NCBI RefSeq assembly: GCF_002277955.1
Contig: NZ_CP018477.1
Span: 1,116,001-1,180,000, forward strand
Origin: Thermogutta terrifontis
Lineage (GTDB): Bacteria; Planctomycetota; Planctomycetia; Pirellulales; Thermoguttaceae
Reading direction: 5' to 3'
DNA: 64,000 bases
In this document: piece after piece, positions 1 through 64,000 of the stretch
Position numbering within the stretch: the stretch's first letter is position 1
How the letters are laid out: the number at the start of each line of letters is the position of its first letter
Made by a program: the position numbers and the translations under genes
The notes under the pieces: generated by a model
What the model was told of the DNA's origin: nothing
The model's input: the letters and a program-made list of their open reading frames with translations, nothing else
Database searches by the model: none

Positions 1-153
1 GGGAGACCCGTGTTCCGCGATCACCTTTTCCCAGTAGGCTTCCATTTCCTGCTGGAATCGACGAAAAGCCTCCAACGAAACCCGGATGGGAACGGGGGTG
101 TTTTCGTGAGCGTGACGGCTCTTTCGGCTGCAATCGAACTGGGCGCCGTTCAT
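1..153 (-). CDS. Hypothetical protein, 5' part only
   Basis: The first 51 codons of a minus-strand gene run off the left edge of the window. The visible protein begins MNGAQFDCSRKSRH and includes RFQQEMEAYWEKVIAEHG, which looks like an amphipathic helix. The ATG at 153 was chosen because an AGGGGG sequence sits about six bases upstream. A second in-frame ATG lies two codons further up, directly against that purine run. I do not recognise the family, and too little is present to infer a function. Confidence 0.5.
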   Translation of the reverse strand, partial: MNGAQFDCSRKSRHAHENTPVPIRVSLEAFRRFQQEMEAYWEKVIAEHGSP

Positions 154-638
154 AACCATCCCCCTGTTGCGTGACTGGGTCTGGGAGCCACCCGCCGATC
201 TTCCCTTTTGACGTATCGGCCGGTGGAAGGTCCCTACTGAGCCCAGGTTTTGGTCACCGTCTCTTCGTTCTCTATTTTACCAACGCCGGTTGGCGTTGTC
301 TTTCTATTTGCTTCGACGGTTTTGGAACGGTTTGGGTTCGCAGGGTGTTTCTGGTTTTTTGATTCGGGATTTCACCTGGCTAGTCGCGGCCATTCCCACC
401 AACTTGAATCTCGGGTGCACCACATCGGGGTTTGAGGACACTTTCTCAACACAAGCCAAGCCAAGGCAAAGTGGTGCAAAAGCCGTGCCTTTCCTGCTTT
501 CCTCTGTGGGAGATGCGGGGGGAGCCAACGTAACGGGAAACGGGCCAACTCGCTGCCCAGCGTGATGTCGAGACACTGGAAACAGAGAATGGTTGCTCCT
601 TGTCAAGCTTGTCTGGGAAAATGTACAGAAAACGGGTC

Positions 639-678
639 AAAAAAAGTGCCCGGCGGAGAAAGGAATCCCCACCGGGCA
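639..678 (-). terminator. Intrinsic terminator-like hairpin, minus strand
   Basis: Read on the minus strand, TGCCCGG (678-672) pairs with CCGGGCA (653-647). Additional GGGA/TCTCC pairing is possible inside the loop. The hairpin is followed by C and seven T residues (645-639). This is a good intrinsic terminator shape, yet no minus-strand gene is recognised upstream of it, which suggests an untranslated transcript in the 700-1650 interval. Confidence 0.5.
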
Positions 679-680
679 GT

Positions 681-713
681 CACCACGGGCTGGTGGTGTT
701 TCCTTACTTTTTA
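681..713 (+). terminator. Terminator-like hairpin, plus strand
   Basis: CACCAC (681-686) pairs with GTGGTG (693-698) around a GGGCTG loop and is followed by a T-rich tract, TTTCCTTACTTTTT. It stands back-to-back with the minus-strand terminator at 639-678. No plus-strand gene is recognised just upstream, so its role is unclear. Confidence 0.3.
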
Positions 714-829
714 ACGCCGGAAGAAAGCTAAAGTTCCGAGGAATAGCTGGAACCTCAAGGCCGGAGTGCACCGCGGAGCGCGGAACGGTGTGCTTCTCAA
801 TTTCCGCCATGAAGGTTGGAGCAGCAGTT

Positions 830-932
830 CCTTGAGAACCGGCGTGACAAGCGAGCCTCCGACTTATCGGCGATTCCCCGCAGTGAGGTCCGTATTTTGC
901 GGGCCGGGCCTGTCACATCGGTTCTTCAAAGG
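830..932. ncRNA. Candidate structured RNA element (three-way junction)
   Basis: GAACCGGCGTGACA (836-849) pairs with TGTCACATCGGTTC (911-924), with one G-T pair and one mismatch. The stem extends outwards to about 830/932 with small bulges. It encloses two further hairpins: CCGA-CTTA-TCGG (859-870), and CCCGCA (877-882) with TGCGGG (898-903). The strand is not decided. The minus-strand terminator at 639-678 makes a minus-strand transcript of about 290 bases attractive. No known RNA family is recognised. Confidence 0.3.
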
Positions 933-1020
933 AAGGGTCATCCATTTCCGTTGATTGAGCCAGGCAAGTGTTGGCTCTGCGATTCTTGGGAGGCACCAGG
1001 TTCTCTGGCCCGCTTAGGAA

Positions 1021-1036
1021 GTTGACGGAAGTCAAC
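1021..1036. promoter_or_regulatory. 16-bp palindrome, copy 1 (putative operator)
   Basis: GTTGACGGAAGTCAAC is a perfect six-base inverted repeat around GGAA. It matches the site at 1151-1166 in 14 of 16 positions. Two such sites 130 bp apart upstream of flgM-fur resemble a dimeric-regulator operator pair. No binding protein can be named. Confidence 0.3.
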
Positions 1037-1150
1037 CAGTGCACGGAAGGCCCGAGCCGGGCGGGGGATATGCTGGTCGCCGACAAGCCATTTCAATGGA
1101 GAGTGTAAGTCGGCGGGGACCATATGTTTGTGTTTGGCGTCGCTGGCGCT

Positions 1151-1166
1151 GTTGACGGTAGGCAAC
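1151..1166. promoter_or_regulatory. 16-bp palindrome, copy 2 (putative operator)
   Basis: GTTGACGGTAGGCAAC is the second copy of the motif at 1021-1036. It keeps the GTTG and CAAC arms. It lies about 500 bases upstream of the flgM-like start. Confidence 0.3.
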
Positions 1167-1661
1167 ACGAAGGTGTTCCAATCGCTACGCGTGGAAAGAG
1201 ATCGCCAGAGAGCCCTGGTTTACCCGGCGGGATCATGCGATACCACCGGCACGACGCAGCGCACAAGGGCTTTTCAAAGGACCGGGACGGGGTCTGTCCG
1301 AAACAACTAGTGTGGGGCGGCACGCAGGGCAGAAAGGGCGAAGGGCCTGCCACGGAACGGCTTTTCATTCAGGTTCGCAACGAGAACGGTCTCTCACCTC
1401 TCGCACACGGTTGAAAACAGATAGCGCAGGAAAACTGCGAAAACACGCTTGTGGTGCGGGATTCTATTTGCTATGGCACGGACCCTGGCGGTAGGATATA
1501 CTTTGCCAGGGAGAGACCATAAGCACATTGCTAATGAGGATGTGGTCTGGCCGGGGAAGCCGGTCAGGTCTGAGGTGGCGGACTATCAAAGGGAAGAGTA
1601 AAATCAGGTTCGGCGGCTGTTTGACGAGAAGACCAGGGAACGACATCAGGGGAGTTGTGCA

Positions 1662-1940
1662 ATGCAGATTCATGGACCCAGCCATATTCATGGAGCTCAA
1701 GCGTTGAGTGGTCCGCATTTAAACCGGGCCAATCAAGTTTCGAGCTTCCAGGCGAGCACGCCCATCCAAGACGAAGTGCAAATCTCGGAATTGGGCCAGT
1801 TGCTGGATAAAGTCCATGAGCTGCCCGACATTCGGGCCGATCTTGTCGCCCGAATTCGACAGGAGATCGCGGCAGGGACGTATGAAACCGAAGAAAAATT
1901 GAGCATTGCCCTGGATCGCCTGCTGGATGAAATCGGTTGA
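1662..1940 (+). CDS. FlgM-like anti-sigma factor
   Basis: This 92-residue protein fits the size and layout of FlgM, the anti-sigma-28 factor. It has a polar, unstructured N-terminal half with the segment DEVQISELGQLLDKV (the VxxSxxAxxL-like stretch of the family) and a helical C-terminal half ending in EEKLSIALDRLLDEI. FlgM holds FliA inactive until the flagellar hook-basal body can export it. No other flagellar gene is in the window. The ATG at 1662 is preceded by CAGGGGAG at good spacing. Its stop overlaps the TTG start of the Fur gene by four bases, so the two are probably translated together. The family call rests on the sequence pattern alone. Confidence 0.65.
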   Translation: MQIHGPSHIHGAQALSGPHLNRANQVSSFQASTPIQDEVQISELGQLLDKVHELPDIRADLVARIRQEIAAGTYETEEKLSIALDRLLDEIG

Positions 1941-2461
1941 ACGTGGCGGACTATCGCGTTTCTCCCATCGAACCGCCGGAGCCTCCTCTTGTTCGCTTTG
2001 AGCGATTCCTGCGTGCGCGGGGCAGGCGGATGACCTCTCAGCGGCGCATCATTGTCACGGAAGTCTTCAGCCATCACGATCATTTCGACGCCGAAGACTT
2101 AATGGAGCACCTGCGGGAACGGATGAACTCGCGGGAGGTGAGCCGGCCCACGGTCTACAGGACTCTCAGCGAACTCGTCGAAGCGGGGCTGCTGAAACGG
2201 ATGGTCATCCGGGATCGATATGTCTACGAGCATGAGTACGGATATCCCGAGCACGACCATCTCTACTGTCAGGGATGCCACCAGCTTTTTGAATTTCGGA
2301 GCGAAGCCCTCCGGCATATTCGGGAAAGCGTGGCGCGGGAATATGACTTCGAGGCCGTCACGCACCGGATGATGATCATTGGCTGGTGTTCTCAATGCCG
2401 AGCCAAGCGCGACTCTGGACAAATGCCCGAGGCGGACAATCCGCCCCGGGCACAGATGTGA
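1937..2461 (+). CDS. Fur-family metal-responsive repressor
   Basis: This 174-residue Fur-family regulator has an N-terminal winged helix (GRRMTSQRRIIVTEVF, then VSRPTVYRTLSELVEAGLL, the recognition helix, near residues 70-90). The dimerisation and metal domain contains EHDHLYCQGCHQLFEF and a second CSQC pair, a layout consistent with a structural zinc site. HHDHFDAEDL supplies the usual histidines near the hinge. Start: TTG at 1937, inside the flgM-like stop (TTGA overlap). Whether it senses iron, zinc or peroxide cannot be told from the sequence. Coupling a Fur repressor to a FlgM-like protein suggests co-expression, not a demonstrated functional link. Confidence 0.85.
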   Translation: MNVADYRVSPIEPPEPPLVRFERFLRARGRRMTSQRRIIVTEVFSHHDHFDAEDLMEHLRERMNSREVSRPTVYRTLSELVEAGLLKRMVIRDRYVYEHEYGYPEHDHLYCQGCHQLFEFRSEALRHIRESVAREYDFEAVTHRMMIIGWCSQCRAKRDSGQMPEADNPPRAQM

Positions 2462-2472
2462 CAGCCTCGGAG

Positions 2473-2501
2473 CGGAGAGAAATTACCTCCGGTTATTTTT
2501 T
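2473..2501 (+). terminator. Weak terminator after fur
   Basis: CGGAG (2473-2477) pairs with CTCCG (2487-2491), and GTTATTTTTT follows. The stem is only five base pairs. The T-tract overlaps the last codons of the convergent cytochrome gene. Confidence 0.3.
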
Positions 2502-5060
2502 CGGAGCCAGGAATTCTGCCAGGATGTCAATCTCTTCTTTGGTCAGCAAATTCTTGCCTGGTGTCTCTGGGAAAGCGTGGTAAGACGGCATGCCGTCATT
2601 GGTTTTGGGATAGAACCGCTTGGACTTGGGATCGGCCACAAACGCGGCAATCCATTTCTTTGACCCATAACCTGTCAGATCAGGGCCGGATCCTCCACCC
2701 ACGCTGTAGAACTTGTGGCAATCGGCGCACGTAAAGTCCTCGAAAAGGTGGAGGGTGTCCTCATCGGGTTCGGGTGGTTCCTCGCCGTCCGGCCAGTCTT
2801 TCTTGGCTTCCGCGGCGAGGGCATCGATGAGTTTGTCAAACTCTTCTTTTCCGATATCACTGATCAGTTCGCGAAGGTTCCCTTTGACAAACTCGACCAT
2901 GTCGCCCTTGGCAAAGGCTGTCTTGCCAAAGTATTTGTCAGAATCCACTTGTTTCGGATCCAGAAGACCGGCAATCCACTCGCGGGTGGCGAAGCCCCCC
3001 AGGTCGGGCGCAGCGGTCGAGACGGCCGGAATCCCGTTTTCCGGCAGCGACAAACCGTGGCAGAGTGAGCACTGAGCGAATTCCCACAGCCACCGTGCTT
3101 CCGCCTGACGGTCACCTGTTGGTCGCGCGGGGAGATCTCGCTTGCGGGCCTCCCACTGGCCCAACACGAACGTCGCCGGCGGGGGAGCCCCTTCTTCTTT
3201 TTCCCCCTCCTGCCCGTCGAGCGATTTTTCCGGCCAGTCTCCCCGGAGGAAGTTGGCAAGAATGCTCACCTGGGTAGGTGAGAATCGATTTTTCTCTGGC
3301 CGTGCAGCATCTTCGATAAACTGCGGCATTCGGTCGTTGCGAAGACTATAAAAATGCACATGCTGCGGGGAGGCGATGATTCCAATGAGCCATTCGCGCG
3401 ACCCATATCCTGTCAAATCGGGTGCCTGGCCCACGGGACCGGCATCGTAGAATCGGTGGCATCGCGCGCATTCCTGGCTGGCGATGATTTGACGTCCTCG
3501 GGCGATCAATGCCACATCGCGACGATCGATTTCCCGCTGCGAGGGCAAACGTGCCTCCGCGGACAGCGCAGCGATCACTGCTTCCTGATCCTCGGGCGGG
3601 AGCTTGGTGAAGCGTTCCTCGACATAGCGAACCATCACCCCCGCGGCAAAGCGCGTATTGCCGAAGTACTTCTCGCTGGCGATCTGCTTCGGATCGAAAA
3701 ACCCTTTCAGCCACTCCCGAGTGGCAAAACCGTAAAGATCTGGTGCGCTGGGATTGTCGCCGATCATCTTCAAGGATTCAGGGCCCGAGTAGTTGTGACA
3801 GCTCAAGCATTGCTGCTCATACAGGCGGGGGCCCTCTACCTTGGGGTCCTCACGGAGCAAAGTCAGTGCTCCGGCCGGTGGAATTCCTCCTCGCAAGGCA
3901 ATGAGTTCCACGGTCCGTTTGGCTTCTTCTTCTCCGGCTGCCCGAGCTTTCTGAAAATCGGCATCCAGCCAATCATGTCGATACGAGGCATACGTGAAAT
4001 ACGCCAGACCTCCCACGATGACCAGCGTCACAAGGATGTTCCAAATGTGGCCCAGTTGCCACCGTCCCAGAATGGGCATGAGGATCACGAGAATGGCGAT
4101 CAAGCCGGGAATCACGAAGATCGGCAGGATTTTCAATTCACCAGGGAAAATGTTAGAGAAGCCATACAGTCCGCGGAACGACCATTCAGGGCGAGCTGCC
4201 GCATAGAAGTGGGCGGGATCGGTATCGGCGGGAGCGCCCAACGGTGCGCCCATGTGTTCTGCTGGAGATTGCCACGCGGCCAGCGAACCAAGACCGGGAA
4301 GTCCCTGCTGACATGTGAACAGGAAGACCACGATCAGCGTCACGAGGCACGCCACGCCTTGAATGACAACAGGAAACCGCGGGTCGGGCCGGGCCAGCGG
4401 ATAATCCTGGGGACGCTCTTCCACGGCCCGCGCAGCTCGACGGGAAAGAGCAGCATGGGCTAGGGCCAAAAGCCAGATCCCGATGCCGAATATCGCCACA
4501 TGCAAGGCAAAGAAGCGAGTGAGGGTGAGGTGCCCAAATTCAGCCCCGCCTACTGCCAGCCGATAGAGCGCTCCACCGATTTGGGGCAGAAGCATGAGGA
4601 AACTCACACGTGTTTGCGTCGCGGCATAGCCTTCCTGGTCCCATCGGAGGAGGTCGCCCGTCAAACACGCGCCGAGGGCAAACGCCAGAAGAAGCAGGCG
4701 GGTCCAGAACACCCACTCCCGGGGCGCTGTATAAAACCTCGTGAAGATGCGGATGAGAATCGTCAAACCCAGAAAACCTACCAGAACCTGGGCACCCCAG
4801 TAATGCAGGCCGCGCAGCAACCAGCCCAGCGGGATTTGGTATTGAATGAAGTACACGCTCTCCCAGGCGGTCTGCGAGGAGGGACTGTAGTGCGTCCAGA
4901 GGAAAAACCCTGTGATGGCCTGCTGGACAAGGAGGAAGAAAATGACGGATAGGCAAATGGGCCACCAACAGCGGCCGAAAGCGTCGCAGCCCCCACCGCA
5001 GCTTGCCCGCCAGATCGAACGCCAGCCAATCCGGTCATCCAACCAATCGACGAAACTCAT
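2493..5060 (-). CDS. Cytochrome b fused to a tetrahaem c domain (bc complex 1)
   Basis: Residues 1-360 form a full-length cytochrome b. A b6-like part is followed by a subunit-IV-like part with ARPEWSFRGLYGF, a PEWY-loop variant reading PEWS. Haem-b ligands H86, H187 and H202 are visible. The position matching the fourth ligand, residue 100 in GFLGLT, is threonine. Residues 365-855 carry four c-haem sites: CLSCH (418), CARCH (531), CSLCH (664) and CADCH (778), in two similar halves (about 418-610 and 664-855). The protein should oxidise quinol together with the Rieske protein encoded 166 bases upstream, passing electrons through its own c-haems. Start: ATG at 5060 with AAAGGTGA upstream; a TTG at 5084 is a weaker choice. 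855 residues. Confidence 0.88.
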   Translation of the reverse strand: MSFVDWLDDRIGWRSIWRASCGGGCDAFGRCWWPICLSVIFFLLVQQAITGFFLWTHYSPSSQTAWESVYFIQYQIPLGWLLRGLHYWGAQVLVGFLGLTILIRIFTRFYTAPREWVFWTRLLLLAFALGACLTGDLLRWDQEGYAATQTRVSFLMLLPQIGGALYRLAVGGAEFGHLTLTRFFALHVAIFGIGIWLLALAHAALSRRAARAVEERPQDYPLARPDPRFPVVIQGVACLVTLIVVFLFTCQQGLPGLGSLAAWQSPAEHMGAPLGAPADTDPAHFYAAARPEWSFRGLYGFSNIFPGELKILPIFVIPGLIAILVILMPILGRWQLGHIWNILVTLVIVGGLAYFTYASYRHDWLDADFQKARAAGEEEAKRTVELIALRGGIPPAGALTLLREDPKVEGPRLYEQQCLSCHNYSGPESLKMIGDNPSAPDLYGFATREWLKGFFDPKQIASEKYFGNTRFAAGVMVRYVEERFTKLPPEDQEAVIAALSAEARLPSQREIDRRDVALIARGRQIIASQECARCHRFYDAGPVGQAPDLTGYGSREWLIGIIASPQHVHFYSLRNDRMPQFIEDAARPEKNRFSPTQVSILANFLRGDWPEKSLDGQEGEKEEGAPPPATFVLGQWEARKRDLPARPTGDRQAEARWLWEFAQCSLCHGLSLPENGIPAVSTAAPDLGGFATREWIAGLLDPKQVDSDKYFGKTAFAKGDMVEFVKGNLRELISDIGKEEFDKLIDALAAEAKKDWPDGEEPPEPDEDTLHLFEDFTCADCHKFYSVGGGSGPDLTGYGSKKWIAAFVADPKSKRFYPKTNDGMPSYHAFPETPGKNLLTKEEIDILAEFLAPKK

Positions 5061-5226
5061 CGATTCACCTTTATAAGCAGTCAAAGGGTTGAGGTTGCTG
5101 TTTCTTCCTGAAGACCCCGGTTATAGCGGAGCCTAAATCTTGACAGATGGAAGGCCCCCGTGATTCGCACGTGTGTTTTCTCGTCCTTTTTTCCCACCGG
5201 CCACGGCGGTTGAATAAGGGCTTATC

Positions 5227-5856
5227 TCAGGCCACGGGAATTTTTTGAGCGGTTCCGACTTGAAAGTTTTGGAATTCTACCCAAATCTCCTGCCCGTTGC
5301 GAATTTCCACCGAGAGTGTATCCATGTCACGCGGGCTGGGGGAGACGGCGTCCAGACGTTTGCCGTCAAGATCGAAGCGCGCCAGGTGACAGGGACAGAA
5401 AAACTCGCCGGCATTGCCCTGACCCTGCGCCGCGCGGTACTCGATAGCACAGCCGGCGTGGGGGCACACCACGTGGAGGGCCTGGACTGTGCCATCGGGG
5501 AGTAGCCGCAAATACACGGCTCCCACTGGCTCCCGAGAAAGGGTCCAGCCGTTACGTTTCTCCGCCACAATTGGGAACTTTCTCGGTGAGCCGTCTTTCG
5601 GCAGGTTGTCGAGAGTGGTCAGCCGAACGAGAAGTCCGCCTTTGCGACCACTCCGCAGCGGTGCCAGGAAAGCAGCCAGGCCAGTAACCAGCGATGGGGC
5701 CAGCGCAATCAGTCCCAGGATCCAGGCTATCAGGCTGCCCAGCACGCCGCGGCGGTTCGGGGCAGAAGAAGGCACATTTGCCGCGCCACAACAGGGGGGC
5801 AAAGAACCGGACTGCGAAGTTCCCCGAGATTGCCCCGGCATTTCATTCTGTTGCAT
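5227..5856 (-). CDS. Rieske iron-sulfur protein of bc complex 1
   Basis: This 209-residue protein has the two Rieske cluster motifs, CPHAGC (near residue 132) and CPCHLARFD (near 155). These supply two cysteines and two histidines for a [2Fe-2S] cluster. The N-terminus has NRRGVLGSL followed by a long hydrophobic helix (about 38-65), which looks like an uncleaved Tat signal-anchor, as is usual for Rieske proteins. It precedes the fused cytochrome b/c gene on the same strand, so the two form one operon. It should shuttle electrons from quinol to the c-haems of the fusion partner. Confidence 0.9.
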   Translation of the reverse strand: MQQNEMPGQSRGTSQSGSLPPCCGAANVPSSAPNRRGVLGSLIAWILGLIALAPSLVTGLAAFLAPLRSGRKGGLLVRLTTLDNLPKDGSPRKFPIVAEKRNGWTLSREPVGAVYLRLLPDGTVQALHVVCPHAGCAIEYRAAQGQGNAGEFFCPCHLARFDLDGKRLDAVSPSPRDMDTLSVEIRNGQEIWVEFQNFQVGTAQKIPVA

Positions 5857-5922
5857 GGCTCAGCTCCGGTAACGCGCCGATGAATTCTCCGGCTCCTTGA
5901 GCTTCAGGTTAACACCCGCCAG

Positions 5923-5931
5923 TTTATAGCA
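5923..5931 (-). promoter_or_regulatory. Extended -10 promoter candidate for bc complex 1
   Basis: On the minus strand the sequence reads TGCTATAAA, an extended -10 element (TGN plus TATAAA). No good -35 hexamer precedes it. Transcription would start near 5916, giving a leader of about 60 bases to the Rieske ATG at 5856. Confidence 0.35.
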
Positions 5932-6029
5932 AGCACAATCAAGCGTTTCCTTTTACGATGCCGGTCCGGCATTGGTTTGACCGGCCATCCTGCCCCGTTC
6001 CGGTCTTGCCCTCGTCGCGTGGTCGTTCC

Positions 6030-6080
6030 AGATGCCTTATTCGCCCGCATGCGCCCTCAGGCGCAGCAGATGCGGCATCT
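6030..6080. other. Stepped hairpin downstream of the nrnA-like gene
   Basis: AGATGC (6030-6035) pairs with GCATCT (6075-6080), CGCAT (6046-6050) with ATGCG (6070-6074), and GCGCC (6051-6055) with GGCGC (6060-6064) around a CTCA loop. This makes a 16-bp interrupted stem. It may protect or end the nrnA-like transcript. Confidence 0.35.
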
Positions 6081-6167
6081 TGTTGGTGGGTTGCCCGGGA
6101 TTTGGGCATCCCGAAACGTTGGCCTGCCCATCCTGTGAATACTCCATCCCGGCTGCGGCAGGCATGA

Positions 6168-7193
6168 TTATTGTTGCATGGCTCGACGGGCAGCGTCAAG
6201 CACGCGGGCACGGGCAACCTCAAGGGGGCCGGGGACGGTGGCACCGGCAGCCGATCTGTGGCCTCCGCCCCCAAACACCGCTGCCAGGCGGCTGCAATCG
6301 ACGTGGCACCGGCTGCGAAAGCTCACCTTGAACTGTCCCGGCACGTGTTCGATGAACATGAGCGCCAGTTCCGTCCCTGCCACAGTGAGCGTTGTGTTGA
6401 TGATGTCTTCAGTGTCGGAGGACAAGGCCCCGGTCTCGGCGAAATCGGTGTTCAAAATGTACGAGTGAATGATGCGCCCACCGAGCTCTGTCTCCGCCCG
6501 CGCCATCGCCCGTCCCATAAGGCGGAACCTTCCCAGACGTTCGTTTTCAAAGAGTTGGCGATACAGTTTGTCCGGAACCACACCGGCCCTGGTCAGTTCC
6601 CCCGCTAATTCAAATGTTTCTGCTCGGACAGAATTGAATCGGAACCATCCCGTATCGGTGGCGATGGCTGCAAACAGAAGTTTTCCCAATCGGGGAGTGA
6701 AGGAAAACCCTAAGCGTCGCACCAACTCGGCAATGATTCGGCCGGTGGCCTCGGCCTGGGTGTCCTTGAAAAGTTCCGCCCCCAAATCATCGCCGCTCAC
6801 GTGATGGTCGATGACGATTTTCTTACGGGGAAATCCCTTGATGACGGGGCCCATATCTCCCAGTTGTGCCCAGGCCGTTGTGTCGAGGACAACGAGAATA
6901 TCTGCCCGCTCGATTTCCTCTTTTGCCCGAAGATCGCGCAGTTCGATGAGTTCCTGGTTTTCGTCAAGAAACTGCAGGGCAGGGGGGACGCTAAAGGCGT
7001 TGACACAGGCCACCTGCCGCCCCATTTGACGCAGAACATCTGCCAGGGCAAGCTCGCTGCCTATCGCATCGCAGTCGGGTCGAATATGTGTGGTCAGCAG
7101 AAACCTCTGATGCTCTTGTAAAACCTCTAAAAGGCGGGGCCAATCGACAACCAGCGGCGTGGTTGCGATTTTGGGGGCTTGTTCACACGACAC
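6168..7193 (-). CDS. DHH/DHHA1 phosphoesterase, NrnA-like oligoribonuclease/pAp phosphatase
   Basis: This 341-residue protein has the DHH-family metal motifs RPDCDAIGSE (residues 39-48), VVLDTT (about 101-106), DHHVSGDD (129-136) and ATDTG (178-182), and a C-terminal DHHA1 motif GGGGHRSAAG (308-317). NrnA proteins degrade very short RNAs and dephosphorylate pAp. The family also includes cyclic-dinucleotide phosphodiesterases, but no extra sensor domain is present, so NrnA is the best fit. Start: GTG at 7193 with GGGAGAG five bases upstream. The open frame continues to 7322, but the added 43 residues are Arg/Cys-rich and unlike the family. The length matches typical NrnA. Confidence 0.85.
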   Translation of the reverse strand: MSCEQAPKIATTPLVVDWPRLLEVLQEHQRFLLTTHIRPDCDAIGSELALADVLRQMGRQVACVNAFSVPPALQFLDENQELIELRDLRAKEEIERADILVVLDTTAWAQLGDMGPVIKGFPRKKIVIDHHVSGDDLGAELFKDTQAEATGRIIAELVRRLGFSFTPRLGKLLFAAIATDTGWFRFNSVRAETFELAGELTRAGVVPDKLYRQLFENERLGRFRLMGRAMARAETELGGRIIHSYILNTDFAETGALSSDTEDIINTTLTVAGTELALMFIEHVPGQFKVSFRSRCHVDCSRLAAVFGGGGHRSAAGATVPGPLEVARARVLDAARRAMQQ

Positions 7194-7477
7194 GAGGACT
7201 CTCCCTATTTCGTGTTCCAATCTTCTTTCGACGTAAATTGAGGTCGTTGCTGTTTCCGTACAACCGCACCGACGCAGGTTGCCGCCCCTCGAACCGCAAT
7301 TCTTCCTTGTGGAACGCTTCAACCCAACGTGCTCTTAAATCCGCACTTGTGCGGCAGGATGCCGGTTTTTGCTTTAAAAATTGTAGCTCACGTAGACTAC
7401 TGCCAAGGAGCGTCGTTTGACGCTGGGTTTGGGTGTCGCCAATCCTATTTTCAGCTCCGGCGGACTATCAACACGGA

Positions 7478-8431
7478 TCACGCGGCGTGATCGCTCTTCG
7501 CTTGGGCTACATACCGCTCGAAGATTGTCCGCACCTGAGATACGTCGTCGTTCATCTGCGCAATGAGCGCATCGACCGATTCGTAACGGCGGATCTCCCT
7601 CAGGTACTCAATAAATTCCACCTCCAGGAGATGTCCATAAAGATTACCCGTAAAGTCAAGAATATACACTTCGAATTTGCGTTGGCACTCTTCGAAAGTG
7701 GGATTGCCTCCAAGGCTGATTGCCGCAGGATACAGTCGTCCCTGGAGCGGAACGATCCCCGCGTAGATACCCTCCCTGGGCAAGAGGGTGGGGACGTCGT
7801 TGAGGTTGGCCGTCGGGAATCCCAGGTGACTGCCGCGACCGGCCCCCCGTACCACCCTACCGACTGTGCGGAAAGGACGGCCCAGCATTGCCGTCGCGTC
7901 CCTGAGTTTACCATCCAGCAGGCACTGGCGAATCCGCGAACTGGACACCGGTTCTTCGTTGAACAGGACAGGCGGCACAACGTGGCAATCGATCCCCTGG
8001 CGAGAACACATCAACTTTAACAAGCTGATGTCCCCGGCGCGATCCTTGCCAAAACGGAAATCGGCCCCCTCCACAATTGCCCGAGCCTTCAACCGTGTCA
8101 CCAGGATCTCCTGGAAAAACTGTTCTGGCGACATTTCCAGAAGCTGCTGATTGGTGGGATAGACCAGGGTTCGATCAACGCCGGCATGAGAGAGCAGCGT
8201 GAGTTTCCGATCAAGCCAGGTGAGCGGCGGCGGTGCGCGATCCGGACTAAGGAGAAACGCCGGGTGGGGGTGAAACGTCACCACCAGTGAGGGCACACCA
8301 AGTTTCTGAGCTGTTTGGCAAAGCACGTCAAGCAGACGGGCATGCCCTCGGTGAACGCCGTCGAAGTTGCCGACGCTTACCACGCAGCCTTTCAGGTCTT
8401 GGATCTCATCCAGTTCGCGGTAGATGATCAC
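7478..8431 (-). CDS. ribF: Bifunctional riboflavin kinase / FAD synthetase
   Basis: RibF phosphorylates riboflavin to FMN and adenylates FMN to FAD. The N-terminal nucleotidyltransferase has VSVGNFDGVHRGHARLL (about 18-34) and SSSRIR (163-168). The C-terminal kinase has GSHLGFPTANL, with PTAN at 206-209. With the GTG start at 8431 it is 317 residues, the usual size. The frame extends to a TTG at 8527, but a TATAAT box at 8528-8533 would place the transcript start downstream of that TTG, so the internal GTG (AAAGG nine bases upstream) is preferred. FMN and FAD supply is housekeeping and no riboswitch was recognised. Confidence 0.92.
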   Translation of the reverse strand: MIIYRELDEIQDLKGCVVSVGNFDGVHRGHARLLDVLCQTAQKLGVPSLVVTFHPHPAFLLSPDRAPPPLTWLDRKLTLLSHAGVDRTLVYPTNQQLLEMSPEQFFQEILVTRLKARAIVEGADFRFGKDRAGDISLLKLMCSRQGIDCHVVPPVLFNEEPVSSSRIRQCLLDGKLRDATAMLGRPFRTVGRVVRGAGRGSHLGFPTANLNDVPTLLPREGIYAGIVPLQGRLYPAAISLGGNPTFEECQRKFEVYILDFTGNLYGHLLEVEFIEYLREIRRYESVDALIAQMNDDVSQVRTIFERYVAQAKSDHAA

Positions 8432-8527
8432 CGGTGCGGACCTTTCGGGAATGACGGCTCCCGATGGAGTGTCTTGGCCAAGTACGCAGGGACTCCAGCC
8501 GGAAGGGGCGAACTCGGAGAATTCCAA

Positions 8528-8533
8528 ATTATA
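8528..8533 (-). promoter_or_regulatory. -10 box (TATAAT) for ribF
   Basis: The minus strand reads GGTTTATAATTTGG, a perfect -10 hexamer 97 bases before the chosen GTG start. No convincing -35 hexamer is present at 16-18 bases. It is kept because it helps decide the ribF start. Confidence 0.35.
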
Positions 8534-8936
8534 AACCGGAATGAGCGAAGAAAGGGAGGCGAACTATTCCAGGTTCAGGGAATCAAGTGTGTGGACACGA
8601 CGAAAAACTCTGGCCAAATGGCGACGGAACTGCCGAATCGCCCCGGAGTAAAAGCACGGCCGTGACGAGGATTTGCTGAGGAAGCCGGAGGCCGACGCGT
8701 CGGAAGGTTCCATGGGACTCGGTTCCCGGCTGACACATCCCCACTTTTCCTATAGCGACAGGGGCCCGGACGTCCCCGCTGGTTCGCGTCAGTCCGACGG
8801 ACGCCATCGAGAACGTGCCTCCAATAGGCAGGGATTCCACGCCGAGTGCGCGTCCCGCCAGCGTCCGAATCATGCGAGGGACGGGAGGGTCAGTTCCCAC
8901 CGGGTCATGTAACTGTTTCCAGAATATAACGGCGGC
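8534..8936. other. Intergenic region, no gene supported
   Basis: About 400 bases lie between the end of the Rho_N/DUF4912 gene and the ribF promoter. Open frames exist on both strands (for example 8583-8900 minus), but they have no recognisable family and no start signal. A 12-bp palindrome CCGACGCGTCGG sits at 8692-8703. Confidence 0.4.
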
Positions 8937-10205
8937 TCAGACAGCCGGTTCGTGATCCTTGTGAAGGGGCTCCATCACCTTCGTGTTTCGTTCGACGGCC
9001 AAAACGACTGTCCGCTGCTCCGTTCCATCGGGACTCTGTCCTACGATGGGCAGCACGTGTCGTCGGTCGGGAAGCGGTAATCGGATGGAGAACGTGCCGT
9101 CGGCGCACACGGTAACGGGTTCTCCGCGGATGGAAACATGGTATCCCGGCTGAATCTGACCGAAGACGACGAGCTCTGCGTCCACAAAGAAGCGGAAGTT
9201 GCTCCGGGGTTCAGCCTGACCTTCCACGCCGGCCCCGAGCCGCTGGATGACCGACCCGCCAAGTGGTCGTCGCAGGCGATCCTCAAGGACCTCACGCAAC
9301 TCGCTCGTGTCGGTGGTGTCGTCATACCCACCGCTAAGGGCATAGATCCGTTCGAATTCGTCCGCCAGAGCACTCCAGTCCAATTCGCTGCCGGTACTCG
9401 CAGCGTGGGGGGTGCTCACGATGTTGCTCCGCGCCAGACAGAAGAACTTTCGGTCGGGCGTGGCATATCCAATGTCCACCTCGAACGACCGTGGTGGGTT
9501 GTCCACATTGATATACCAGTTATTGACACGCCCGTGAATTTCGATATCCTTCACAAACACCCGCTCGGAATGGCTGATGCCATCCCGACGCACTTCCCAG
9601 AGCCTGAGGAGAGGTCTGGCAAGGTACCAGTTCTGGGAAAGCGCGACACGTGCCCGTTCCACGCTTTGCCGGGAGATTTCCCAGTAGGCCTGGAGCCAGT
9701 AGGGATCACGAACCATCAAAATAAGACGGTCTTTAGCGGGGGTTATGTCGCCATTTGAGGTGGCCGCCAGATCCTTGCTGTCGATGAGTTCATCCTTCCA
9801 TTCGTGAAGGGTTTTCTGTAACTCTGGTGATGGCGGTGCCGTGGCCACCGTTTTTTTGACAACACTGGTTTTTTCAGAGGCTTTTGAAGATCCTTTGGAA
9901 CGGTTGGAGGTGGAAGAGGATTCGGCTTTGACCGTTGTTTTGCGGCTGGAACTTTTTTGAGGCTTACCGTTGGACCCGGACGTTTTGGCGGAAGAACTCG
10001 TTTTGCTGGTGGATCGACGTTGATTGGAGGTGGTGGCCTTTTTTAAGCGATTTTTCTTTTGGCGGGCTTCCTTGCGAGCGGCTTCCACGAGGGCCTGGAT
10101 GAGTTCCTGTTTCCGCATGGCATGCCAACGAGGGATGCCTTTTTTCCTGGCCATTTCAGCCAGGTCCTTGACCGTGTGAAGGCTGAGTTCCGCAACGGTG
10201 ATCAC
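8937..10205 (-). CDS. Rho_N-like plus DUF4912 domain protein
   Basis: This 422-residue protein has three parts. Residues 1-40 (VAELSLHTVKDLAEMARKKG, RKQELIQALVEAAR) resemble the Rho N-terminal SAP-like fold that binds nucleic acid. Residues about 45-120 are a Lys/Ser/Thr-rich, probably disordered linker. Residues about 155-290 match DUF4912 (DRLILMVRDPYWLQAYWEIS), an uncharacterised domain. The C-terminal part has the pattern ELVVFGQIQPGYHVSIRG. Start: GTG at 10205 with GGAGG seven bases upstream; the longer frame to 10370 lacks such a site. The basic linker suggests nucleic-acid contact, but function is unknown. A promoter candidate lies at 10486-10514. Confidence 0.75.
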   Translation of the reverse strand: MITVAELSLHTVKDLAEMARKKGIPRWHAMRKQELIQALVEAARKEARQKKNRLKKATTSNQRRSTSKTSSSAKTSGSNGKPQKSSSRKTTVKAESSSTSNRSKGSSKASEKTSVVKKTVATAPPSPELQKTLHEWKDELIDSKDLAATSNGDITPAKDRLILMVRDPYWLQAYWEISRQSVERARVALSQNWYLARPLLRLWEVRRDGISHSERVFVKDIEIHGRVNNWYINVDNPPRSFEVDIGYATPDRKFFCLARSNIVSTPHAASTGSELDWSALADEFERIYALSGGYDDTTDTSELREVLEDRLRRPLGGSVIQRLGAGVEGQAEPRSNFRFFVDAELVVFGQIQPGYHVSIRGEPVTVCADGTFSIRLPLPDRRHVLPIVGQSPDGTEQRTVVLAVERNTKVMEPLHKDHEPAV

Positions 10206-10485
10206 TGTTCGACCTCCGGCAACCGAAGCACGCCCGGTCGGGCAGGGACTGCCACGAAATCTGATCCGCGCTGGTTGCCCTTCTGTGGGCAGCAGTGCAA
10301 GGCTTTTGGCTGACGCCCGAGATGCCTTCCGGGGCCGCGGGAACGTCACACTCATAGCGAGGTCGTCCATGCCCTCGTTCGCTCGCGACGGTGGTCCAGG
10401 GGATGGTTTTCCAGTTTGTTAGGGCCCCTCTTGAGCCACAGGAGTCGAGCGGCTCCCGTTGTCGAAATGTCAATCCCATTTGCCC

Positions 10486-10514
10486 ATTGTACACTGAGTG
10501 TGTCGAAGTCGCAA
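10486..10514 (-). promoter_or_regulatory. Sigma-70-type promoter for the Rho_N/DUF4912 gene
   Basis: On the minus strand, TTGCGA (10514-10509) and TACAAT (10491-10486) are separated by exactly 17 bases. The -10 matches five of six positions and the -35 four of six. Confidence 0.45.
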
Positions 10515-10629
10515 CCGTGGCATATCCAGCCTTGGTGGATGACCACAGTGCGTCCAGCGGGATAAGAATCGTGGCGCGATGCACAAACCCGGCTTGCGCG
10601 GGGGAGCAGCTATTATTGGGCGTTAGTTT

Positions 10630-10658
10630 TTGTCTTGTGGCCAGGACTAATGTATCCT
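10630..10658 (+). promoter_or_regulatory. Promoter candidate for the ATP synthase operon
   Basis: TTGTCT (10630-10635) and TATCCT (10653-10658) are 17 bases apart. Each matches the consensus in four of six positions. It is the best plus-strand candidate before the first gene of the operon. Confidence 0.3.
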
Positions 10659-10781
10659 CAATGTGGGTGCATCATGAATAATACCGATAGGGGGTTTATC
10701 GTCCCCAAATGCAGACCACGCACCTTTTTGCCAGCCGAGTGAAGGGCCGCAAGCCGGAGAAGCGAGATAGGAGGAAATCGC

Positions 10782-11072
10782 TTGGGTGAGCCGTCACGCA
10801 ATCCTCGTGACGAGGGGGATACCAGGGCGTCCTGGGCGAGGGGATACGCCATTGGGATGCAGATCGTGGGAATTGCGATGGAGTTGGTGATCCCCAGCAT
10901 TGCGGGTTTTTATCTCGACCGGCGGGTGGGGACGCTACCGCTCTTTACCCTTTTGGGCACAGCTTTGGGGATCGCAGTCGGGACGATGAGCTTTGTTCAG
11001 TTTTTCTACAAGAATCTGTCCCAATCGAGTAGAGATAATCGTCGAGAACTGGATCGATCAGACCGGCGTTAG
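10782..11072 (+). CDS. AtpZ-like small membrane protein, first gene of the ATP synthase operon
   Basis: This 96-residue protein has two predicted membrane helices (about 25-45, IVGIAMELVIPSIAGFYLD, and 52-75) joined by a short DRRVGT turn. That is the pattern of AtpZ (AtpI-related) proteins found at the start of many atp operons. They are thought to help assembly or magnesium/calcium transport. Start: TTG at 10782 with a very good AGGAGG seven bases upstream. The charged C-terminus (DNRRELDRSDRR) is cytoplasmic in character. The next gene starts 43 bases after the stop. Confidence 0.75.
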   Translation: MGEPSRNPRDEGDTRASWARGYAIGMQIVGIAMELVIPSIAGFYLDRRVGTLPLFTLLGTALGIAVGTMSFVQFFYKNLSQSSRDNRRELDRSDRR

Positions 11073-11115
11073 TTGGGAGTGCCCACGCACGTTGGTTTGC
11101 GATAAAGGAAGCCCA

Positions 11116-11571
11116 ATGAACGACGCTGCGAAAGCTAATGAGGGACCTATCCTCCCCACCCGGGCAGTCTTAGGCTCGCCGATCGTCCGGTGGGGGGTTC
11201 TGGCCGTTGCCCTCGGGGTGGGAGGACTTCTGCCTGTGGCGGCGATTGTCGGGGAATTTGGAAAAGAGGTCATTCGACTTTCGGTGGCAGGAGCCGCTTG
11301 CCTCGCGGGGGCGGTTCTGGCGGGGGTGTGGGCGGAGGTGGGCGGTCAGCCAGGTACTCAGGGATGGCTCGTGCTTATCGGCGGGAGCTTGCGGATTGTT
11401 GTGCCGCTGTTTCTGCTCACCGTCGGGGCAATTTGCGCGGGATGGCTGGTCAGCGTGAGCACTTTGCTGTATTCTGTAGTGATCTATACCCTAATAGTGG
11501 GCCTGCAAACCTGGGCTGTTGCGTCGCAACTGGGCAAGAAGGCCTCAGGATCAAAGCAGCCCGAGCGATGA
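11116..11571 (+). CDS. Four-helix membrane protein in the atpI position
   Basis: This 151-residue protein has about four hydrophobic helices (near 26-48, 58-76, 83-106 and 112-135). It occupies the slot normally held by atpI, just before subunit a. Sequence similarity to AtpI could not be confirmed by eye. Start: ATG at 11116 with AAAGGAAG upstream. The open frame extends further up, but that stretch is not membrane-like. It probably assists assembly of the c-ring, as inferred only from size, topology and position. Confidence 0.6.
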   Translation: MNDAAKANEGPILPTRAVLGSPIVRWGVLAVALGVGGLLPVAAIVGEFGKEVIRLSVAGAACLAGAVLAGVWAEVGGQPGTQGWLVLIGGSLRIVVPLFLLTVGAICAGWLVSVSTLLYSVVIYTLIVGLQTWAVASQLGKKASGSKQPER

Positions 11572-11679
11572 CCTCACCGAATGCGTACATGAAAATGTTG
11601 CCGCTCGGCGAATGAGAGTCGTCGCAATTGTCCCCGTCGAGAGTTCCGTCGCAATCCTCTTTTTGCGAGTGGTGATACG

Positions 11680-12564
11680 ATGGGCATGGATATTGCGGTA
11701 GCCGGGGAACATGTAAAGGACGCCACGTCCTTTCACTTTCCTTTCGGCTATCATGTCGAATTGCCGCTGCTGGATTTTGGCACCCTGCGATTGGGTGCGC
11801 TTGATTTGCCGGTGCTGGGTCACATTCCGGCAGTGGAGATCCCCCTTCGGCTTCAGCTCACAAAGTTCATGGTGCTGGAGCTGATTGTGGCGGTGCTTAT
11901 GGTCCTTATATTTGTTCCGCTCGCCTGGCGGTTGCGCGGGGGAAGACCACCGCGAGGCCGCTTTGTGACGTTTTTTGATGTCATTTTGTGCTACATTCGT
12001 GACCAGGTGGCCCGACCCGCCATCGGTAAGCACGAGGCGGACCGATACCTGCCATTTCTGTGGAATCTGTTCTTTTTCATTCTGTTTTGCAATTTGATGG
12101 GTTTGTTGCCTTGGGCGGGGTCACCGACCGGCACCCTCAGTGTCACAGGGGCCCTAGCGGTGCTGACTTTCGCGATGGTCGTTGGGGCGGGCATTCAGGA
12201 ACACGGGCTGGCGGGATATGTGAAAAGCCTCGTGCCGCACATGGAGCTGAAAGGGGTTCTGGGGATTATCCTCAAGCTCATGCTCTGGGTGATTGAGTTT
12301 GCTGGTCTGTGTATCAAGCATGCTGTGTTGGCCGTGCGTCTCATGGCCAACATGTTCGCCGGTCATTTGGTGCTGGCGGTGATCCTGAGTTTCATTGCGG
12401 CGGTGGCCAACTTTTGGCTGATTCTTTGGTTCGGAGTGACGATTGCCAGCGTCGCTGGGCAGATTGCATTGATGATGCTGGAGCTGTTCGTGGCGTTCCT
12501 TCAGGCGTACATTTTTACCTTCCTGGCAGCCCTGTTTATTGGGATGTCGATACATGCCCATTGA
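11680..12564 (+). CDS. atpB: ATP synthase subunit a
   Basis: This 294-residue Fo subunit forms the proton half-channels against the c-ring. The hallmark segment AVRLMANMFAGHLVL, with the essential arginine of the RLxAN motif (near residue 222), is present. So is a glutamate-containing final helix, MLELFVAFLQAYIFTFL. Five to six membrane helices are evident after a polar N-terminus that includes HFPFGYHVELPLLDF. The ribosome-binding site is weak. It is followed 133 bases later by subunit c. Confidence 0.95.
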   Translation: MGMDIAVAGEHVKDATSFHFPFGYHVELPLLDFGTLRLGALDLPVLGHIPAVEIPLRLQLTKFMVLELIVAVLMVLIFVPLAWRLRGGRPPRGRFVTFFDVILCYIRDQVARPAIGKHEADRYLPFLWNLFFFILFCNLMGLLPWAGSPTGTLSVTGALAVLTFAMVVGAGIQEHGLAGYVKSLVPHMELKGVLGIILKLMLWVIEFAGLCIKHAVLAVRLMANMFAGHLVLAVILSFIAAVANFWLILWFGVTIASVAGQIALMMLELFVAFLQAYIFTFLAALFIGMSIHAH

Positions 12565-12697
12565 GATGCAGTGAGGTGACCGAGTTCCAGTCAGGTGTTG
12601 TGACTGGGAAGGTTTGTGAAGAACTGTGGGAAAGCGCGGTTCAGGAAAGGGTACCGCGAACGAATTGGGTCCTCAGCAGAGAAAGGAGACTGGCTCC

Positions 12698-13063
12698 GTG
12701 AACAAGTGGCTGATTGCAATCGCATTGGGGTTAATGATGTGGTCCGGTGGGACGATGGCGATGGCGGAAGAGGCCGCCGCGCCGGCTCAGGAGCAGACAG
12801 CTCAGGCCCAGCAGGTTCAGGAAGCCAAAGGCGCGAACCGGTTTTCCATCTTCTTCGGGGGGGCCTTCGGTGCGGGATTGATTATCCTGGGAGCGGGTTT
12901 CGGCATTGGTAAGATTGGTGCCGCGGCAGTCGAATCGATGTCTCGTCAACCCGAAGTGGCGGGGAACATCCAGACCGCGATGATTGTTTCCGCGGCGCTC
13001 ATTGAAGGTGTGACATTCTTTGCATTGATTGTGTGTTTGATTGCCCTGTTCTTCACAGGGTGA
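12698..13063 (+). CDS. atpE: ATP synthase subunit c with an N-terminal signal-like extension
   Basis: This 121-residue protein is longer than the usual 75-90. The extra N-terminus (KWLIAIALGLMMWSGG, then AMAEEAA) looks like a cleavable signal peptide, followed by a Gln/Ala-rich stretch. Then come the two helices of subunit c: GAFGAGLIILGAGFGIGKIG, loop SRQPE, and SAALIEGVTFFALIV with the ion-binding glutamate. The residues after that glutamate (EGVTF) and the absence of the Gln of the sodium motif point to proton coupling. Start: GTG at 12698 with AAAGGAG upstream; the longer frame lacks family similarity. Confidence 0.92.
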   Translation: MNKWLIAIALGLMMWSGGTMAMAEEAAAPAQEQTAQAQQVQEAKGANRFSIFFGGAFGAGLIILGAGFGIGKIGAAAVESMSRQPEVAGNIQTAMIVSAALIEGVTFFALIVCLIALFFTG

Positions 13064-13219
13064 AGGACAAGGCCGCCGATTTTGCCAGCGAGCTTTCGAC
13101 GGATTGCGCCGTCTTGGCGTGGCCGAGCCCGCTGGATCTTTCCGGAAGTCCTCGACGCAGAATGGAGCAAATGGAAAGCCCAGGGATGGGCGAGACCCTC
13201 CATTGGTTGGGAGTTTCCT

Positions 13220-13864
13220 ATGGTCAAACAGATGAGCAAATGGGCCGCACTGGCGATGATTGCTCTCGCCCTGGGTTTGGGGATGAAGAGTGCCCCGATG
13301 GCCTGGGGGGCAGAGGCAGGCGGTCACGGCGGAGAGTCCTCGGTTGCGGAAGCCGTCAATCCGCTTGACTTTCGGCAGGATCTGGCGCTTTGGACGGCGG
13401 TGGTCTTTGTGGGGGTTCTGGTGGTGCTGCGGACATTCGCATGGAAGCCGATTGCCCGGGCCCTCGATCAGCGCGAAGACCACATCCGCCGGGAAATTGA
13501 GGATGCCGAACGGGCAAATGCCGAGGCGAAACGCTTGCTGAGCGAATACCAGGCCAAGCTGGGGCAGGCGGAAAACGAAATTCGCGCGATGATCGAGAAG
13601 GCCAAACAGGAAGCCCAGCAGGTTGGTCAGTCGCTCATCGATAAGGCCAGGCAGGAGGCGGAAGAAGAGTATCGGCGCAAGCTGGAGGAGATTGAGCGGG
13701 CGACGGAGCGTGCCTTGCAGGAATTGGCCCAGCGTGGGGCGGCGTTGGCCGTGGATTTGGCGGGGAAGCTGGTGGCCGCTCGGCTCGATCCCACCGCTCA
13801 CGCTCGAATGATTGAGCAGGCCATGGAAGCCATCAGCCGTCAGCGGCCTCCGGGATTGAATTGA
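13220..13864 (+). CDS. atpF: ATP synthase subunit b with an N-terminal signal-like extension
   Basis: This 214-residue peripheral-stalk subunit begins with a hydrophobic, signal-like segment (WAALAMIALALGLG, then APMAWGAEAGG). The true membrane anchor follows at about 51-70 (LALWTAVVFVGVLVVL), then a long charged coiled coil through residue about 190. The family normally starts at the anchor. Start: ATG at 13220 with GGGAG upstream; the frame remains open to 13082, but that part overlaps an untranslated spacer after atpE. It binds delta and the alpha3beta3 head. Confidence 0.92.
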   Translation: MVKQMSKWAALAMIALALGLGMKSAPMAWGAEAGGHGGESSVAEAVNPLDFRQDLALWTAVVFVGVLVVLRTFAWKPIARALDQREDHIRREIEDAERANAEAKRLLSEYQAKLGQAENEIRAMIEKAKQEAQQVGQSLIDKARQEAEEEYRRKLEEIERATERALQELAQRGAALAVDLAGKLVAARLDPTAHARMIEQAMEAISRQRPPGLN

Positions 13865-13948
13865 GCGGGGCAGCTTCGGTCAATGACCCACGCGATGAGT
13901 TGGGGTGGAATGGCCAAGCAATGAGCGAACCGCGTAACGGATAGAGCA

Positions 13949-14602
13949 ATGGCACAGGACCTGGAAGCTCGAGATGCCCGTTTTGCCGCCGAATTCGCCG
14001 GCGACGTAACGGTGGAGAAAATCGCCGCCGTATACACCGAGGCTTTTCTTAATGCCGCGGAAAAAACCGGTCAGGTCGAGGAGTTGGTGGCGGAACTGCG
14101 GGCGGTCGAGGAGGAGGTGCTCAAGCCTTTTCCCCGGTTCGCGGAATTGCTTGGCTCAGCCATCATCAATCACGAGGAAAAGCTGGGGATTCTGAATCGC
14201 GTTTTTGAAGCCCGCGTGTCCCCTCTGGTCATGAATTTCCTGCGGGTTCTCAATCGCCGTGATCGGCTGGATATTTTAGGGCCCATCGTTCGGGCGGTCC
14301 AGGAAGAATGGGACCGACGCCGAGGTCTGGTCCATTTGAAGGTCATTACCGCGACCCCGCTCGAAAAAGACCTGAAAGAGCGGCTGGAAGGTCAGCTTCG
14401 GGAGTTGGTGGGCGGGGTCCCGGTGGTCCAGTGGCAGGTGGACCCGGGGGTTATCGGCGGAATTGTGGTTCAGGTCGGTGACAAGATTCTGGATGCTTCC
14501 GTAGAGACGCAGTTGCGGAAGATCAGACAGCAGATAATCGACAGGAGTGCCCATGAGATTCAAAGCCGACGAGATCGCTTCTGTGATCCAGCAGGAGATT
14601 GA
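13949..14602 (+). CDS. atpH: ATP synthase subunit delta
   Basis: This 217-residue OSCP/delta subunit links the b stalk to the F1 head. It shows the N-terminal helical bundle and the conserved C-terminal pattern ([20 protein letters not shown], then [21 protein letters not shown]). The N-terminus is about 25 residues longer than in common homologues. The stop lies 50 bases inside atpA, so translation is probably coupled. Confidence 0.93.
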
Positions 14603-16091
14603 GCGGTACGAAGCGCAAATTGACGTCCGTGAGGTCGGCCGCGTGCTGGAGGTGGGTGACGGTATCGCGCGTGTCTATGGGCTCTCTGGCGTGATGGCCG
14701 GCGAAATGGTGGAATTCCCCACCGGGGTTCGTGGATTGGCGTTTAACTTGGAAGAAAACTCGGTAGGGGTGATTATTCTCGGGGACTATCTGGGGATCAA
14801 AGAAGGCGACGAGGTTCGCAGCACGGGCCAGTTGCTCAGTGTCCCGGTGGGAGAGGCTTTATTAGGGAGAGTCGTCGACCCGCTGGGGAATCCGCTCGAT
14901 GGGAAAGGGCCGATTGTGACGCAGGAGCGCCGGCCGGTGGAAAGCCCGGCCCCGGGCGTTGCCCACCGTCAGCCGGTGAAGGAGCCGCTGCAAACCGGTA
15001 TTAAAGCGATCGACTCCATGACCCCGATTGGACGGGGGCAGCGCGAGCTGATTATTGGCGACCGCAAAACGGGGAAAACCGCCATCTGCATTGACACAAT
15101 CATCAACCAGAAGGGGACGGGCGTCAAATGTTTTTACGTGGCCATCGGCCAGAAGGAATCGAGCGTTGCCCAGATCATCGATGTGCTCCATCGCTTCGGC
15201 GCAATGGAATACACCACTGTAGTGGTGGCGGGGGCCAGTGATCCCGCGCCTCTGCAGTATGTAGCGCCATATGCGGGATGCGCCATGGCGGAGTACTTCA
15301 TGTACAAAGGGGAGCACGCCCTGGTGATCTACGACGACCTGACGCGACAGGCCCAGGCGTATCGACAGCTCTCCCTTCTCATGCGTCGGCCGCCCGGTCG
15401 TGAGGCCTATCCCGGGGATATTTTCTATTGCCACAGCCGTCTTCTGGAAAGGGCTGCCAAATTAAGCGATGAACGCGGAGGTGGTTCACTGACGGCCCTT
15501 CCCATCGTGGAAACCCTCGAGGGAGAGGTTTCGGCTTATATTCCGACCAATGTGATTTCCATTACGGACGGACAGATTTATCTCCAGCCGGATTTGTTCT
15601 TTGCGGGTCAGAGACCGGCGATGAATGTCGGTATTTCGGTTTCCCGGGTGGGTGGAAAGGCACAGATTCCAGCCATGAAAAAGGTGGCGGGTGGTTTGCG
15701 GCTGGACCTGGCGGCCTTCCGCGAGTTGGAAGCTTTCGCGCAACTGGGGACCGAGCTCGATCCCGCAACCCAGGCCCGGCTGGACCGCGGTTATCGTATG
15801 ACCGAACTGCTGAAGCAGGGGCAGTACCAGCCGATGCATGTGACCGATCAGGTGCTGGTCATTTATGCGGGCACCAAGGGATATCTTGACCCCATTCCGG
15901 TCGCTGAGGTGCGGACATGGGAAAAGAAATTTCTGGAACACATCCACACCAACCATAAGGCTGTCTGGCAGCGAATCACGGACACGAAAGACCTGGACGC
16001 TGAGACGGAAGAAAAGCTGGTGGCAATCCTGGACGACTTTAACCGTCAGTATCTCCAGAAGAAGGAATCCGCCGTGGCCACGGCGGCCTGA
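14553..16091 (+). CDS. atpA: ATP synthase subunit alpha
   Basis: This 512-residue protein has a regulatory nucleotide-binding site with the P-loop [10 protein letters not shown] (near residue 170), the [22 protein letters not shown] region, and the signature [14 protein letters not shown] near residue 360. Start: ATG at 14553, five bases after AGGAG. The GTG six bases earlier overlaps that site and is less likely. It overlaps atpH by 50 bases. All parts of the family are present and the length is normal. Confidence 0.97.
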
Positions 16092-16164
16092 GGGTTGAAA
16101 TCAACTGCAGGGGTAGGGCGGTGGCGGGTTGAAGCCATACAAATCACGGTAGTAGGGTGTTGCG

Positions 16165-17052
16165 ATGGTAAAAGCGAGGACACTTGAACGACGTCGCCGC
16201 TCCGTCCGCAATATTCGGAAGATCACGCGGACGATGGAGCTGATTTCAACGGCACGGTTCAAGCGGGCCATGGATCGCGCCCTCGCCGCGTCGGCGTACA
16301 CCCGTCGGCTGACCACGGTGCTGGGGCATCTGGTGGCGGCCGGTGCCGAGATCACGCATTCCCTCATGCAGCCGCATAATGCGGTGAAAAAAGTTGTGCT
16401 CCTTGTTCTCACCAGCAATCGGGGGCTGTGTGGGGGGTTCAACTCGTCGATTCTTCGCCTGGCCGTGGGTCGCTTGCGGTACTGGCGCGACAAAGCCGAA
16501 TCCGTGCGACTGGAAGTTTCCGGAAAAAGAGGAATATCGGGGCTGAAATATCGAGGGATTGAGGTACACGAGAAATACACGCACTTCGATGCCCGACCTC
16601 GATTTGAAGACGTCAACACACTGGCCGAGCGCTATGCCCGCGAGTTTCTGACCGGCCAGATTGACCAGGTGGAAGTGGTCTACACCAAGTTCGAGTCCGC
16701 CAGTCGGCAGTATCCCGTGGTGGAAACATTATTGCCGCTGAGCGACTTCGATATTGGAGATGAAAACGGGGTATTCCACCGGGTGGAATACGAGTTTTTG
16801 CCGTCGCCGGAGAGCGTTGTGGAGGAGATTGTCCCCACTGCGTACAAAATGCGGCTTTTCAAGTGTTTTCTGGATTCGGCAGCAGCAGAACAGATTGCAC
16901 GTATGGTCGCGATGAAGACGGCCACTGAGAACGCCGACCAGATGCTGGCAAACCTGAGCGTGGCGTACAATCGGGCAAGACAGACCCAGATCACGTCGGA
17001 AATCCTCGAGGTGGTCAGCGGAGCAGAGGCCCTGGAAAAACAAGGTGGGTGA
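16165..17052 (+). CDS. atpG: ATP synthase subunit gamma
   Basis: This 295-residue central-shaft subunit has the N-terminal coiled-coil helix RRRSVRNIRKITRTMELIST and LTSNRGLCGGFNSSI, the family signature. Its C-terminal helix ends in MVAMKTATENADQMLANLSV and NRARQTQITSEILEVVSGAEAL. It rotates within alpha3beta3. Gene order alpha-gamma-beta-epsilon is standard. A 121-base gap precedes atpD. Confidence 0.96.
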   Translation: MVKARTLERRRRSVRNIRKITRTMELISTARFKRAMDRALAASAYTRRLTTVLGHLVAAGAEITHSLMQPHNAVKKVVLLVLTSNRGLCGGFNSSILRLAVGRLRYWRDKAESVRLEVSGKRGISGLKYRGIEVHEKYTHFDARPRFEDVNTLAERYAREFLTGQIDQVEVVYTKFESASRQYPVVETLLPLSDFDIGDENGVFHRVEYEFLPSPESVVEEIVPTAYKMRLFKCFLDSAAAEQIARMVAMKTATENADQMLANLSVAYNRARQTQITSEILEVVSGAEALEKQGG

Positions 17053-17152
17053 TCCCGGCCGAGCCGTCCAGTATGACGGGCGAAGAAAAAACGTACAGCG
17101 GCATATTTAACTGACACCGAGATAGCAAGGTAGCTGAGAACTTCGCAAATAA

Positions 17153-18667
<1,515 letters not shown>

Positions 18668-18723
18668 CCGGGGCTGGGCCTTTGACCCGGCAGTCCGTGG
18701 TCTTGAGGAAGTGAGTCTAAAGA

Positions 18724-19122
18724 ATGGCTGGGCTCCGCTGCATCGTTGTCACGCCCGAGCGAAAAGTGCTGGAAGAAACAGCCGATGCCGTAACCGTCCC
18801 CCTGCCGGATGGAGAGCTGGGGATTTATCCCCTCCATGCGCCGCTTATTGGCCGGCTGGGCGCAGGCGAGCTGCGCGTGCGACAGGGGGAGAAACTCCGT
18901 CGGTTTTATGTGGAAGGCGGCTTCGTGGAAGTCCTGAATGATGTCGTGTCCGTTGTGACGACGAGGGCCCTCACCGTTCGGGAACTGGCCCCCGATGTAC
19001 TCCATCAGCAATTGGAGCAGGTCATCCAGACCCGTGCTGCCGGTGATGAAGCCATCGCCGAGCGGAATGCCCAGGCGGCTCGGTTGCGGGCCATGCTCCG
19101 CATCGCGCGACGGGGAGAGTGA
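18724..19122 (+). CDS. atpC: ATP synthase subunit epsilon
   Basis: This 132-residue subunit ends the operon. It has the N-terminal beta-sandwich (RCIVVTPERKVLEETADAVT, PLPDGELGIYPLHAPLIG) and a C-terminal helical hairpin (EAIAERNAQAARLRAMLR). It couples rotation to the c-ring and can inhibit ATP hydrolysis. No clear intrinsic terminator follows; only a weak hairpin without a T-tract is found in the 247-base gap. Confidence 0.95.
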   Translation: MAGLRCIVVTPERKVLEETADAVTVPLPDGELGIYPLHAPLIGRLGAGELRVRQGEKLRRFYVEGGFVEVLNDVVSVVTTRALTVRELAPDVLHQQLEQVIQTRAAGDEAIAERNAQAARLRAMLRIARRGE

Positions 19123-19369
19123 ATTCGCGTCTCACCCTGCCGAGGATAACCCTTTCCTATTCCGCGGGCCGGTTGGTCAAGAAACGGGTAGGAGGATCTG
19201 GCCTGGGAAAAACGGGGAACTGGGAAGAGTGGTTCTTTCCCACGGAGTCCAGACGACCAGCGCGTGGGCACTTTGCGGAAAAGCCACACAAGCCGCGACG
19301 GCATCAGGCGGGGTAAAGTTGATGGGGCATTCGAAGAGCCTTGTCCACTCGGGGATATCGCCTGCTTGA

Positions 19370-22306
19370 ATGAGCTCCACCCATCGGCAACGTGCGCGAA
19401 GGTTGGGTCTGGCCGCCTTGGGCATCCTGGGCTGGTTGAGCGTTTGGGTAACCTTCTTTCGAAAAAGCGTCTTTTCCGATTCACTTCCACTCTTTCGGGA
19501 TGGGGCTAATCTCTACTATCCGCTTTGGCTTTTGATCCGGGATCAGGTTCACGCGGGTGGGTGGCCCTGGTGGAATCCTTACTTAGTTCTCGGCACTCCC
19601 CTGGCGGCCGAAGGCATTGCCGGACTCTTTTACCCTGGCATTGTGATTTTTTTGCTCCCTCTGCCCTACCGATGGTGCTATTTGCTTTTCCTGTTGGGAC
19701 ACATGGCTCTGGCCGGCTGGGGTGCGTTTAAGTTGGCCCGGCGGATCGGTGTTTCACCCCTGGCGGCCTGCTGGGCGGCGTTAGCTTACCCTTTTTCGGG
19801 CTATCTGCTGTTTCAAATCTATAATCCAATTTACCTGATCAGTGGGGCCTGGCTCCCCTTCGCATTGGCGGGCTTATTTGAGCTGTTGTTTGTACGTCAG
19901 CCAAATGTTCCTGACCCACGCGGAAGCGCCAGTCCACGGTCCGAGCTGTTGTGGTCGGCCGGGATGACAGCGCGTGATCTTCGCCGCGCCACGCGTCCGC
20001 TGCTCGAAAGTGCCGTGTCTCTGGCGATGATGTGTCTGGGAGGCGACCCACAAACCGCCTACCACTGTGGACTCGTGGCACTTGTTACTTGGCTGGTGCG
20101 GGGCGCGATCGACCTGAGGAACTTGCGGGCCCACGGCATGGAGATGAAAGTCGCCTGGATGGCTTGCATCTGCTCTGCAGGCGTGAAGCTCTTGCTGATG
20201 TCTGTGTTGGCTTTCCTGTTGGCTGCGGTACAGCTTGTACCCACGGCGCTCTATGCCAGCCGTAGTGATCGCGCTCTCCTGGCCGGTGGGACAAACCAGA
20301 TCGAAGAGCCCACCATCGATCCTGTTGGTTGCCCGAATTTTGAACCCTCCTCGCAGGACACCCGCTGGTGGCAAAAGGTAGCAGAACGAGAAATGCACTC
20401 TTATTACCGATCGATTTACGATTTTTCAACGCCTTTATATCGCTGGATCGAGTATCTCTGGCCGAATTTTGGGGGGCGTCCTTTTCCATACCATACGCGG
20501 TGGATGACGGCCGTGGTTGAGGAAGGCCGGTGGTGGGTACCGACGCTCTATCAGGGAATCATGACGGCTTTTCTGGCGATACTGGCAGCCAAAATGTTTT
20601 TCCAGAGTAAAGCTGCGAACAGGCTCCGATCGCACCGCGCGACAGGCAACCAACTGCCGCCCAGCAGCTTCACCTGCTCCACACCGGACGAGCTTCCCTC
20701 CGTTACGGATTCTCCTCGTGCAATAGGGCGGGTGTGGCTGACGTGGATGGGCGGGCTAGCGGCGGTGGCGGCGCTGGGATGGTATGGACCGGCAGGCGTG
20801 CTCACGGAAGTGGTGCGGATGTCAACCGGCTGTGATTTAAGCCAAGCAGGACTCCTACCGCCTGCGGGAGGGGTGTATTGGTTGCTCGTTCACTGTTTGC
20901 CGCGTTATGCCCTCTTTCGGTATCCTTCCAAGTGGCTGGTGTTTTCCGCCCTGGCTTTGGCTATTCTGGCGGCCCTCGGGCTAGACGAGATTCAACGAGA
21001 TCGCGGCCTTGCGAAGAGGCTTGTCCGCCACTTGCTCGTCGCCGGAGGAATTGTGACTTTGGCCGGTGTGGTGCTCGTGGCCGCATTCCACCAGGGACAG
21101 TGGTGGTCCGGCGCGGCCGATGACGTGCTTTTTGGACCATTTCAGAGAGAGCTCGCGGCACGCGAAACGGTTGCCACCGCTATTTCTCTGCTGGCGGTGA
21201 TCGCGGCAGTGGCGGTTGCAGTCCGGTGGTTTCCCGCCTCTTTCTGGCCGATTGCGTTTCTGGCTGTGCTTGCGGTTGATTTGGTGCTTCACAATGGCTG
21301 GCTCGTGGTGGCGGTGCGTCCGCCGGAAGTCTCGCGTCTGCCGACATCGTCGAGGATTCCGCGACGCTTCTGGGAGCCGTGGTGCGTTTACCCTTCTCAG
21401 TGGAGTACCCATGCCTCGCCCAATCGGCTGCAGGAGATTTGCGATTGGGAATACGCGACGGGCGCCTTTCGCTGGGGGATGCTGCGCGGTGAAGCGCCGC
21501 TTGAAAACTACGGCACGTTCCTCCCCGCCGAGCAGGCGGTTCTCCTGTCGCTTCTTCGCGCGTGGCGATTTCAATCAGGCGAGGCGACCCCACCGCCATC
21601 GTGGCTTGCGCAATTAGGGGTGGGCCTGGGCGCGCCGACTTCGCCACACCATGACGGTTCACCCACCTCAAGCGGTTTCGCCGCGACTGCTGACGAGACC
21701 TCATGGGTGGAAGTCACGCACGACTGGGAGCCTTTCCCGGCCCAGCACGCGAGTCTTGCCGACACGTGGGAGCGGATCGCCACCATTCAATTTCCCGGCG
21801 GACAGCCAAGGGCACAAAACGATACCCACAGAGTGGAATGGCATGGGCTGGACACGAAAGAGATTCCTATCAATCGACCAAGACTCGGCCATCTTTCTCA
21901 GACGGAATCGAGTGAATTTGCCAACATCCTTCGCTATCAACCGGGAAAAATTGAAATGCGGGTGCGACTTCTCCATGCGGGGCTTGTCATTCTGCGCGAG
22001 GGCGCCGACCCGGGCTGGCGTGTGGCGGTCAGGTCTGGGGAGGGAAGGGATGCATTCGCCTGCCACCCGCTCCGAGTGGATGGCGTGTTCATGGGGCTGT
22101 TTTTATCACCGGGAGATTGGCTCCTTACCTGGACGTATCATCCCCCGGGACTTGCTTTCGGGGCGGCCCTCTCCGTGTGTGGGTGGAGCCTGGTGTGGGG
22201 AATGGCCTTGTTCAGTCCAATTGCCCGCGTTGTGTCACGCCGAACCAGAAAAAACCTTGCGCCCGGGACTGAATCCCCCGGGACGCTGAAAAGAGCGGGA
22301 GAGTGA
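19370..22306 (+). CDS. Large multi-spanning membrane protein, YfhO-like
   Basis: This 978-residue protein has roughly a dozen predicted membrane helices and a soluble C-terminal region closed by a final pair of helices. The N-terminal pattern (DSLPLFRDGANLYYPLWLL, GGWPWWNPYLVLGTPL) resembles YfhO and related GT-C-fold proteins, in which an early acidic loop is part of the active site. Such proteins often transfer sugars from lipid carriers. The C-terminal segment (YQPGKIEMRVRL, then PGWRVAV, then GVFMGLFLSPGDW) matches the beta-rich end of that family. The ATG at 19370 has no strong ribosome-binding site. It ends 12 bases from the convergent serine acetyltransferase gene. Confidence 0.6.
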   Translation: MSSTHRQRARRLGLAALGILGWLSVWVTFFRKSVFSDSLPLFRDGANLYYPLWLLIRDQVHAGGWPWWNPYLVLGTPLAAEGIAGLFYPGIVIFLLPLPYRWCYLLFLLGHMALAGWGAFKLARRIGVSPLAACWAALAYPFSGYLLFQIYNPIYLISGAWLPFALAGLFELLFVRQPNVPDPRGSASPRSELLWSAGMTARDLRRATRPLLESAVSLAMMCLGGDPQTAYHCGLVALVTWLVRGAIDLRNLRAHGMEMKVAWMACICSAGVKLLLMSVLAFLLAAVQLVPTALYASRSDRALLAGGTNQIEEPTIDPVGCPNFEPSSQDTRWWQKVAEREMHSYYRSIYDFSTPLYRWIEYLWPNFGGRPFPYHTRWMTAVVEEGRWWVPTLYQGIMTAFLAILAAKMFFQSKAANRLRSHRATGNQLPPSSFTCSTPDELPSVTDSPRAIGRVWLTWMGGLAAVAALGWYGPAGVLTEVVRMSTGCDLSQAGLLPPAGGVYWLLVHCLPRYALFRYPSKWLVFSALALAILAALGLDEIQRDRGLAKRLVRHLLVAGGIVTLAGVVLVAAFHQGQWWSGAADDVLFGPFQRELAARETVATAISLLAVIAAVAVAVRWFPASFWPIAFLAVLAVDLVLHNGWLVVAVRPPEVSRLPTSSRIPRRFWEPWCVYPSQWSTHASPNRLQEICDWEYATGAFRWGMLRGEAPLENYGTFLPAEQAVLLSLLRAWRFQSGEATPPPSWLAQLGVGLGAPTSPHHDGSPTSSGFAATADETSWVEVTHDWEPFPAQHASLADTWERIATIQFPGGQPRAQNDTHRVEWHGLDTKEIPINRPRLGHLSQTESSEFANILRYQPGKIEMRVRLLHAGLVILREGADPGWRVAVRSGEGRDAFACHPLRVDGVFMGLFLSPGDWLLTWTYHPPGLAFGAALSVCGWSLVWGMALFSPIARVVSRRTRKNLAPGTESPGTLKRAGE

Positions 22307-22318
22307 AGGGCAACCTAT

Positions 22319-23305
22319 TCAAGCGGCGTCCTGGGCGGCTTTGCCATTGGCCAGGCTATCCTCCGGCCGGAGTTCCTCGCACTTTTCGCGGATGCGAAGA
22401 TTGGGGCGCTCGAGCAGGACCGTCGAATGCGGGGGAACGGAGCGGGTCAGCCAGACGCTGGAACCAATCACTGAGTCGTGCCCCACGACAGTTCGACCGC
22501 CCAGGACAGTGGCATTCGCGTAGATGACCACGCGATCCTCGATGGTGGGGTGACGTTTGGTCCCGCGGACGAGCCGACCTTCCGAGTCTGTGGGAAAACT
22601 GAGCGCTCCCAGTGTGACGCCCTGATACAGCTTGACGTGGTGGCCGATCTCGCACGTCTCCCCAATGACCACGCCCGTGCCGTGATCAATGAAAAAGTAC
22701 GTGCCGATTTTGGCTCCGGGATGAATATCAATGCCCGTGCGGCTGTGGGCCCATTCTGTCATCATCCGTGGGATGAGAGGAACCTCGAGTTCGTGGAGGA
22801 GATGGGCAAGACGATACACCGTGACCGCCTCAAAACCGGGATAGCAGAGGATGACCTCGTCGAGGGACTTACACGCGGGATCACCCTCGTAGGCAGCCTG
22901 AACATCCAGCGCCAGGATCTTTCGCAATTCGGGCAGTTGCTCAAGAAAGGCCAGTGTCTTGGCCTGTCCCAGGGCCTCAAAGTCGGCCAGCCTCATCGGG
23001 TCGCACTCGGCGGCGTGATTGGCCTCGTGACGCAAAGCGCGAGCAATCTGCTGCGTCAAAAGGTCGTGCAATTTATCCACCAAGTCACCCACGTAGTAGA
23101 CCACATTTCCCATGTGGAGGCCGTCGCGTCGGCGGTAACCGGGGAACAAGATTTCCTTCATCCACTCGGTGGCTTGAATGACGGCCTCGTAGTTGGGGAG
23201 CGGACAATGGCCGAGATGGCTTGTGCTACCATGGGTGCGGTACGTTTCCACCAGTCGGTTAGTGATTTCGGGCAACTTTTCCTTTAGGCGGAAATCTGAA
23301 GCCAT
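22319..23305 (-). CDS. Serine O-acetyltransferase (EpsC/CysE type)
   Basis: This 328-residue protein transfers acetyl from acetyl-CoA to serine, the first step of cysteine synthesis. The left-handed beta-helix of hexapeptide repeats is visible from about 190 ([40 protein letters not shown]). Catalytic candidates are D193, H195 and H208. An N-terminal helical extension of about 130 residues and the PRMMTEWAH segment are typical of the longer EpsC-like group. No cysK lies nearby. Its promoter should lie in the divergent region 23306-23860. Confidence 0.88.
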
Positions 23306-23860
23306 GGCCTTGTCTCCGGTAATCGGGGCGATCTGATTGACTGCGGTGCGACTTTTCGATCAAAGGTATCAGAACGTGTTATCAATTCGTGGGCGCTAAA
23401 CGGAAACGAATCGGGCTTTATCAGAAATTGACCCATCGGGGGGTGGACTGAGGGAAGAAGACCAAAACAACGACTTTTTCGGTAAAGATTGTGTCGCTTC
23501 TGTCCGGTTTACGCCGGACAGCGACACCCTTTCAGACATGAGCCCGCCACGATTTGGAGGATCACAGCCAGACCTTCCTCCCGTGTAGACCAAGAGTTCC
23601 CCTCTTGAATTATGGTAGCAAGGCCTGTCACAAAAACAAGGCTTGGCAAGTCGCCGACGAATAATATCGTTTTTCCTGATATTCGGCTCCTTTCAACAGC
23701 GGGAACCGACGGATGTTATACCATCGTTATACTTTTTCTATGCTGTTTAGATTTTCATAAGTCGCCAACCACCATCGTGGCCGTTTCTTCCCTCAGCCCG
23801 TAAACTAACCAGAACGGCAAAGATAACGCTTCAACCGAACCATTCGAAAATACACCATTT
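23306..23860. other. Divergent intergenic region, no gene supported
   Basis: These 555 bases hold the promoters of the serine acetyltransferase (minus) and ABC ATPase (plus) genes. The right half is AT-rich. The main structure is a 14-bp hairpin at 23491-23527. No open frame here has a recognisable product. Confidence 0.45.
23491..23527. other. Strong interrupted hairpin
   Basis: GTGTCGC (23491-23497) pairs with GCGACAC (23521-23527), and TGTCCGG (23501-23507) pairs with CCGGACA (23514-23520). The stem is 14 bp with a three-base bulge and a six-base loop. Neither side has a T-tract, so it is not a standard terminator. Confidence 0.4.
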
Positions 23861-24817
23861 ATGATCGAACTTGATCGCTTTACCAAAAAATACGGGAGTT
23901 TTTGCGCGGTCGACCGCGTGAGTTTTCAGGTGACGCCTGGTGAAGTCTTTGGTTTCATCGGCCGAAACGGGGCCGGTAAAACGACCACGATTCGCTTCCT
24001 GGCCACGTTGATTCGGGCGACGGCTGGCGACGGCATGATCGCCGGCTACAGTGTCACACGGCAGCCGCGCGAGGTTCGCCGCCACCTGGGTTATGTCCCA
24101 GATACTTTTGCCGAATTCCCCAGTTTTCGGGTAAAGGGCTTTCTCGATTTTTTTGCCCGTGCTTACGGAGTGCCCCGGCAAATCAGGCGACGTCGGGTGG
24201 AGGACCTGCTGGAGCGGCTCGGCCTGGCCGCCTACGCGAAAACCGATGTGCGAAAGCTTTCCCGCGGGTTGAAGCAGCGACTCTATCTGGCGCGGGCACT
24301 GGTCCATGATCCCCCTGTTCTCATTCTCGATGAACCGACGGCGGGACTCGATCCAGTTGCCCGAATGGAGTTCAAATCCCTTCTCAAGGAATGGGCTGCC
24401 GAGGGAAAGGCTATCCTTCTTTCCAGCCATAACCTGGCTGAGCTGGCGGACATGGTCACCCATGTGGGCATCATCGAGCGGGGGCGCATGGTTGTTTCGG
24501 GGACACTGCGAGAAGTTTTAACAAAAACAGATCGGCGGCCCCGCGTCCGTGTGCACTACCTGGGGGCGCCCGATCGATTGGAGACCACCCTGAGAAATTT
24601 ACCCCAGGTCCGGTGGAGTAGAACTGAAAACGGGCAGGTGATTTTGGAACTTGTGGAATCGTCCCAGAAGGGAGAGGTGGTTTTTGCCCAGGTTCTGCGA
24701 ACGCTCGTCATGGCCGGGATTGACGTTGTCGAGTATCAGCCGCTTTTGCCCACGCTGGAAGAATTGTTTATGCAGGCGACGGCCGGGAACGCCCTAGAGG
24801 AAAGTCAACGCGTGTGA
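23861..24817 (+). CDS. ABC transporter ATP-binding protein
   Basis: This 318-residue ATPase of the CcmA/NatA-like exporter group has Walker A GRNGAGKT (34-41), Walker B LILDEP (154-159) and the H-loop LLSSHNL with H190. The signature motif reads LSRGLKQR (133-140) instead of LSGGQ. About 80 residues at the C-terminus resemble the regulatory tail of antibiotic or sodium exporters. No permease gene follows; the next gene is convergent, so its partner must be encoded elsewhere. Confidence 0.85.
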   Translation: MIELDRFTKKYGSFCAVDRVSFQVTPGEVFGFIGRNGAGKTTTIRFLATLIRATAGDGMIAGYSVTRQPREVRRHLGYVPDTFAEFPSFRVKGFLDFFARAYGVPRQIRRRRVEDLLERLGLAAYAKTDVRKLSRGLKQRLYLARALVHDPPVLILDEPTAGLDPVARMEFKSLLKEWAAEGKAILLSSHNLAELADMVTHVGIIERGRMVVSGTLREVLTKTDRRPRVRVHYLGAPDRLETTLRNLPQVRWSRTENGQVILELVESSQKGEVVFAQVLRTLVMAGIDVVEYQPLLPTLEELFMQATAGNALEESQRV

Positions 24818-24900
24818 TGGCTCGAGTCCCTGTGCTTGTTGTCGGCTAAACCGCCCGTCATGTCCGCTCATCGGTGCCCGGCAGATTCCGCATTTCAAGC

Positions 24901-25926
24901 TCAGGGGAATCGGCAAACAATGTTCCCGCCCAGGGATTTAGCGCGGCGCAGGGCCTGATCGGCCTGCTGGATCATTTCTTCCGCTATTTTTGCGACGGGC
25001 TTGCCGGACGTTGACAAAGGATACGGGGAGATGACCGTCACTCCGGCGCTGGCTGTGAGGACCTTGTCGTCGAGATCGACAATCTTGATGGCGAGCTGTT
25101 CACGCACACGGTCCGCGATCGGTTCCGCCGGCACGTTGGGGTCGATGATGCAGACCAGCGCGATTTCGTCTCCGCCCCAGCGAAAAAGATAATCGCTTCG
25201 CCGGCATGCCTGCCGGGCGGCCAGTCCAACATTCCGCAAAAGTTCGTCCCCTCGGCGATGCCCCAGGATGTCATTGACTGATTTGAAGTTGTCCAGGTCA
25301 AACAGCGCCACCACCATTTGCTGATGTGTTCTTTTGGCCTGTTGCCATACGGAGCGAAACACCCTGGGCCAGGCCCTGCGGTTGAGCAGACCCGTTAAGG
25401 GGTCGCGGAAGGCCGCGCGTTTCAGCCTTCGCACCAGGTGTTGCCGCCGACCGAGCATGAATCGCAACCGTGCGAGCTTTGCGAGCAGTCGCAGGACCTC
25501 TCCCACGGCCTCGGGGGGAGTGTCTTCCGGAAGAGCAACATCCCCTGGCAAGTCACAGCCCAAGGAGACGATGTGCACGGGAACTGGTTTTCGCCGATCG
25601 CTGTCGCCGGAATGAAGCAGTTGGCCAAGCTCTTCCGCGGAGACCGCGCGATCCGTGAGCAAAATGACACCTGGCCGGGGAGTAAAGGGAGGTTTTTCGG
25701 GCTGGGAAACGCCGGGAGCGACATGCTCAGCGCTAAACTTGGACGGTTGGGAAACATTGGCCGATAGCACAAAGATGTCGCCCAGCTCACCGGGAATGAG
25801 ATGGTCCACCGCCTCGCGGAGTCTGTTCCACTGCGTCGGTTCCAGAAGTACCACCAGTGAGGGGCGAAATAAGCGGGCCATGGACGGAATCTGTAGACAC
25901 CTCGTCCGTTGAAATTGAAAGTCCAT
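24901..25926 (-). CDS. GGDEF-domain protein, probable diguanylate cyclase
   Basis: This 341-residue protein has an N-terminal region of unknown type with a receiver-like feel (PSLVVLLEPTQWNRLREA, GVILLTDRAVS) and a C-terminal GGDEF domain from about 175 (RDPLTGLLNRRAW). The metal and substrate motif is FDLDNFKSVND (209-219). The active-site loop reads GGDEI (251-255) instead of GGDEF, and an inhibitory I-site RRSD (242-245) lies five residues before it. The enzyme would make cyclic di-GMP from two GTP. Activity of the GGDEI variant is plausible but uncertain. ATG starts at 25926 or 25881 are both possible. Confidence 0.8.
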   Translation of the reverse strand: MDFQFQRTRCLQIPSMARLFRPSLVVLLEPTQWNRLREAVDHLIPGELGDIFVLSANVSQPSKFSAEHVAPGVSQPEKPPFTPRPGVILLTDRAVSAEELGQLLHSGDSDRRKPVPVHIVSLGCDLPGDVALPEDTPPEAVGEVLRLLAKLARLRFMLGRRQHLVRRLKRAAFRDPLTGLLNRRAWPRVFRSVWQQAKRTHQQMVVALFDLDNFKSVNDILGHRRGDELLRNVGLAARQACRRSDYLFRWGGDEIALVCIIDPNVPAEPIADRVREQLAIKIVDLDDKVLTASAGVTVISPYPLSTSGKPVAKIAEEMIQQADQALRRAKSLGGNIVCRFP

Positions 25927-26148
25927 ATCCGTGATGGGCTAGACGTCCTTGCGGGGCGAAAGTCCGCGCCTTAGAATCGGCCAAATGATGCATCGCCGGA
26001 AACAGCCGATTGCCCATACGCGCGTTCTATTGTGCGTGTTTGGCTTCGGGCTGAAAAGGTCACGAACTGGGAGGTTGATCAAACGGGCAGGTTTGGGGGA
26101 TGGTGACCGTCGGGCGTAGGTGATTCGCTCAAAGAGAGTGCTCGTCAG

Positions 26149-27138
26149 ATGGACGAATTTCAATCCCAGCTTCTGGAACTGCGTGCAGGTTGGTCCCGCC
26201 GCGACCTGCTTGGCCTGGAAGAACTCTCGGCGGAAGAGATTGTTTGCATCCTGGATACGGCGGAAGTATTTCGCCGGGCGTTTGACCAGGGGATCAAAAA
26301 GTGGTCGCTTTTAACGGGCAAGACGTGCGTCAATTTATTCTTCGAAAATTCCACGCGAACCCGCAACAGCTTTTCCCTGGCTGCGCGTCGATTGGGGGCT
26401 GATGTGGTGGATTTCTCCGCGGCCACAAGCAGCCTCTCCAAAGGCGAAACGGTGGTGGACACGGCGCGGAATCTCGAGGCCATGGGGATCGACGCGGTGG
26501 TCGTGCGGCACAGCACTCCTGGGACGCCCCATTTGCTGGCCAAATCACTGCGTTGCTCGGTCATTAACGCAGGAGACGGAGCCCACGAACATCCCACCCA
26601 GGGGCTTTTGGATATCCTGACCATTCGGCGGCGGCTGGGAAGAGTCGAGGGCCTTACCGTGGCGCTGGTCGGTGATATCGCCCACAGTCGGACAGCCCGG
26701 TCCAATATCTGGGGCCTGAAAAAGCTGGGCGCGCACGTCATTGTTTGTGGGCCATCGACCCTCGTCTCACGGGATTGGGAGAAGTTGGGGGTTGAGTACT
26801 CTTACAGCCTGGATGAGATTCTGCCCCGGGTGGACGTGCTGAATTTGTTGCGTATCCAGTTTGAGCGACAGACACGACGGCCATTCCCCTCTGTCCGCGA
26901 ATATGCCCTGCTATACGCCATGAATGCGGAGCGCCTGGCCCGAACAAAGCCAGGTATCCTGATCATCGCCCCTGGGCCAATCAATCGCGGTGTGGAAGTT
27001 ACCGCCGACGTGGCTGACGGCGAGCATTCGGCGATTCTGGATCAGGTGACAAACGGTGTGGCCGTCCGAATGGCCGTCCTCTGGTTGCTGACGAGCGCAC
27101 CAGATCAGAAGCGATCACCAGTCAAAGCGTGCCTGTAG
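26149..27138 (+). CDS. pyrB: Aspartate carbamoyltransferase catalytic chain
   Basis: This 329-residue enzyme condenses carbamoyl phosphate with aspartate in pyrimidine synthesis. The carbamoyl-phosphate site [12 protein letters not shown] (near 64-75), the [16 protein letters not shown] loop and HPTQGLLD are all present. No regulatory PyrI chain follows. pyrC comes 127 bases downstream, so the two probably share a transcript. No attenuator hairpin was recognised in the leader. Confidence 0.96.
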
Positions 27139-27265
27139 CACGGCGGCTTTAACGTGTGGTCGGCGGTGTCAGACGTGATGGTCGGGAAAGCACATCGCCG
27201 AAGGGAAAAAGTAGAAAACGTGGTCGTGCGGGAGTCGCCGTGCAGTAAATGGCGAGGAATGAAAC

Positions 27266-28552
27266 ATGGAGCGGATTCTGATTCGCGGTGGACGGGTCAT
27301 CGATCCCAGTCAAGGACTGGATGATAACATTGACATCCTTATCGAGGACGGAAAGATTGCTGCGTACAATCCGACGGCGAGAGGTGACGAGCGGGTGATC
27401 GACGCCCGGGGAAAAATTGTCTCGCCGGGTTTGATCGATATGCACGTTCATCTCCGTGAGCCCGGCCATGAAGATGATGAGACGATTGCCACGGGAACCC
27501 GGGCGGCGGTCGCGGGAGGATTTACCTCCATCGCCTGCTGCCCCAACACCGATCCCCCCATTGACACTCCGGCGACTGTGGAATTTGTCCGTCAGAAAGC
27601 GGCACGCGACGGGCACTGCAATGTTTACGTGATCGCCTGCGTCAGCAAGGACCGCAAGGGAGAGGAACTTGCGGAAATCGGCCAACTCGTGGCGGTAGGA
27701 GCGGTTGCCTTCAGCGATGATGGGGCGCCGGTTTACGACCCGGAATTGATGCGGCGAGCGTTTGAGTACTGTCTGATGTTCGACAAGCCGGTGTGTAATC
27801 ATTGTGAGATTCCCGAGCTTACTCGCAATGGGGTAATGCACGAGGGGCTGGTGTCATTAATCCTGGGTTTGCCGGGAATTCCCGCGGCGGCAGAGTCGGT
27901 CATGGTAGCCCGCGATATTGCCCTGGCGGAAGCCACGGGCGGACGCCTCCATGTGATGCACGTTTCCACTCTGGGGAGTGTGGAGGCCATTCGCCGGGCG
28001 AAAGCCCGCGGAGTCCGCGTGACCGCGGAGGTGACACCTCATCATTTCACGCTCACCGATGAGTCGCTCCGTGCGTTTGACTCGAACTTCAAAATGAATC
28101 CCCCTCTGCGTTCCGAAGAACACGTCAAGGCGTGCCTGGAAGGCCTGCGCGACGGCACAATCGACGTTATCGCCACCGATCACGCTCCTCACGCCAAGGA
28201 AAAGAAGATGCAGGAGCTGGACCGGGCACCGTTTGGTGTGGTGGGGCTGGAGACGGCCCTCCCTCTTGTCATCATGCGGCTCATCAAGCCCGGTATTCTC
28301 TCGTGGTCCGAGGCGCTCGCCAAACTGACCATCAATCCCGCCCGCATTCTTGGAATTCCCAAGGGAACCCTGCAAATTGGTGCGGACGCCGATGTCACGG
28401 TCATCGATCCCGATGTGAGGTGGATGGTCGAGCCGGAGCAGCTCCATTCCAAGTCGAAGAACACGCCGTTTGCCGGCTGGGCGTTGGAAGGTCGCGCGAC
28501 AGTTGTCATTGTCGGCGGGGTGATAAAATACCAATTGGGTGAGCAGGCTTAA
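27266..28552 (+). CDS. pyrC: Dihydroorotase
   Basis: This 428-residue amidohydrolase closes carbamoyl aspartate to dihydroorotate. The metal site DMHVHLREPGHEDDE (near 57-71), CCPNTDPP and the C-terminal ATDHAPHA (near 307) are class I (Bacillus-type) dihydroorotase motifs. The length is normal and the ATG at 27266 follows pyrB closely. Confidence 0.95.
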   Translation: MERILIRGGRVIDPSQGLDDNIDILIEDGKIAAYNPTARGDERVIDARGKIVSPGLIDMHVHLREPGHEDDETIATGTRAAVAGGFTSIACCPNTDPPIDTPATVEFVRQKAARDGHCNVYVIACVSKDRKGEELAEIGQLVAVGAVAFSDDGAPVYDPELMRRAFEYCLMFDKPVCNHCEIPELTRNGVMHEGLVSLILGLPGIPAAAESVMVARDIALAEATGGRLHVMHVSTLGSVEAIRRAKARGVRVTAEVTPHHFTLTDESLRAFDSNFKMNPPLRSEEHVKACLEGLRDGTIDVIATDHAPHAKEKKMQELDRAPFGVVGLETALPLVIMRLIKPGILSWSEALAKLTINPARILGIPKGTLQIGADADVTVIDPDVRWMVEPEQLHSKSKNTPFAGWALEGRATVVIVGGVIKYQLGEQA

Positions 28553-28622
28553 CGGCGTGTCGGCCGCAAGGTGCGGGGCAGGCTCCTCTTAGATGTCGGC
28601 TGAGGATGGGAGACCCGGGTAG

Positions 28623-29426
28623 GTGATCCGATATTTGATCGATGGCTACAACTTTCTCAACTGCTCGGGGATCGAAGTGAAGGATTCCGGGGCGGCGGGT
28701 ATCACCCCCCTGGGGTTGGCGCGTCAGGCGCTCCTGAATTTTCTCGTAGAACATCTCACTCCCGAAGAAGCCCGGGAAACCCTTGTGGTCTTCGATGCTC
28801 ACAGCCCTCCGCGACCGCTCCCCACCGAGTTTGAATACTGCGGCATTTCGGTGAAGTTTGCCGTGCGGTATCCCGATGCCGATTCGCTCCTTGAGCGACT
28901 CATCAACGAGCATACTTCGCCGCGGAAGCTGACGGTCATCTCCAGCGATCACCGTATTCAGCGGGCGGCACGTCGCCGTCGGGCCAAATTCGTGGATAGC
29001 GAGAAGTGGTATCGCGAATTGCTCATTCGGGCGTCTTATCGCGGGCCGACGTCCCCTCGCTCGAGTGACGCTGCATCCAAGTTGCCCGATGTTTCCAACA
29101 TGAATACCGAGGACTGGCTCCGACTGCTCGGAGTATCCGAAGACGCCACCAGCGAGGACCCGGAAGCCATTCCTCAAGCGCAATCCCGGCAGGATTCAGA
29201 GGCGAGAACTCCTGGCGAGGCTCAGCCGACCCCGGAAGTGCCCAAGCAGGGCGCGGCAGCCAGCAGCGAAGAACAGATTCAGGAATCGCTTCCCGAACTG
29301 TTGCCGGCAGTGGATTTCGGTTTCACTCCGGATGAGCTGGAGCAACCGATCGACGCGTTGGATGAACGGGATCTTGCGCGAATGCGGCGCCCTCGCCACC
29401 GTCGGCCACCCCGTCGCCAGGGTTAG
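28623..29426 (+). CDS. YacP-like NYN-domain protein with acidic tail
   Basis: This 267-residue protein begins IRYLIDGYNFLN, the opening of the NYN (YacP/Rae1-like) PIN-type nuclease fold. Further acidic motifs are LVVFDAH, YPDADSLLERLI and VISSDHRIQRAARRRRA, the expected active-site cluster (residues 1-140). YacP-type proteins cut mRNA on the ribosome in Bacillus. Residues about 150-250 are a Glu/Pro/Ser-rich, probably disordered tail not usual in Bacillus YacP. Start: GTG at 28623. It lies 70 bases after pyrC and converges on purD. Confidence 0.75.
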   Translation: MIRYLIDGYNFLNCSGIEVKDSGAAGITPLGLARQALLNFLVEHLTPEEARETLVVFDAHSPPRPLPTEFEYCGISVKFAVRYPDADSLLERLINEHTSPRKLTVISSDHRIQRAARRRRAKFVDSEKWYRELLIRASYRGPTSPRSSDAASKLPDVSNMNTEDWLRLLGVSEDATSEDPEAIPQAQSRQDSEARTPGEAQPTPEVPKQGAAASSEEQIQESLPELLPAVDFGFTPDELEQPIDALDERDLARMRRPRHRRPPRRQG

Positions 29427-29465
29427 TTTGCACGATTGCTGTTAGGAGGGTACGCGGTCAGGCGG

Positions 29466-30761
29466 CTAGACGTTCTGCTGGGTCAACCGGCGGATCGCTT
29501 TGTCGGCAATGTCTTTTCGGCACCACGCCCCCTGCCAGCGGATGCATTTGACGGCCGCGTAGGCCTGGTATTTCGCCCGGGCGATATTCTCGCCGAGGGC
29601 CGTCACCCCCAACACCCGGCCGCCCGCCGTCACAATTTCCCCGTCTTTCAGCGCTGTTCCTGCGTGGAAAACCTTGACATCCGGCAAGCGAGCGGCTTCG
29701 TCCAGACCGCGGATGGGAAAGCCTTTCTGATAGGAGCCGGGGTATCCCTCGCTGGCCATCACGACGCACACAGCGGGACGTGGATCCCACTCCAGCGATT
29801 CAAGCTGGTCGAGCTGCCCATCCACAGCCAGATTAAGGATTTCCAGCAGGTCTGACTTGAGCCGCATCATGAGAGGCTGGCACTCCGGATCGCCAAACCG
29901 CACGTTAAATTCCAGGACCCGCGGACCAAGCGGCGTCATCATCAAACCAGCGTAGAGCACCCCGGTGAAAGGCCGGCCGGCCTTCCGCATGGCGTGGACG
30001 GTGGGAACGAGAATATTGGCCTCGATCCAGTGTAGGGCCTCGTCGCTCACCACCGGAGCAGGGGAATAGGCCCCCATGCCGCCTGTATTGGGGCCCGTGT
30101 CCCCGTCGTATGCAGGCTTGTGGTCCTGGGCCGGCTGAAGCGTGACGATCGTTTTCCCGTCCGTGATCGCCAGGACGCTGGCCTCCTCTCCGTGGAGCCG
30201 CTCCTCGATGACCAGTCGGTCGCCTGCCGAGCCGAACGCTTTTTCCTCGGCGATCAGCCGAATGGCCTGAAGGGCCTGCTCGCGATTGTCGCAGACAATC
30301 ACGCCTTTGCCGGCGGCGAGGCCGTCGGCCTTCACAACCAGCGGCATGTCCTCCTTTTCCATGAGGTACCGCCGGGCAGAGGCCGGGTCCGAAAAAATCT
30401 GGAAGTCGGCTGTTGGTACATCAGCCGAACGCAGGAGCTGCTTGCAAAAAACTTTACTGGCCTCTAGTTCCGCGGCGGCCTTGGTGGGGCCGAAAATCCG
30501 CAATTTCTCCGCACGGAAGGCATCCACGATCCCCTCGGCGAGCGGGGCTTCTGGTCCAACCACCGTGAGGCCGACCCGGTTGGCCTTGGCAAAGCGGATC
30601 AACCCCGCAAAGTCTTTTTCAGAAATGGGAACATTTTCGGCATCCTGGGCTGTACCGGCGTTGCCGGGAGCTACAAACACGCGGTCGGCGAGCGGGCTCT
30701 GTTTCAATTTCCAGGCCAGGGCGTGTTCCCGGCCGCCACTTCCAATCACCAAAACGTTCAT
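29466..30761 (-). CDS. purD: Phosphoribosylamine-glycine ligase
   Basis: This 431-residue ATP-grasp ligase makes glycinamide ribonucleotide in purine synthesis. It has the N-terminal GSGGREHALAWKL, ATP-grasp motifs (PLVVKADGLAAGKGVIVCDN) and the signature RFGDPECQPLMMRL. Start: ATG at 30761, the family's usual MNVLVIGSG start, with AAAGG upstream. The frame extends 13 codons further without similarity. Confidence 0.95.
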   Translation of the reverse strand: MNVLVIGSGGREHALAWKLKQSPLADRVFVAPGNAGTAQDAENVPISEKDFAGLIRFAKANRVGLTVVGPEAPLAEGIVDAFRAEKLRIFGPTKAAAELEASKVFCKQLLRSADVPTADFQIFSDPASARRYLMEKEDMPLVVKADGLAAGKGVIVCDNREQALQAIRLIAEEKAFGSAGDRLVIEERLHGEEASVLAITDGKTIVTLQPAQDHKPAYDGDTGPNTGGMGAYSPAPVVSDEALHWIEANILVPTVHAMRKAGRPFTGVLYAGLMMTPLGPRVLEFNVRFGDPECQPLMMRLKSDLLEILNLAVDGQLDQLESLEWDPRPAVCVVMASEGYPGSYQKGFPIRGLDEAARLPDVKVFHAGTALKDGEIVTAGGRVLGVTALGENIARAKYQAYAAVKCIRWQGAWCRKDIADKAIRRLTQQNV

Positions 30762-31376
30762 TGCATCGGACCTTTTCCAAATCGCGTGGCACTTCACCAA
30801 CTTGCTTTAGACCCTGATTTTAGGTCAGGAGGCGGAGCGTGAGAAGGATTGCCGTTCTTCTGGTTGTTTTCATTCGGTATGGGACCAGATCCAAGGAAGA
30901 GCAGTAAACTGCGGGATAGCCGGGATCGATAGAAATGCGAACCTGACAGGCGGGTCCCTCCGACGCGGAGGGGTGTGCTTGTCGTGCCCGGCGAGACCCG
31001 TTTTCGAGCAAACTTTTTTAGGTCCGAAGATACACCATACCTATGCGCCCTGTCGGGAGGGAACCGAACGGCCGTCGGTGTGCGTAAAGAGCAGGGGACG
31101 AAAAATCGGTCCGTAAATCACAGCCCGAGCTTGGGCGAGCAAGGTAGAAGCGTGAGTCCGCCGGGTGATCCAGGGCGCCTGTCCGTGCGTTCGACTCGCC
31201 CGGGGCGATAAGACACAATAGGAGAATTGGAAGGGGACGACTCGCCGATGAAGGTCCAAGCGAAATGTTTCCGGGAGGGCGCCGACTCCCCGCCATGAAC
31301 GCCAAGGGCTTGTTCGAGTCGCCACCCGGCTTTCCTCGAAAAAAGAACGAGTTTTTTACAGCGGTTTTCGTTGCAG
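30762..31376. other. Divergent intergenic region between purD and bc complex 2
   Basis: About 600 bases hold no convincing gene. The most structured part is 30951-31000, and a run of seven T residues lies at 31013-31019. Promoters for purD (minus) and the Rieske operon (plus) must lie here, but no clear hexamer pair was found. Confidence 0.4.
30951..31000. other. Nested hairpin element
   Basis: CGGGT (30951-30955) pairs with ACCCG (30996-31000). It encloses a strong hairpin, CCCTCC (30956-30961) with GGAGGG (30967-30972), around GACGC. It could be a leader structure of the Rieske transcript or an upstream RNA. Confidence 0.25.
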
Positions 31377-32036
31377 ATGGACGCAAAATTTCCGACACAT
31401 TCATCGCCCTCGAAAACTCTGCCAAGCGGCGATGAATTTCCGCCGTCTGTGCCACCGGCACGCCACGATCCGGAACTTCCGTCGCCGGCACGCCGCGAGT
31501 TCTTTGGAAGATTAGCTGGAACCATTGCCGCAGCGGGGGGGTGGAATCGTCTGCTCGTGCGGTTGCTCACGGGGCTCGGGAGTGTGCTTAGCGTTGCGGC
31601 AGGGTACGCGGGCGTGAGATTTCTTTGGCCGAGAAACCCACGGAGGCCGGGCGATTGGATCCCCATCGCACCCATCGGTCGAATTGTTCCGGATACCGTG
31701 CACACAGCGTGGTTGAATACCCTGGGCGTTTACGTAGTTCGGCAATCCGGCGAGCAGGGAGAACAGATCGTGGTGCTGAAAGCCTCGTGCACCCATCTGG
31801 GTTGCATGACGCAATGGGACGCAGGCTTGCGGCAGTTTGTCTGCCCATGTCACGGGAGTGCGTTTGACAAGGAGGGCCAGCGGCTCCGCGGTCCGGCACG
31901 GCGCGCTCTGGAACGGTGTGCTGTTAATCTGGCGGACGGAGTCCTCCTGGTGAACACAGGGCTTACTTTCCGCAAGGAAAACGGCGGCTGGGACGATCCA
32001 AGAAGTTTCGTGATGCTCGAACACGGTGTGGGTTGA
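31377..32036 (+). CDS. Rieske iron-sulfur protein of bc complex 2
   Basis: This 219-residue protein has the cluster motifs CTHLGC (near 140) and CPCHGSAFD (near 160). A long Pro/Ser-rich N-terminal cytoplasmic stretch precedes the twin-arginine segment PARREFFGRLAG and a hydrophobic helix, consistent with Tat export as an uncleaved anchor. ATG at 31377 was chosen, with a TTG two codons upstream as the alternative. The next gene, cytochrome b, starts 11 bases after the stop. Confidence 0.9.
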   Translation: MDAKFPTHSSPSKTLPSGDEFPPSVPPARHDPELPSPARREFFGRLAGTIAAAGGWNRLLVRLLTGLGSVLSVAAGYAGVRFLWPRNPRRPGDWIPIAPIGRIVPDTVHTAWLNTLGVYVVRQSGEQGEQIVVLKASCTHLGCMTQWDAGLRQFVCPCHGSAFDKEGQRLRGPARRALERCAVNLADGVLLVNTGLTFRKENGGWDDPRSFVMLEHGVG

Positions 32037-32047
32037 GGGGATCAGGG

Positions 32048-32821
32048 ATGGGTGTGTGGAGTCGAATAAGACAGTCGCGCTTTTACCGGAGTATTTTCCG
32101 GGTTCCGCTTCCCCGAACGACCCGGGAAAAAGTCCTCATGATTTTTAACACGTTTGTCCTGCACGTTCATCCGGTGGGGGTGCCCCGGTATGCCGTGCGG
32201 CTTCGCTACACATGGTGCATGGGCGGGCTGGCATTTTTTCTTTTTTTGGTGGAGATTGTCACGGGAGTGGCCTTGATGTTCTATTATCGGCCTGTCCCGG
32301 AGTATGCCTACGCCGATATTCTCGATCTCCGATATTCCGTCTATTTCGGCATTATGCGCGAGCTCCACCGGTGGGCAGGACACGCGATGGTGGTGGTCGT
32401 GATGCTCCACATGCTGCGAGTTTTTTTAACTGGGAGCTATCGCCCTCCACGCGAGTTTAACTGGGTGATAGGTGTCAGTCTTCTTATTCTTACACTTCTG
32501 CTTTCTTTTACCGGCTATCTCTTACCGTGGGACCAACTGGCCTACTGGGCGACCACGGTGGGGACGAATATGGTGGCCGCGGCACCGTTTGTCGGGTATG
32601 AAGGGCCGGGAAGCGAGCTTCTCACACTGCACGGCGAGCCGCTGATCACACCCACTTCCGACCTGCGTTATTTCTTGCTGGGCAGCGACAGGATCGGCCC
32701 CGCGGCTCTCAACAGGTTTTATATCTGGCATTGTGTGGCCCTCCCGCTGGCCATGACGTTTCTCTGCGGACTTCACTTCTGGCGCGTGCGAAAGGATGGT
32801 GGCATCAGTGGGCCACTTTGA
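32048..32821 (+). CDS. Cytochrome b6-type subunit of bc complex 2
   Basis: This 257-residue protein is the four-helix N-terminal half of cytochrome b. Both haem-ligand pairs are intact: HRWAGHAMVVVVMLH (spacing 14) and HCVALPLAMTFLCGLH (spacing 15). The LLPWDQLAYWA motif after helix C is present. It transfers electrons across the membrane between two quinone sites. Start: ATG at 32048 behind a G-rich run. The C-terminal half of cytochrome b is a separate gene 97 bases downstream, as in b6f-type complexes. Confidence 0.92.
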   Translation: MGVWSRIRQSRFYRSIFRVPLPRTTREKVLMIFNTFVLHVHPVGVPRYAVRLRYTWCMGGLAFFLFLVEIVTGVALMFYYRPVPEYAYADILDLRYSVYFGIMRELHRWAGHAMVVVVMLHMLRVFLTGSYRPPREFNWVIGVSLLILTLLLSFTGYLLPWDQLAYWATTVGTNMVAAAPFVGYEGPGSELLTLHGEPLITPTSDLRYFLLGSDRIGPAALNRFYIWHCVALPLAMTFLCGLHFWRVRKDGGISGPL

Positions 32822-32918
32822 GCGATTTATGTAGAGAGGATAGAAAAGCTGCAACCCTGATATGCGGCGGACATAAAAACATGGAATTATACACTGCATT
32901 ACAATTATTACGAGTTGG

Positions 32919-34193
32919 ATGAAAGATCAATCATTAGCCATTCTCTATTTTGGCTCAGTTTTAGTTATCGCTGCTTGGGCGGCCATTCGGCTGGTCGGCC
33001 GTGGCGCGCGGAAATCGCAGGCGATCGAGCCGACCGTGTACGCTTTGCTGTTCCTGGCGGGTGGCATTTTTGCGAGCATGGGGCGTGCCTGGGGGCTCCC
33101 CAACTGGGCCAAACAGGTGATTGATCACTTCGTTACTCCTCCCGTTTTGACGCTTCTGGTATTTACCGGAGCTTTTGTTTTTCTGAAGGGACTCCAATCG
33201 AGATGGACGCCGCGGCTGGCCGTCCACATGGTGATCGGCCTGTGGTTGTGGTTTTTGCTTTCGCTGGAAGACAGGAACTTTGCGGCTTTGGTACTTGCTC
33301 CCGATCATGTGGCGGTGCTGCTGTTTATTGCGGCCTCTCTGGCGGGCGTTGTTTACGGATTGGGACTGGCTGCGGAAAATGATCGCCGCAGGCAGCAGAA
33401 CCAACCAGTGATGGAGGCCGAGCCTTACGAAAGGGAACGCATCTTCGTCTGGCCGGACCTGGTGTACATAGAACTTCTCGCCATGCTGGCAATGTTGGGA
33501 GTGTTGCTGGTGTGGTCGTTGCTCATGCCAGCGCCTTTGGAGTCGCCGGCCGATCCGACGTGGACGCCCAATCCCGCCAAGGCACCATGGTATTTTGTGG
33601 GGTTGCAGGAACTCCTTGTGTACTTTGATCCGTGGCTGGCGGGTGTCATGATTCCGGTGTTCATTATTCTTGGTCTGTGTTTAATTCCTTATGCGGACAC
33701 CCGCCCGAAAGAAACGGGATTCTATGGATTCCGCCAGCGGCAGTTCGCGACGAGCGTCTTTCTAAGTGGCTATATCCTATGGACAATTCTGATCGTTATA
33801 GGCACGTTCTATCGGGGGCCGGACTGGCAGTTCTATGGTCTCTATGAATCCCGGTCCATTAAAAAACCGAGCGTCCTCGAAACACGTCCGCTTTCTCACG
33901 TCATATGGAATGTAAACGTTGGCGCACATGAGGCGAAGAGCATGAATCCGTGGAGGGTTCTCCGCCGGGAAAGCCCTGGCGTGGTCCTGCTGGGAATGCT
34001 GTTTGGTGGCGTGCCGCTGATTCTGCGGATGAAATCCATTCGGCAATATGTACCGCAGTGGTCAAGGCCCACGCACTGGACCATGAGTGTGTTGCTGGCG
34101 TTTATGATTTTAATTCCTGTGAAGATGTATCTTAATTGGCTCATGGATATCAATTACATACTATGGCTACCAGAGATTGGGATTAACTTATGA
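32919..34193 (+). CDS. Long subunit-IV-like cytochrome b C-terminal protein
   Basis: This 424-residue protein carries the quinol-site motif as NPAKAPWYFVGLQELL (near 220-235), the PEWY-loop variant found in several split bacterial bc complexes. It is followed by three hydrophobic helices. Unlike plain subunit IV (about 160 residues), it has an N-terminal membrane part of roughly four extra helices (residues 1-160) and two helices near the C-terminus. A short AT-rich spacer precedes it. Confidence 0.8.
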   Translation: MKDQSLAILYFGSVLVIAAWAAIRLVGRGARKSQAIEPTVYALLFLAGGIFASMGRAWGLPNWAKQVIDHFVTPPVLTLLVFTGAFVFLKGLQSRWTPRLAVHMVIGLWLWFLLSLEDRNFAALVLAPDHVAVLLFIAASLAGVVYGLGLAAENDRRRQQNQPVMEAEPYERERIFVWPDLVYIELLAMLAMLGVLLVWSLLMPAPLESPADPTWTPNPAKAPWYFVGLQELLVYFDPWLAGVMIPVFIILGLCLIPYADTRPKETGFYGFRQRQFATSVFLSGYILWTILIVIGTFYRGPDWQFYGLYESRSIKKPSVLETRPLSHVIWNVNVGAHEAKSMNPWRVLRRESPGVVLLGMLFGGVPLILRMKSIRQYVPQWSRPTHWTMSVLLAFMILIPVKMYLNWLMDINYILWLPEIGINL

Positions 34194-34240
34194 CAGTGAG
34201 TGAGCGAGCCGTGTCTCCATAGTTAATTGATGGCAAGCCA

Positions 34241-37200
34241 ATGGCAAATCCATTAAAGCACCATTATCCCTTGGTTTATTTGCACGTTCTCTGCGTGATC
34301 TTTTGCGGAGTATTGCTTGGGCTGGTGGTTTGGGTACTCTATCGAGAACACCATCGTGAGTGGCTGCGATACCAGCGGTTGGGACAAACTGTGGCTGAGG
34401 TCGTCCATTCGGAATCGCAGCGGCTCAACCAGCAAGAGGGGAAAAACGAGTGGCTGATCCTTCCGCCGCTATCGACAAGTGGCGAAAAGGAGAGCATCCC
34501 TGGGGGAACAGGGCGTTTCAGCCTGGAACTCCGCGAGATTGTCCTCCCGGGGCTGGAGGAGAAGTTCTCGGAAAGAGCAGTCGTACGTCGCGATCGCTGC
34601 ACAACTTGCCACCTGTTTGTGGATTGGACAACTCAGGAAGGCCCAGCAATATCGGAGCTAAAGGAGGTTTCAAGAGCGGGCGGCTCGGGGAATGGTTTTC
34701 CGTGGGCCCAGCCGACCGAGTATCATGCCGCCACCCGTCCCGTGATGGAGAAAGAAAACACGATCACCCTCGCCTTGCCACTTATTCTCAAAGAAAGACA
34801 TAGTGTGGATGAAATAAAACACAACGAAAAGAGATTCTCAACAATTGCGGAAAAGCTGGGGATCCAATGGATGTCTCTTGGGCTGCTTGGCAGCGCGGAG
34901 GCTCGAGTGGCAACGATCAAACGGGGCAGCCCCGCGGAAGTGGCTGGTCTTCGGCCAGGCGATCGAATCGTCGGAGTCGGATCACGGCATGTCGCGTCGC
35001 CTCAGGAAGTGGAAGCCGAAGTGGGACGCTGCTTGGAGCTGCTTTCGCGTGATGAAAAGGCATTTTCTAACTCAACAAAATATATTTACTATCCCTCAAA
35101 CTTTGGCAGCGATAGTACAAAAGTCCCCGCTGTCAGTGTTACCATTCTCCGCGGCCTTGCGGAACCGTTTACCGGACATCCCCACCCGGATTTGTATGTC
35201 GCTGAAAACAGTTCGCATCCAGCTTCGCGATTTGGCTGCACGATTTGTCACGGAGGCGTTGGGCTGGCCACGGATGTGGTGGGGGCGGAGCATTTTCAAC
35301 AGCCGGCTGAAGTTGAAAAAATCCCCGCGTCTTTCGTCGCGTCTATTGATCCCATGCTACCTACTGTGCTCGTCGAAAGCCGATGCTTGCGGTGTCATGA
35401 AAGGGTCTTCGACCTTATCGAAACACCTCGAGAGCAGGATTCGGTGGCTTCCCAACTGGTGACAGGCCGCCGACTTGTCGAACGCTACGGATGCTATGCC
35501 TGTCACCAGTTCGGCAGTGATGGGGTTGGGACGGAGCGATTGGGGGCCGATTTGCAGCCCCCCGGTCCGGCCACGGAAGTGGCTGAGGAAATCCTTGCCT
35601 GGGAGCCGCCGCAAAATGTGGCGACAGCCGCCCGCCAGGTCCTGCAATCGGCCAGTAATTCCACGGGTGTCGAGGCGTTAAAAAAAGAACTGGAGTCCTG
35701 GCTTTCCGAGCTGTCCCGGGTCCCGGTCCTATCTCTTGACGAGCGCATCCGCCAACTGGAAATTCGCCGGCTCGCGGGAGTGCTTCGCTCTTCCCAGGCA
35801 GGGCCAGGTGGCCTGGGGAAACCCGGCCCCAGTTTGCGGTCTGTGGGCGATCGTCTTGCACGGCAGCAGTTGGAAGCCATCATCGCGGATCCCCAGGGTG
35901 TTCTGCCATCGGCAAGGATGCCCCGTTTTTTCGGCGTCAATCCATCCTTCTCCAGTGGCGAGCCTGATCAGGATGGAGTTGCGGCTGCGGAAATAGCCGG
36001 CATCGCGGAATACCTTCTGACGCGGACTCGATCGAGTGGGACGCCGACACAGGCCGGTTCTGCCGCCACGACAGGCGCAGAGAACGGCACGCCGAACGAT
36101 GCAGATTGGGGAAGGATTGTGTTCGAAACTCAGGGCTGCCTGGCCTGTCACACCCATCGAGAATTTCCCGCCGCTTCGGTGGGACCGACTCTCGGACCGG
36201 ATTTGTCCGACTTAGGGAATCGCTGGACTGGGCCGCGGGCGAGGGAATGGCTGGAGCGCTGGCTGGAGGATCCGCGGTCGCTCAATCCCGATACGCGAAT
36301 GCCTCGTCCCCAATGGCGTGAAGATTCCTGGCTGTCCATGCTAGTGCCTTCAGAATCGGGAACCGGTGAATCGCCTGGTAGCGAGGATGCGTCCGCGCGC
36401 GCCCGGCACTGGACACCCCGGTCTTTGATCCGGGCGCTGGCGAGCTTCCTGTTACAAAAAACAGAACGAGACGTTCACCCTGCCCCGCTGAATGTAGACG
36501 AAAAGCAGATCGACGCGGCAGTGACCGCTTATCTGGCGGAAGAATTCGGCCTCCCGCGGGCCCGGTTGTACAGTCAGCATGGTATTTCCGGAAAGGAATT
36601 CGAGCGGCTCAGTCCCGGATTGGCCGTGGAATTGGCTGATTTGGTGACGCCTCTATCGCGTGAGAAAAAGCTGCGTTATTTGGGACGTAAGGCCATTGCT
36701 CGATACGGCTGCTACGCGTGTCACAGTATTTCTGGGTTTGAGGGGCAATCGCCAATTGGTCCGGATCTCTCCACATTTGCCCGAAAGCCCTTGGCACTCC
36801 TGGACTTCGGTCATAGCGAGCAATTTCTGCGGCAGACGGCAGCCGGGAGCGCTCTCTATCGCGAGGCGAGCTTTCGGCCCGAACTGGCGGCACTGTTGGG
36901 GACCCGTCGCCGGGAAGGCTGGTTGTGGCTGAAACTGACGCAACCCCGGGTTTTCGATTACGGGCTGACCTTCCAAAGCCCGCTCCACCGTCTGCGGATG
37001 CCCCGGTTTCCCCTCACGCGTGACGAGCGCTGGGCCATTATGACATTCGTGCTCGGATTGGACGGATTTCAGACGCCCCCGGAGTATTCCCCCTATCAGG
37101 ATCGGCGAAGGGCGGCCCTCGCCGTCGGCAGGATGGTCATCGAACGTCACGGTTGCGACCGGTGCCACATGCTGCATCCGGAAAGGTGGACTTTGCGCTA

Positions 37201-38236
37201 TCTTACGGAAGAACCGCCTGAGCCGCCGATTGCTCCGCAGCCGGAATTGCAAGTTCAAGCACAAAACACCGTGGGCTTCAATCAAGCGGGACGAGAGCCA
37301 GTTTCATCGCCTGTCTCCGTGTTCAGTTTTGCCGTGGTCGTGGGGCGTGCGCAGCGTGATATGACAGGCCGGCTTCTGGAAGATATCGATGACTGCGATA
37401 ATCCGCTCTACTTTTTTGAACCGTGGCGACCTGTGCGAATTGGGAATTACATTTGGCCTGTGGGCCAGGCCGCCCTCCCGATCGCAAAACCGCAAATCGT
37501 TGGCATCAGACCGCAGGAGGGAGGCGAATGGGCTGCCCAGCTCTATGGTCGGCTGGCGGAGTACGTGCAGCGACTGGTGCTCAACGTGGGGCCTTCCGAG
37601 TTATGGGGGGCCGTCCCGCCGCCGCTCTGTTATGAAGGGGTGGCCGTTCAGGAAGCGTGGCTACGGGAGTTCCTCCACACGCCGGTTTCCATTCGCCCGG
37701 CTGTCCCCCTGGCGATGCCCATGTACAACTTGAATCCCCAGGAGATCGACCGTCTGGTGGGGTATTTTCAGGCTTTGCACTCTGCGGCACCGGCAGCAGA
37801 GGACTGGGGAAGGGCACGCCAGCCGCAATCCTCGGCGCAGGACCAGGCGCGGTTCCATCAACTCGAATTGGCGGAGAAACTGGTCCACGACACGAAAACG
37901 TACTGTGGTAAGTGTCATCGCCTTGCTGCTGCGGACCCGGCAAAACTCGCCATGCCAAACGAAGCCCCCGCCCTCGATGAGGTGTATCGCCGATTCCAGG
38001 TAACTTACCTCAGCGAGTGGGTGAAGAATCCCCGGGCCATCCTCCCGTACACCGCTATGCCGATCAACTTTCCGCCTGGCGGAGAACCACTTGACCGAAG
38101 TGTCTTCGATGCGTCCGCCGACCAGCAGCGCCAGGCTGTGGTGGAGCTCCTTCAGAGCTACGATCGGTATTTGCGGCAAAAACGTATTGCTTCACCGGAT
38201 GGTTCGGGCAAAGGGACCGTTGACTCGCCGCCGTGA
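34241..38236 (+). CDS. Octahaem cytochrome c with embedded PDZ domain (bc complex 2)
   Basis: This 1331-residue protein is anchored by one N-terminal helix (about 11-34). It has eight c-haem sites: CTTCH (120), CTICH (333), CLRCH (382), CYACH (418), CLACH (633), CYACH (824), CDRCH (972) and CGKCH (1222). Between the first two haems, residues about 205-265 resemble a PDZ domain (ARVATIKRGSPAEVAGLRPG, DRIVGVGS). Several DxRMPRF-type segments follow haem units, as in cytochrome c family domains. It directly follows the two cytochrome b genes and should take electrons from the Rieske protein in the periplasm. The PDZ may bind a partner's C-terminus. Confidence 0.85.
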   Translation: MANPLKHHYPLVYLHVLCVIFCGVLLGLVVWVLYREHHREWLRYQRLGQTVAEVVHSESQRLNQQEGKNEWLILPPLSTSGEKESIPGGTGRFSLELREIVLPGLEEKFSERAVVRRDRCTTCHLFVDWTTQEGPAISELKEVSRAGGSGNGFPWAQPTEYHAATRPVMEKENTITLALPLILKERHSVDEIKHNEKRFSTIAEKLGIQWMSLGLLGSAEARVATIKRGSPAEVAGLRPGDRIVGVGSRHVASPQEVEAEVGRCLELLSRDEKAFSNSTKYIYYPSNFGSDSTKVPAVSVTILRGLAEPFTGHPHPDLYVAENSSHPASRFGCTICHGGVGLATDVVGAEHFQQPAEVEKIPASFVASIDPMLPTVLVESRCLRCHERVFDLIETPREQDSVASQLVTGRRLVERYGCYACHQFGSDGVGTERLGADLQPPGPATEVAEEILAWEPPQNVATAARQVLQSASNSTGVEALKKELESWLSELSRVPVLSLDERIRQLEIRRLAGVLRSSQAGPGGLGKPGPSLRSVGDRLARQQLEAIIADPQGVLPSARMPRFFGVNPSFSSGEPDQDGVAAAEIAGIAEYLLTRTRSSGTPTQAGSAATTGAENGTPNDADWGRIVFETQGCLACHTHREFPAASVGPTLGPDLSDLGNRWTGPRAREWLERWLEDPRSLNPDTRMPRPQWREDSWLSMLVPSESGTGESPGSEDASARARHWTPRSLIRALASFLLQKTERDVHPAPLNVDEKQIDAAVTAYLAEEFGLPRARLYSQHGISGKEFERLSPGLAVELADLVTPLSREKKLRYLGRKAIARYGCYACHSISGFEGQSPIGPDLSTFARKPLALLDFGHSEQFLRQTAAGSALYREASFRPELAALLGTRRREGWLWLKLTQPRVFDYGLTFQSPLHRLRMPRFPLTRDERWAIMTFVLGLDGFQTPPEYSPYQDRRRAALAVGRMVIERHGCDRCHMLHPERWTLRYLTEEPPEPPIAPQPELQVQAQNTVGFNQAGREPVSSPVSVFSFAVVVGRAQRDMTGRLLEDIDDCDNPLYFFEPWRPVRIGNYIWPVGQAALPIAKPQIVGIRPQEGGEWAAQLYGRLAEYVQRLVLNVGPSELWGAVPPPLCYEGVAVQEAWLREFLHTPVSIRPAVPLAMPMYNLNPQEIDRLVGYFQALHSAAPAAEDWGRARQPQSSAQDQARFHQLELAEKLVHDTKTYCGKCHRLAAADPAKLAMPNEAPALDEVYRRFQVTYLSEWVKNPRAILPYTAMPINFPPGGEPLDRSVFDASADQQRQAVVELLQSYDRYLRQKRIASPDGSGKGTVDSPP

Positions 38237-38361
38237 CGGGTGCTGGCCGAAGTCAGAAACAACCAGCATTTGGCCTGAAAGCCCCTGGGACCATAGAATG
38301 GGAAGATACCATCCGGCCTACGGCAGAACCGCAACGGGGGCAGCGACGTTGTTCCTCGATA

Positions 38362-38517
38362 ATGGACCTCGACCAGCGGGTTTTACTGTTTGAAATTTCT
38401 CGGCGGGAGATTGTCAGAACCGAGGACCTGTGGATGGCACATGCTTCCGGACAGGCAGCGCGAAGGGTTCGGCGAAGGTCGCAGCGGAACGGTGAAAGGC
38501 GATGCCATGAGGAGTGA
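38362..38517 (+). CDS. Possible small protein, low support
   Basis: This 51-codon open frame begins MDLDQRVLLFEISRREIV and ends Arg-rich. Its tail overlaps the start of the next gene by 11 bases. No ribosome-binding site is visible. It occupies most of the second half of a 270-base gap and may be chance. Confidence 0.15.
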   Translation: MDLDQRVLLFEISRREIVRTEDLWMAHASGQAARRVRRRSQRNGERRCHEE

Positions 38518-39376
38518 ATCGCGGCGAACAGCGGCAAAACGTACCGTCGATGCGCGGAAGTTGATTTCCCGGTCGAGATATCGGCGAGAATTCCTGAAAA
38601 AGCTAGCGGCCCTGGGTACGCTCTTAAGCGTTCCACGACCCCTCGTTTCTTCCCTTGTGCTGAGCGAGGAAGGCGGGCAACTGGGGGAGTTGACCGGAAG
38701 ATTCATCTACGTGGGAACACCCCCGGAACGAAAGAAACTCAAAGTCGATAAAGACGTGGACTGTTGCGGCAAGTACGACATCCGGGACGAATCGCTGTTG
38801 GTCGGGCCAGACGGTGAGCTGGCCAACGTTTATGTATATCTGCGCAGCCGTGGCGTTCCTGTGCCTCCCGGACTGGCAGAAAAGTTTCCCAAACGCGTCA
38901 CTTTGGATAATCGGGACTGCATTTTCAAACCGCATTGTTTGGCAATTTGGTATACAGTTCAGGAATTCTATATTGTCAATTCCGATCCAATCGCGCAAAA
39001 CGTAGCGTTCACCCCGTTGGGAGACCTGCCGGCGAACATCATTCTGGCCCCAGCCCCTGGCGAAAAGACCGACGCCACGTGGCGATTTCACCGCACCCAA
39101 ACAGAGCCCGTCCACATCGTGTGCAATTATCATCCCTGGGAAAGTGCCTATATTCTTCCCCGCGACAACCCCTATTTTGCCATCAGCGGAAGCGACGGAA
39201 CATTTCGCATTCCGTACCTTCCACCGGGCGAATGGGAATTTCAGCTTTGGCAGGAACGTGTCCGGCAGCTGGAATTACCCGGCTATCCGCGGGGGCGCTT
39301 CACGGTGACGGTCAAGCCCGGCCTGAACGACCTGGGAACAATTCGCGTCAGCCCCGCATCGCTCAAGGTAACCTGA
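38507..39376 (+). CDS. Tat-exported cupredoxin-like protein
   Basis: This 289-residue protein has a clear twin-arginine signal (YRREFLKKLAALG, about 23-35). The body resembles the cupredoxin-like proteins that accompany multihaem cytochromes in planctomycetes: CIFKPHCLA, NSDPIAQNVAF, CNYHPWESAYI and NPYFAISGSDGTFRIPYLPP. In related proteins I expect HN and HPWM, where the type-1 copper histidine and methionine sit; here they read QN and HPWE, leaving only Cys and His. A carboxypeptidase-regulatory-like beta segment ends the protein. Start: ATG at 38507 after AAAGG; the upstream frame is unlikely. Confidence 0.65.
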   Translation: MRSESRRTAAKRTVDARKLISRSRYRREFLKKLAALGTLLSVPRPLVSSLVLSEEGGQLGELTGRFIYVGTPPERKKLKVDKDVDCCGKYDIRDESLLVGPDGELANVYVYLRSRGVPVPPGLAEKFPKRVTLDNRDCIFKPHCLAIWYTVQEFYIVNSDPIAQNVAFTPLGDLPANIILAPAPGEKTDATWRFHRTQTEPVHIVCNYHPWESAYILPRDNPYFAISGSDGTFRIPYLPPGEWEFQLWQERVRQLELPGYPRGRFTVTVKPGLNDLGTIRVSPASLKVT

Positions 39377-39426
39377 CCTGTCCTGCGTGGACTAACTAAT
39401 TGCGTGAATTTGTTAACTTCTACGAC

Positions 39427-40650
39427 ATGAGATTGGCACGACATGTTCTAACCTTATTCAATATGATGTTCGTTGACCCCGCAGTACCTCAGACCATAGC
39501 ACCGCATCGCACAGCGGCGATTGACCGGAAGCCCGGTGCCGTCGTGGTGTTACTTATAGTATTACTGAGCTTGGCGGGCTGTGGTAAGTCGCGACCCGTG
39601 GAGTTCCGCTTAAATACCGAGGGGCGTGATCCTGCCTCTATCTCACCCGCCCAGCGCGAGGCGATTGTCGGCATGCTCACGGATCTTTTCGGAACGCCTG
39701 ATGATCCGCGTGTTCCACCGGGTGTCAATCTCGATTTGGAGCTTCTGCGGCGTGCTGCGGGACCAACCCGTCGCGATTTCAGTGGCGTGGAACGAGGACT
39801 CTATCGCAAGCATTGTGCCGTGTGTCACGGAATTTCTGGAGACGGAGCAGGGCCGATCGCGGCAATGCTCAATCCCTATCCCCGCGACTACCGCTATGGC
39901 GTTTTCAAGTACACATCCACTGTGCTGGGGGCCAAGCCTACTCGTCAGGACCTCGAGCGGACCATCCGCCGTGGAATTCCTGGGACGGGAATGCCATCGT
40001 TTGCTCCTCTTCCCGATGAAGATATTCAGGCACTTATTGAATATGTCCAGTATCTTTCTATCCGCGGAGAAACTGAGCTCTACCTGCTGCGATTGGTTGT
40101 GGATGAGAACGAATTGCTCCCGCTCAGCAAGCAAAGTGTCATCGATGAAGGGGTGCTCCCGGTGGCCGAAGCATGGGAAGCACCCGAAAAAGATCCTGAG
40201 CATTGGGTGGTCCGGCCACAACGGCCTCAGCTCGACGAGGCTCAGCTCAAGGCGGCTATTGAGCGCGGAAAGCTCGTTTATCAGGAGCCACGCTCCCAGT
40301 GCGTCAAGTGCCATGGCCCGGAGGGTCGCGGCGATGGTGAACAGACCGATCTGTACGACGATTGGAACAAACCGAAAAAGGGTGTCACCGAGGAGCAAAC
40401 GCGGCAACTGTCACGCTGGTTTTCTCTGCCGTTGCAGCAACTGAAGCCTCGCAATTTTCAGGAGGGGATTTTCCACGGAGGTGGCCGTCCCGAGGATATC
40501 TATCTCAGAATCTATGTAGGAATCAAAGGCACGCCGATGCCTGCCATGGGGCCGTCCCCCGGACAGCCCGGCATTCTTACGCCCGAAGAAATCTGGGACC
40601 TTACCTTCTATGTTCTTTCTTTAGCGCGAAAGAATGACATTAAAAAATAG
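39427..40650 (+). CDS. Dihaem cytochrome c lipoprotein
   Basis: This 407-residue protein has a lipobox LLSLAGC near residue 54, so it is probably lipid-anchored in the periplasm. Two c-haem sites are CAVCH (near 133) and CVKCH (near 296), each in a class I cytochrome fold with GMPSF or TPMPAMG methionine-ligand segments downstream. It likely passes electrons from bc complex 2 to an oxidase encoded elsewhere. The ATG at 39427 was chosen; a TTG nine codons earlier and a later ATG are alternatives. Confidence 0.82.
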   Translation: MRLARHVLTLFNMMFVDPAVPQTIAPHRTAAIDRKPGAVVVLLIVLLSLAGCGKSRPVEFRLNTEGRDPASISPAQREAIVGMLTDLFGTPDDPRVPPGVNLDLELLRRAAGPTRRDFSGVERGLYRKHCAVCHGISGDGAGPIAAMLNPYPRDYRYGVFKYTSTVLGAKPTRQDLERTIRRGIPGTGMPSFAPLPDEDIQALIEYVQYLSIRGETELYLLRLVVDENELLPLSKQSVIDEGVLPVAEAWEAPEKDPEHWVVRPQRPQLDEAQLKAAIERGKLVYQEPRSQCVKCHGPEGRGDGEQTDLYDDWNKPKKGVTEEQTRQLSRWFSLPLQQLKPRNFQEGIFHGGGRPEDIYLRIYVGIKGTPMPAMGPSPGQPGILTPEEIWDLTFYVLSLARKNDIKK

Positions 40651-40659
40651 ACCCCCATC

Positions 40660-41685
40660 GTGAAAATAAATTTGGATAGTTGTATGGAGCGTGGTGGTTC
40701 GGGTGACAGAGCGACTGAAAGAGGAACTCGCTGGGCCCACCGGCTGGCCTGGGTCTTGTGGGCTGTTACCTTTCCGCTGATCTGGATGGGCGGATTCGTC
40801 ACCACATACGACGCCGGTATGGCGGTTCCCGACTGGCCAAATACCTACGGATATAACCTTTTCCTCTATCCCATAGAAAGCTGGCTGAAAACCTGGGATA
40901 TCTTCCTGGAACACAGTCATCGTCTGATTGCCTCCGCGGCCGGGTTTGTGTCCATCGCGCTGATGGTTGCGCTGTGGAGGACGGGCTCCGCACGCTTCCG
41001 GCGACTGGGTGTCGTGGTCTTCATCCTGGTGTGCATGCAGGGAGTAATAGGGGGCCTCCGGGTGCTGGGACAGGAGCTTCTTCTGGCAAATCTGCACGGA
41101 TGTATCGCGCCACTTTTTTTCGGCCTTGTCACGGGAGTGGTGGTCATCACGGGGCGTGCGATCGTAGGGTCAGATCAAGCGATACGGTACGCCCAACAGT
41201 CACTTTTTCGTAGTGTGGCAGGGTGGCGATTCGTCCTCGTGGCGACTATATATACCCAGATCGTCGTTGGTGCCCAACTCCGCCACCTTCCTCCCACTCT
41301 GTCGCCAGGTTGGGCATTTTTGTGGACGATTGTTCATTTAATCGTGGCCGGTCTTATTGGTGTGTTCCTTGGCATCGTATGGTGGCGCGAATGTCGTGAG
41401 CACCCCTCCCAGTTATTCTGGCTGAAGATTTTAAGTGGAATTTACGCAATACAGCTTACGCTTGGCTTATTCACATGGGTGGTCAATTATAATTTCCCCA
41501 TCTGGTTTCTCGATTATTTTCTCGCTATTTCCTATACCGTCGTGAAAGGAGGAGCGGCACAGGCTCTCGTCACAACAGCACACACCGCGACGGGATCCCT
41601 GTTGCTGGCCGCCGGAGTGGCCAGCTGGCTGACAGCCGCCATGAATCCAGGCTCGCAGAACCTGCGAATGCATCAACCGGCGTGA
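40660..41685 (+). CDS. ctaA: Haem A synthase
   Basis: This 341-residue membrane protein has about eight helices. It oxidises the C8 methyl of haem O to a formyl group. The catalytic EHSHRLIAS segment (near residue 87) and further histidines in NLHG, IVHLIVAG and TTAHTATG match the two haem-ligand pairs of CtaA/Cox15. GTG at 40660 gives 341 residues; ATG at 40684 is a good alternative. It is followed by ctaB, so haem A is needed by an aa3- or caa3-type oxidase outside the window. Confidence 0.9.
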   Translation: MKINLDSCMERGGSGDRATERGTRWAHRLAWVLWAVTFPLIWMGGFVTTYDAGMAVPDWPNTYGYNLFLYPIESWLKTWDIFLEHSHRLIASAAGFVSIALMVALWRTGSARFRRLGVVVFILVCMQGVIGGLRVLGQELLLANLHGCIAPLFFGLVTGVVVITGRAIVGSDQAIRYAQQSLFRSVAGWRFVLVATIYTQIVVGAQLRHLPPTLSPGWAFLWTIVHLIVAGLIGVFLGIVWWRECREHPSQLFWLKILSGIYAIQLTLGLFTWVVNYNFPIWFLDYFLAISYTVVKGGAAQALVTTAHTATGSLLLAAGVASWLTAAMNPGSQNLRMHQPA

Positions 41686-41807
41686 GATCACAATCGAGGC
41701 AGACTTGGGTGACAATGAGTTTGTCGAATGTGAGAGATAATACAATGAGTAAAAAGAGCCAATCACACTTCATACAGGTAACACATCCACAATAAGTGGT
41801 GAGTAAC

Positions 41808-42767
41808 ATGAGTAATCCTGGAGAACGACTAGCAAATACCGTTGTCGCAATGGGGGACAAAAGCCGGGAGCTTGCCCGGCAGAACTCCGCTTCGGAAGTG
41901 AGCATCGTGGGGTGGCTGCGGGAATGGGGAGCTTTCCTGCGGGTCCGCATCCTTTTCAGCATCGTGGCCACCATGGTCACAGGAGCTGCGCTGGCCGCGG
42001 AGTCCGCTGCAGTTGATGGAACAATTGCGGCCAAGCTGGTGTTTTTGATTGGCATCATCGTTGGGGCCGTCATTTTAAACCAGGTCATCGAAAGCGAGTC
42101 AGACCGATTGATGCCCCGCACCTCCCGCCGACCTATTCCTGCGGGAAGAATGAGGCGAAGCTGGGCCGCGGTTGCGGGAGCCGTGCTGACGCTGGCGGGC
42201 ACATTGGGGTTGTTGGCTTCAGGCGATATTATGCTGACTGTGCTTGGTCTGGCCGCCTGGGCACTCTATGTGGCTATTTACACGCCTCTCAAAAAGAAAA
42301 CGAGCTGGCAAACACCGATTGGAGCGGTCGTGGGAGCGGCGCCGGTCGTTTTGGGGGCGGGCTTGGTGGATGGCTATCACGTCCCCCAGGTGTGGACACT
42401 CTTTACACTCATTTTTTTCTGGCAGTTTCCCCACGCGATGGCGATTGCCACACTGTATCGGGATCAATTCTCGCAGGCCGGTATTCAGGTCGCTCCGGTT
42501 GCCGATCCCAGTGGTCGCCTGATGCGTCTTTATACCCTCGCCGGCCTGGCAGGATTACAACTGTGCGTCATTGGATCGGTGATTTGGGGAGGAATCAACC
42601 CGCTGATGGCTGGCCTTCTGACTATCGGGACAGTCTATTTAACTTTGCCGACCCTGACGTTTCTCCGAGACCCAAACCAGTCCAGCGGTCGTCGGCTTAT
42701 GCGGCACACGCTTGTCTACCTGTTCCTTTTAATCCTCGCTTTCGCCGTATTTCGGTGGTTCCATTAA
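41808..42767 (+). CDS. ctaB: Protohaem IX farnesyltransferase (haem O synthase)
   Basis: This 319-residue UbiA-type prenyltransferase attaches farnesyl to haem B. The first metal-binding motif reads NQVIESESDRLMPRTSRRP, where the family usually has NxxxDxDxD, so two aspartates are replaced by glutamates. The second motif includes YTPLKKKTSWQTPIGAVVGA. Seven to nine membrane helices are evident. ATG at 41808 was chosen with GGTGAG upstream; GTG codons 9 and 12 bases earlier are possible. Confidence 0.92.
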   Translation: MSNPGERLANTVVAMGDKSRELARQNSASEVSIVGWLREWGAFLRVRILFSIVATMVTGAALAAESAAVDGTIAAKLVFLIGIIVGAVILNQVIESESDRLMPRTSRRPIPAGRMRRSWAAVAGAVLTLAGTLGLLASGDIMLTVLGLAAWALYVAIYTPLKKKTSWQTPIGAVVGAAPVVLGAGLVDGYHVPQVWTLFTLIFFWQFPHAMAIATLYRDQFSQAGIQVAPVADPSGRLMRLYTLAGLAGLQLCVIGSVIWGGINPLMAGLLTIGTVYLTLPTLTFLRDPNQSSGRRLMRHTLVYLFLLILAFAVFRWFH

Positions 42768-42912
42768 ATCGACCACTGGCACTGTCGCCACGATTGGCTT
42801 GAGGGTTCGTGTCAGGGGCGCGCAAGACGACGCCCGCGATTCTTTCCGATACCGGGACGTGGTACGATAAGTTACAGGGAAGACACGACACGTGCCCTGG
42901 GGGAGTCGGACC

Positions 42913-43998
42913 ATGCGCGATGATCAATGGCAACAGTTACAACGCCTGATCGCCGGCGAGAGTACGGAGCCAGCGGTGGGGTTCATTATTGACTCGCCCT
43001 GGCTGCCAGGATGGTGCGGCATGACAATCCGCGAGTACCTGTGCAGTGAAAAGAAATGGTTGGAAGCGAACCTGCGGGCGGTCCAGACGTTCCCGGACGT
43101 CTGGTTCATCCCCGGGTTTTGGGCGGAATTTGGGATGTGCACGGAACCCTCCGCGTTCGGGGGCCGGTGCCGGTTCCCGATCAATGAGTTTCCCCATATC
43201 GAGCCGGTTTTGCGAAGCTGGAGCGACGTGGACGCATTGACCTTGCCGGACTGCGGACGCGATGGCCTGCTGCCATTCGTGCTGGAGCGCCTGCACCAGA
43301 CGGAACCGCTGATCCGCGAGGCAGGACACCGTATCCGGTTTGCTGTCAGTCGCGGCCCCTTGAATATTGCGTCCTACCTGCTGGGGCAAACAGAATTTCT
43401 TTTGGGCCTTAAAACCGAGCCCGATCGGGCGCATCGGCTTATCGCGCTGATAACGACGTTCATCAAAAACTGGCTAAAGTGCCAAAAAACACATTTTCCT
43501 GATATCGATGGCATACTTATTTTGGACGATCTGATTGGTTTTATCGGCAAAAAAGATTTTGAAGAATTTGTTGTCCCCTATTTTCGGGATATATTCGCAA
43601 CGTTGGATGTCAGCGTTAAGATGCTCCACAATGATGCCCACGGTCTGATCACGGCCCAGTATTTGCAGTCGATGGGTGTCAATGTTTTCAATTTTTCGCA
43701 TGAACACGGTATGAAGGATGTAAGAAACTTGGCGGGCCCGGAGATTGTGCTGATGGGCAATATCGCTCCCCGTGACGTTCTGGCAGCGGGAACGCCGGAG
43801 GATTGTCGCCGAGAAGTTCAGCGGATCTGGGAATCGCTTGCGGATCGACGGCGCGTCCTCTGGTCGGCGGGAGGCGGTATGCCGCCCGGTGTCAGTTCAG
43901 AAAATATTCAGGCCATTGTATCAGAGATTAGAAAACTTGCGGCCGAGGCAGAAGAACCAAATGCTCCGACCAGCACCGTCCGCGCGGAGACCAATTGA
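42913..43998 (+). CDS. UroD-like (uroporphyrinogen decarboxylase / methyltransferase fold) protein
   Basis: This 361-residue protein has the TIM-barrel pattern of the UroD superfamily (GPLNIASYLLG, DGILILDDLIGFIGKKDFEEF, HNDAHGLI, GNIAPRDVLAAGTPEDCRRE, SAGGGMPPG). The superfamily covers HemE and corrinoid methyltransferases such as MtbA. HemE N-terminal RQAGR-type motifs are not seen, so a methyltransferase-like or unknown role is more likely than porphyrin synthesis. Start: ATG at 42913 with GGGGGAG seven bases upstream. Confidence 0.75.
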   Translation: MRDDQWQQLQRLIAGESTEPAVGFIIDSPWLPGWCGMTIREYLCSEKKWLEANLRAVQTFPDVWFIPGFWAEFGMCTEPSAFGGRCRFPINEFPHIEPVLRSWSDVDALTLPDCGRDGLLPFVLERLHQTEPLIREAGHRIRFAVSRGPLNIASYLLGQTEFLLGLKTEPDRAHRLIALITTFIKNWLKCQKTHFPDIDGILILDDLIGFIGKKDFEEFVVPYFRDIFATLDVSVKMLHNDAHGLITAQYLQSMGVNVFNFSHEHGMKDVRNLAGPEIVLMGNIAPRDVLAAGTPEDCRREVQRIWESLADRRRVLWSAGGGMPPGVSSENIQAIVSEIRKLAAEAEEPNAPTSTVRAETN

Positions 43999-44144
43999 GG
44001 GCTCTTAGCGTTTCCTTGGGACGTGGCTCGAAAAAGAGTGAACACTGAAACGGCTTGCCAAACCCAAACCGCTATGACACATCCAAATCAATAGCGCGAG
44101 TGATACCATTGCGACGAGCAGTAATCGTAAAGCTTTATCGTGAT

Positions 44145-46406
44145 ATGTGGACTATTGTACAGGTTGCTCACAGCAAATCGTTGAGATGCCGCCGGGGCAG
44201 TGAGATTCCTCCGCGACGGTGCTGTGACCGTTTTGTCTTTTTGTTGTCTACGATGGTTCTTGCGCTGATATGCACCGTCAGGCAGGCGGATGCACAAATT
44301 ATCGGACTGTCGCTGACGCCGGAATATCAGCTTTCCAATGATATTCGGGTCAATGAGGCAGACGGAACCGTGCGGACACGGTTGGCTGAGATCGAAGAAG
44401 CGATCAGGGGGCAGCACTGGGACGAGGTGGTGGCGGGCATCAGGGAGGTTGTCACCAAAGCCGGGGATGATCTCGTTAATGTTACGGCCAGATTGAAGGG
44501 TGTCCCACCGCGCTATATTCCCGTTCGGGAGTATTGTCAGCTTCTATTGACTCATTTGCCTCAGGAGGGATTGGAAAAATATCGGCAATTGGTGGATCCC
44601 AATTGTCGAATATGGTTGGAAAAGGGGTTGCAAGCGGAAGACGAAGCGTTACTGCGCCGCATTTGTGAGAGTGAATTGGCAAGCCATTACGCCGACATAG
44701 CACTGTGGTACCTGGGGGAGTGGTCATTGCAGGCCGGTCTGCCCGATCAGGCCCAATTCTTTTGGCGACAGCTTTTGCCGGTTGATCGGCGGGCGGACGA
44801 ACTGTTCACGTGGCGGTCGGTTGCGACATGTCGCTATTCGGCGGCGGCCGTCCGTGCCCGGTTGATTCTGGCCACCATTCTGGCAGGCAGACTTTCCCAG
44901 GCTAGTCGAGAACTCGCGGAATTTTCAACGGTTCATTCTGGTGAGCGCGGTCGAATGGCCGGGCGGGAGGCGGAGTTTACAGCGACTCTGACGAGCCTCC
45001 TGGCAGATGCTGAGCATTGGCCGCGGCGGCCGGGCGTTGGATATTGGACCACGTTCGCGCAAAACGAAGAGCGATTGCCTCAGATAGAAAAGGAGTTTGA
45101 GATTATCGGTCTGGCTTGGCGGGCAAAATTGCCCCCGTTGCCGCGAGCGGTCATCACCCAGTGGTCGGAGGTTCCTTCGGTCCGGCTGACGGCGGAAGAT
45201 CAACACCCGCTGGCCTTTTTTCCCGTAATTGCCAGGGACGCTGTGTTTATCGCGGGATTAGATCGAATATATGCTTTCGCCCTGGAAAGCGGCCAGCCGT
45301 TGTGGGGGCTGAAAGCACCAGAGATATTCTCAATAAATTCTAACGATCGAGAACAACTTATTCCCGTCAATACCATTGGAGTAAGAAGAACGACAATCAC
45401 CGTGGATCGAAATGAGCTATTCGCGCGGCTTGGCTCGCCGGTGACCGTTCAGCCCGCCCTCCTCTCGGAGGCGATACGACAAAAGAATGTGTTGGTGGCT
45501 GTTGACCTGGAGCAGGAGGGAAAACTGCTGTGGTCCCGGGAGCCGCCTGATGAGGGGTGGTCATTCGAAAGTGCACCGCTGGCCATCGGCGACAATGTCT
45601 ATGTGGTCATGCGGCGGACAGACGTGCCCTCTCATATCTACCTCGCTTGCCTCAATCGGGAAACCGGTGATAGAAAATGGCTTCAATTTATTTGTGCGGC
45701 GGATACTCCGGGACGATCTATGCTTTATGAGATGACCCATCTATTGCCGACGGTCGCTCAGGACTCAGTTTTCCTGACAACGAATGCAGGCGCGGTTGCC
45801 GCGGTTTCGCGGGAGACCGGAAACATTCGTTGGATTACCTGCTATCCGCGCGTCCAGCGGGGAGACCTTTCCGTTTGGGAGCCTTTTCGCTTCCGCGAGC
45901 CGAATCCCGCTGTCTATTGTAACGGCGAACTTTATGTGGCGCCTACGGATACAACAAATGTATTGGGAATAGATGCATTTACTGGAGCAATCTTATGGAG
46001 TACAGGATCAGACGGGGAAAGGATCGAATATCTGCTGGGCATCGTCGATGACCATCTCATCGCCGCAGGGGATCGCCTGTATTGGATCGCGCTCCGCGGC
46101 AACCAGGCCGGAAGAATTGTGGCACGCTGGCCGATCGGAGCAGAATATCTCGGACACGGGCGAGGCCTGATCGCGGGAGGATCCGTCTATTGGCCGACGC
46201 GCGATGCCATTTATGTCGTCGATGGACGGACGGCTGAACCGAAGCGCGTTATTCCACTGAGCCCATGGCAGGTGGAAGGGGGAAATCTCGTTTACGCGGA
46301 GAATTATCTGCTGGTCGCTTCGTCACGGGAGATCGTCGCATTCCGGACTGCACCTACCGCGCAGTATGCGGTCGAGTCTAATTCATCAGCCAGAAGGGGT
46401 CAATAA
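44145..46406 (+). CDS. Secreted PQQ-type beta-propeller protein
   Basis: This 753-residue protein has a hydrophobic signal segment (FVFLLSTMVLALICTV, then RQADAQ). Residues about 60-270 are helical and TPR-like. From about 320 there are repeated blades of the PQQ/BamB type (VFIAGLDRIYAFALESGQPL, VYVVMRRTDV, LACLNRETGDRKW, GAVAAVSRETGNIRW, LYVAPTDTTNVLGID). Such propellers bind PQQ in dehydrogenases or act as scaffolds; catalytic PQQ residues cannot be confirmed. ATG at 44145 was chosen (frame open to 44055). The stop TAA shares one base with the next ATG. Confidence 0.7.
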   Translation: MWTIVQVAHSKSLRCRRGSEIPPRRCCDRFVFLLSTMVLALICTVRQADAQIIGLSLTPEYQLSNDIRVNEADGTVRTRLAEIEEAIRGQHWDEVVAGIREVVTKAGDDLVNVTARLKGVPPRYIPVREYCQLLLTHLPQEGLEKYRQLVDPNCRIWLEKGLQAEDEALLRRICESELASHYADIALWYLGEWSLQAGLPDQAQFFWRQLLPVDRRADELFTWRSVATCRYSAAAVRARLILATILAGRLSQASRELAEFSTVHSGERGRMAGREAEFTATLTSLLADAEHWPRRPGVGYWTTFAQNEERLPQIEKEFEIIGLAWRAKLPPLPRAVITQWSEVPSVRLTAEDQHPLAFFPVIARDAVFIAGLDRIYAFALESGQPLWGLKAPEIFSINSNDREQLIPVNTIGVRRTTITVDRNELFARLGSPVTVQPALLSEAIRQKNVLVAVDLEQEGKLLWSREPPDEGWSFESAPLAIGDNVYVVMRRTDVPSHIYLACLNRETGDRKWLQFICAADTPGRSMLYEMTHLLPTVAQDSVFLTTNAGAVAAVSRETGNIRWITCYPRVQRGDLSVWEPFRFREPNPAVYCNGELYVAPTDTTNVLGIDAFTGAILWSTGSDGERIEYLLGIVDDHLIAAGDRLYWIALRGNQAGRIVARWPIGAEYLGHGRGLIAGGSVYWPTRDAIYVVDGRTAEPKRVIPLSPWQVEGGNLVYAENYLLVASSREIVAFRTAPTAQYAVESNSSARRGQ

Positions 46407-48013
46407 TGGGAGGGTGTTTGTGGAATATTTTCGCGATTATGAGTATTGCCGTTGCCTGTGCGGCAGCATGTGCTCAGGAACCTGTCACTGTTCTGCGCTG
46501 GGATTTTGAAGAGATTGTCGGTGAACAAAATGTCCAGGCGTTACCGGCTGAATGGATTGCGTCTTCAAAGGAGGGGATTGCGGTAGAACGAACTGAACAG
46601 GGCGGCAGGTGCCTGCACGTGTGGGTTGACGCGGCAACGGGGCCGGGAAGCCGCAATATTCGATATCGGTTGCCGGTTGACAAGCTCCGTGGCCAGCGTG
46701 TTCGGGTGAATGCACTTGTTCGCGCGAAAGGAGTTTCTCAACCGCCGAAGCCCTGGAACGGCATTAAGTGCATGTTGCGCATCGAATCGGGAGGGGAAAT
46801 CCAGTGGCCGCAGCAGAATCTTCCGGGCGGAGATTTCGACTGGCGTCCCATACAATTTGTCGTCGCTGTGCCTGATGATTGCCAGCAGGTAGATCTCATC
46901 GTGGGCCTGGAGAATGTGACGGGCGACGCGTGGTTCGACAATATTGCCGTAGAGGTTATTCCAAAAAAGAAACTCAGTTCTAACCACAAGGAAGTATTTA
47001 AAGGGCACAATTTGCCTCGCTTGCGGGGCGCGATGATTGGTCCCCATGTGACCAACGCCGACCTGCTGGAATTCGGGAACGTTTGGAAGGCCAACCACAT
47101 CCGCTGGCAGCTCATTTGGAATGGATTTCCGCATAGTCCAGCCGATAGTGCAACATTGGACGAATATCGCCAATGGCTCGATGGGGCGTTGAAGCGGCTT
47201 GAAGCCGCTTTGCCGGTTTGTCGCGAGGCCGGCATTCTTGTGACTGTGGACCTTCATACTCCTCCCGGCGGCAGAAATGAAGCGTCCGAGTGCCGTATAT
47301 TCCACGACCGCGAGTTTCAAAAAGCATTCATCGATATCTGGGAAGATATCGCTCGGCGGTTCGCGGACAGCGACGTGGTCTGGGGGTATGATTTGGTCAA
47401 CGAGCCGGTAGAAGGAATGGTCCCCGATGGATTGATGAATTGGCAGCGCCTCGCTGAGGAGACGGCACGCCGCGTCCGGGCAATTGACCAAAAGCACGCG
47501 ATTATCATTGAGCCAGCCCCTTGGGGCAGTCCGTCGTCCATCGCGCTTCTTGACCCAATCGACGTACCGGGCGTGGTGTACAGCGTCCATATGTACGTGC
47601 CGCACGCATTCACACATCAGGGAGTCTATGATAATCCGGTCGGTATCGTCTATCCCGGGACTATCGACGGAAAATGGTACGATCGGAATACATTGCGCAA
47701 GGTGCTCGAACCTGTTCGGCGGTTCCAGGAAGAAAACGGGGTCCATATTTATATCGGTGAATTCAGTGCGATACGTTGGGCGCCGGCTGATAGCGCCTGC
47801 CAGTATCTTAAAGATTGTATTGAAATTTTCGAGGAATACGGCTGGGATTGGGCGTACCACGCTTTTCGGGAGTGGGATGGGTGGAGTGTCGAGCACGGTC
47901 CCGACCGCAATGACAGAAATCGAACAGCCACACCGACCGATCGCGCTTTACTCCTTCGATCGTGGTATGCCGAGAATGTCAAGCCGCAGTTTTCTGATAA
48001 GAAAAAGGACTGA
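46406..48013 (+). CDS. Secreted GH5-type glycoside hydrolase
   Basis: This 535-residue protein has a signal peptide (1-23), a beta-sandwich region resembling carbohydrate-binding modules (about 26-187) and a GH5-like TIM barrel (about 205-525). The acid/base glutamate is in YDLVNEP (E333) and the nucleophile in YIGEFSAIRW (E452). TVDLHTPPGG and HMYVPH are supporting motifs. It should cleave a beta-glucan or beta-mannan outside the cytoplasm. Translation is coupled to the propeller gene by a TAATG overlap, which suggests the two products work together. Confidence 0.85.
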   Translation: MGGCLWNIFAIMSIAVACAAACAQEPVTVLRWDFEEIVGEQNVQALPAEWIASSKEGIAVERTEQGGRCLHVWVDAATGPGSRNIRYRLPVDKLRGQRVRVNALVRAKGVSQPPKPWNGIKCMLRIESGGEIQWPQQNLPGGDFDWRPIQFVVAVPDDCQQVDLIVGLENVTGDAWFDNIAVEVIPKKKLSSNHKEVFKGHNLPRLRGAMIGPHVTNADLLEFGNVWKANHIRWQLIWNGFPHSPADSATLDEYRQWLDGALKRLEAALPVCREAGILVTVDLHTPPGGRNEASECRIFHDREFQKAFIDIWEDIARRFADSDVVWGYDLVNEPVEGMVPDGLMNWQRLAEETARRVRAIDQKHAIIIEPAPWGSPSSIALLDPIDVPGVVYSVHMYVPHAFTHQGVYDNPVGIVYPGTIDGKWYDRNTLRKVLEPVRRFQEENGVHIYIGEFSAIRWAPADSACQYLKDCIEIFEEYGWDWAYHAFREWDGWSVEHGPDRNDRNRTATPTDRALLLRSWYAENVKPQFSDKKKD

Positions 48014-48086
48014 TGCCGACGTCACAGCGGCCAGCGCAATACGGTGGATTAAACGCGAATCATCGTCTAAATGGAAGGATAACTGC

Positions 48087-49115
48087 ATGAGTGAACAAAA
48101 AGCTCTTGAACAGCTTACGGACGCATATATTAAGATCACAAACGAGCTCTCCAAGGTGATTGTCGGGCAGAAAGACGTTATTGAACAGCTCATTATCGGT
48201 CTGTTTTCTCGAGGTCACTGCCTTTTAGTGGGGGTTCCGGGGCTGGCAAAAACGTTGATGATTCGGACGCTAGCTTCGTGTTTGTCACTGAAATTCAGCA
48301 GAATTCAGTTTACACCCGACTTAATGCCCGCCGATATTACGGGAACCGAGGTGATTCAGGAAGATAAAGCGACCGGGCGACGTGAATTGCGATTTCTGCC
48401 CGGTCCTATCTTCGCGAATATTGTGCTGGCCGATGAGATCAATCGCACGCCCCCGAAAACGCAGGCCGCCTTGCTGGAAGCCATGCAGGAACAGCAGGTC
48501 ACCGTGGGTGGACAGCGGCACGTTCTGGATCCGCCGTTTTACGTGCTGGCCACTCAAAATCCAATTGAACAGGAAGGGACGTATCCCCTTCCAGAAGCGC
48601 AATTGGATCGTTTTATGTTAGAAATACTTATTGATTATCCTGACGAAAACGAAGAGTTGGATATTGTATTGAGAACGACGAGTGACACAGAGACGCGTGT
48701 GGAGCCAGTACTCGATGCCCGACAGGTTTTAGAAATTCAGCGATTGGTGCGGCGGGTGGCGATTCCAGAGCACGTTGCTCGATATGCCGTGCGGCTGGCA
48801 CGGTGGACGAGGCCGTCATTTGAGGAGGCCCCCGAGTTCATCAGAGATTACGTGACGTGGGGGGCCGGTCCGCGGGCGGCGCAGTGCCTTGTGATGGCCG
48901 GAAAGGCGCGTGCGGCACTGCACGGACGGGCCGCGGTATCGCTGGAGGATGTGGAGGCGGTGGCCCCTCCGGTTCTGCGACATCGGTTGGTGCTTAACTT
49001 TAATGCTGAGGCGGACGGGATTAAGTCTGACGACTTAATCAAGCGTCTGCTGCGTTCTGTTCCACGCCCTGAAGATGAATTGGTGAATCGTGGCATACTC
49101 CCCAAAGTTTCTTGA
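48087..49115 (+). CDS. MoxR-family AAA+ ATPase
   Basis: This 342-residue MoxR ATPase has Walker A GVPGLAKT (49-56), Walker B VLADEINRTPPKTQAALLEA and sensor-1 LATQNPIEQEGTYPLPEAQL. MoxR proteins act as chaperones for proteins with von Willebrand A domains, often encoded alongside. Start: ATG at 48087 with AAGGAT upstream; the frame continues upstream inside the GH5 gene and is not coding there. The DUF58 gene overlaps its end by 26 bases. Confidence 0.93.
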   Translation: MSEQKALEQLTDAYIKITNELSKVIVGQKDVIEQLIIGLFSRGHCLLVGVPGLAKTLMIRTLASCLSLKFSRIQFTPDLMPADITGTEVIQEDKATGRRELRFLPGPIFANIVLADEINRTPPKTQAALLEAMQEQQVTVGGQRHVLDPPFYVLATQNPIEQEGTYPLPEAQLDRFMLEILIDYPDENEELDIVLRTTSDTETRVEPVLDARQVLEIQRLVRRVAIPEHVARYAVRLARWTRPSFEEAPEFIRDYVTWGAGPRAAQCLVMAGKARAALHGRAAVSLEDVEAVAPPVLRHRLVLNFNAEADGIKSDDLIKRLLRSVPRPEDELVNRGILPKVS

Positions 49116-49995
49116 CCCGCAGGTGCTGTCGAGTATAAGCGGATTGTCCCTGCGCGCCCGCGCGGTGGTGGAGGGAACGGTGACGGGCATGCATCGCAGT
49201 CCGTTTCATGGTTTTTCGGTGGAATTTGCAGAACATCGGGAATATAGCCCTGGGGACGACCTGCGTTATTTGGACTGGAAAGTATTTGGAAAGACAGACA
49301 GGTTTTACATCAAGCGCTTTGAACAGGAAACCAATTTATCCTGCATGATTTTAGTTGATGCGAGCGCAAGCATGGGTTTTAAGAGCCATGAGGCCCCGCT
49401 CAGCAAGTGGGAGTATGCCCAGTGCACTGCGGCAGCGCTAGCCTACGTCGTGCTTGCCCAGCAGGACCGCGTGGGTCTCGGGGTCTTTGCAGAGGAGTAT
49501 CGAGTATTCGCACGGCCAGAGGCAGGTGGGGGACAATGGCAGCAGCTCGTTCAACTCTTGGAGAAAGAATCGCCGGCCGGTACGACGGCGATCGGAACAG
49601 TCCTTCATGAGGCGGCCGAACGCCTGACGCGACGGGGTGTCATTGTCATCGTGGGCGATTTTCTCGTGGATTTGAATCAGTTGGAACGGGGCTTGAAATA
49701 TATCAGTTACGCGAATCACGAGGCTATTGTGTTCCATATCCTTGATGATCAGGAAATCTCCTTCGATCTGCAACATCCGGTGTTACTGCGCGGGTTGGAG
49801 ATTTCTAAGAGTGTGGCGGTCGATCCGCGTCTCCTTCGTCACGCATACCGGCGGTGCCTGGAGCAATATTTGCGGAATATCCAAAGGATTTGCCATGGTC
49901 TAAAAGTGGACTATGTGAGGGCAACGACTCGGGAAAAACTTGATCATGTGCTACGAGAGTATCTGGCCTTCCGAAGGAAAATCAAGATCATTTAA
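49090..49995 (+). CDS. DUF58 / VWA-like protein
   Basis: This 301-residue DUF58 protein has the family core FAEHREYSPGDDLRYLDWKV (47-66) and a metal-ion-dependent adhesion motif DASAS (90-94). It is translated from GTG at 49090, overlapping the MoxR gene. MoxR plus DUF58 is a common pair whose substrates are other VWA proteins, here the two following genes. Confidence 0.9.
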   Translation: MAYSPKFLDPQVLSSISGLSLRARAVVEGTVTGMHRSPFHGFSVEFAEHREYSPGDDLRYLDWKVFGKTDRFYIKRFEQETNLSCMILVDASASMGFKSHEAPLSKWEYAQCTAAALAYVVLAQQDRVGLGVFAEEYRVFARPEAGGGQWQQLVQLLEKESPAGTTAIGTVLHEAAERLTRRGVIVIVGDFLVDLNQLERGLKYISYANHEAIVFHILDDQEISFDLQHPVLLRGLEISKSVAVDPRLLRHAYRRCLEQYLRNIQRICHGLKVDYVRATTREKLDHVLREYLAFRRKIKII

Positions 49996-50037
49996 CGAAC
50001 ATGCGATTGTGTCGCGGGAATTGCAGCAATCACCGTG

Positions 50038-52245
50038 ATGGATAAAGCGGAACTGTTCGTCCTCAGCCTTTCATTCCTGGATCCAGCAATTTTGCTGGGA
50101 TTGCCCGCCGTCATTATTCCGATTGTCATCCATCTGTGGAATCGCCGAAAACATGTGGAGATGAACTGGGCGGCCATGGAATTCGTGCTGGCCGCTCTGG
50201 CTATCGAAAGACGGCGGATATTGTTGAGGGAGTATTTATTGCTTTTACTGCGGATGGTCGCCATTGCGCTGCTCATTGTGGCGGCTGCCCGGCCCATTGT
50301 GGAGTCTCCGGCTGTGGCCATGGGATATCGGGCGGCCACAGGCTGGATATTTGTCGTCGATGACTCGCTGTCTATGTGCCAGTCGAGTCAAGGGAAGTCG
50401 TGTTTCGACCGGGCCAAGGATGTGATCACCAGTATCGTTAAGAACGCCGGACCAGCGGATGCGTTCTGCTTGTTAAAGGCAGCCCAACCTCCGACATGGG
50501 AGGTGGAGCTGGCAATCAGTGACCGACAATCCTTCCTGCAAATTGTCGATCAACTAAAGTGCCGGCATACTCGCAATGATTGGCTGGCGTGTTTGGAAAC
50601 GGTTCTCGTTCGAACGCAGCGTCTCCGCGAGGAATATCCGCAGCTTACGCGTTGCGTGGTTGTGATTATTACAGATGGTCAGCGAGAGCCCTGGGATGAG
50701 GCAATTGGGCGTCAGGGATCAGCGCTTTCCAGCACCGCCGAGGAACTGGTTCGGCAGGCGGAACTCGTTGTCTGTCGTGTTGCGGGGGATCAGGGAAGTA
50801 ATGCGGCGATCACGCGGCTGGAGGCTTCACCGCTGGTATGCTCGCGGAATGAAGAGACGGTCATTGCAGGACAAGTCACTATTTTTGGGAGTATAAAGGA
50901 AATACCGGCAACAGTAGAATGGTTCATAGATGGTGTTAAAATTGGCGAATCACGGGTGGAATGGAACTCTCCCGATAATGGGATGTTTATTTGGTCCTAC
51001 CGGGCGTCCAGACCCGGGGATCATGTGATTGAGGCAGTTATTCCTGACGATCAGCTTGCGATTGATAATCGTCGGGGCGTGGTTGTTTCGGTCCGCAATC
51101 AGGTGCGGGTGTTGTGTATTGATGGTCGATATTCCCCAATACCCTTCCAGGGAGCAAGTGATTATGTTCGGCTTGCACTGACCCCGGAATCATCGGCCCA
51201 AGAAACCGGGCCGATAGAAGTTCACGTAATTCCTGAATCGCGGCTTCTTGAGTCAGATATTACTCGTTTTGACATGGTCGTCCTGTGCGATGTAGCTCAG
51301 ATAACACCGGGTGAGATCGAGCTCCTCGCGGATTTTCTCCGCCTCGGCGGTGGATTGGTGGTTTTTACCGGCCCGCGGGTTCAAACAGCCGCGTACAACC
51401 GGACGGGCGAATTAGAGCACACAAAAGAACCGTTCCTCCCGGGGCGATTGGAAGAAATAGTCAATAAGCCGAATATAACAACTGGTCCCATAGATGCTCG
51501 TCATGCCATCACGCGGATTTTCGCAGGATGGGAAGGGAGCGGACTGACACGGATTCCCGTGCGGAATTACTTGCGGTTTCAGCCGACCAATTCCATTCCA
51601 TGCCAAATAGTAGCGCGATATTCCAGCGAGGATCCATTCATTATTGCGTGGGAATATGGCATGGGTCGGGGAGTTCTGATTACCACCTCAGCCGATACGA
51701 GCTGGACGTCGCTCCCACTCTGGCCGATCTGGGTACCTCTTATTCAAGAGATAAAAGCATGGACTTTATCGGGCGGACTTTCCGGAAGAACTTTGGTCTG
51801 CGGCCAACCGCTGAGCTTGTCCATGGCGATGCGGAGTGCACGCGAGGCGCCGCGCATCCGGCTCACTGACTCACAGGGAAAGACCTGGCGCGAGCCGGCT
51901 GAGCTTGTCGACGGGACCTGGCAATGGAAATACACACAGACCGACTGGTCGGGTGTCTATAAGGCCGAAATTGATAGTGGTAGCCAGGAGTCACGTGGGG
52001 TGGCTTTATTCTCTGTAAATAGCCCTTTGGAGGAGTCCGACCTCAGGTGGGAGGGTTGGGAGGAGGCGCTGAAGGACGGCCTTCGTGGGGCACATACGAT
52101 CTCTGCGGAGCTTGTAAGTCAAATCCTCGAAAGCCCGAGTCAGGCCGGTGGTACGTCGGGTAACACGCTTTCCCGGTTGCTTTTGCTCTGCCTTCTTGCG
52201 CTTATACTGGTAGAAATAGTCATCGCTCATATAGGGAAACAGTAG
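50038..52245 (+). CDS. BatA-type VWA membrane protein
   Basis: This 735-residue protein starts with the BatA domain (SFLDPAILLGLPAVIIPIVI, HLWNRRK). It has two N-terminal helices and a VWA segment with DDSLS (108-112). The middle has an extracytoplasmic immunoglobulin-like region and a GATase1-like segment (RVLCIDGRYSP, MVVLCDVAQITPGEIELLAD). A last helix ends the protein (LLLLCLLALILVEIVI). It fits the VWA client of the MoxR/DUF58 pair. GTG 50035 and ATG 50038 are both possible starts. Confidence 0.85.
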   Translation: MDKAELFVLSLSFLDPAILLGLPAVIIPIVIHLWNRRKHVEMNWAAMEFVLAALAIERRRILLREYLLLLLRMVAIALLIVAAARPIVESPAVAMGYRAATGWIFVVDDSLSMCQSSQGKSCFDRAKDVITSIVKNAGPADAFCLLKAAQPPTWEVELAISDRQSFLQIVDQLKCRHTRNDWLACLETVLVRTQRLREEYPQLTRCVVVIITDGQREPWDEAIGRQGSALSSTAEELVRQAELVVCRVAGDQGSNAAITRLEASPLVCSRNEETVIAGQVTIFGSIKEIPATVEWFIDGVKIGESRVEWNSPDNGMFIWSYRASRPGDHVIEAVIPDDQLAIDNRRGVVVSVRNQVRVLCIDGRYSPIPFQGASDYVRLALTPESSAQETGPIEVHVIPESRLLESDITRFDMVVLCDVAQITPGEIELLADFLRLGGGLVVFTGPRVQTAAYNRTGELEHTKEPFLPGRLEEIVNKPNITTGPIDARHAITRIFAGWEGSGLTRIPVRNYLRFQPTNSIPCQIVARYSSEDPFIIAWEYGMGRGVLITTSADTSWTSLPLWPIWVPLIQEIKAWTLSGGLSGRTLVCGQPLSLSMAMRSAREAPRIRLTDSQGKTWREPAELVDGTWQWKYTQTDWSGVYKAEIDSGSQESRGVALFSVNSPLEESDLRWEGWEEALKDGLRGAHTISAELVSQILESPSQAGGTSGNTLSRLLLLCLLALILVEIVIAHIGKQ

Positions 52246-52246
52246 T

Positions 52247-52387
52247 ATGGCGAAGAAAATAATAGACGAATGTACAAATATCTGTATGTATCACACACAT
52301 CGAGGCGAGATTGGTGGGGTTCACAATGCGACTGGGCTGCGAGTCAAGGCTGGTGGGGAGATGGGGCATGTGCCAAACGATAATTGA
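52247..52387 (+). CDS. Possible 46-residue protein, low support
   Basis: This short open frame begins MAKKIIDECTNICMYHTHRG one base after the VWA stop, with AGGGAAA upstream. No family is recognised. It may only be spacer sequence in the 195-base gap before the next VWA gene. Confidence 0.2.
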   Translation: MAKKIIDECTNICMYHTHRGEIGGVHNATGLRVKAGGEMGHVPNDN

Positions 52388-52440
52388 GACTCCAGCAACG
52401 ACATGACGCACACAGGTCGCGGATATTATAGTCGTGAACG

Positions 52441-54762
52441 ATGAGGCAACTAATCCAGTGGATGATCGGTGAAAAAGTTGTCCGTGACGACGGGTACGTG
52501 TACGAGATCGCCGGAGGGTGGCCGTGGCCGGTCTGGGTGACCGTAATTGTCGTGGTGTTATGTTTGGCCTTTTTCTGGGGATGGTACTATCGGCGTACTA
52601 TCGATCTTGCGAAATATCAAAGAATTATTCTCGTTTTACTTCGCGCAGGCGTTACTCTTGCAATCATAGCAATGCTCGCGCAGTGGGTTGTTATTCCCCA
52701 GCGGACGAGTCGGCCGCTCATTGGGATCGTTCTCGATGATTCGATGAGCATGTCTGTGGAAGACGAAACGGTCGGGACAACCGCGGCTGCGGCGAAGTCG
52801 GCATCCGATAGAGAAAAAAGCACGCGATCCCGCTGGGCGGCTGCTATCGATGCCGTGACAAGCAGGGAACGCGGCCTTTTACACCGTCTGGCCGACCAAT
52901 ATCGTGTGCGAGTGTATTTCCTTAATGATGTACCAATTGATGGAAAGAGTGCTGATGAGGTGGCGAACCGATTAAAAGACGCGCGCCCGCAGCGACTTTC
53001 AACTCCCCTGGGCCGGAGTATTCTTCAGGTCTTGGATAGGCTACGGGGGGCGCCGCCCGCAGCGTTGGTTGTGTTTACAGACGGCGTGAATAACGAGGGG
53101 CCATCGCTAGCTGACGCTGCCGAAGAAGCAGCCCGGCAGTTTATTCCGGTCTTTTTCGTGGCTTTAGGGGCAGAGGGGCGACGGCCGGATGTGTTGATCG
53201 AAAATTGGCTGATGGAAGAACGGGTATTTGCTGGGGACAAGGTAGTATTGCGGGCGGACATTGTAACAAAACACGTGCGGGACAAGCAGGTGTATGTTCG
53301 CCTGGTGGATGAATCGAATAAAAATGTGTTTATGGAGAAAAAAGTGGATGTCACCGAAACCGGGCGCCAGGAGGTGACTATGGCATTTCAGCCACCAAGA
53401 GTGGGCGAAATCGTGTTGCGACTGGAATGTCAGCCGGTCAGTGGTGAGGTGGCACTGGAAAATAACTCTCAAACGAAGATACTGTGGGTGGAAAAACGTG
53501 CGATCAGAGTGTTACTCATTGGCAATACACCGGGATTTGAATATCGCTTTTTGCAGAATTGTCTGGGCCGGGAAAGCAGTATCACGCTGCGATCGGTTCT
53601 TCTCTCGGCCGATCCGGAGTTGGAGGAAGACTTGGACAATGGACTATGGCTTATTCGCGGGGCGCGGGAGGAAGTGTGGACCCAGGACGTGATCATTTTA
53701 GTGGACCTGCCCGCGGCAGTTTTTCCGCCGCGGGTTTGGGAGGATTTGGCGGGGTTTGTGGACCGGAATGAGAAACCGGGCGGGCTCGTGGTGATTGCCG
53801 GCCCGAATTGGCGATGGGAAGCATCGGCGTCGACGCCGCTCGCCCGAGTTCTGCCGATTAGCTCGGGAAGCTCGGTCGTGGACATTGTCGCGGATTCGGC
53901 AAGTCGCGTGATGCCTACGGATGATGGTTGGCGAGTCCCGTGGTTTCTTCTGGGGACGACACTGGAGGACTCGCGGCAGATATGGTCACGCTTGCCCGGG
54001 ATTTATTGCTTTCACGACATTAAAGATATAAAACCAGGGGCGAGAATCCTCGCGACAGTGGAGAAAAACCAAAGGCAGTACCCTGTGTGTATTTTTTCGT
54101 ATGTGGGTAGAGGACGAGTGCTTTTTCACGCAATGGATGAAACCTGGCGGTGGCGAAAAGTTAATAATTTGATGTGGTATCGCCAGTTCTGGATAGAATT
54201 AATACGGTGTATGGCACGATCGAAACTGGAGACAGGCGGAGGAGCAATTTTAAGCACGGATCGAAAAACGTACTCACCGGGTGATCCGGTGTGGATCACG
54301 TTACAAGGAGTAATCGGTCAGAGTGACCTTGGTGGAGAGGTCACGGTGTGGCTGGGACAGGATGGAAGATCGCGGCGCCAAATAACACTTCAACGCCGAT
54401 CTCCGGAGGCAAATACGTTTCAAACGGTCCTGCATGATCTGACGCCCGGGCAGTATGTGGCGTGGTTGGCTGGGGAACGGGAGTCGGTGCGGACAAGCTT
54501 TACAGTGTTGCCCCCAAAAAAAGAGATGCAACAGACCGATGTCGCCTGGGAAGAAATGGCAGCCGCAGCCAAGCGGACCGGCGGCGCCGTGTATCGAGTC
54601 GGGCAGATCGATCGTCTGATACATAGTTTGCCTGCGGGCAAAGCCAGCCCCGTGGAGATTCTGCCGCCGATCACTTTATGGAATCAGCCGCTGATACTCG
54701 CTTTTATAGTCGGAATGCTCACGATAGAGTGGGCTTTACGCAAAATGTGGGGCCTGATGTAA
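52441..54762 (+). CDS. Second VWA membrane protein
   Basis: This 773-residue protein has two N-terminal helices (about 30-48, 61-84), a VWA domain with DDSMS (99-103), a beta-rich region, and a GATase1-like segment (VLLIGNTPGFEYRFLQNCLG, DVIILVDLPAAVFPPRVWED). A final helix follows (LILAFIVGMLTIEWAL). The arrangement mirrors the preceding gene, so the two are probably distant paralogues that form a pair, like BatA/BatB. Confidence 0.8.
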   Translation: MRQLIQWMIGEKVVRDDGYVYEIAGGWPWPVWVTVIVVVLCLAFFWGWYYRRTIDLAKYQRIILVLLRAGVTLAIIAMLAQWVVIPQRTSRPLIGIVLDDSMSMSVEDETVGTTAAAAKSASDREKSTRSRWAAAIDAVTSRERGLLHRLADQYRVRVYFLNDVPIDGKSADEVANRLKDARPQRLSTPLGRSILQVLDRLRGAPPAALVVFTDGVNNEGPSLADAAEEAARQFIPVFFVALGAEGRRPDVLIENWLMEERVFAGDKVVLRADIVTKHVRDKQVYVRLVDESNKNVFMEKKVDVTETGRQEVTMAFQPPRVGEIVLRLECQPVSGEVALENNSQTKILWVEKRAIRVLLIGNTPGFEYRFLQNCLGRESSITLRSVLLSADPELEEDLDNGLWLIRGAREEVWTQDVIILVDLPAAVFPPRVWEDLAGFVDRNEKPGGLVVIAGPNWRWEASASTPLARVLPISSGSSVVDIVADSASRVMPTDDGWRVPWFLLGTTLEDSRQIWSRLPGIYCFHDIKDIKPGARILATVEKNQRQYPVCIFSYVGRGRVLFHAMDETWRWRKVNNLMWYRQFWIELIRCMARSKLETGGGAILSTDRKTYSPGDPVWITLQGVIGQSDLGGEVTVWLGQDGRSRRQITLQRRSPEANTFQTVLHDLTPGQYVAWLAGERESVRTSFTVLPPKKEMQQTDVAWEEMAAAAKRTGGAVYRVGQIDRLIHSLPAGKASPVEILPPITLWNQPLILAFIVGMLTIEWALRKMWGLM

Positions 54763-54863
54763 ATGTCATTTATAACATTCATGTTCGTTGGTCTTTCAAA
54801 GTGTTTGACAGAACGTGTCTCATAGGCAGGGTAAATCAGGAGGTGTGGTGAGGTCACAACACG

Positions 54864-54980
54864 ATGGGGAATTTAATGGAAAGCATTGAAGGGCCTCGGC
54901 GTGCCGCTCGCGATTGCGAGATCCGTGCCGTGGAGAAAAAGCAGTTGAATTATGAAGTACGGATTTATTCAAGTTATTAA
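54864..54980 (+). CDS. Possible 38-residue leader ORF, low support
   Basis: The frame begins MGNLMESIEGPRRAARDCEI and ends 29 bases inside the next gene. AGGAGGTG lies about 20 bases upstream, too far for a normal site. It could couple translation of the 1253-residue protein. Confidence 0.15.
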   Translation: MGNLMESIEGPRRAARDCEIRAVEKKQLNYEVRIYSSY

Positions 54981-57900
54981 CGATCTTGAAAATCGGTTGT
55001 ACCGGCGGCTGTCACTGGCGGCTGTTGGCCGGGCAGGGCTCGTCGTCTGCGTAGCTGTCATAGTGTTATGCGGGATGGATTATGTTCTGCGAATAAATGA
55101 TAAGGGGCTGCGTGTCATCATCACTGGGGTGACGGGGCTGGTCATAGTTGCTAGTTATTTTAGATTTATTCATCCTGTTTTCCGCCTGCGGATTAATGGT
55201 GTGATGGTCGCGCGTTGGCTGGAGCAGGTGGACGAGCGGTGGCGGGGGCGTCTGGCTGCGGCCTGGGAGTTCGCTCACCTCCCCGGTGATGATCCACGAT
55301 GGGGTTCGCCAGAATTACGATCCCGCCTGATGAGTGAAGTAGAGACTTATTCCACGGAAATTAGCTCTCTCTGCCGTCGTTTAAAGGGGCCAGGTTTGGT
55401 CGCCTTCTATTTGTGGTTAGTGACATTAGGCGGGATTGGTTGTGGTCTGATCGTTCAGCCGGTGGTGTTTGCCACGGCACTTATTCGACTGTTCAATCCA
55501 TTTTCTGATCTCACGTGGCCACAGAGAACATATCTCAAAGTCCTCAACTATCCGGAGGTCGTCTCCCGGGGAGGGCAGTTTGTGATAGAAGTGGCCACAG
55601 AACGTGGGCTGACGCCCGAAGATGTGTGGATTGCATTTCGCGACGCCGAAGGTACCGAGCGAGCGGCTGTCATCCGGTTCCCCATGGTGCGTCGAGGCAA
55701 TCGCTTTTATTTTCAGCGCGACCAGGTGCGATCGGATTTTGAGTTTCGGATCTGGGGTGGGGATGATTCCTCGCACCCGTGGCGGCTTGTGCGAGTCGTT
55801 GAGCCACCGCGTTTGACTTCACTGGCGGTGGAGTTGGAACCGCCGGCCTACACCGGTTGGAAAGCGGAGGTGAGTGATGGGCCGATCCGAGCCGTGGCCG
55901 GTACGCGAGTCAGTCTGCGTGGCATGGCAGATCGGGCGTTGCGACGGGTGTGGATCGTGCAGGAGCCAGGCGGAAAGTTGGCTGCTGAACTTGCCGATGA
56001 TCGTCGCACCTTCCGGTTTCCTCCTAGATCCAGCACGGCCCAATCTCAGATCATCGAGTGGAAGCTAGAAACTTCGGGCCGGTACAGCGTTCATCTCCAA
56101 GCCGAAGATGGCACGCTGTCGGTCGGTGACCCCGAATGGGAGATTCGCGTTATTCCTGACCTTCCCCCGGTCGTGGCAGTGCAACCACAGGTGCCTTTTC
56201 TGCTGGCGACACGGGCTGGCCGGTTGCCTTTGCGAATTTCTGCCAGAGATGACCTGGCGCTGAAACGGGTGACGATCGACCTCCGCAACGACTCGTGGCA
56301 TCACAGCGTGGCGGTACTCGAAGGGCCGGAACCCTCTCCCAAGCCCCGAGGAAGAATGTCCGACGTGGAATCCTGGGGGGAGATCATCGATCGCGATTTG
56401 TGGCTGGATCTGGCACAAATGGAAGGAATATCAGAAGGGACGCTGACGGCCACGGCCGTTGCCGAGGATTATCATCAGCAAACATCCTCAAGTAGTCCGC
56501 TCACTATTGAGGTAGTTACTCAGGATATATTCAGGGATCGTATGCTCACGGAGTGTGAGAAACTCTATGATCGGATAAGCGATATCTACAATATTCAGTC
56601 TCGTATCAATCAAGAGTGGCGCGATTTATGGGCATCTGTTATCAAGAATAACGATATTCGTCAGAATTTTGGCGAACGCATCTATGCGCTTGACCTTCTG
56701 CAAACGCAGGTGTGCCAGGATATTGGCAATCAGCCGAATGGAGTGTTGCCGCGGTTACGGGGGATTATAATCCTGCTTCGTAGTAATTATTCCGATCTGG
56801 GCGAATGGTCAGGCCTTGTGGAAGCAGAAAACCGACTTCGTACAAGTTTTGAAAAAGAGGCAATTTCCCTGCAGGCCGACTGTGGGACTGTTGCCCGATG
56901 GGCGCAGCAAATGAGTGGTAAGCAGGATGCCGGTGCGAGTGTGGCGAATGACATAGAACGAATAAGAAACGTTGCAGAGAAAGTTAAGCAGGAGCAGATA
57001 GGCTGGCAAAACGCGCTGCAGGACGTTCTCGAACTATTGGCCAGGTTTAAAGGGCGAAATTCGTTGCGGAGACAGTTGGAAGTCATACTGCTGAGACAAA
57101 AAGCACTCAATGAGAATACTCAAAAAGTGGGTGGTGAGACCGTGGGCAAGTCGCTGCAGGAACTGCCGCTGGACGCGCGCCAACGGTTGGAAGAACTGGC
57201 TCGCGAGGAAAGTTTTGTCGCCGCGGATCTGGAGACGCTGCTGGCTCGGTTCAGTCGAAACAACGGCGCATCACTTCAAAAGACTGAGACCGGCGGGGAA
57301 GATAAGAGGGCAGATCAAAATGGAGCGGCGGGAGGGGAGGAGTTGACATCGGCCCATGAAATGGTGGTTACACCCGAAGACAGTGTGGTCGCGCGGGCGG
57401 TGGCTTTGGCGGTTCAGAGCGGACTCGTGGGATTGGTACGCGATTCGGCCGAGGCGATCGGGCAAAACCGGGTCAGCGAGGCGGTCGAATATCAAAAAAG
57501 GGTGATCACTATCTTAGAAGAGATGCTCAAGATTCTGCAGGGGAATAAAGATGAGCAGCACATAAATATTGAAAGGTGGCAGGAATTGGCTCAGGCAATT
57601 GAAGGATTGAAGGACGGTCAGCGCTTACTGGTTGAGGAATTCGAGCGGCGGTGGCAGGAGATTGCCCAGCCAGACGGAGAGGCGGAGTTTGCCGAGAGAC
57701 AGGCAAAGGTTCTTTCTGCAATGGAAGAGCTCATCCAGCAAATTCCTTCGCCGGAGGGAGATTCTCTCCGCAATATGCTCGCGAAAGGAGCAAGAGAGAT
57801 GAAAGCCGCACAGGAGGCGGCTTCGGCCAGGGATCGAAAAAGCTCCCTGGAGCACGGAAGGAATGCGCTGACGGAGTTGGACCGGGCGCTTCGAGAGTTA

Positions 57901-58713
57901 AGCGAACGGCGATTATCCGAGGCTGCCGAGGGAGCTTCCCGGCTGCTTGCCGAGCAGGCTCAGAAACTGGCTGAGGCGATTACGCGACAGGCGCAGCTTT
58001 TGGAAAAGACCAGAATTATGGACGAGGAAAAGACGCGAGCCACAACGCCCGAGCAACGTTCTGTGTGGCAGAAAGAAGTCAGTCGTCTAGCACGTGACCA
58101 GGAGGCATTACAATCGCAAATAAGAGAGTGGAAAGAAAAACTTCCCGGTTGGGCGGTGTGGGAATCAGTATTGGGAGAAGTGGAAGCGGCGATGGGGACA
58201 GCAAGTGAACGCCTTCAGGCCGGCGACACCGGCGAGTTGACCCAGGCCGTTCAGCGAGAGGCGATGGAGTCGCTCAACACACTGGCGGAAGGGATACGGT
58301 TTGAAGGCAGGACCATGGAAAATCAGGATGGAGGGCCCGGTTCCGGTGCGATGGCTCCCGATTCAGAGAATCCTGGCGGGTCGCTTTCCTGGGAGGTTGT
58401 TCTTCAATTACAAACACTGCGAGCGTTGCAGGATTCCATCCGCCAGCGAACCGACCGGATAGCGCAGGAAATTGAGCAACGTGGGAGTTCTGCCGCAGTC
58501 GGTTATATTCTAGATAAACTGAGTAATGAACAAGCCCGCGTCGTCCAACTGATGCAACGACTGAAAGAACAGATGACCGAGCAGATGTCCACGCCGGATG
58601 GGACGTTTGGTCAGCCAATTGGTCCTCAAGAGAATCGTCCCGTGCTGAAGCCGGAAAGTCCATCATCTCGGCCAGGCCAGCCGGGCACAGTCGACGATCT
58701 GTTAAAGCCATAA
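54952..58713 (+). CDS. Large membrane-anchored coiled-coil protein (DUF4175-like)
   Basis: This 1253-residue protein has hydrophobic helices at about 27-45, 53-72 and 147-178, an extracytoplasmic beta-rich region (about 190-520), and then a very long Glu/Gln/Arg-rich helical part (about 525-1180) with predicted coiled coils. This layout resembles DUF4175-type proteins that follow MoxR/VWA genes in planctomycetes and alphaproteobacteria. A scaffold or tether role is an inference. The C-terminus is Pro/Gly/Ser-rich. Confidence 0.75.
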   Translation: MKYGFIQVINDLENRLYRRLSLAAVGRAGLVVCVAVIVLCGMDYVLRINDKGLRVIITGVTGLVIVASYFRFIHPVFRLRINGVMVARWLEQVDERWRGRLAAAWEFAHLPGDDPRWGSPELRSRLMSEVETYSTEISSLCRRLKGPGLVAFYLWLVTLGGIGCGLIVQPVVFATALIRLFNPFSDLTWPQRTYLKVLNYPEVVSRGGQFVIEVATERGLTPEDVWIAFRDAEGTERAAVIRFPMVRRGNRFYFQRDQVRSDFEFRIWGGDDSSHPWRLVRVVEPPRLTSLAVELEPPAYTGWKAEVSDGPIRAVAGTRVSLRGMADRALRRVWIVQEPGGKLAAELADDRRTFRFPPRSSTAQSQIIEWKLETSGRYSVHLQAEDGTLSVGDPEWEIRVIPDLPPVVAVQPQVPFLLATRAGRLPLRISARDDLALKRVTIDLRNDSWHHSVAVLEGPEPSPKPRGRMSDVESWGEIIDRDLWLDLAQMEGISEGTLTATAVAEDYHQQTSSSSPLTIEVVTQDIFRDRMLTECEKLYDRISDIYNIQSRINQEWRDLWASVIKNNDIRQNFGERIYALDLLQTQVCQDIGNQPNGVLPRLRGIIILLRSNYSDLGEWSGLVEAENRLRTSFEKEAISLQADCGTVARWAQQMSGKQDAGASVANDIERIRNVAEKVKQEQIGWQNALQDVLELLARFKGRNSLRRQLEVILLRQKALNENTQKVGGETVGKSLQELPLDARQRLEELAREESFVAADLETLLARFSRNNGASLQKTETGGEDKRADQNGAAGGEELTSAHEMVVTPEDSVVARAVALAVQSGLVGLVRDSAEAIGQNRVSEAVEYQKRVITILEEMLKILQGNKDEQHINIERWQELAQAIEGLKDGQRLLVEEFERRWQEIAQPDGEAEFAERQAKVLSAMEELIQQIPSPEGDSLRNMLAKGAREMKAAQEAASARDRKSSLEHGRNALTELDRALRELSERRLSEAAEGASRLLAEQAQKLAEAITRQAQLLEKTRIMDEEKTRATTPEQRSVWQKEVSRLARDQEALQSQIREWKEKLPGWAVWESVLGEVEAAMGTASERLQAGDTGELTQAVQREAMESLNTLAEGIRFEGRTMENQDGGPGSGAMAPDSENPGGSLSWEVVLQLQTLRALQDSIRQRTDRIAQEIEQRGSSAAVGYILDKLSNEQARVVQLMQRLKEQMTEQMSTPDGTFGQPIGPQENRPVLKPESPSSRPGQPGTVDDLLKP

Positions 58714-58756
58714 TAAATTTTGCATGGTTATTGAAGCACTTTTGCGGATTTGAACT

Positions 58757-59446
58757 ATGTTGAGAATACATAAAAGTCGATATAGTAATTGCACAGCGAT
58801 TTGTATTATATCACTGGTTTTGCTGGCTGCGATTGATCAGACGGCGTATACTCAGGAGGTTTTGAAGCGAAACTCGTCGCCGAATCAAAGTCAGCTCGAG
58901 GGATTGCAGGAGGACAACCGCCGTGGTCTGGGGGCCCAGTGGATGAATGAAGCGGATGTGATGTCACACATTCTAGCCCTGGCGAGCGAAGCCGCGCAAC
59001 GCCTGCAAAAGCGTGATGTAAGCCTATCAACGCGTGAACTGCAACGACAGATTGTGGCAGAGCTGGACAAGCTTCTGGCTTCTGCCGGGGCTGCGTCAGC
59101 GCAGCCGAATGCACAGCCCATGCCTGCTCCGGCGTCGCCCTCGCAGCAGGCAGCGACGGAGCGTCAGGAAACCGCCGCGGAGAAGCCAGGGACGGCCCGG
59201 GCCGGCGCACAGCGGCGTGACCGCTCTATCGGGGAGGGGACGACGGACGATTGGCGATCAAATTTGGAAGCTATTTGGGGACGTCTCCCACCTCGCGAGC
59301 GACCGCCGCTCACGCAGCAGACCTTTGAAACCTTTATCCCCAAGTATCGTGCCCTGATAGAATCGTATTACAGAGAACTATCTCGGGCACAGAAATCCAC
59401 GGTTATTCCAGGCCAACCTCCGGGGACCAGCGATCGGATGGAGTGA
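58757..59446 (+). CDS. Secreted Ala/Gln/Pro-rich protein
   Basis: This 229-residue protein has a signal-like segment (CTAICIISLVLLAAI), a helical middle, a low-complexity stretch (SAQPNAQPMPAPASPSQQAA) and a conserved-looking end (WGRLPPRERPPLTQQTFETF). I do not recognise the family. Its place between the coiled-coil protein and the repeat protein suggests it belongs to the same envelope system. Confidence 0.65.
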   Translation: MLRIHKSRYSNCTAICIISLVLLAAIDQTAYTQEVLKRNSSPNQSQLEGLQEDNRRGLGAQWMNEADVMSHILALASEAAQRLQKRDVSLSTRELQRQIVAELDKLLASAGAASAQPNAQPMPAPASPSQQAATERQETAAEKPGTARAGAQRRDRSIGEGTTDDWRSNLEAIWGRLPPRERPPLTQQTFETFIPKYRALIESYYRELSRAQKSTVIPGQPPGTSDRME

Positions 59447-59561
59447 ACGAGTATGATATTGCATGAAGTCCGAAGCGATCAACTGTATCGTACAGAGCTA
59501 GCGTGCTGAGAATGGGAAATAATCGCTGGGATAAAAAGGATTCTACGTGGGATGATCCAAC

Positions 59562-60680
59562 ATGCAACGTTCTACCACGAGTATTGAGTGGAGCATCAGT
59601 GCCACTGGCGGTCCTGCAAAGCAGTCGAAAACGGCCGTGTGGGGGTTGCGGTTAAATATTGGATTGCTGTTCTGGGCGTTACTTGCGGGGAGCAACCTGA
59701 GAGGTTTTCCGAGTACGGCCTGGGGGGAGACCATAGGAAGGGTGGACTGGCTCACCCCGGATGCCGAGAAGAGTATTGAAAAAGGTCTGGCTTACCTCGC
59801 TGGTCATCAACATCCGGATGGTTCGTTCGGATCTGGGGCTTATCGGGGCAATGTGGCGGTGACTTCGCTTGCGGGAATGGCTTTTCTGGCGGAGGGAAGT
59901 CTGCCCGGCCGGGGACGGTTTGGCAAAGAACTCAGCCGAGCGCTGGATTATGTACTGGGGCAATGCCGAGAGAATGGTCTGATTCTCAATGTCGGAGCAG
60001 CCAGTCGCGGGCCGATGTACGAGCATGGGTTCGCCACGTTGTTTCTGGCGGAATGCTGGGGATCGGTCTCCCGCCCCGATCTTAAGGACAAGCTGACACG
60101 GGCTGTGCGGTTAATTGTGAACACGCAAAATGACGAAGGTGGGTGGCGGTATCAACCTCAGAAACTGGACGCGGATATTTCTGTAACGGTGTGTCAGATC
60201 ATGGCCCTGCGAGCCGCCAGAAACGCAGGTATCTATGTTCCCAAGAATACCGTGGAGCGCTGCGTGGCTTATGTGCGACGGTGCCAGAATCCAGATGGTG
60301 GCTTCCGTTATATGAGCGTACCGGGAGAAAGCGCTTTCGCAAGGTCCGCTGCGGCGCTGGTCGCGTTATTCAGTGCTGGGATTTATGAGGGAGAAGAGAT
60401 AGATCGTGGTATTAACTATCTGTTGCGCTTTGTTCCGGAACCCGGTGTTATCAGACAGGAACCGTACTACTATTATGGTCACTATTATTGTGTACAAGCT
60501 ATGTGGCAGAAGGGAGGAGCCGCCTGGCACCGGTATTTCCCTGCGATTCGGGATGACCTCGTGGCGCGGCAGCAACCTGACGGTTCGTGGAGCGACCCGA
60601 TCTCACCCGAGCTCGGAACCGCCATGGCCCTTCTGGTGCTGCAACTTCCCTACCAGTATTTACCTATTTTTGAGCGATGA
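59562..60680 (+). CDS. Squalene-cyclase-type repeat protein, secreted
   Basis: This 372-residue protein has a signal-like helix (LNIGLLFWALLAGSN) and QW-type repeats: QHPDGSFGS (83-91), QNDEGGWRY, QNPDGGFRY and QQPDGSWSD. These mark an alpha/alpha barrel of the prenyltransferase/squalene-oxidase repeat type. It is much shorter than a real squalene-hopene cyclase and lacks the DxDD acid motif, so it is not expected to cyclise squalene. It resembles the binding-type barrel proteins found with MoxR clusters in planctomycetes. Confidence 0.75.
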   Translation: MQRSTTSIEWSISATGGPAKQSKTAVWGLRLNIGLLFWALLAGSNLRGFPSTAWGETIGRVDWLTPDAEKSIEKGLAYLAGHQHPDGSFGSGAYRGNVAVTSLAGMAFLAEGSLPGRGRFGKELSRALDYVLGQCRENGLILNVGAASRGPMYEHGFATLFLAECWGSVSRPDLKDKLTRAVRLIVNTQNDEGGWRYQPQKLDADISVTVCQIMALRAARNAGIYVPKNTVERCVAYVRRCQNPDGGFRYMSVPGESAFARSAAALVALFSAGIYEGEEIDRGINYLLRFVPEPGVIRQEPYYYYGHYYCVQAMWQKGGAAWHRYFPAIRDDLVARQQPDGSWSDPISPELGTAMALLVLQLPYQYLPIFER

Positions 60681-60801
60681 CTGGCAGCGAGGCTTCGGCA
60701 TCCGAAGGGTTTACACAGGACGGCACGTGCAGTCAATAATATGTGTTCCATAGAAAAGGAAAACGGCTTACGATCCCTGCGAATGTGTCATCTGGAGCAA
60801 T

Positions 60802-62130
60802 ATGTATACAGAATTTAAACATGTGCTTTTTTTAAATAAAAACCATCGCCTTCTCCGAAGGTGGTCTCGATTGCTTTGCCCGCTTTTGTGGTGTGTTCTT
60901 TGGTGGCACGCGCTTCTGGCTACAGGTCTGTGTGAAGAAGGGAAGAGTTATCCGGTGGCGCGGCTGCTCAGCGGAGAAAACAGGCAAGGCGTGTTGGTCG
61001 GCTGGGAGCAAGGCCAATTACTCTTTCGTGCTGGAGATAGCCTGTGGAAGTGCCCAATTGAGGAACTGGTTTACTGGGGAGAACTCTCGGATGTCCAGGG
61101 CCCAAGCTGTCTCTTCTTGCAAGATGGGTCAGCGCTGGCCGGTCGGTTGACCGCCGTCACAACAGACGAGTTAGGCTGGGTCCATCCCGAACTGGGGGAA
61201 CTTCGCCTTCCCCGAGTTGTATGCGCCGGGGTAGTTCTGAAGAATCCGCGGGACCCGACCTTGAAGGATCGATTGATGGGCACCCTGCTGGAAGAGGGGG
61301 AGGGCGTGCTTTTTCTAAATGGTGATCAACTGGCCGGAGAACTAAGGAACTGGGCGGGCGGCGAAACTCTGACAGTCAGCAGTGTTTTGGGGGAGCAATC
61401 CTTTCCGCTTGTCAATCTGAGAGCATTGCGGTTTCGTAAATCGGGAACAACCGCCGTTATTCCCGCGGCTCAGAGCGAGACACGCGTTTGGATTGGCCTG
61501 GAAGATGGCAGTCGGATTCTGATTCGCATTGACTCGCGGGGAGATGAAAAGCAGCATGATGCGGAAGCAGGCGGATCACGACCATCTCCGTATGGTGATC
61601 AGGTGCTGAGAGCAAGCTTGGCAGGAAAGATTGTGACTATTCCGTTAAAGGCCGTCTGTTTTGTACAGGTGCTCAATAAAAACATCGTCTATCTCTCGGA
61701 TTTAGAACCGGATCGCTATTTGTTCGTCCCGTTTCTTGAGTATGTGAGGCCGTATTATCGGGATCGAAACAATCGAGGGGGGCTGTTGCGGGTGAATCGA
61801 CGGGTGTACATCAAGGGTCTGGGAGTCTATAGTGCCAGTCGGCTCACTTATAGTTTGAAAAAGCAATTTGAGAGGTTTGAATCTGAGTTAGCGCTCGATG
61901 ATCTATCACAGGGGGCAGGAAGTGTGGTCTTTCGCGTCCTTGTGGATGGACAGTCGCGAAGCGTCGTGGGGCCGGTTCGCGGCAACGAGAACCCCCGGCC
62001 GATCCAGGTGGATGTACGGGGAGCGGAACGAATCGATCTTGTAGTCGAATTTAGTGAGCGAGCTGACGAACTGGACTATGCGGATTGGCTGAACGCGCGA
62101 CTCATCCGGTCGGTATCCAGCCAGCCGTAA
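60802..62130 (+). CDS. Secreted NPCBM-domain protein
   Basis: This 442-residue protein has an N-terminal hydrophobic segment (about 18-36). Residues 45-280 are beta-rich without recognised motif. Residues about 290-440 match NPCBM/NEW2 (VYIKGLGVYSASRLTYSLKK, VVFRVLVDGQSRSVVGPV, IDLVVEFSERADELDYADW), a module associated with glycoside hydrolases. It ends the plus-strand cluster and probably binds sugar polymers outside the cell. Confidence 0.78.
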   Translation: MYTEFKHVLFLNKNHRLLRRWSRLLCPLLWCVLWWHALLATGLCEEGKSYPVARLLSGENRQGVLVGWEQGQLLFRAGDSLWKCPIEELVYWGELSDVQGPSCLFLQDGSALAGRLTAVTTDELGWVHPELGELRLPRVVCAGVVLKNPRDPTLKDRLMGTLLEEGEGVLFLNGDQLAGELRNWAGGETLTVSSVLGEQSFPLVNLRALRFRKSGTTAVIPAAQSETRVWIGLEDGSRILIRIDSRGDEKQHDAEAGGSRPSPYGDQVLRASLAGKIVTIPLKAVCFVQVLNKNIVYLSDLEPDRYLFVPFLEYVRPYYRDRNNRGGLLRVNRRVYIKGLGVYSASRLTYSLKKQFERFESELALDDLSQGAGSVVFRVLVDGQSRSVVGPVRGNENPRPIQVDVRGAERIDLVVEFSERADELDYADWLNARLIRSVSSQP

Positions 62131-62193
62131 TTCACCCGCCGCAATTCAGGTGAGTGGTGGCATTCGGTCGAGTCACCTACCGGTGCCGGAATC

Positions 62194-63405
62194 TCAGGCG
62201 CCAAACTTGGCGAGTCGGCCTGCATGGGCGAGCGCGAGGGGCATGAGGTACATGGCCTCGAAGTGGCCCAGGCCCCCGTGGAGACACGCTCGTTCGCTGA
62301 ATTCCGTGGCCCCATCCGGACGGCAGGTATCTGCCACCAGCAGCGTGGGCACAGGATGCCAACTATGGCTCTTCAACTTGGCCGGAGTGCTGTGATCGCC
62401 GGTGACGATGAGGACGTCGGGGCGAAGGGCCTCGACTCTGGGGATGACGGAGTCGAACTGCTCGATCATCTTGACTTTGGCGTCGAAATCACCATCTTCC
62501 CCCCGAGAATCCGTGTATTTGAAGTGAACGAAAAAGAAATCGTAGTCGGTTTCTTTCCAGGCCTTTTCTAGCACGTCTATCTCTTCATCGAGAGTGGAGG
62601 GCTGGCCCAGCAGATCCATTCCGACCAGGCTTGCCAGCCCCTTGTACATCGGATAGACGGCAATGGCGGCAGCTTTCAGGCCATAGGCTTCCCGATACGA
62701 GGGAAGGTCCGGGCGTTTGGAAAATCCGCGCATGGTCAGCCCATTGGCTTTGGGGTGCTGACCGATGATTTTTCGAGCCTCGGTGATGAACTGACGGGCG
62801 ATTTGGGCGGTTCTCTGGCTGGGTTCGTCGTGGGCCTGAGGATCAAGCGGAGGGACGCCAACCTGTTGGGGATCGGTGTCGGCTACATTGGCTCCCAGAC
62901 CCGGGGCCCGAAACACGACCACAAAACGGTGTTCTTTCACCGGTTCCACGAACACTTCCACCCCGGGGATACGGATGGCCTTGAGCTTTTGAACCAGGGC
63001 GGCGCTTTCTTCGGTAGGAATGCGGCCTGCCCGCCGATCGATAATCCGGCCTTCGCCGTCCAGGGTGCAGAAATTGCAACGGATAGCGATATCATCCGGG
63101 CCAACGGCAAAGCCGATGCCTGTGGCTTCCAGGACGCCACGACCGATCACGTATTTGAGTGGATCGTAACCGAAAAGCCCCAGATGTCCCGGGCCACTCC
63201 CAGGTGTGATTCCCGGCTTGATGGGCGTCATAAGTCCACAAACGCCCCGGCTCGCCAGGCGGTCGAGATTGGGTGTTTTGGCGGCTTCCAGCTCGGTTGG
63301 TCCGCCGGGCTGGAGGGGAAGACCGCCCAGTCCATCGGCCACCATGAGAATGATCCGGCCGCCTTTGTCCTCCTTAAGCTCCGCAACGACTTTTTGAATA
63401 TCCAT
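62194..63405 (-). CDS. apgM: Cofactor-independent phosphoglycerate mutase
   Basis: This 403-residue ApgM-type enzyme interconverts 2- and 3-phosphoglycerate. Alkaline-phosphatase-superfamily metal motifs are visible: MVADGLGG near 21, TPGSGPGHLGLFGYDP (near 65-80), HFKYTDSRGEDGDFDAKV and GDHSTPAKLKSHSWHPVP. Start: ATG at 63405 with GAGGTAG upstream; the frame extends to 63510 but that segment lacks family similarity. It converges on the NPCBM gene. Confidence 0.92.
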   Translation of the reverse strand: MDIQKVVAELKEDKGGRIILMVADGLGGLPLQPGGPTELEAAKTPNLDRLASRGVCGLMTPIKPGITPGSGPGHLGLFGYDPLKYVIGRGVLEATGIGFAVGPDDIAIRCNFCTLDGEGRIIDRRAGRIPTEESAALVQKLKAIRIPGVEVFVEPVKEHRFVVVFRAPGLGANVADTDPQQVGVPPLDPQAHDEPSQRTAQIARQFITEARKIIGQHPKANGLTMRGFSKRPDLPSYREAYGLKAAAIAVYPMYKGLASLVGMDLLGQPSTLDEEIDVLEKAWKETDYDFFFVHFKYTDSRGEDGDFDAKVKMIEQFDSVIPRVEALRPDVLIVTGDHSTPAKLKSHSWHPVPTLLVADTCRPDGATEFSERACLHGGLGHFEAMYLMPLALAHAGRLAKFGA

Positions 63406-64000
63406 GTCGGCTACCTCGAATGTTCTTTTTGTCCAGTGAAATGGCAACGCCACAGGCCAGCACTTTGTCGCTTCCGAGATGAAACCTCTACAAACAGTTT
63501 TAACTACCACGTTTGACCGCCGTCCGCAAGGGGCTTGGCGTCTGGACCAGCCGCACTTTTGTGAAAACTACAAGATATCGCGGGCACAAGATGTGGTAGG
63601 GGCAATTCATGAATTGCCCCTACCGTTTAACCAGTAACGGGACCCGGCAGTGGGGGCGCGGCCGACGACATGGATCATCCAAACGTTGGGAATTGGCCCT
63701 GGCAAGGAGGTTCCTTTGAACCGAATTCCGCTCCCACACAAGCCCGTGTGGTGTTCGCGTTTCGATTGGCGGAGGAAAAGTGGCGATGTGTCTGGCTTGG
63801 CGGTTCTCCGCGAAGGGTTACAATCATGGGGGCAACTTGTGACATTGCCGAGCCGCTAACCGGCAAAATTTGTAAAGATGGCGTGAACTCGCAAATTGCA
63901 GACACTTGACGCCCTGCGAACAATTTTGAGTTCCTTTGGCAAGGCATGGCATAAAGGCCAGGTGGTGTGTTCATGTGCCATCTGTCCCGATCGGCCCGAG
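63406..64000. other. Intergenic right end of window
   Basis: No convincing gene is seen. Short frames (63670-63909 plus, 63675-63974 minus) have no recognisable family. The one notable structure is the perfect palindrome at 63595-63624. The apgM promoter should lie near 63410-63590. Confidence 0.4.
63595..63624. repeat. 30-bp perfect palindromic repeat unit
   Basis: The half-site is GGTAGGGGCAATTCA and the second half is its exact reverse complement, so the whole 30 bp is a loopless palindrome. Similar GGGGCAATTCATGAATTGCCCC units are known as dispersed intergenic repeats in various bacteria. It is the only copy seen in this window. Confidence 0.65.

Follow-up and report, generated by a model that had tools for sequence, protein, structure and literature searches.

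PDZ domains bind C-terminal tails, and their signature is an X-Phi-G-Phi carboxylate-binding loop; the HtrA-type PDZ domains of bacteria are circularly permuted. A census of 7,852 microbial PDZ proteins places the bacterial domains mainly in proteases and in the stress response, and a term search of its main text found neither "cytochrome" nor "heme" (PMC6411480). In the magnetosome proteins MamP and MamE, as described in excerpts of PMC3971196, a PDZ domain and c-type haem motifs share one polypeptide. A search of titles and abstract openings in the open-licence literature returned no report of a PDZ domain in a Rieske/cytochrome b complex.

The locus described here lies in a stretch of 64,000 nucleotides (the window) from the hot-spring planctomycete Thermogutta terrifontis. 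It encodes an octahaem cytochrome c with a PDZ domain set between haem 1 and haem 2. With a probability of about 0.97, this segment is a true PDZ domain and an insertion at the level of the host's order.

The octahaem cytochrome and its PDZ domain

The cytochrome, of 1331 aa, is encoded on the plus strand at 34241–38236 and matched Cytochrom_C (PF00034, E 6.1e-21). Its eight CxxCH motifs have their first cysteines at residues 120, 333, 382, 418, 633, 824, 972 and 1222, all invariant in alignment A1; haem 1 (C120) is encoded at 34598–34612 and haem 2 (C333) at 35237–35251, both on the plus strand. A membrane anchor was recognised by eye at the N-terminus, at about residues 10–34. The part before haem 1 is about 170–290 aa longer, and coiled-coil-like by eye, in other full-length aligned relatives of the order: the haem 1 cysteine stands at 116–120 in Thermogutta and its close kin G002 and G003, and at 291–405 in the other full-length relatives.

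The PDZ domain covers residues 170–307 approximately, from beta1 to beta6 (34748–35161, plus strand; residues 73–210 of the model plus an offset of 97). In the whole protein, the Pfam families PDZ_6 (E 1.1e-8, 35.1 bits against a cut-off of 27) and PDZ (E 4.2e-5, 24.3 bits against 23.2) scored above their cut-offs and PDZ_2 (23.3 bits against 27) below it, with all three matches inside the core, residues 206–262; the 137-aa PDZ piece on its own matched PDZ_6 at E 4.2e-10. An AlphaFold model of residues 98–439, built from 78 input sequences, had a mean pLDDT of 65, being poor in the haem parts, which were modelled without haem, and reached 85–95 in ten-residue blocks over the PDZ core (model residues 101–170). 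Model residues 73–209 aligned with Scribble PDZ1 in VIA-align 2 with a Z-score of 9.8 over 87 residues (rmsd 2.2). Foldseek returned no match to the window model at E ≤0.001, and its best match, at 1.9e-3, was a PDZ domain. The isolated PDZ domain of a relative (L052) gave a model with a mean pLDDT of 87, a Z-score of 11.0 to PDZ structures (rmsd 2.0, 85 residues) and 26 Foldseek matches at E ≤0.001. Among 79 haem 1–haem 2 segments scanned at E ≤0.01, PDZ_2 was found in 78 and PDZ_6 in 76.

A chance profile match to a segment of some other nature could be read from the PDZ_2 score under its cut-off and from the lack of Foldseek matches at E ≤0.001 for the window domain. This source of the PDZ call was rejected, and is hardly credible, since two PDZ families exceed their cut-offs in the window protein, at least 78 of the 79 segments carry a PDZ family at E ≤0.01, and the two models match PDZ structures with Z-scores of 9.8 and 11.0.

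A preliminary description had recognised a PDZ domain in an octahaem cytochrome, between haem 1 (120) and haem 2 (333), and had proposed a profile search and a structure prediction of this region. Both agreed with it, the former by PDZ_6 and PDZ above cut-off and the latter by a confident PDZ core that matches PDZ structures; the CxxCH positions confirm the eight haems and the place of the domain. The extent that it gave, 34853–35155 with residues read as about 205–265, is too short for the full domain, because beta1 lies at about residues 173–180, upstream of that start.

In the L052 model the strand order is beta1-beta2-beta3-alpha1-beta4-beta5-alpha2-beta6, with a strand preceding the carboxylate-binding loop, and the domain matches animal PDZ structures over its whole length. 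As a lead, the predicted topology would be the order of animal PDZ domains; no HtrA-type chain was present among the 50 rows listed in the VIA-align comparison. Compared with L052, the Thermogutta domain has about 21 extra residues after helix alpha2 and about 6 before strand beta6. In family f16 (L177–L181), about 40 aa extra were observed inside the PDZ domain, between helix alpha1 and the GD motif.

Distribution and evolutionary history

The PDZ insertion is typical of the host's order. A search of 40 genomes, including that of Thermogutta, gave matches in 26; a single-protein query against the genome contigs gave none. The domain was present in all 19 aligned orthologues that are readable across haems 1 and 2 (the window and 18 relatives). 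Of 17 full-length proteins scanned with Pfam at E ≤0.01, 14 matched PDZ_6 and 14 matched PDZ_2. The spacing between haems 1 and 2 was at least 150 aa in 78/78 parsed genome loci, a sample biased by the PDZ-containing query; L130 and L131 are absent from these loci, and L063 was left out of alignment A5 (X in its sequence).

A total of 296 genomes of the order were examined, of which 167 matched at E 1e-20 and 129 did not. Among the 167, the PDZ domain was reached in 159, was missing in six, and two were cut off. All of the 150 genomes listed with the place of the match reach into the PDZ domain (approximately profile positions 40–150), 135 of them beginning at profile position 9 or earlier and 15 at 46–119, still inside the domain. 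Sixteen more genomes, read singly, comprised nine with PDZ, six without and one (G508) truncated where its contig ends; the second cut-off genome, G038, has a match that begins at haem 2 and is uninformative on the PDZ domain. The members without PDZ (G333, G378, G407, G411, G428 and G556) all belong to the window's family. An oddity of one species was rejected by these counts (19/19 aligned, 78/78 parsed and 159/167 matching order genomes).

Outside the order, 294 genomes of the phylum were searched with a profile from haem 1 to haem 4, PDZ included. Carriers of the domain would have been favoured by such a profile, yet the 29 best matches from other orders, among the matches listed, all begin at profile positions 141–153, after the PDZ domain. 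None of these 29 loci contained a PDZ domain, as judged from haem 1–2 spacings of 42–113 aa and from reading; likewise G148, outside the order, has a spacing of 100 and showed no PDZ domain on reading. Ten PDZ-less pieces, four from the window's family and six from other orders, gave no PDZ family in Pfam at E ≤0.1 (10/10). The haem segments on either side of the domain are conserved whether it is present or not. The combination of PDZ and haems, previously described as unusual, is so across the phylum and not within the order.

In G120, of another order, the spacing is 247 (L212:7032–7757) and the insert, of about 200 aa, is not PDZ-like on reading; to judge from this insert, the haem 1–2 loop may be particularly prone to taking up domains.

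A tree was built from the sequence downstream of the PDZ domain with 50 rows, window included; G333 was not among them, nor were 20 distant outgroup rows. The rows of the order all fell into one clade (support 100/100), within which the five PDZ-less rows of the family were nested. The PDZ label changes five times on the best tree, twice across supported branches. With the AU test, a single clade of all PDZ rows, that is, no loss inside the order, was rejected (p-AU 0.00015), and a single clade of the PDZ-less family rows, equivalent to a single loss, was not rejected (p 0.105). The tree alone cannot set the direction of change; the clade structure together with the AU tests is read most simply as PDZ having been gained once, at the base of the order, and lost one or more times within it, regain being a less simple alternative. 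An ancient planctomycete feature lost elsewhere was set aside as less parsimonious, with 29/29 of the listed loci from other orders lacking PDZ.

Gene cluster, binding groove and candidate ligands

The octahaem gene lies downstream of three genes, as expected from the bc-type cluster recognised earlier, all on the plus strand: a Rieske iron-sulfur protein (31371–32036; PF00355, E 2.3e-10), cytochrome b6, PetB/ExtP-like (32033–32821; PF00033, E 8.3e-39), whose real start is probably the ATG at 32048, and subunit IV, PetD/ExtQ-like (32919–34193; PF00032, E 3.5e-5), with extra membrane helices by eye and the C-terminus ...EIGINL. It is followed on the same strand by a protein read by eye as cupredoxin-like (38390–39376), with no Pfam family above cut-off and no PDB sequence relative at E ≤1, by a cytochrome c with two CxxCH (39400–40650; PF00034, E 3.3e-21), both kept in the cluster, by a CtaA/COX15-like haem A synthase (40660–41685; PF02628, E 2e-12) and by a member of the UbiA family, probably the haem O synthase CtaB (41796–42767; PF01040, E 4.5e-35). 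Most PDZ-bearing loci compared (L082 into L089 left out) also have genes for Rieske, b6 and subunit IV, as do 9/9 outgroup loci (L168–L176), where the octahaem genes are without PDZ. From the operon, the octahaem protein would be the c subunit of a complex shared with the products of the Rieske/cytochrome b cluster.

In L199–L201 (G349, G358 and G415) the PDZ octahaem genes have no Rieske, b6 or subunit IV homologue inside 17–18 kb; in these genomes the Rieske match is found on a separate contig or at a distance of about 35 kb. At about 1.513–1.522 Mb (L237) the Thermogutta genome has a second Rieske/cytochrome b cluster. It includes a heptahaem cytochrome and adjoins genes for a molybdopterin oxidoreductase and for a 4Fe-4S protein. 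According to excerpts of PMC5673643, the published complex III of Thermogutta is THTE_1510–1512, beside narGHI, and the second cluster is probably this complex; its layout fits, and thus the complex of the window seems other than the published one.

The carboxylate-binding loop of the window domain is K-L-G-I, residues 205–208 (34853–34864, plus strand). Over the 79 sequences, the Phi-G-Phi positions of the loop are Y, F or L in 79/79, G in 79/79 (G207 of the window) and L, F, I or M in 78/79; the beta2 position after the loop is hydrophobic in all 79, and helix alpha2 has A or V in 74 and L in 74. Since the groove residues are kept, the domain probably still binds a C-terminal peptide, as judged from conservation. 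The residue taken as alphaB1 is Arg in 42/79 and Pro in the window; with Arg prevailing, this position does not point clearly to a hydrophobic residue at P-2.

Loss of peptide binding, with the PDZ domain left as a structural spacer or a dimerisation insert, would agree with its being dispensable in at least one lineage, with a haem 1–2 loop that seems tolerant, G120 having an insert of about 200 aa of another kind, and with MamP, whose PDZ domains stabilise the MamP dimer according to excerpts of PMC3971196. Against it, the groove-lining residues rank among the most conserved positions in the 79 sequences, and we consider it rather unlikely.

Lying between haems, the domain would sit on the outer (p) side. 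If peptide binding is kept, its likeliest role would be to clip the complex together during assembly by fixing a C-terminal tail of one of the subunits close to haem 1, which would be the entry point for electrons from the Rieske head. Such a clip is quite possible, at somewhat less than even odds, and a ligand within the complex itself has the same odds. Across the order, the favoured ligand would be the Rieske tail and the alternative the tail of subunit IV.

In PDZ-bearing loci, 76 distinct Rieske tails, excluding those of the window and of its nearest relative G001, have V or A at P0 in 70 and V or I at P-2 in 71, and 70 end exactly nine residues past a conserved W. The 20 tails of PDZ-less loci have V or A at P0 in 14 (A in 8, V in 6), V or I at P-2 in 3, and the end at nine residues past W in 4. 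Thus, a V or A end alone is common also without PDZ; the tail as a whole keeps one hydrophobic motif throughout most PDZ-bearing loci and differs from locus to locus where the PDZ is missing. The motif is broken in Thermogutta itself, where the Rieske protein ends in ...SFVMLEHGVG, and in G001 (...SFVRLDESVG); G358 and G415, PDZ-bearing genomes of the family as well, likewise lack it. Four of the five PDZ-less family genomes with a Rieske match also lack it (G428, G556, G333 and G407, the last with a stop inside its Rieske match), and G378 keeps it.

In a 52-row test with the strict Rieske motif, 21/29 PDZ rows and 3/23 PDZ-less rows carried it. On supported branches there are two independent contrasts between motif and PDZ, with 1.4 concordant on average and about 0 opposed, so few that significance is unreachable; outside these two, the split of the Rieske tails is that of one clade against the rest. 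The link between Rieske tail and PDZ domain is weakened by the broken motif in Thermogutta and by the few independent events. The Rieske tail as the specific ligand is a doubtful candidate, and the lead of an own-complex tail is weak for Thermogutta itself. More speculatively still, the PDZ domain between haems 1 and 2 might leash the mobile Rieske head by its C-terminus in most of the order; if true, a peptide-recognition module would guide how electrons are delivered within an energy-transducing complex. The tails of subunit IV end in F in 73/86 PDZ loci and in I or V in 19/23 PDZ-less loci, and are hydrophobic both with PDZ (86/86) and without (23/23).

A partner docked from outside the complex would be an oxidase, a small electron carrier of the c-type or copper kind, or a factor of cytochrome maturation or proteolysis. 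Of these, the oxidase, the c-type carrier and a protease of maturation had been suggested earlier, and nothing was found in their support, the lead being instead a tail of the complex itself, that of Rieske or subunit IV. PDZ domains in general do bind C-terminal tails, the cluster includes the two-CxxCH cytochrome c, the cupredoxin-like gene and ctaA/ctaB, and in L113 a cupredoxin-like protein is fused to the octahaem cytochrome. However, in the subset of PDZ-bearing loci examined, the tails of the two-CxxCH cytochrome c and of the cupredoxin-like protein vary in length and end residue, with no conserved motif, and relatives of both genes also lie next to the octahaem gene without PDZ in L168 and L169. 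Such a partner is improbable.

The fusion in L113 (7092–12716) is a PDZ octahaem cytochrome of 1875 aa with a C-terminal homologue of the 38390–39376 protein. In the fused part, C-x2-H-x2-M occurs as CNIHPWM and could mark the copper site of a cupredoxin; in the window copy this motif looks altered (CNYHPWE).

Comparison with known systems

MamP and MamE differ from the window protein in being small two-haem magnetochromes of iron biomineralisation. A MamE homologue was rejected (full-length model 16.1 bits, cut-off 800, match over the PDZ part alone), as was an HtrA/DegP protease (degP model 20.5 bits, cut-off 416, match over PDZ alone); no protease family was present among the Pfam matches of the octahaem protein to E 1. 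The complexes of anammox planctomycetes, likened here by description, share Rieske, cytochrome b and multihaem c components; they differ, by description alone, in that their titles and abstracts mention no PDZ domain. Compared with the selenite/tellurite-reduction cytochromes ExtP, ExtQ and ExtS of NCBIfam, b6 scored 260 bits with ExtP (cut-off 290), subunit IV 58 bits with ExtQ (cut-off 150) and the C-terminus of the octahaem protein 51 bits with ExtS (cut-off 100), all under the equivalog cut-offs, and the c subunit of the window is much larger and carries a PDZ domain.

In most of an order, a respiratory cytochrome has taken in a PDZ domain, and the natural PDZ-less versions allow comparison, in a testable case of complexes gaining docking modules. 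With the PDZ superfamily (PF17820, PF00595 and PF13180) the domain shares profile, fold, GD motif, carboxylate loop and, in the model, strand order. It differs in having a haem on either side within a multihaem cytochrome, in a long beta1–beta2 linker, in the Thermogutta inserts around helix alpha2 and beta6, and in the inner insert of family f16.
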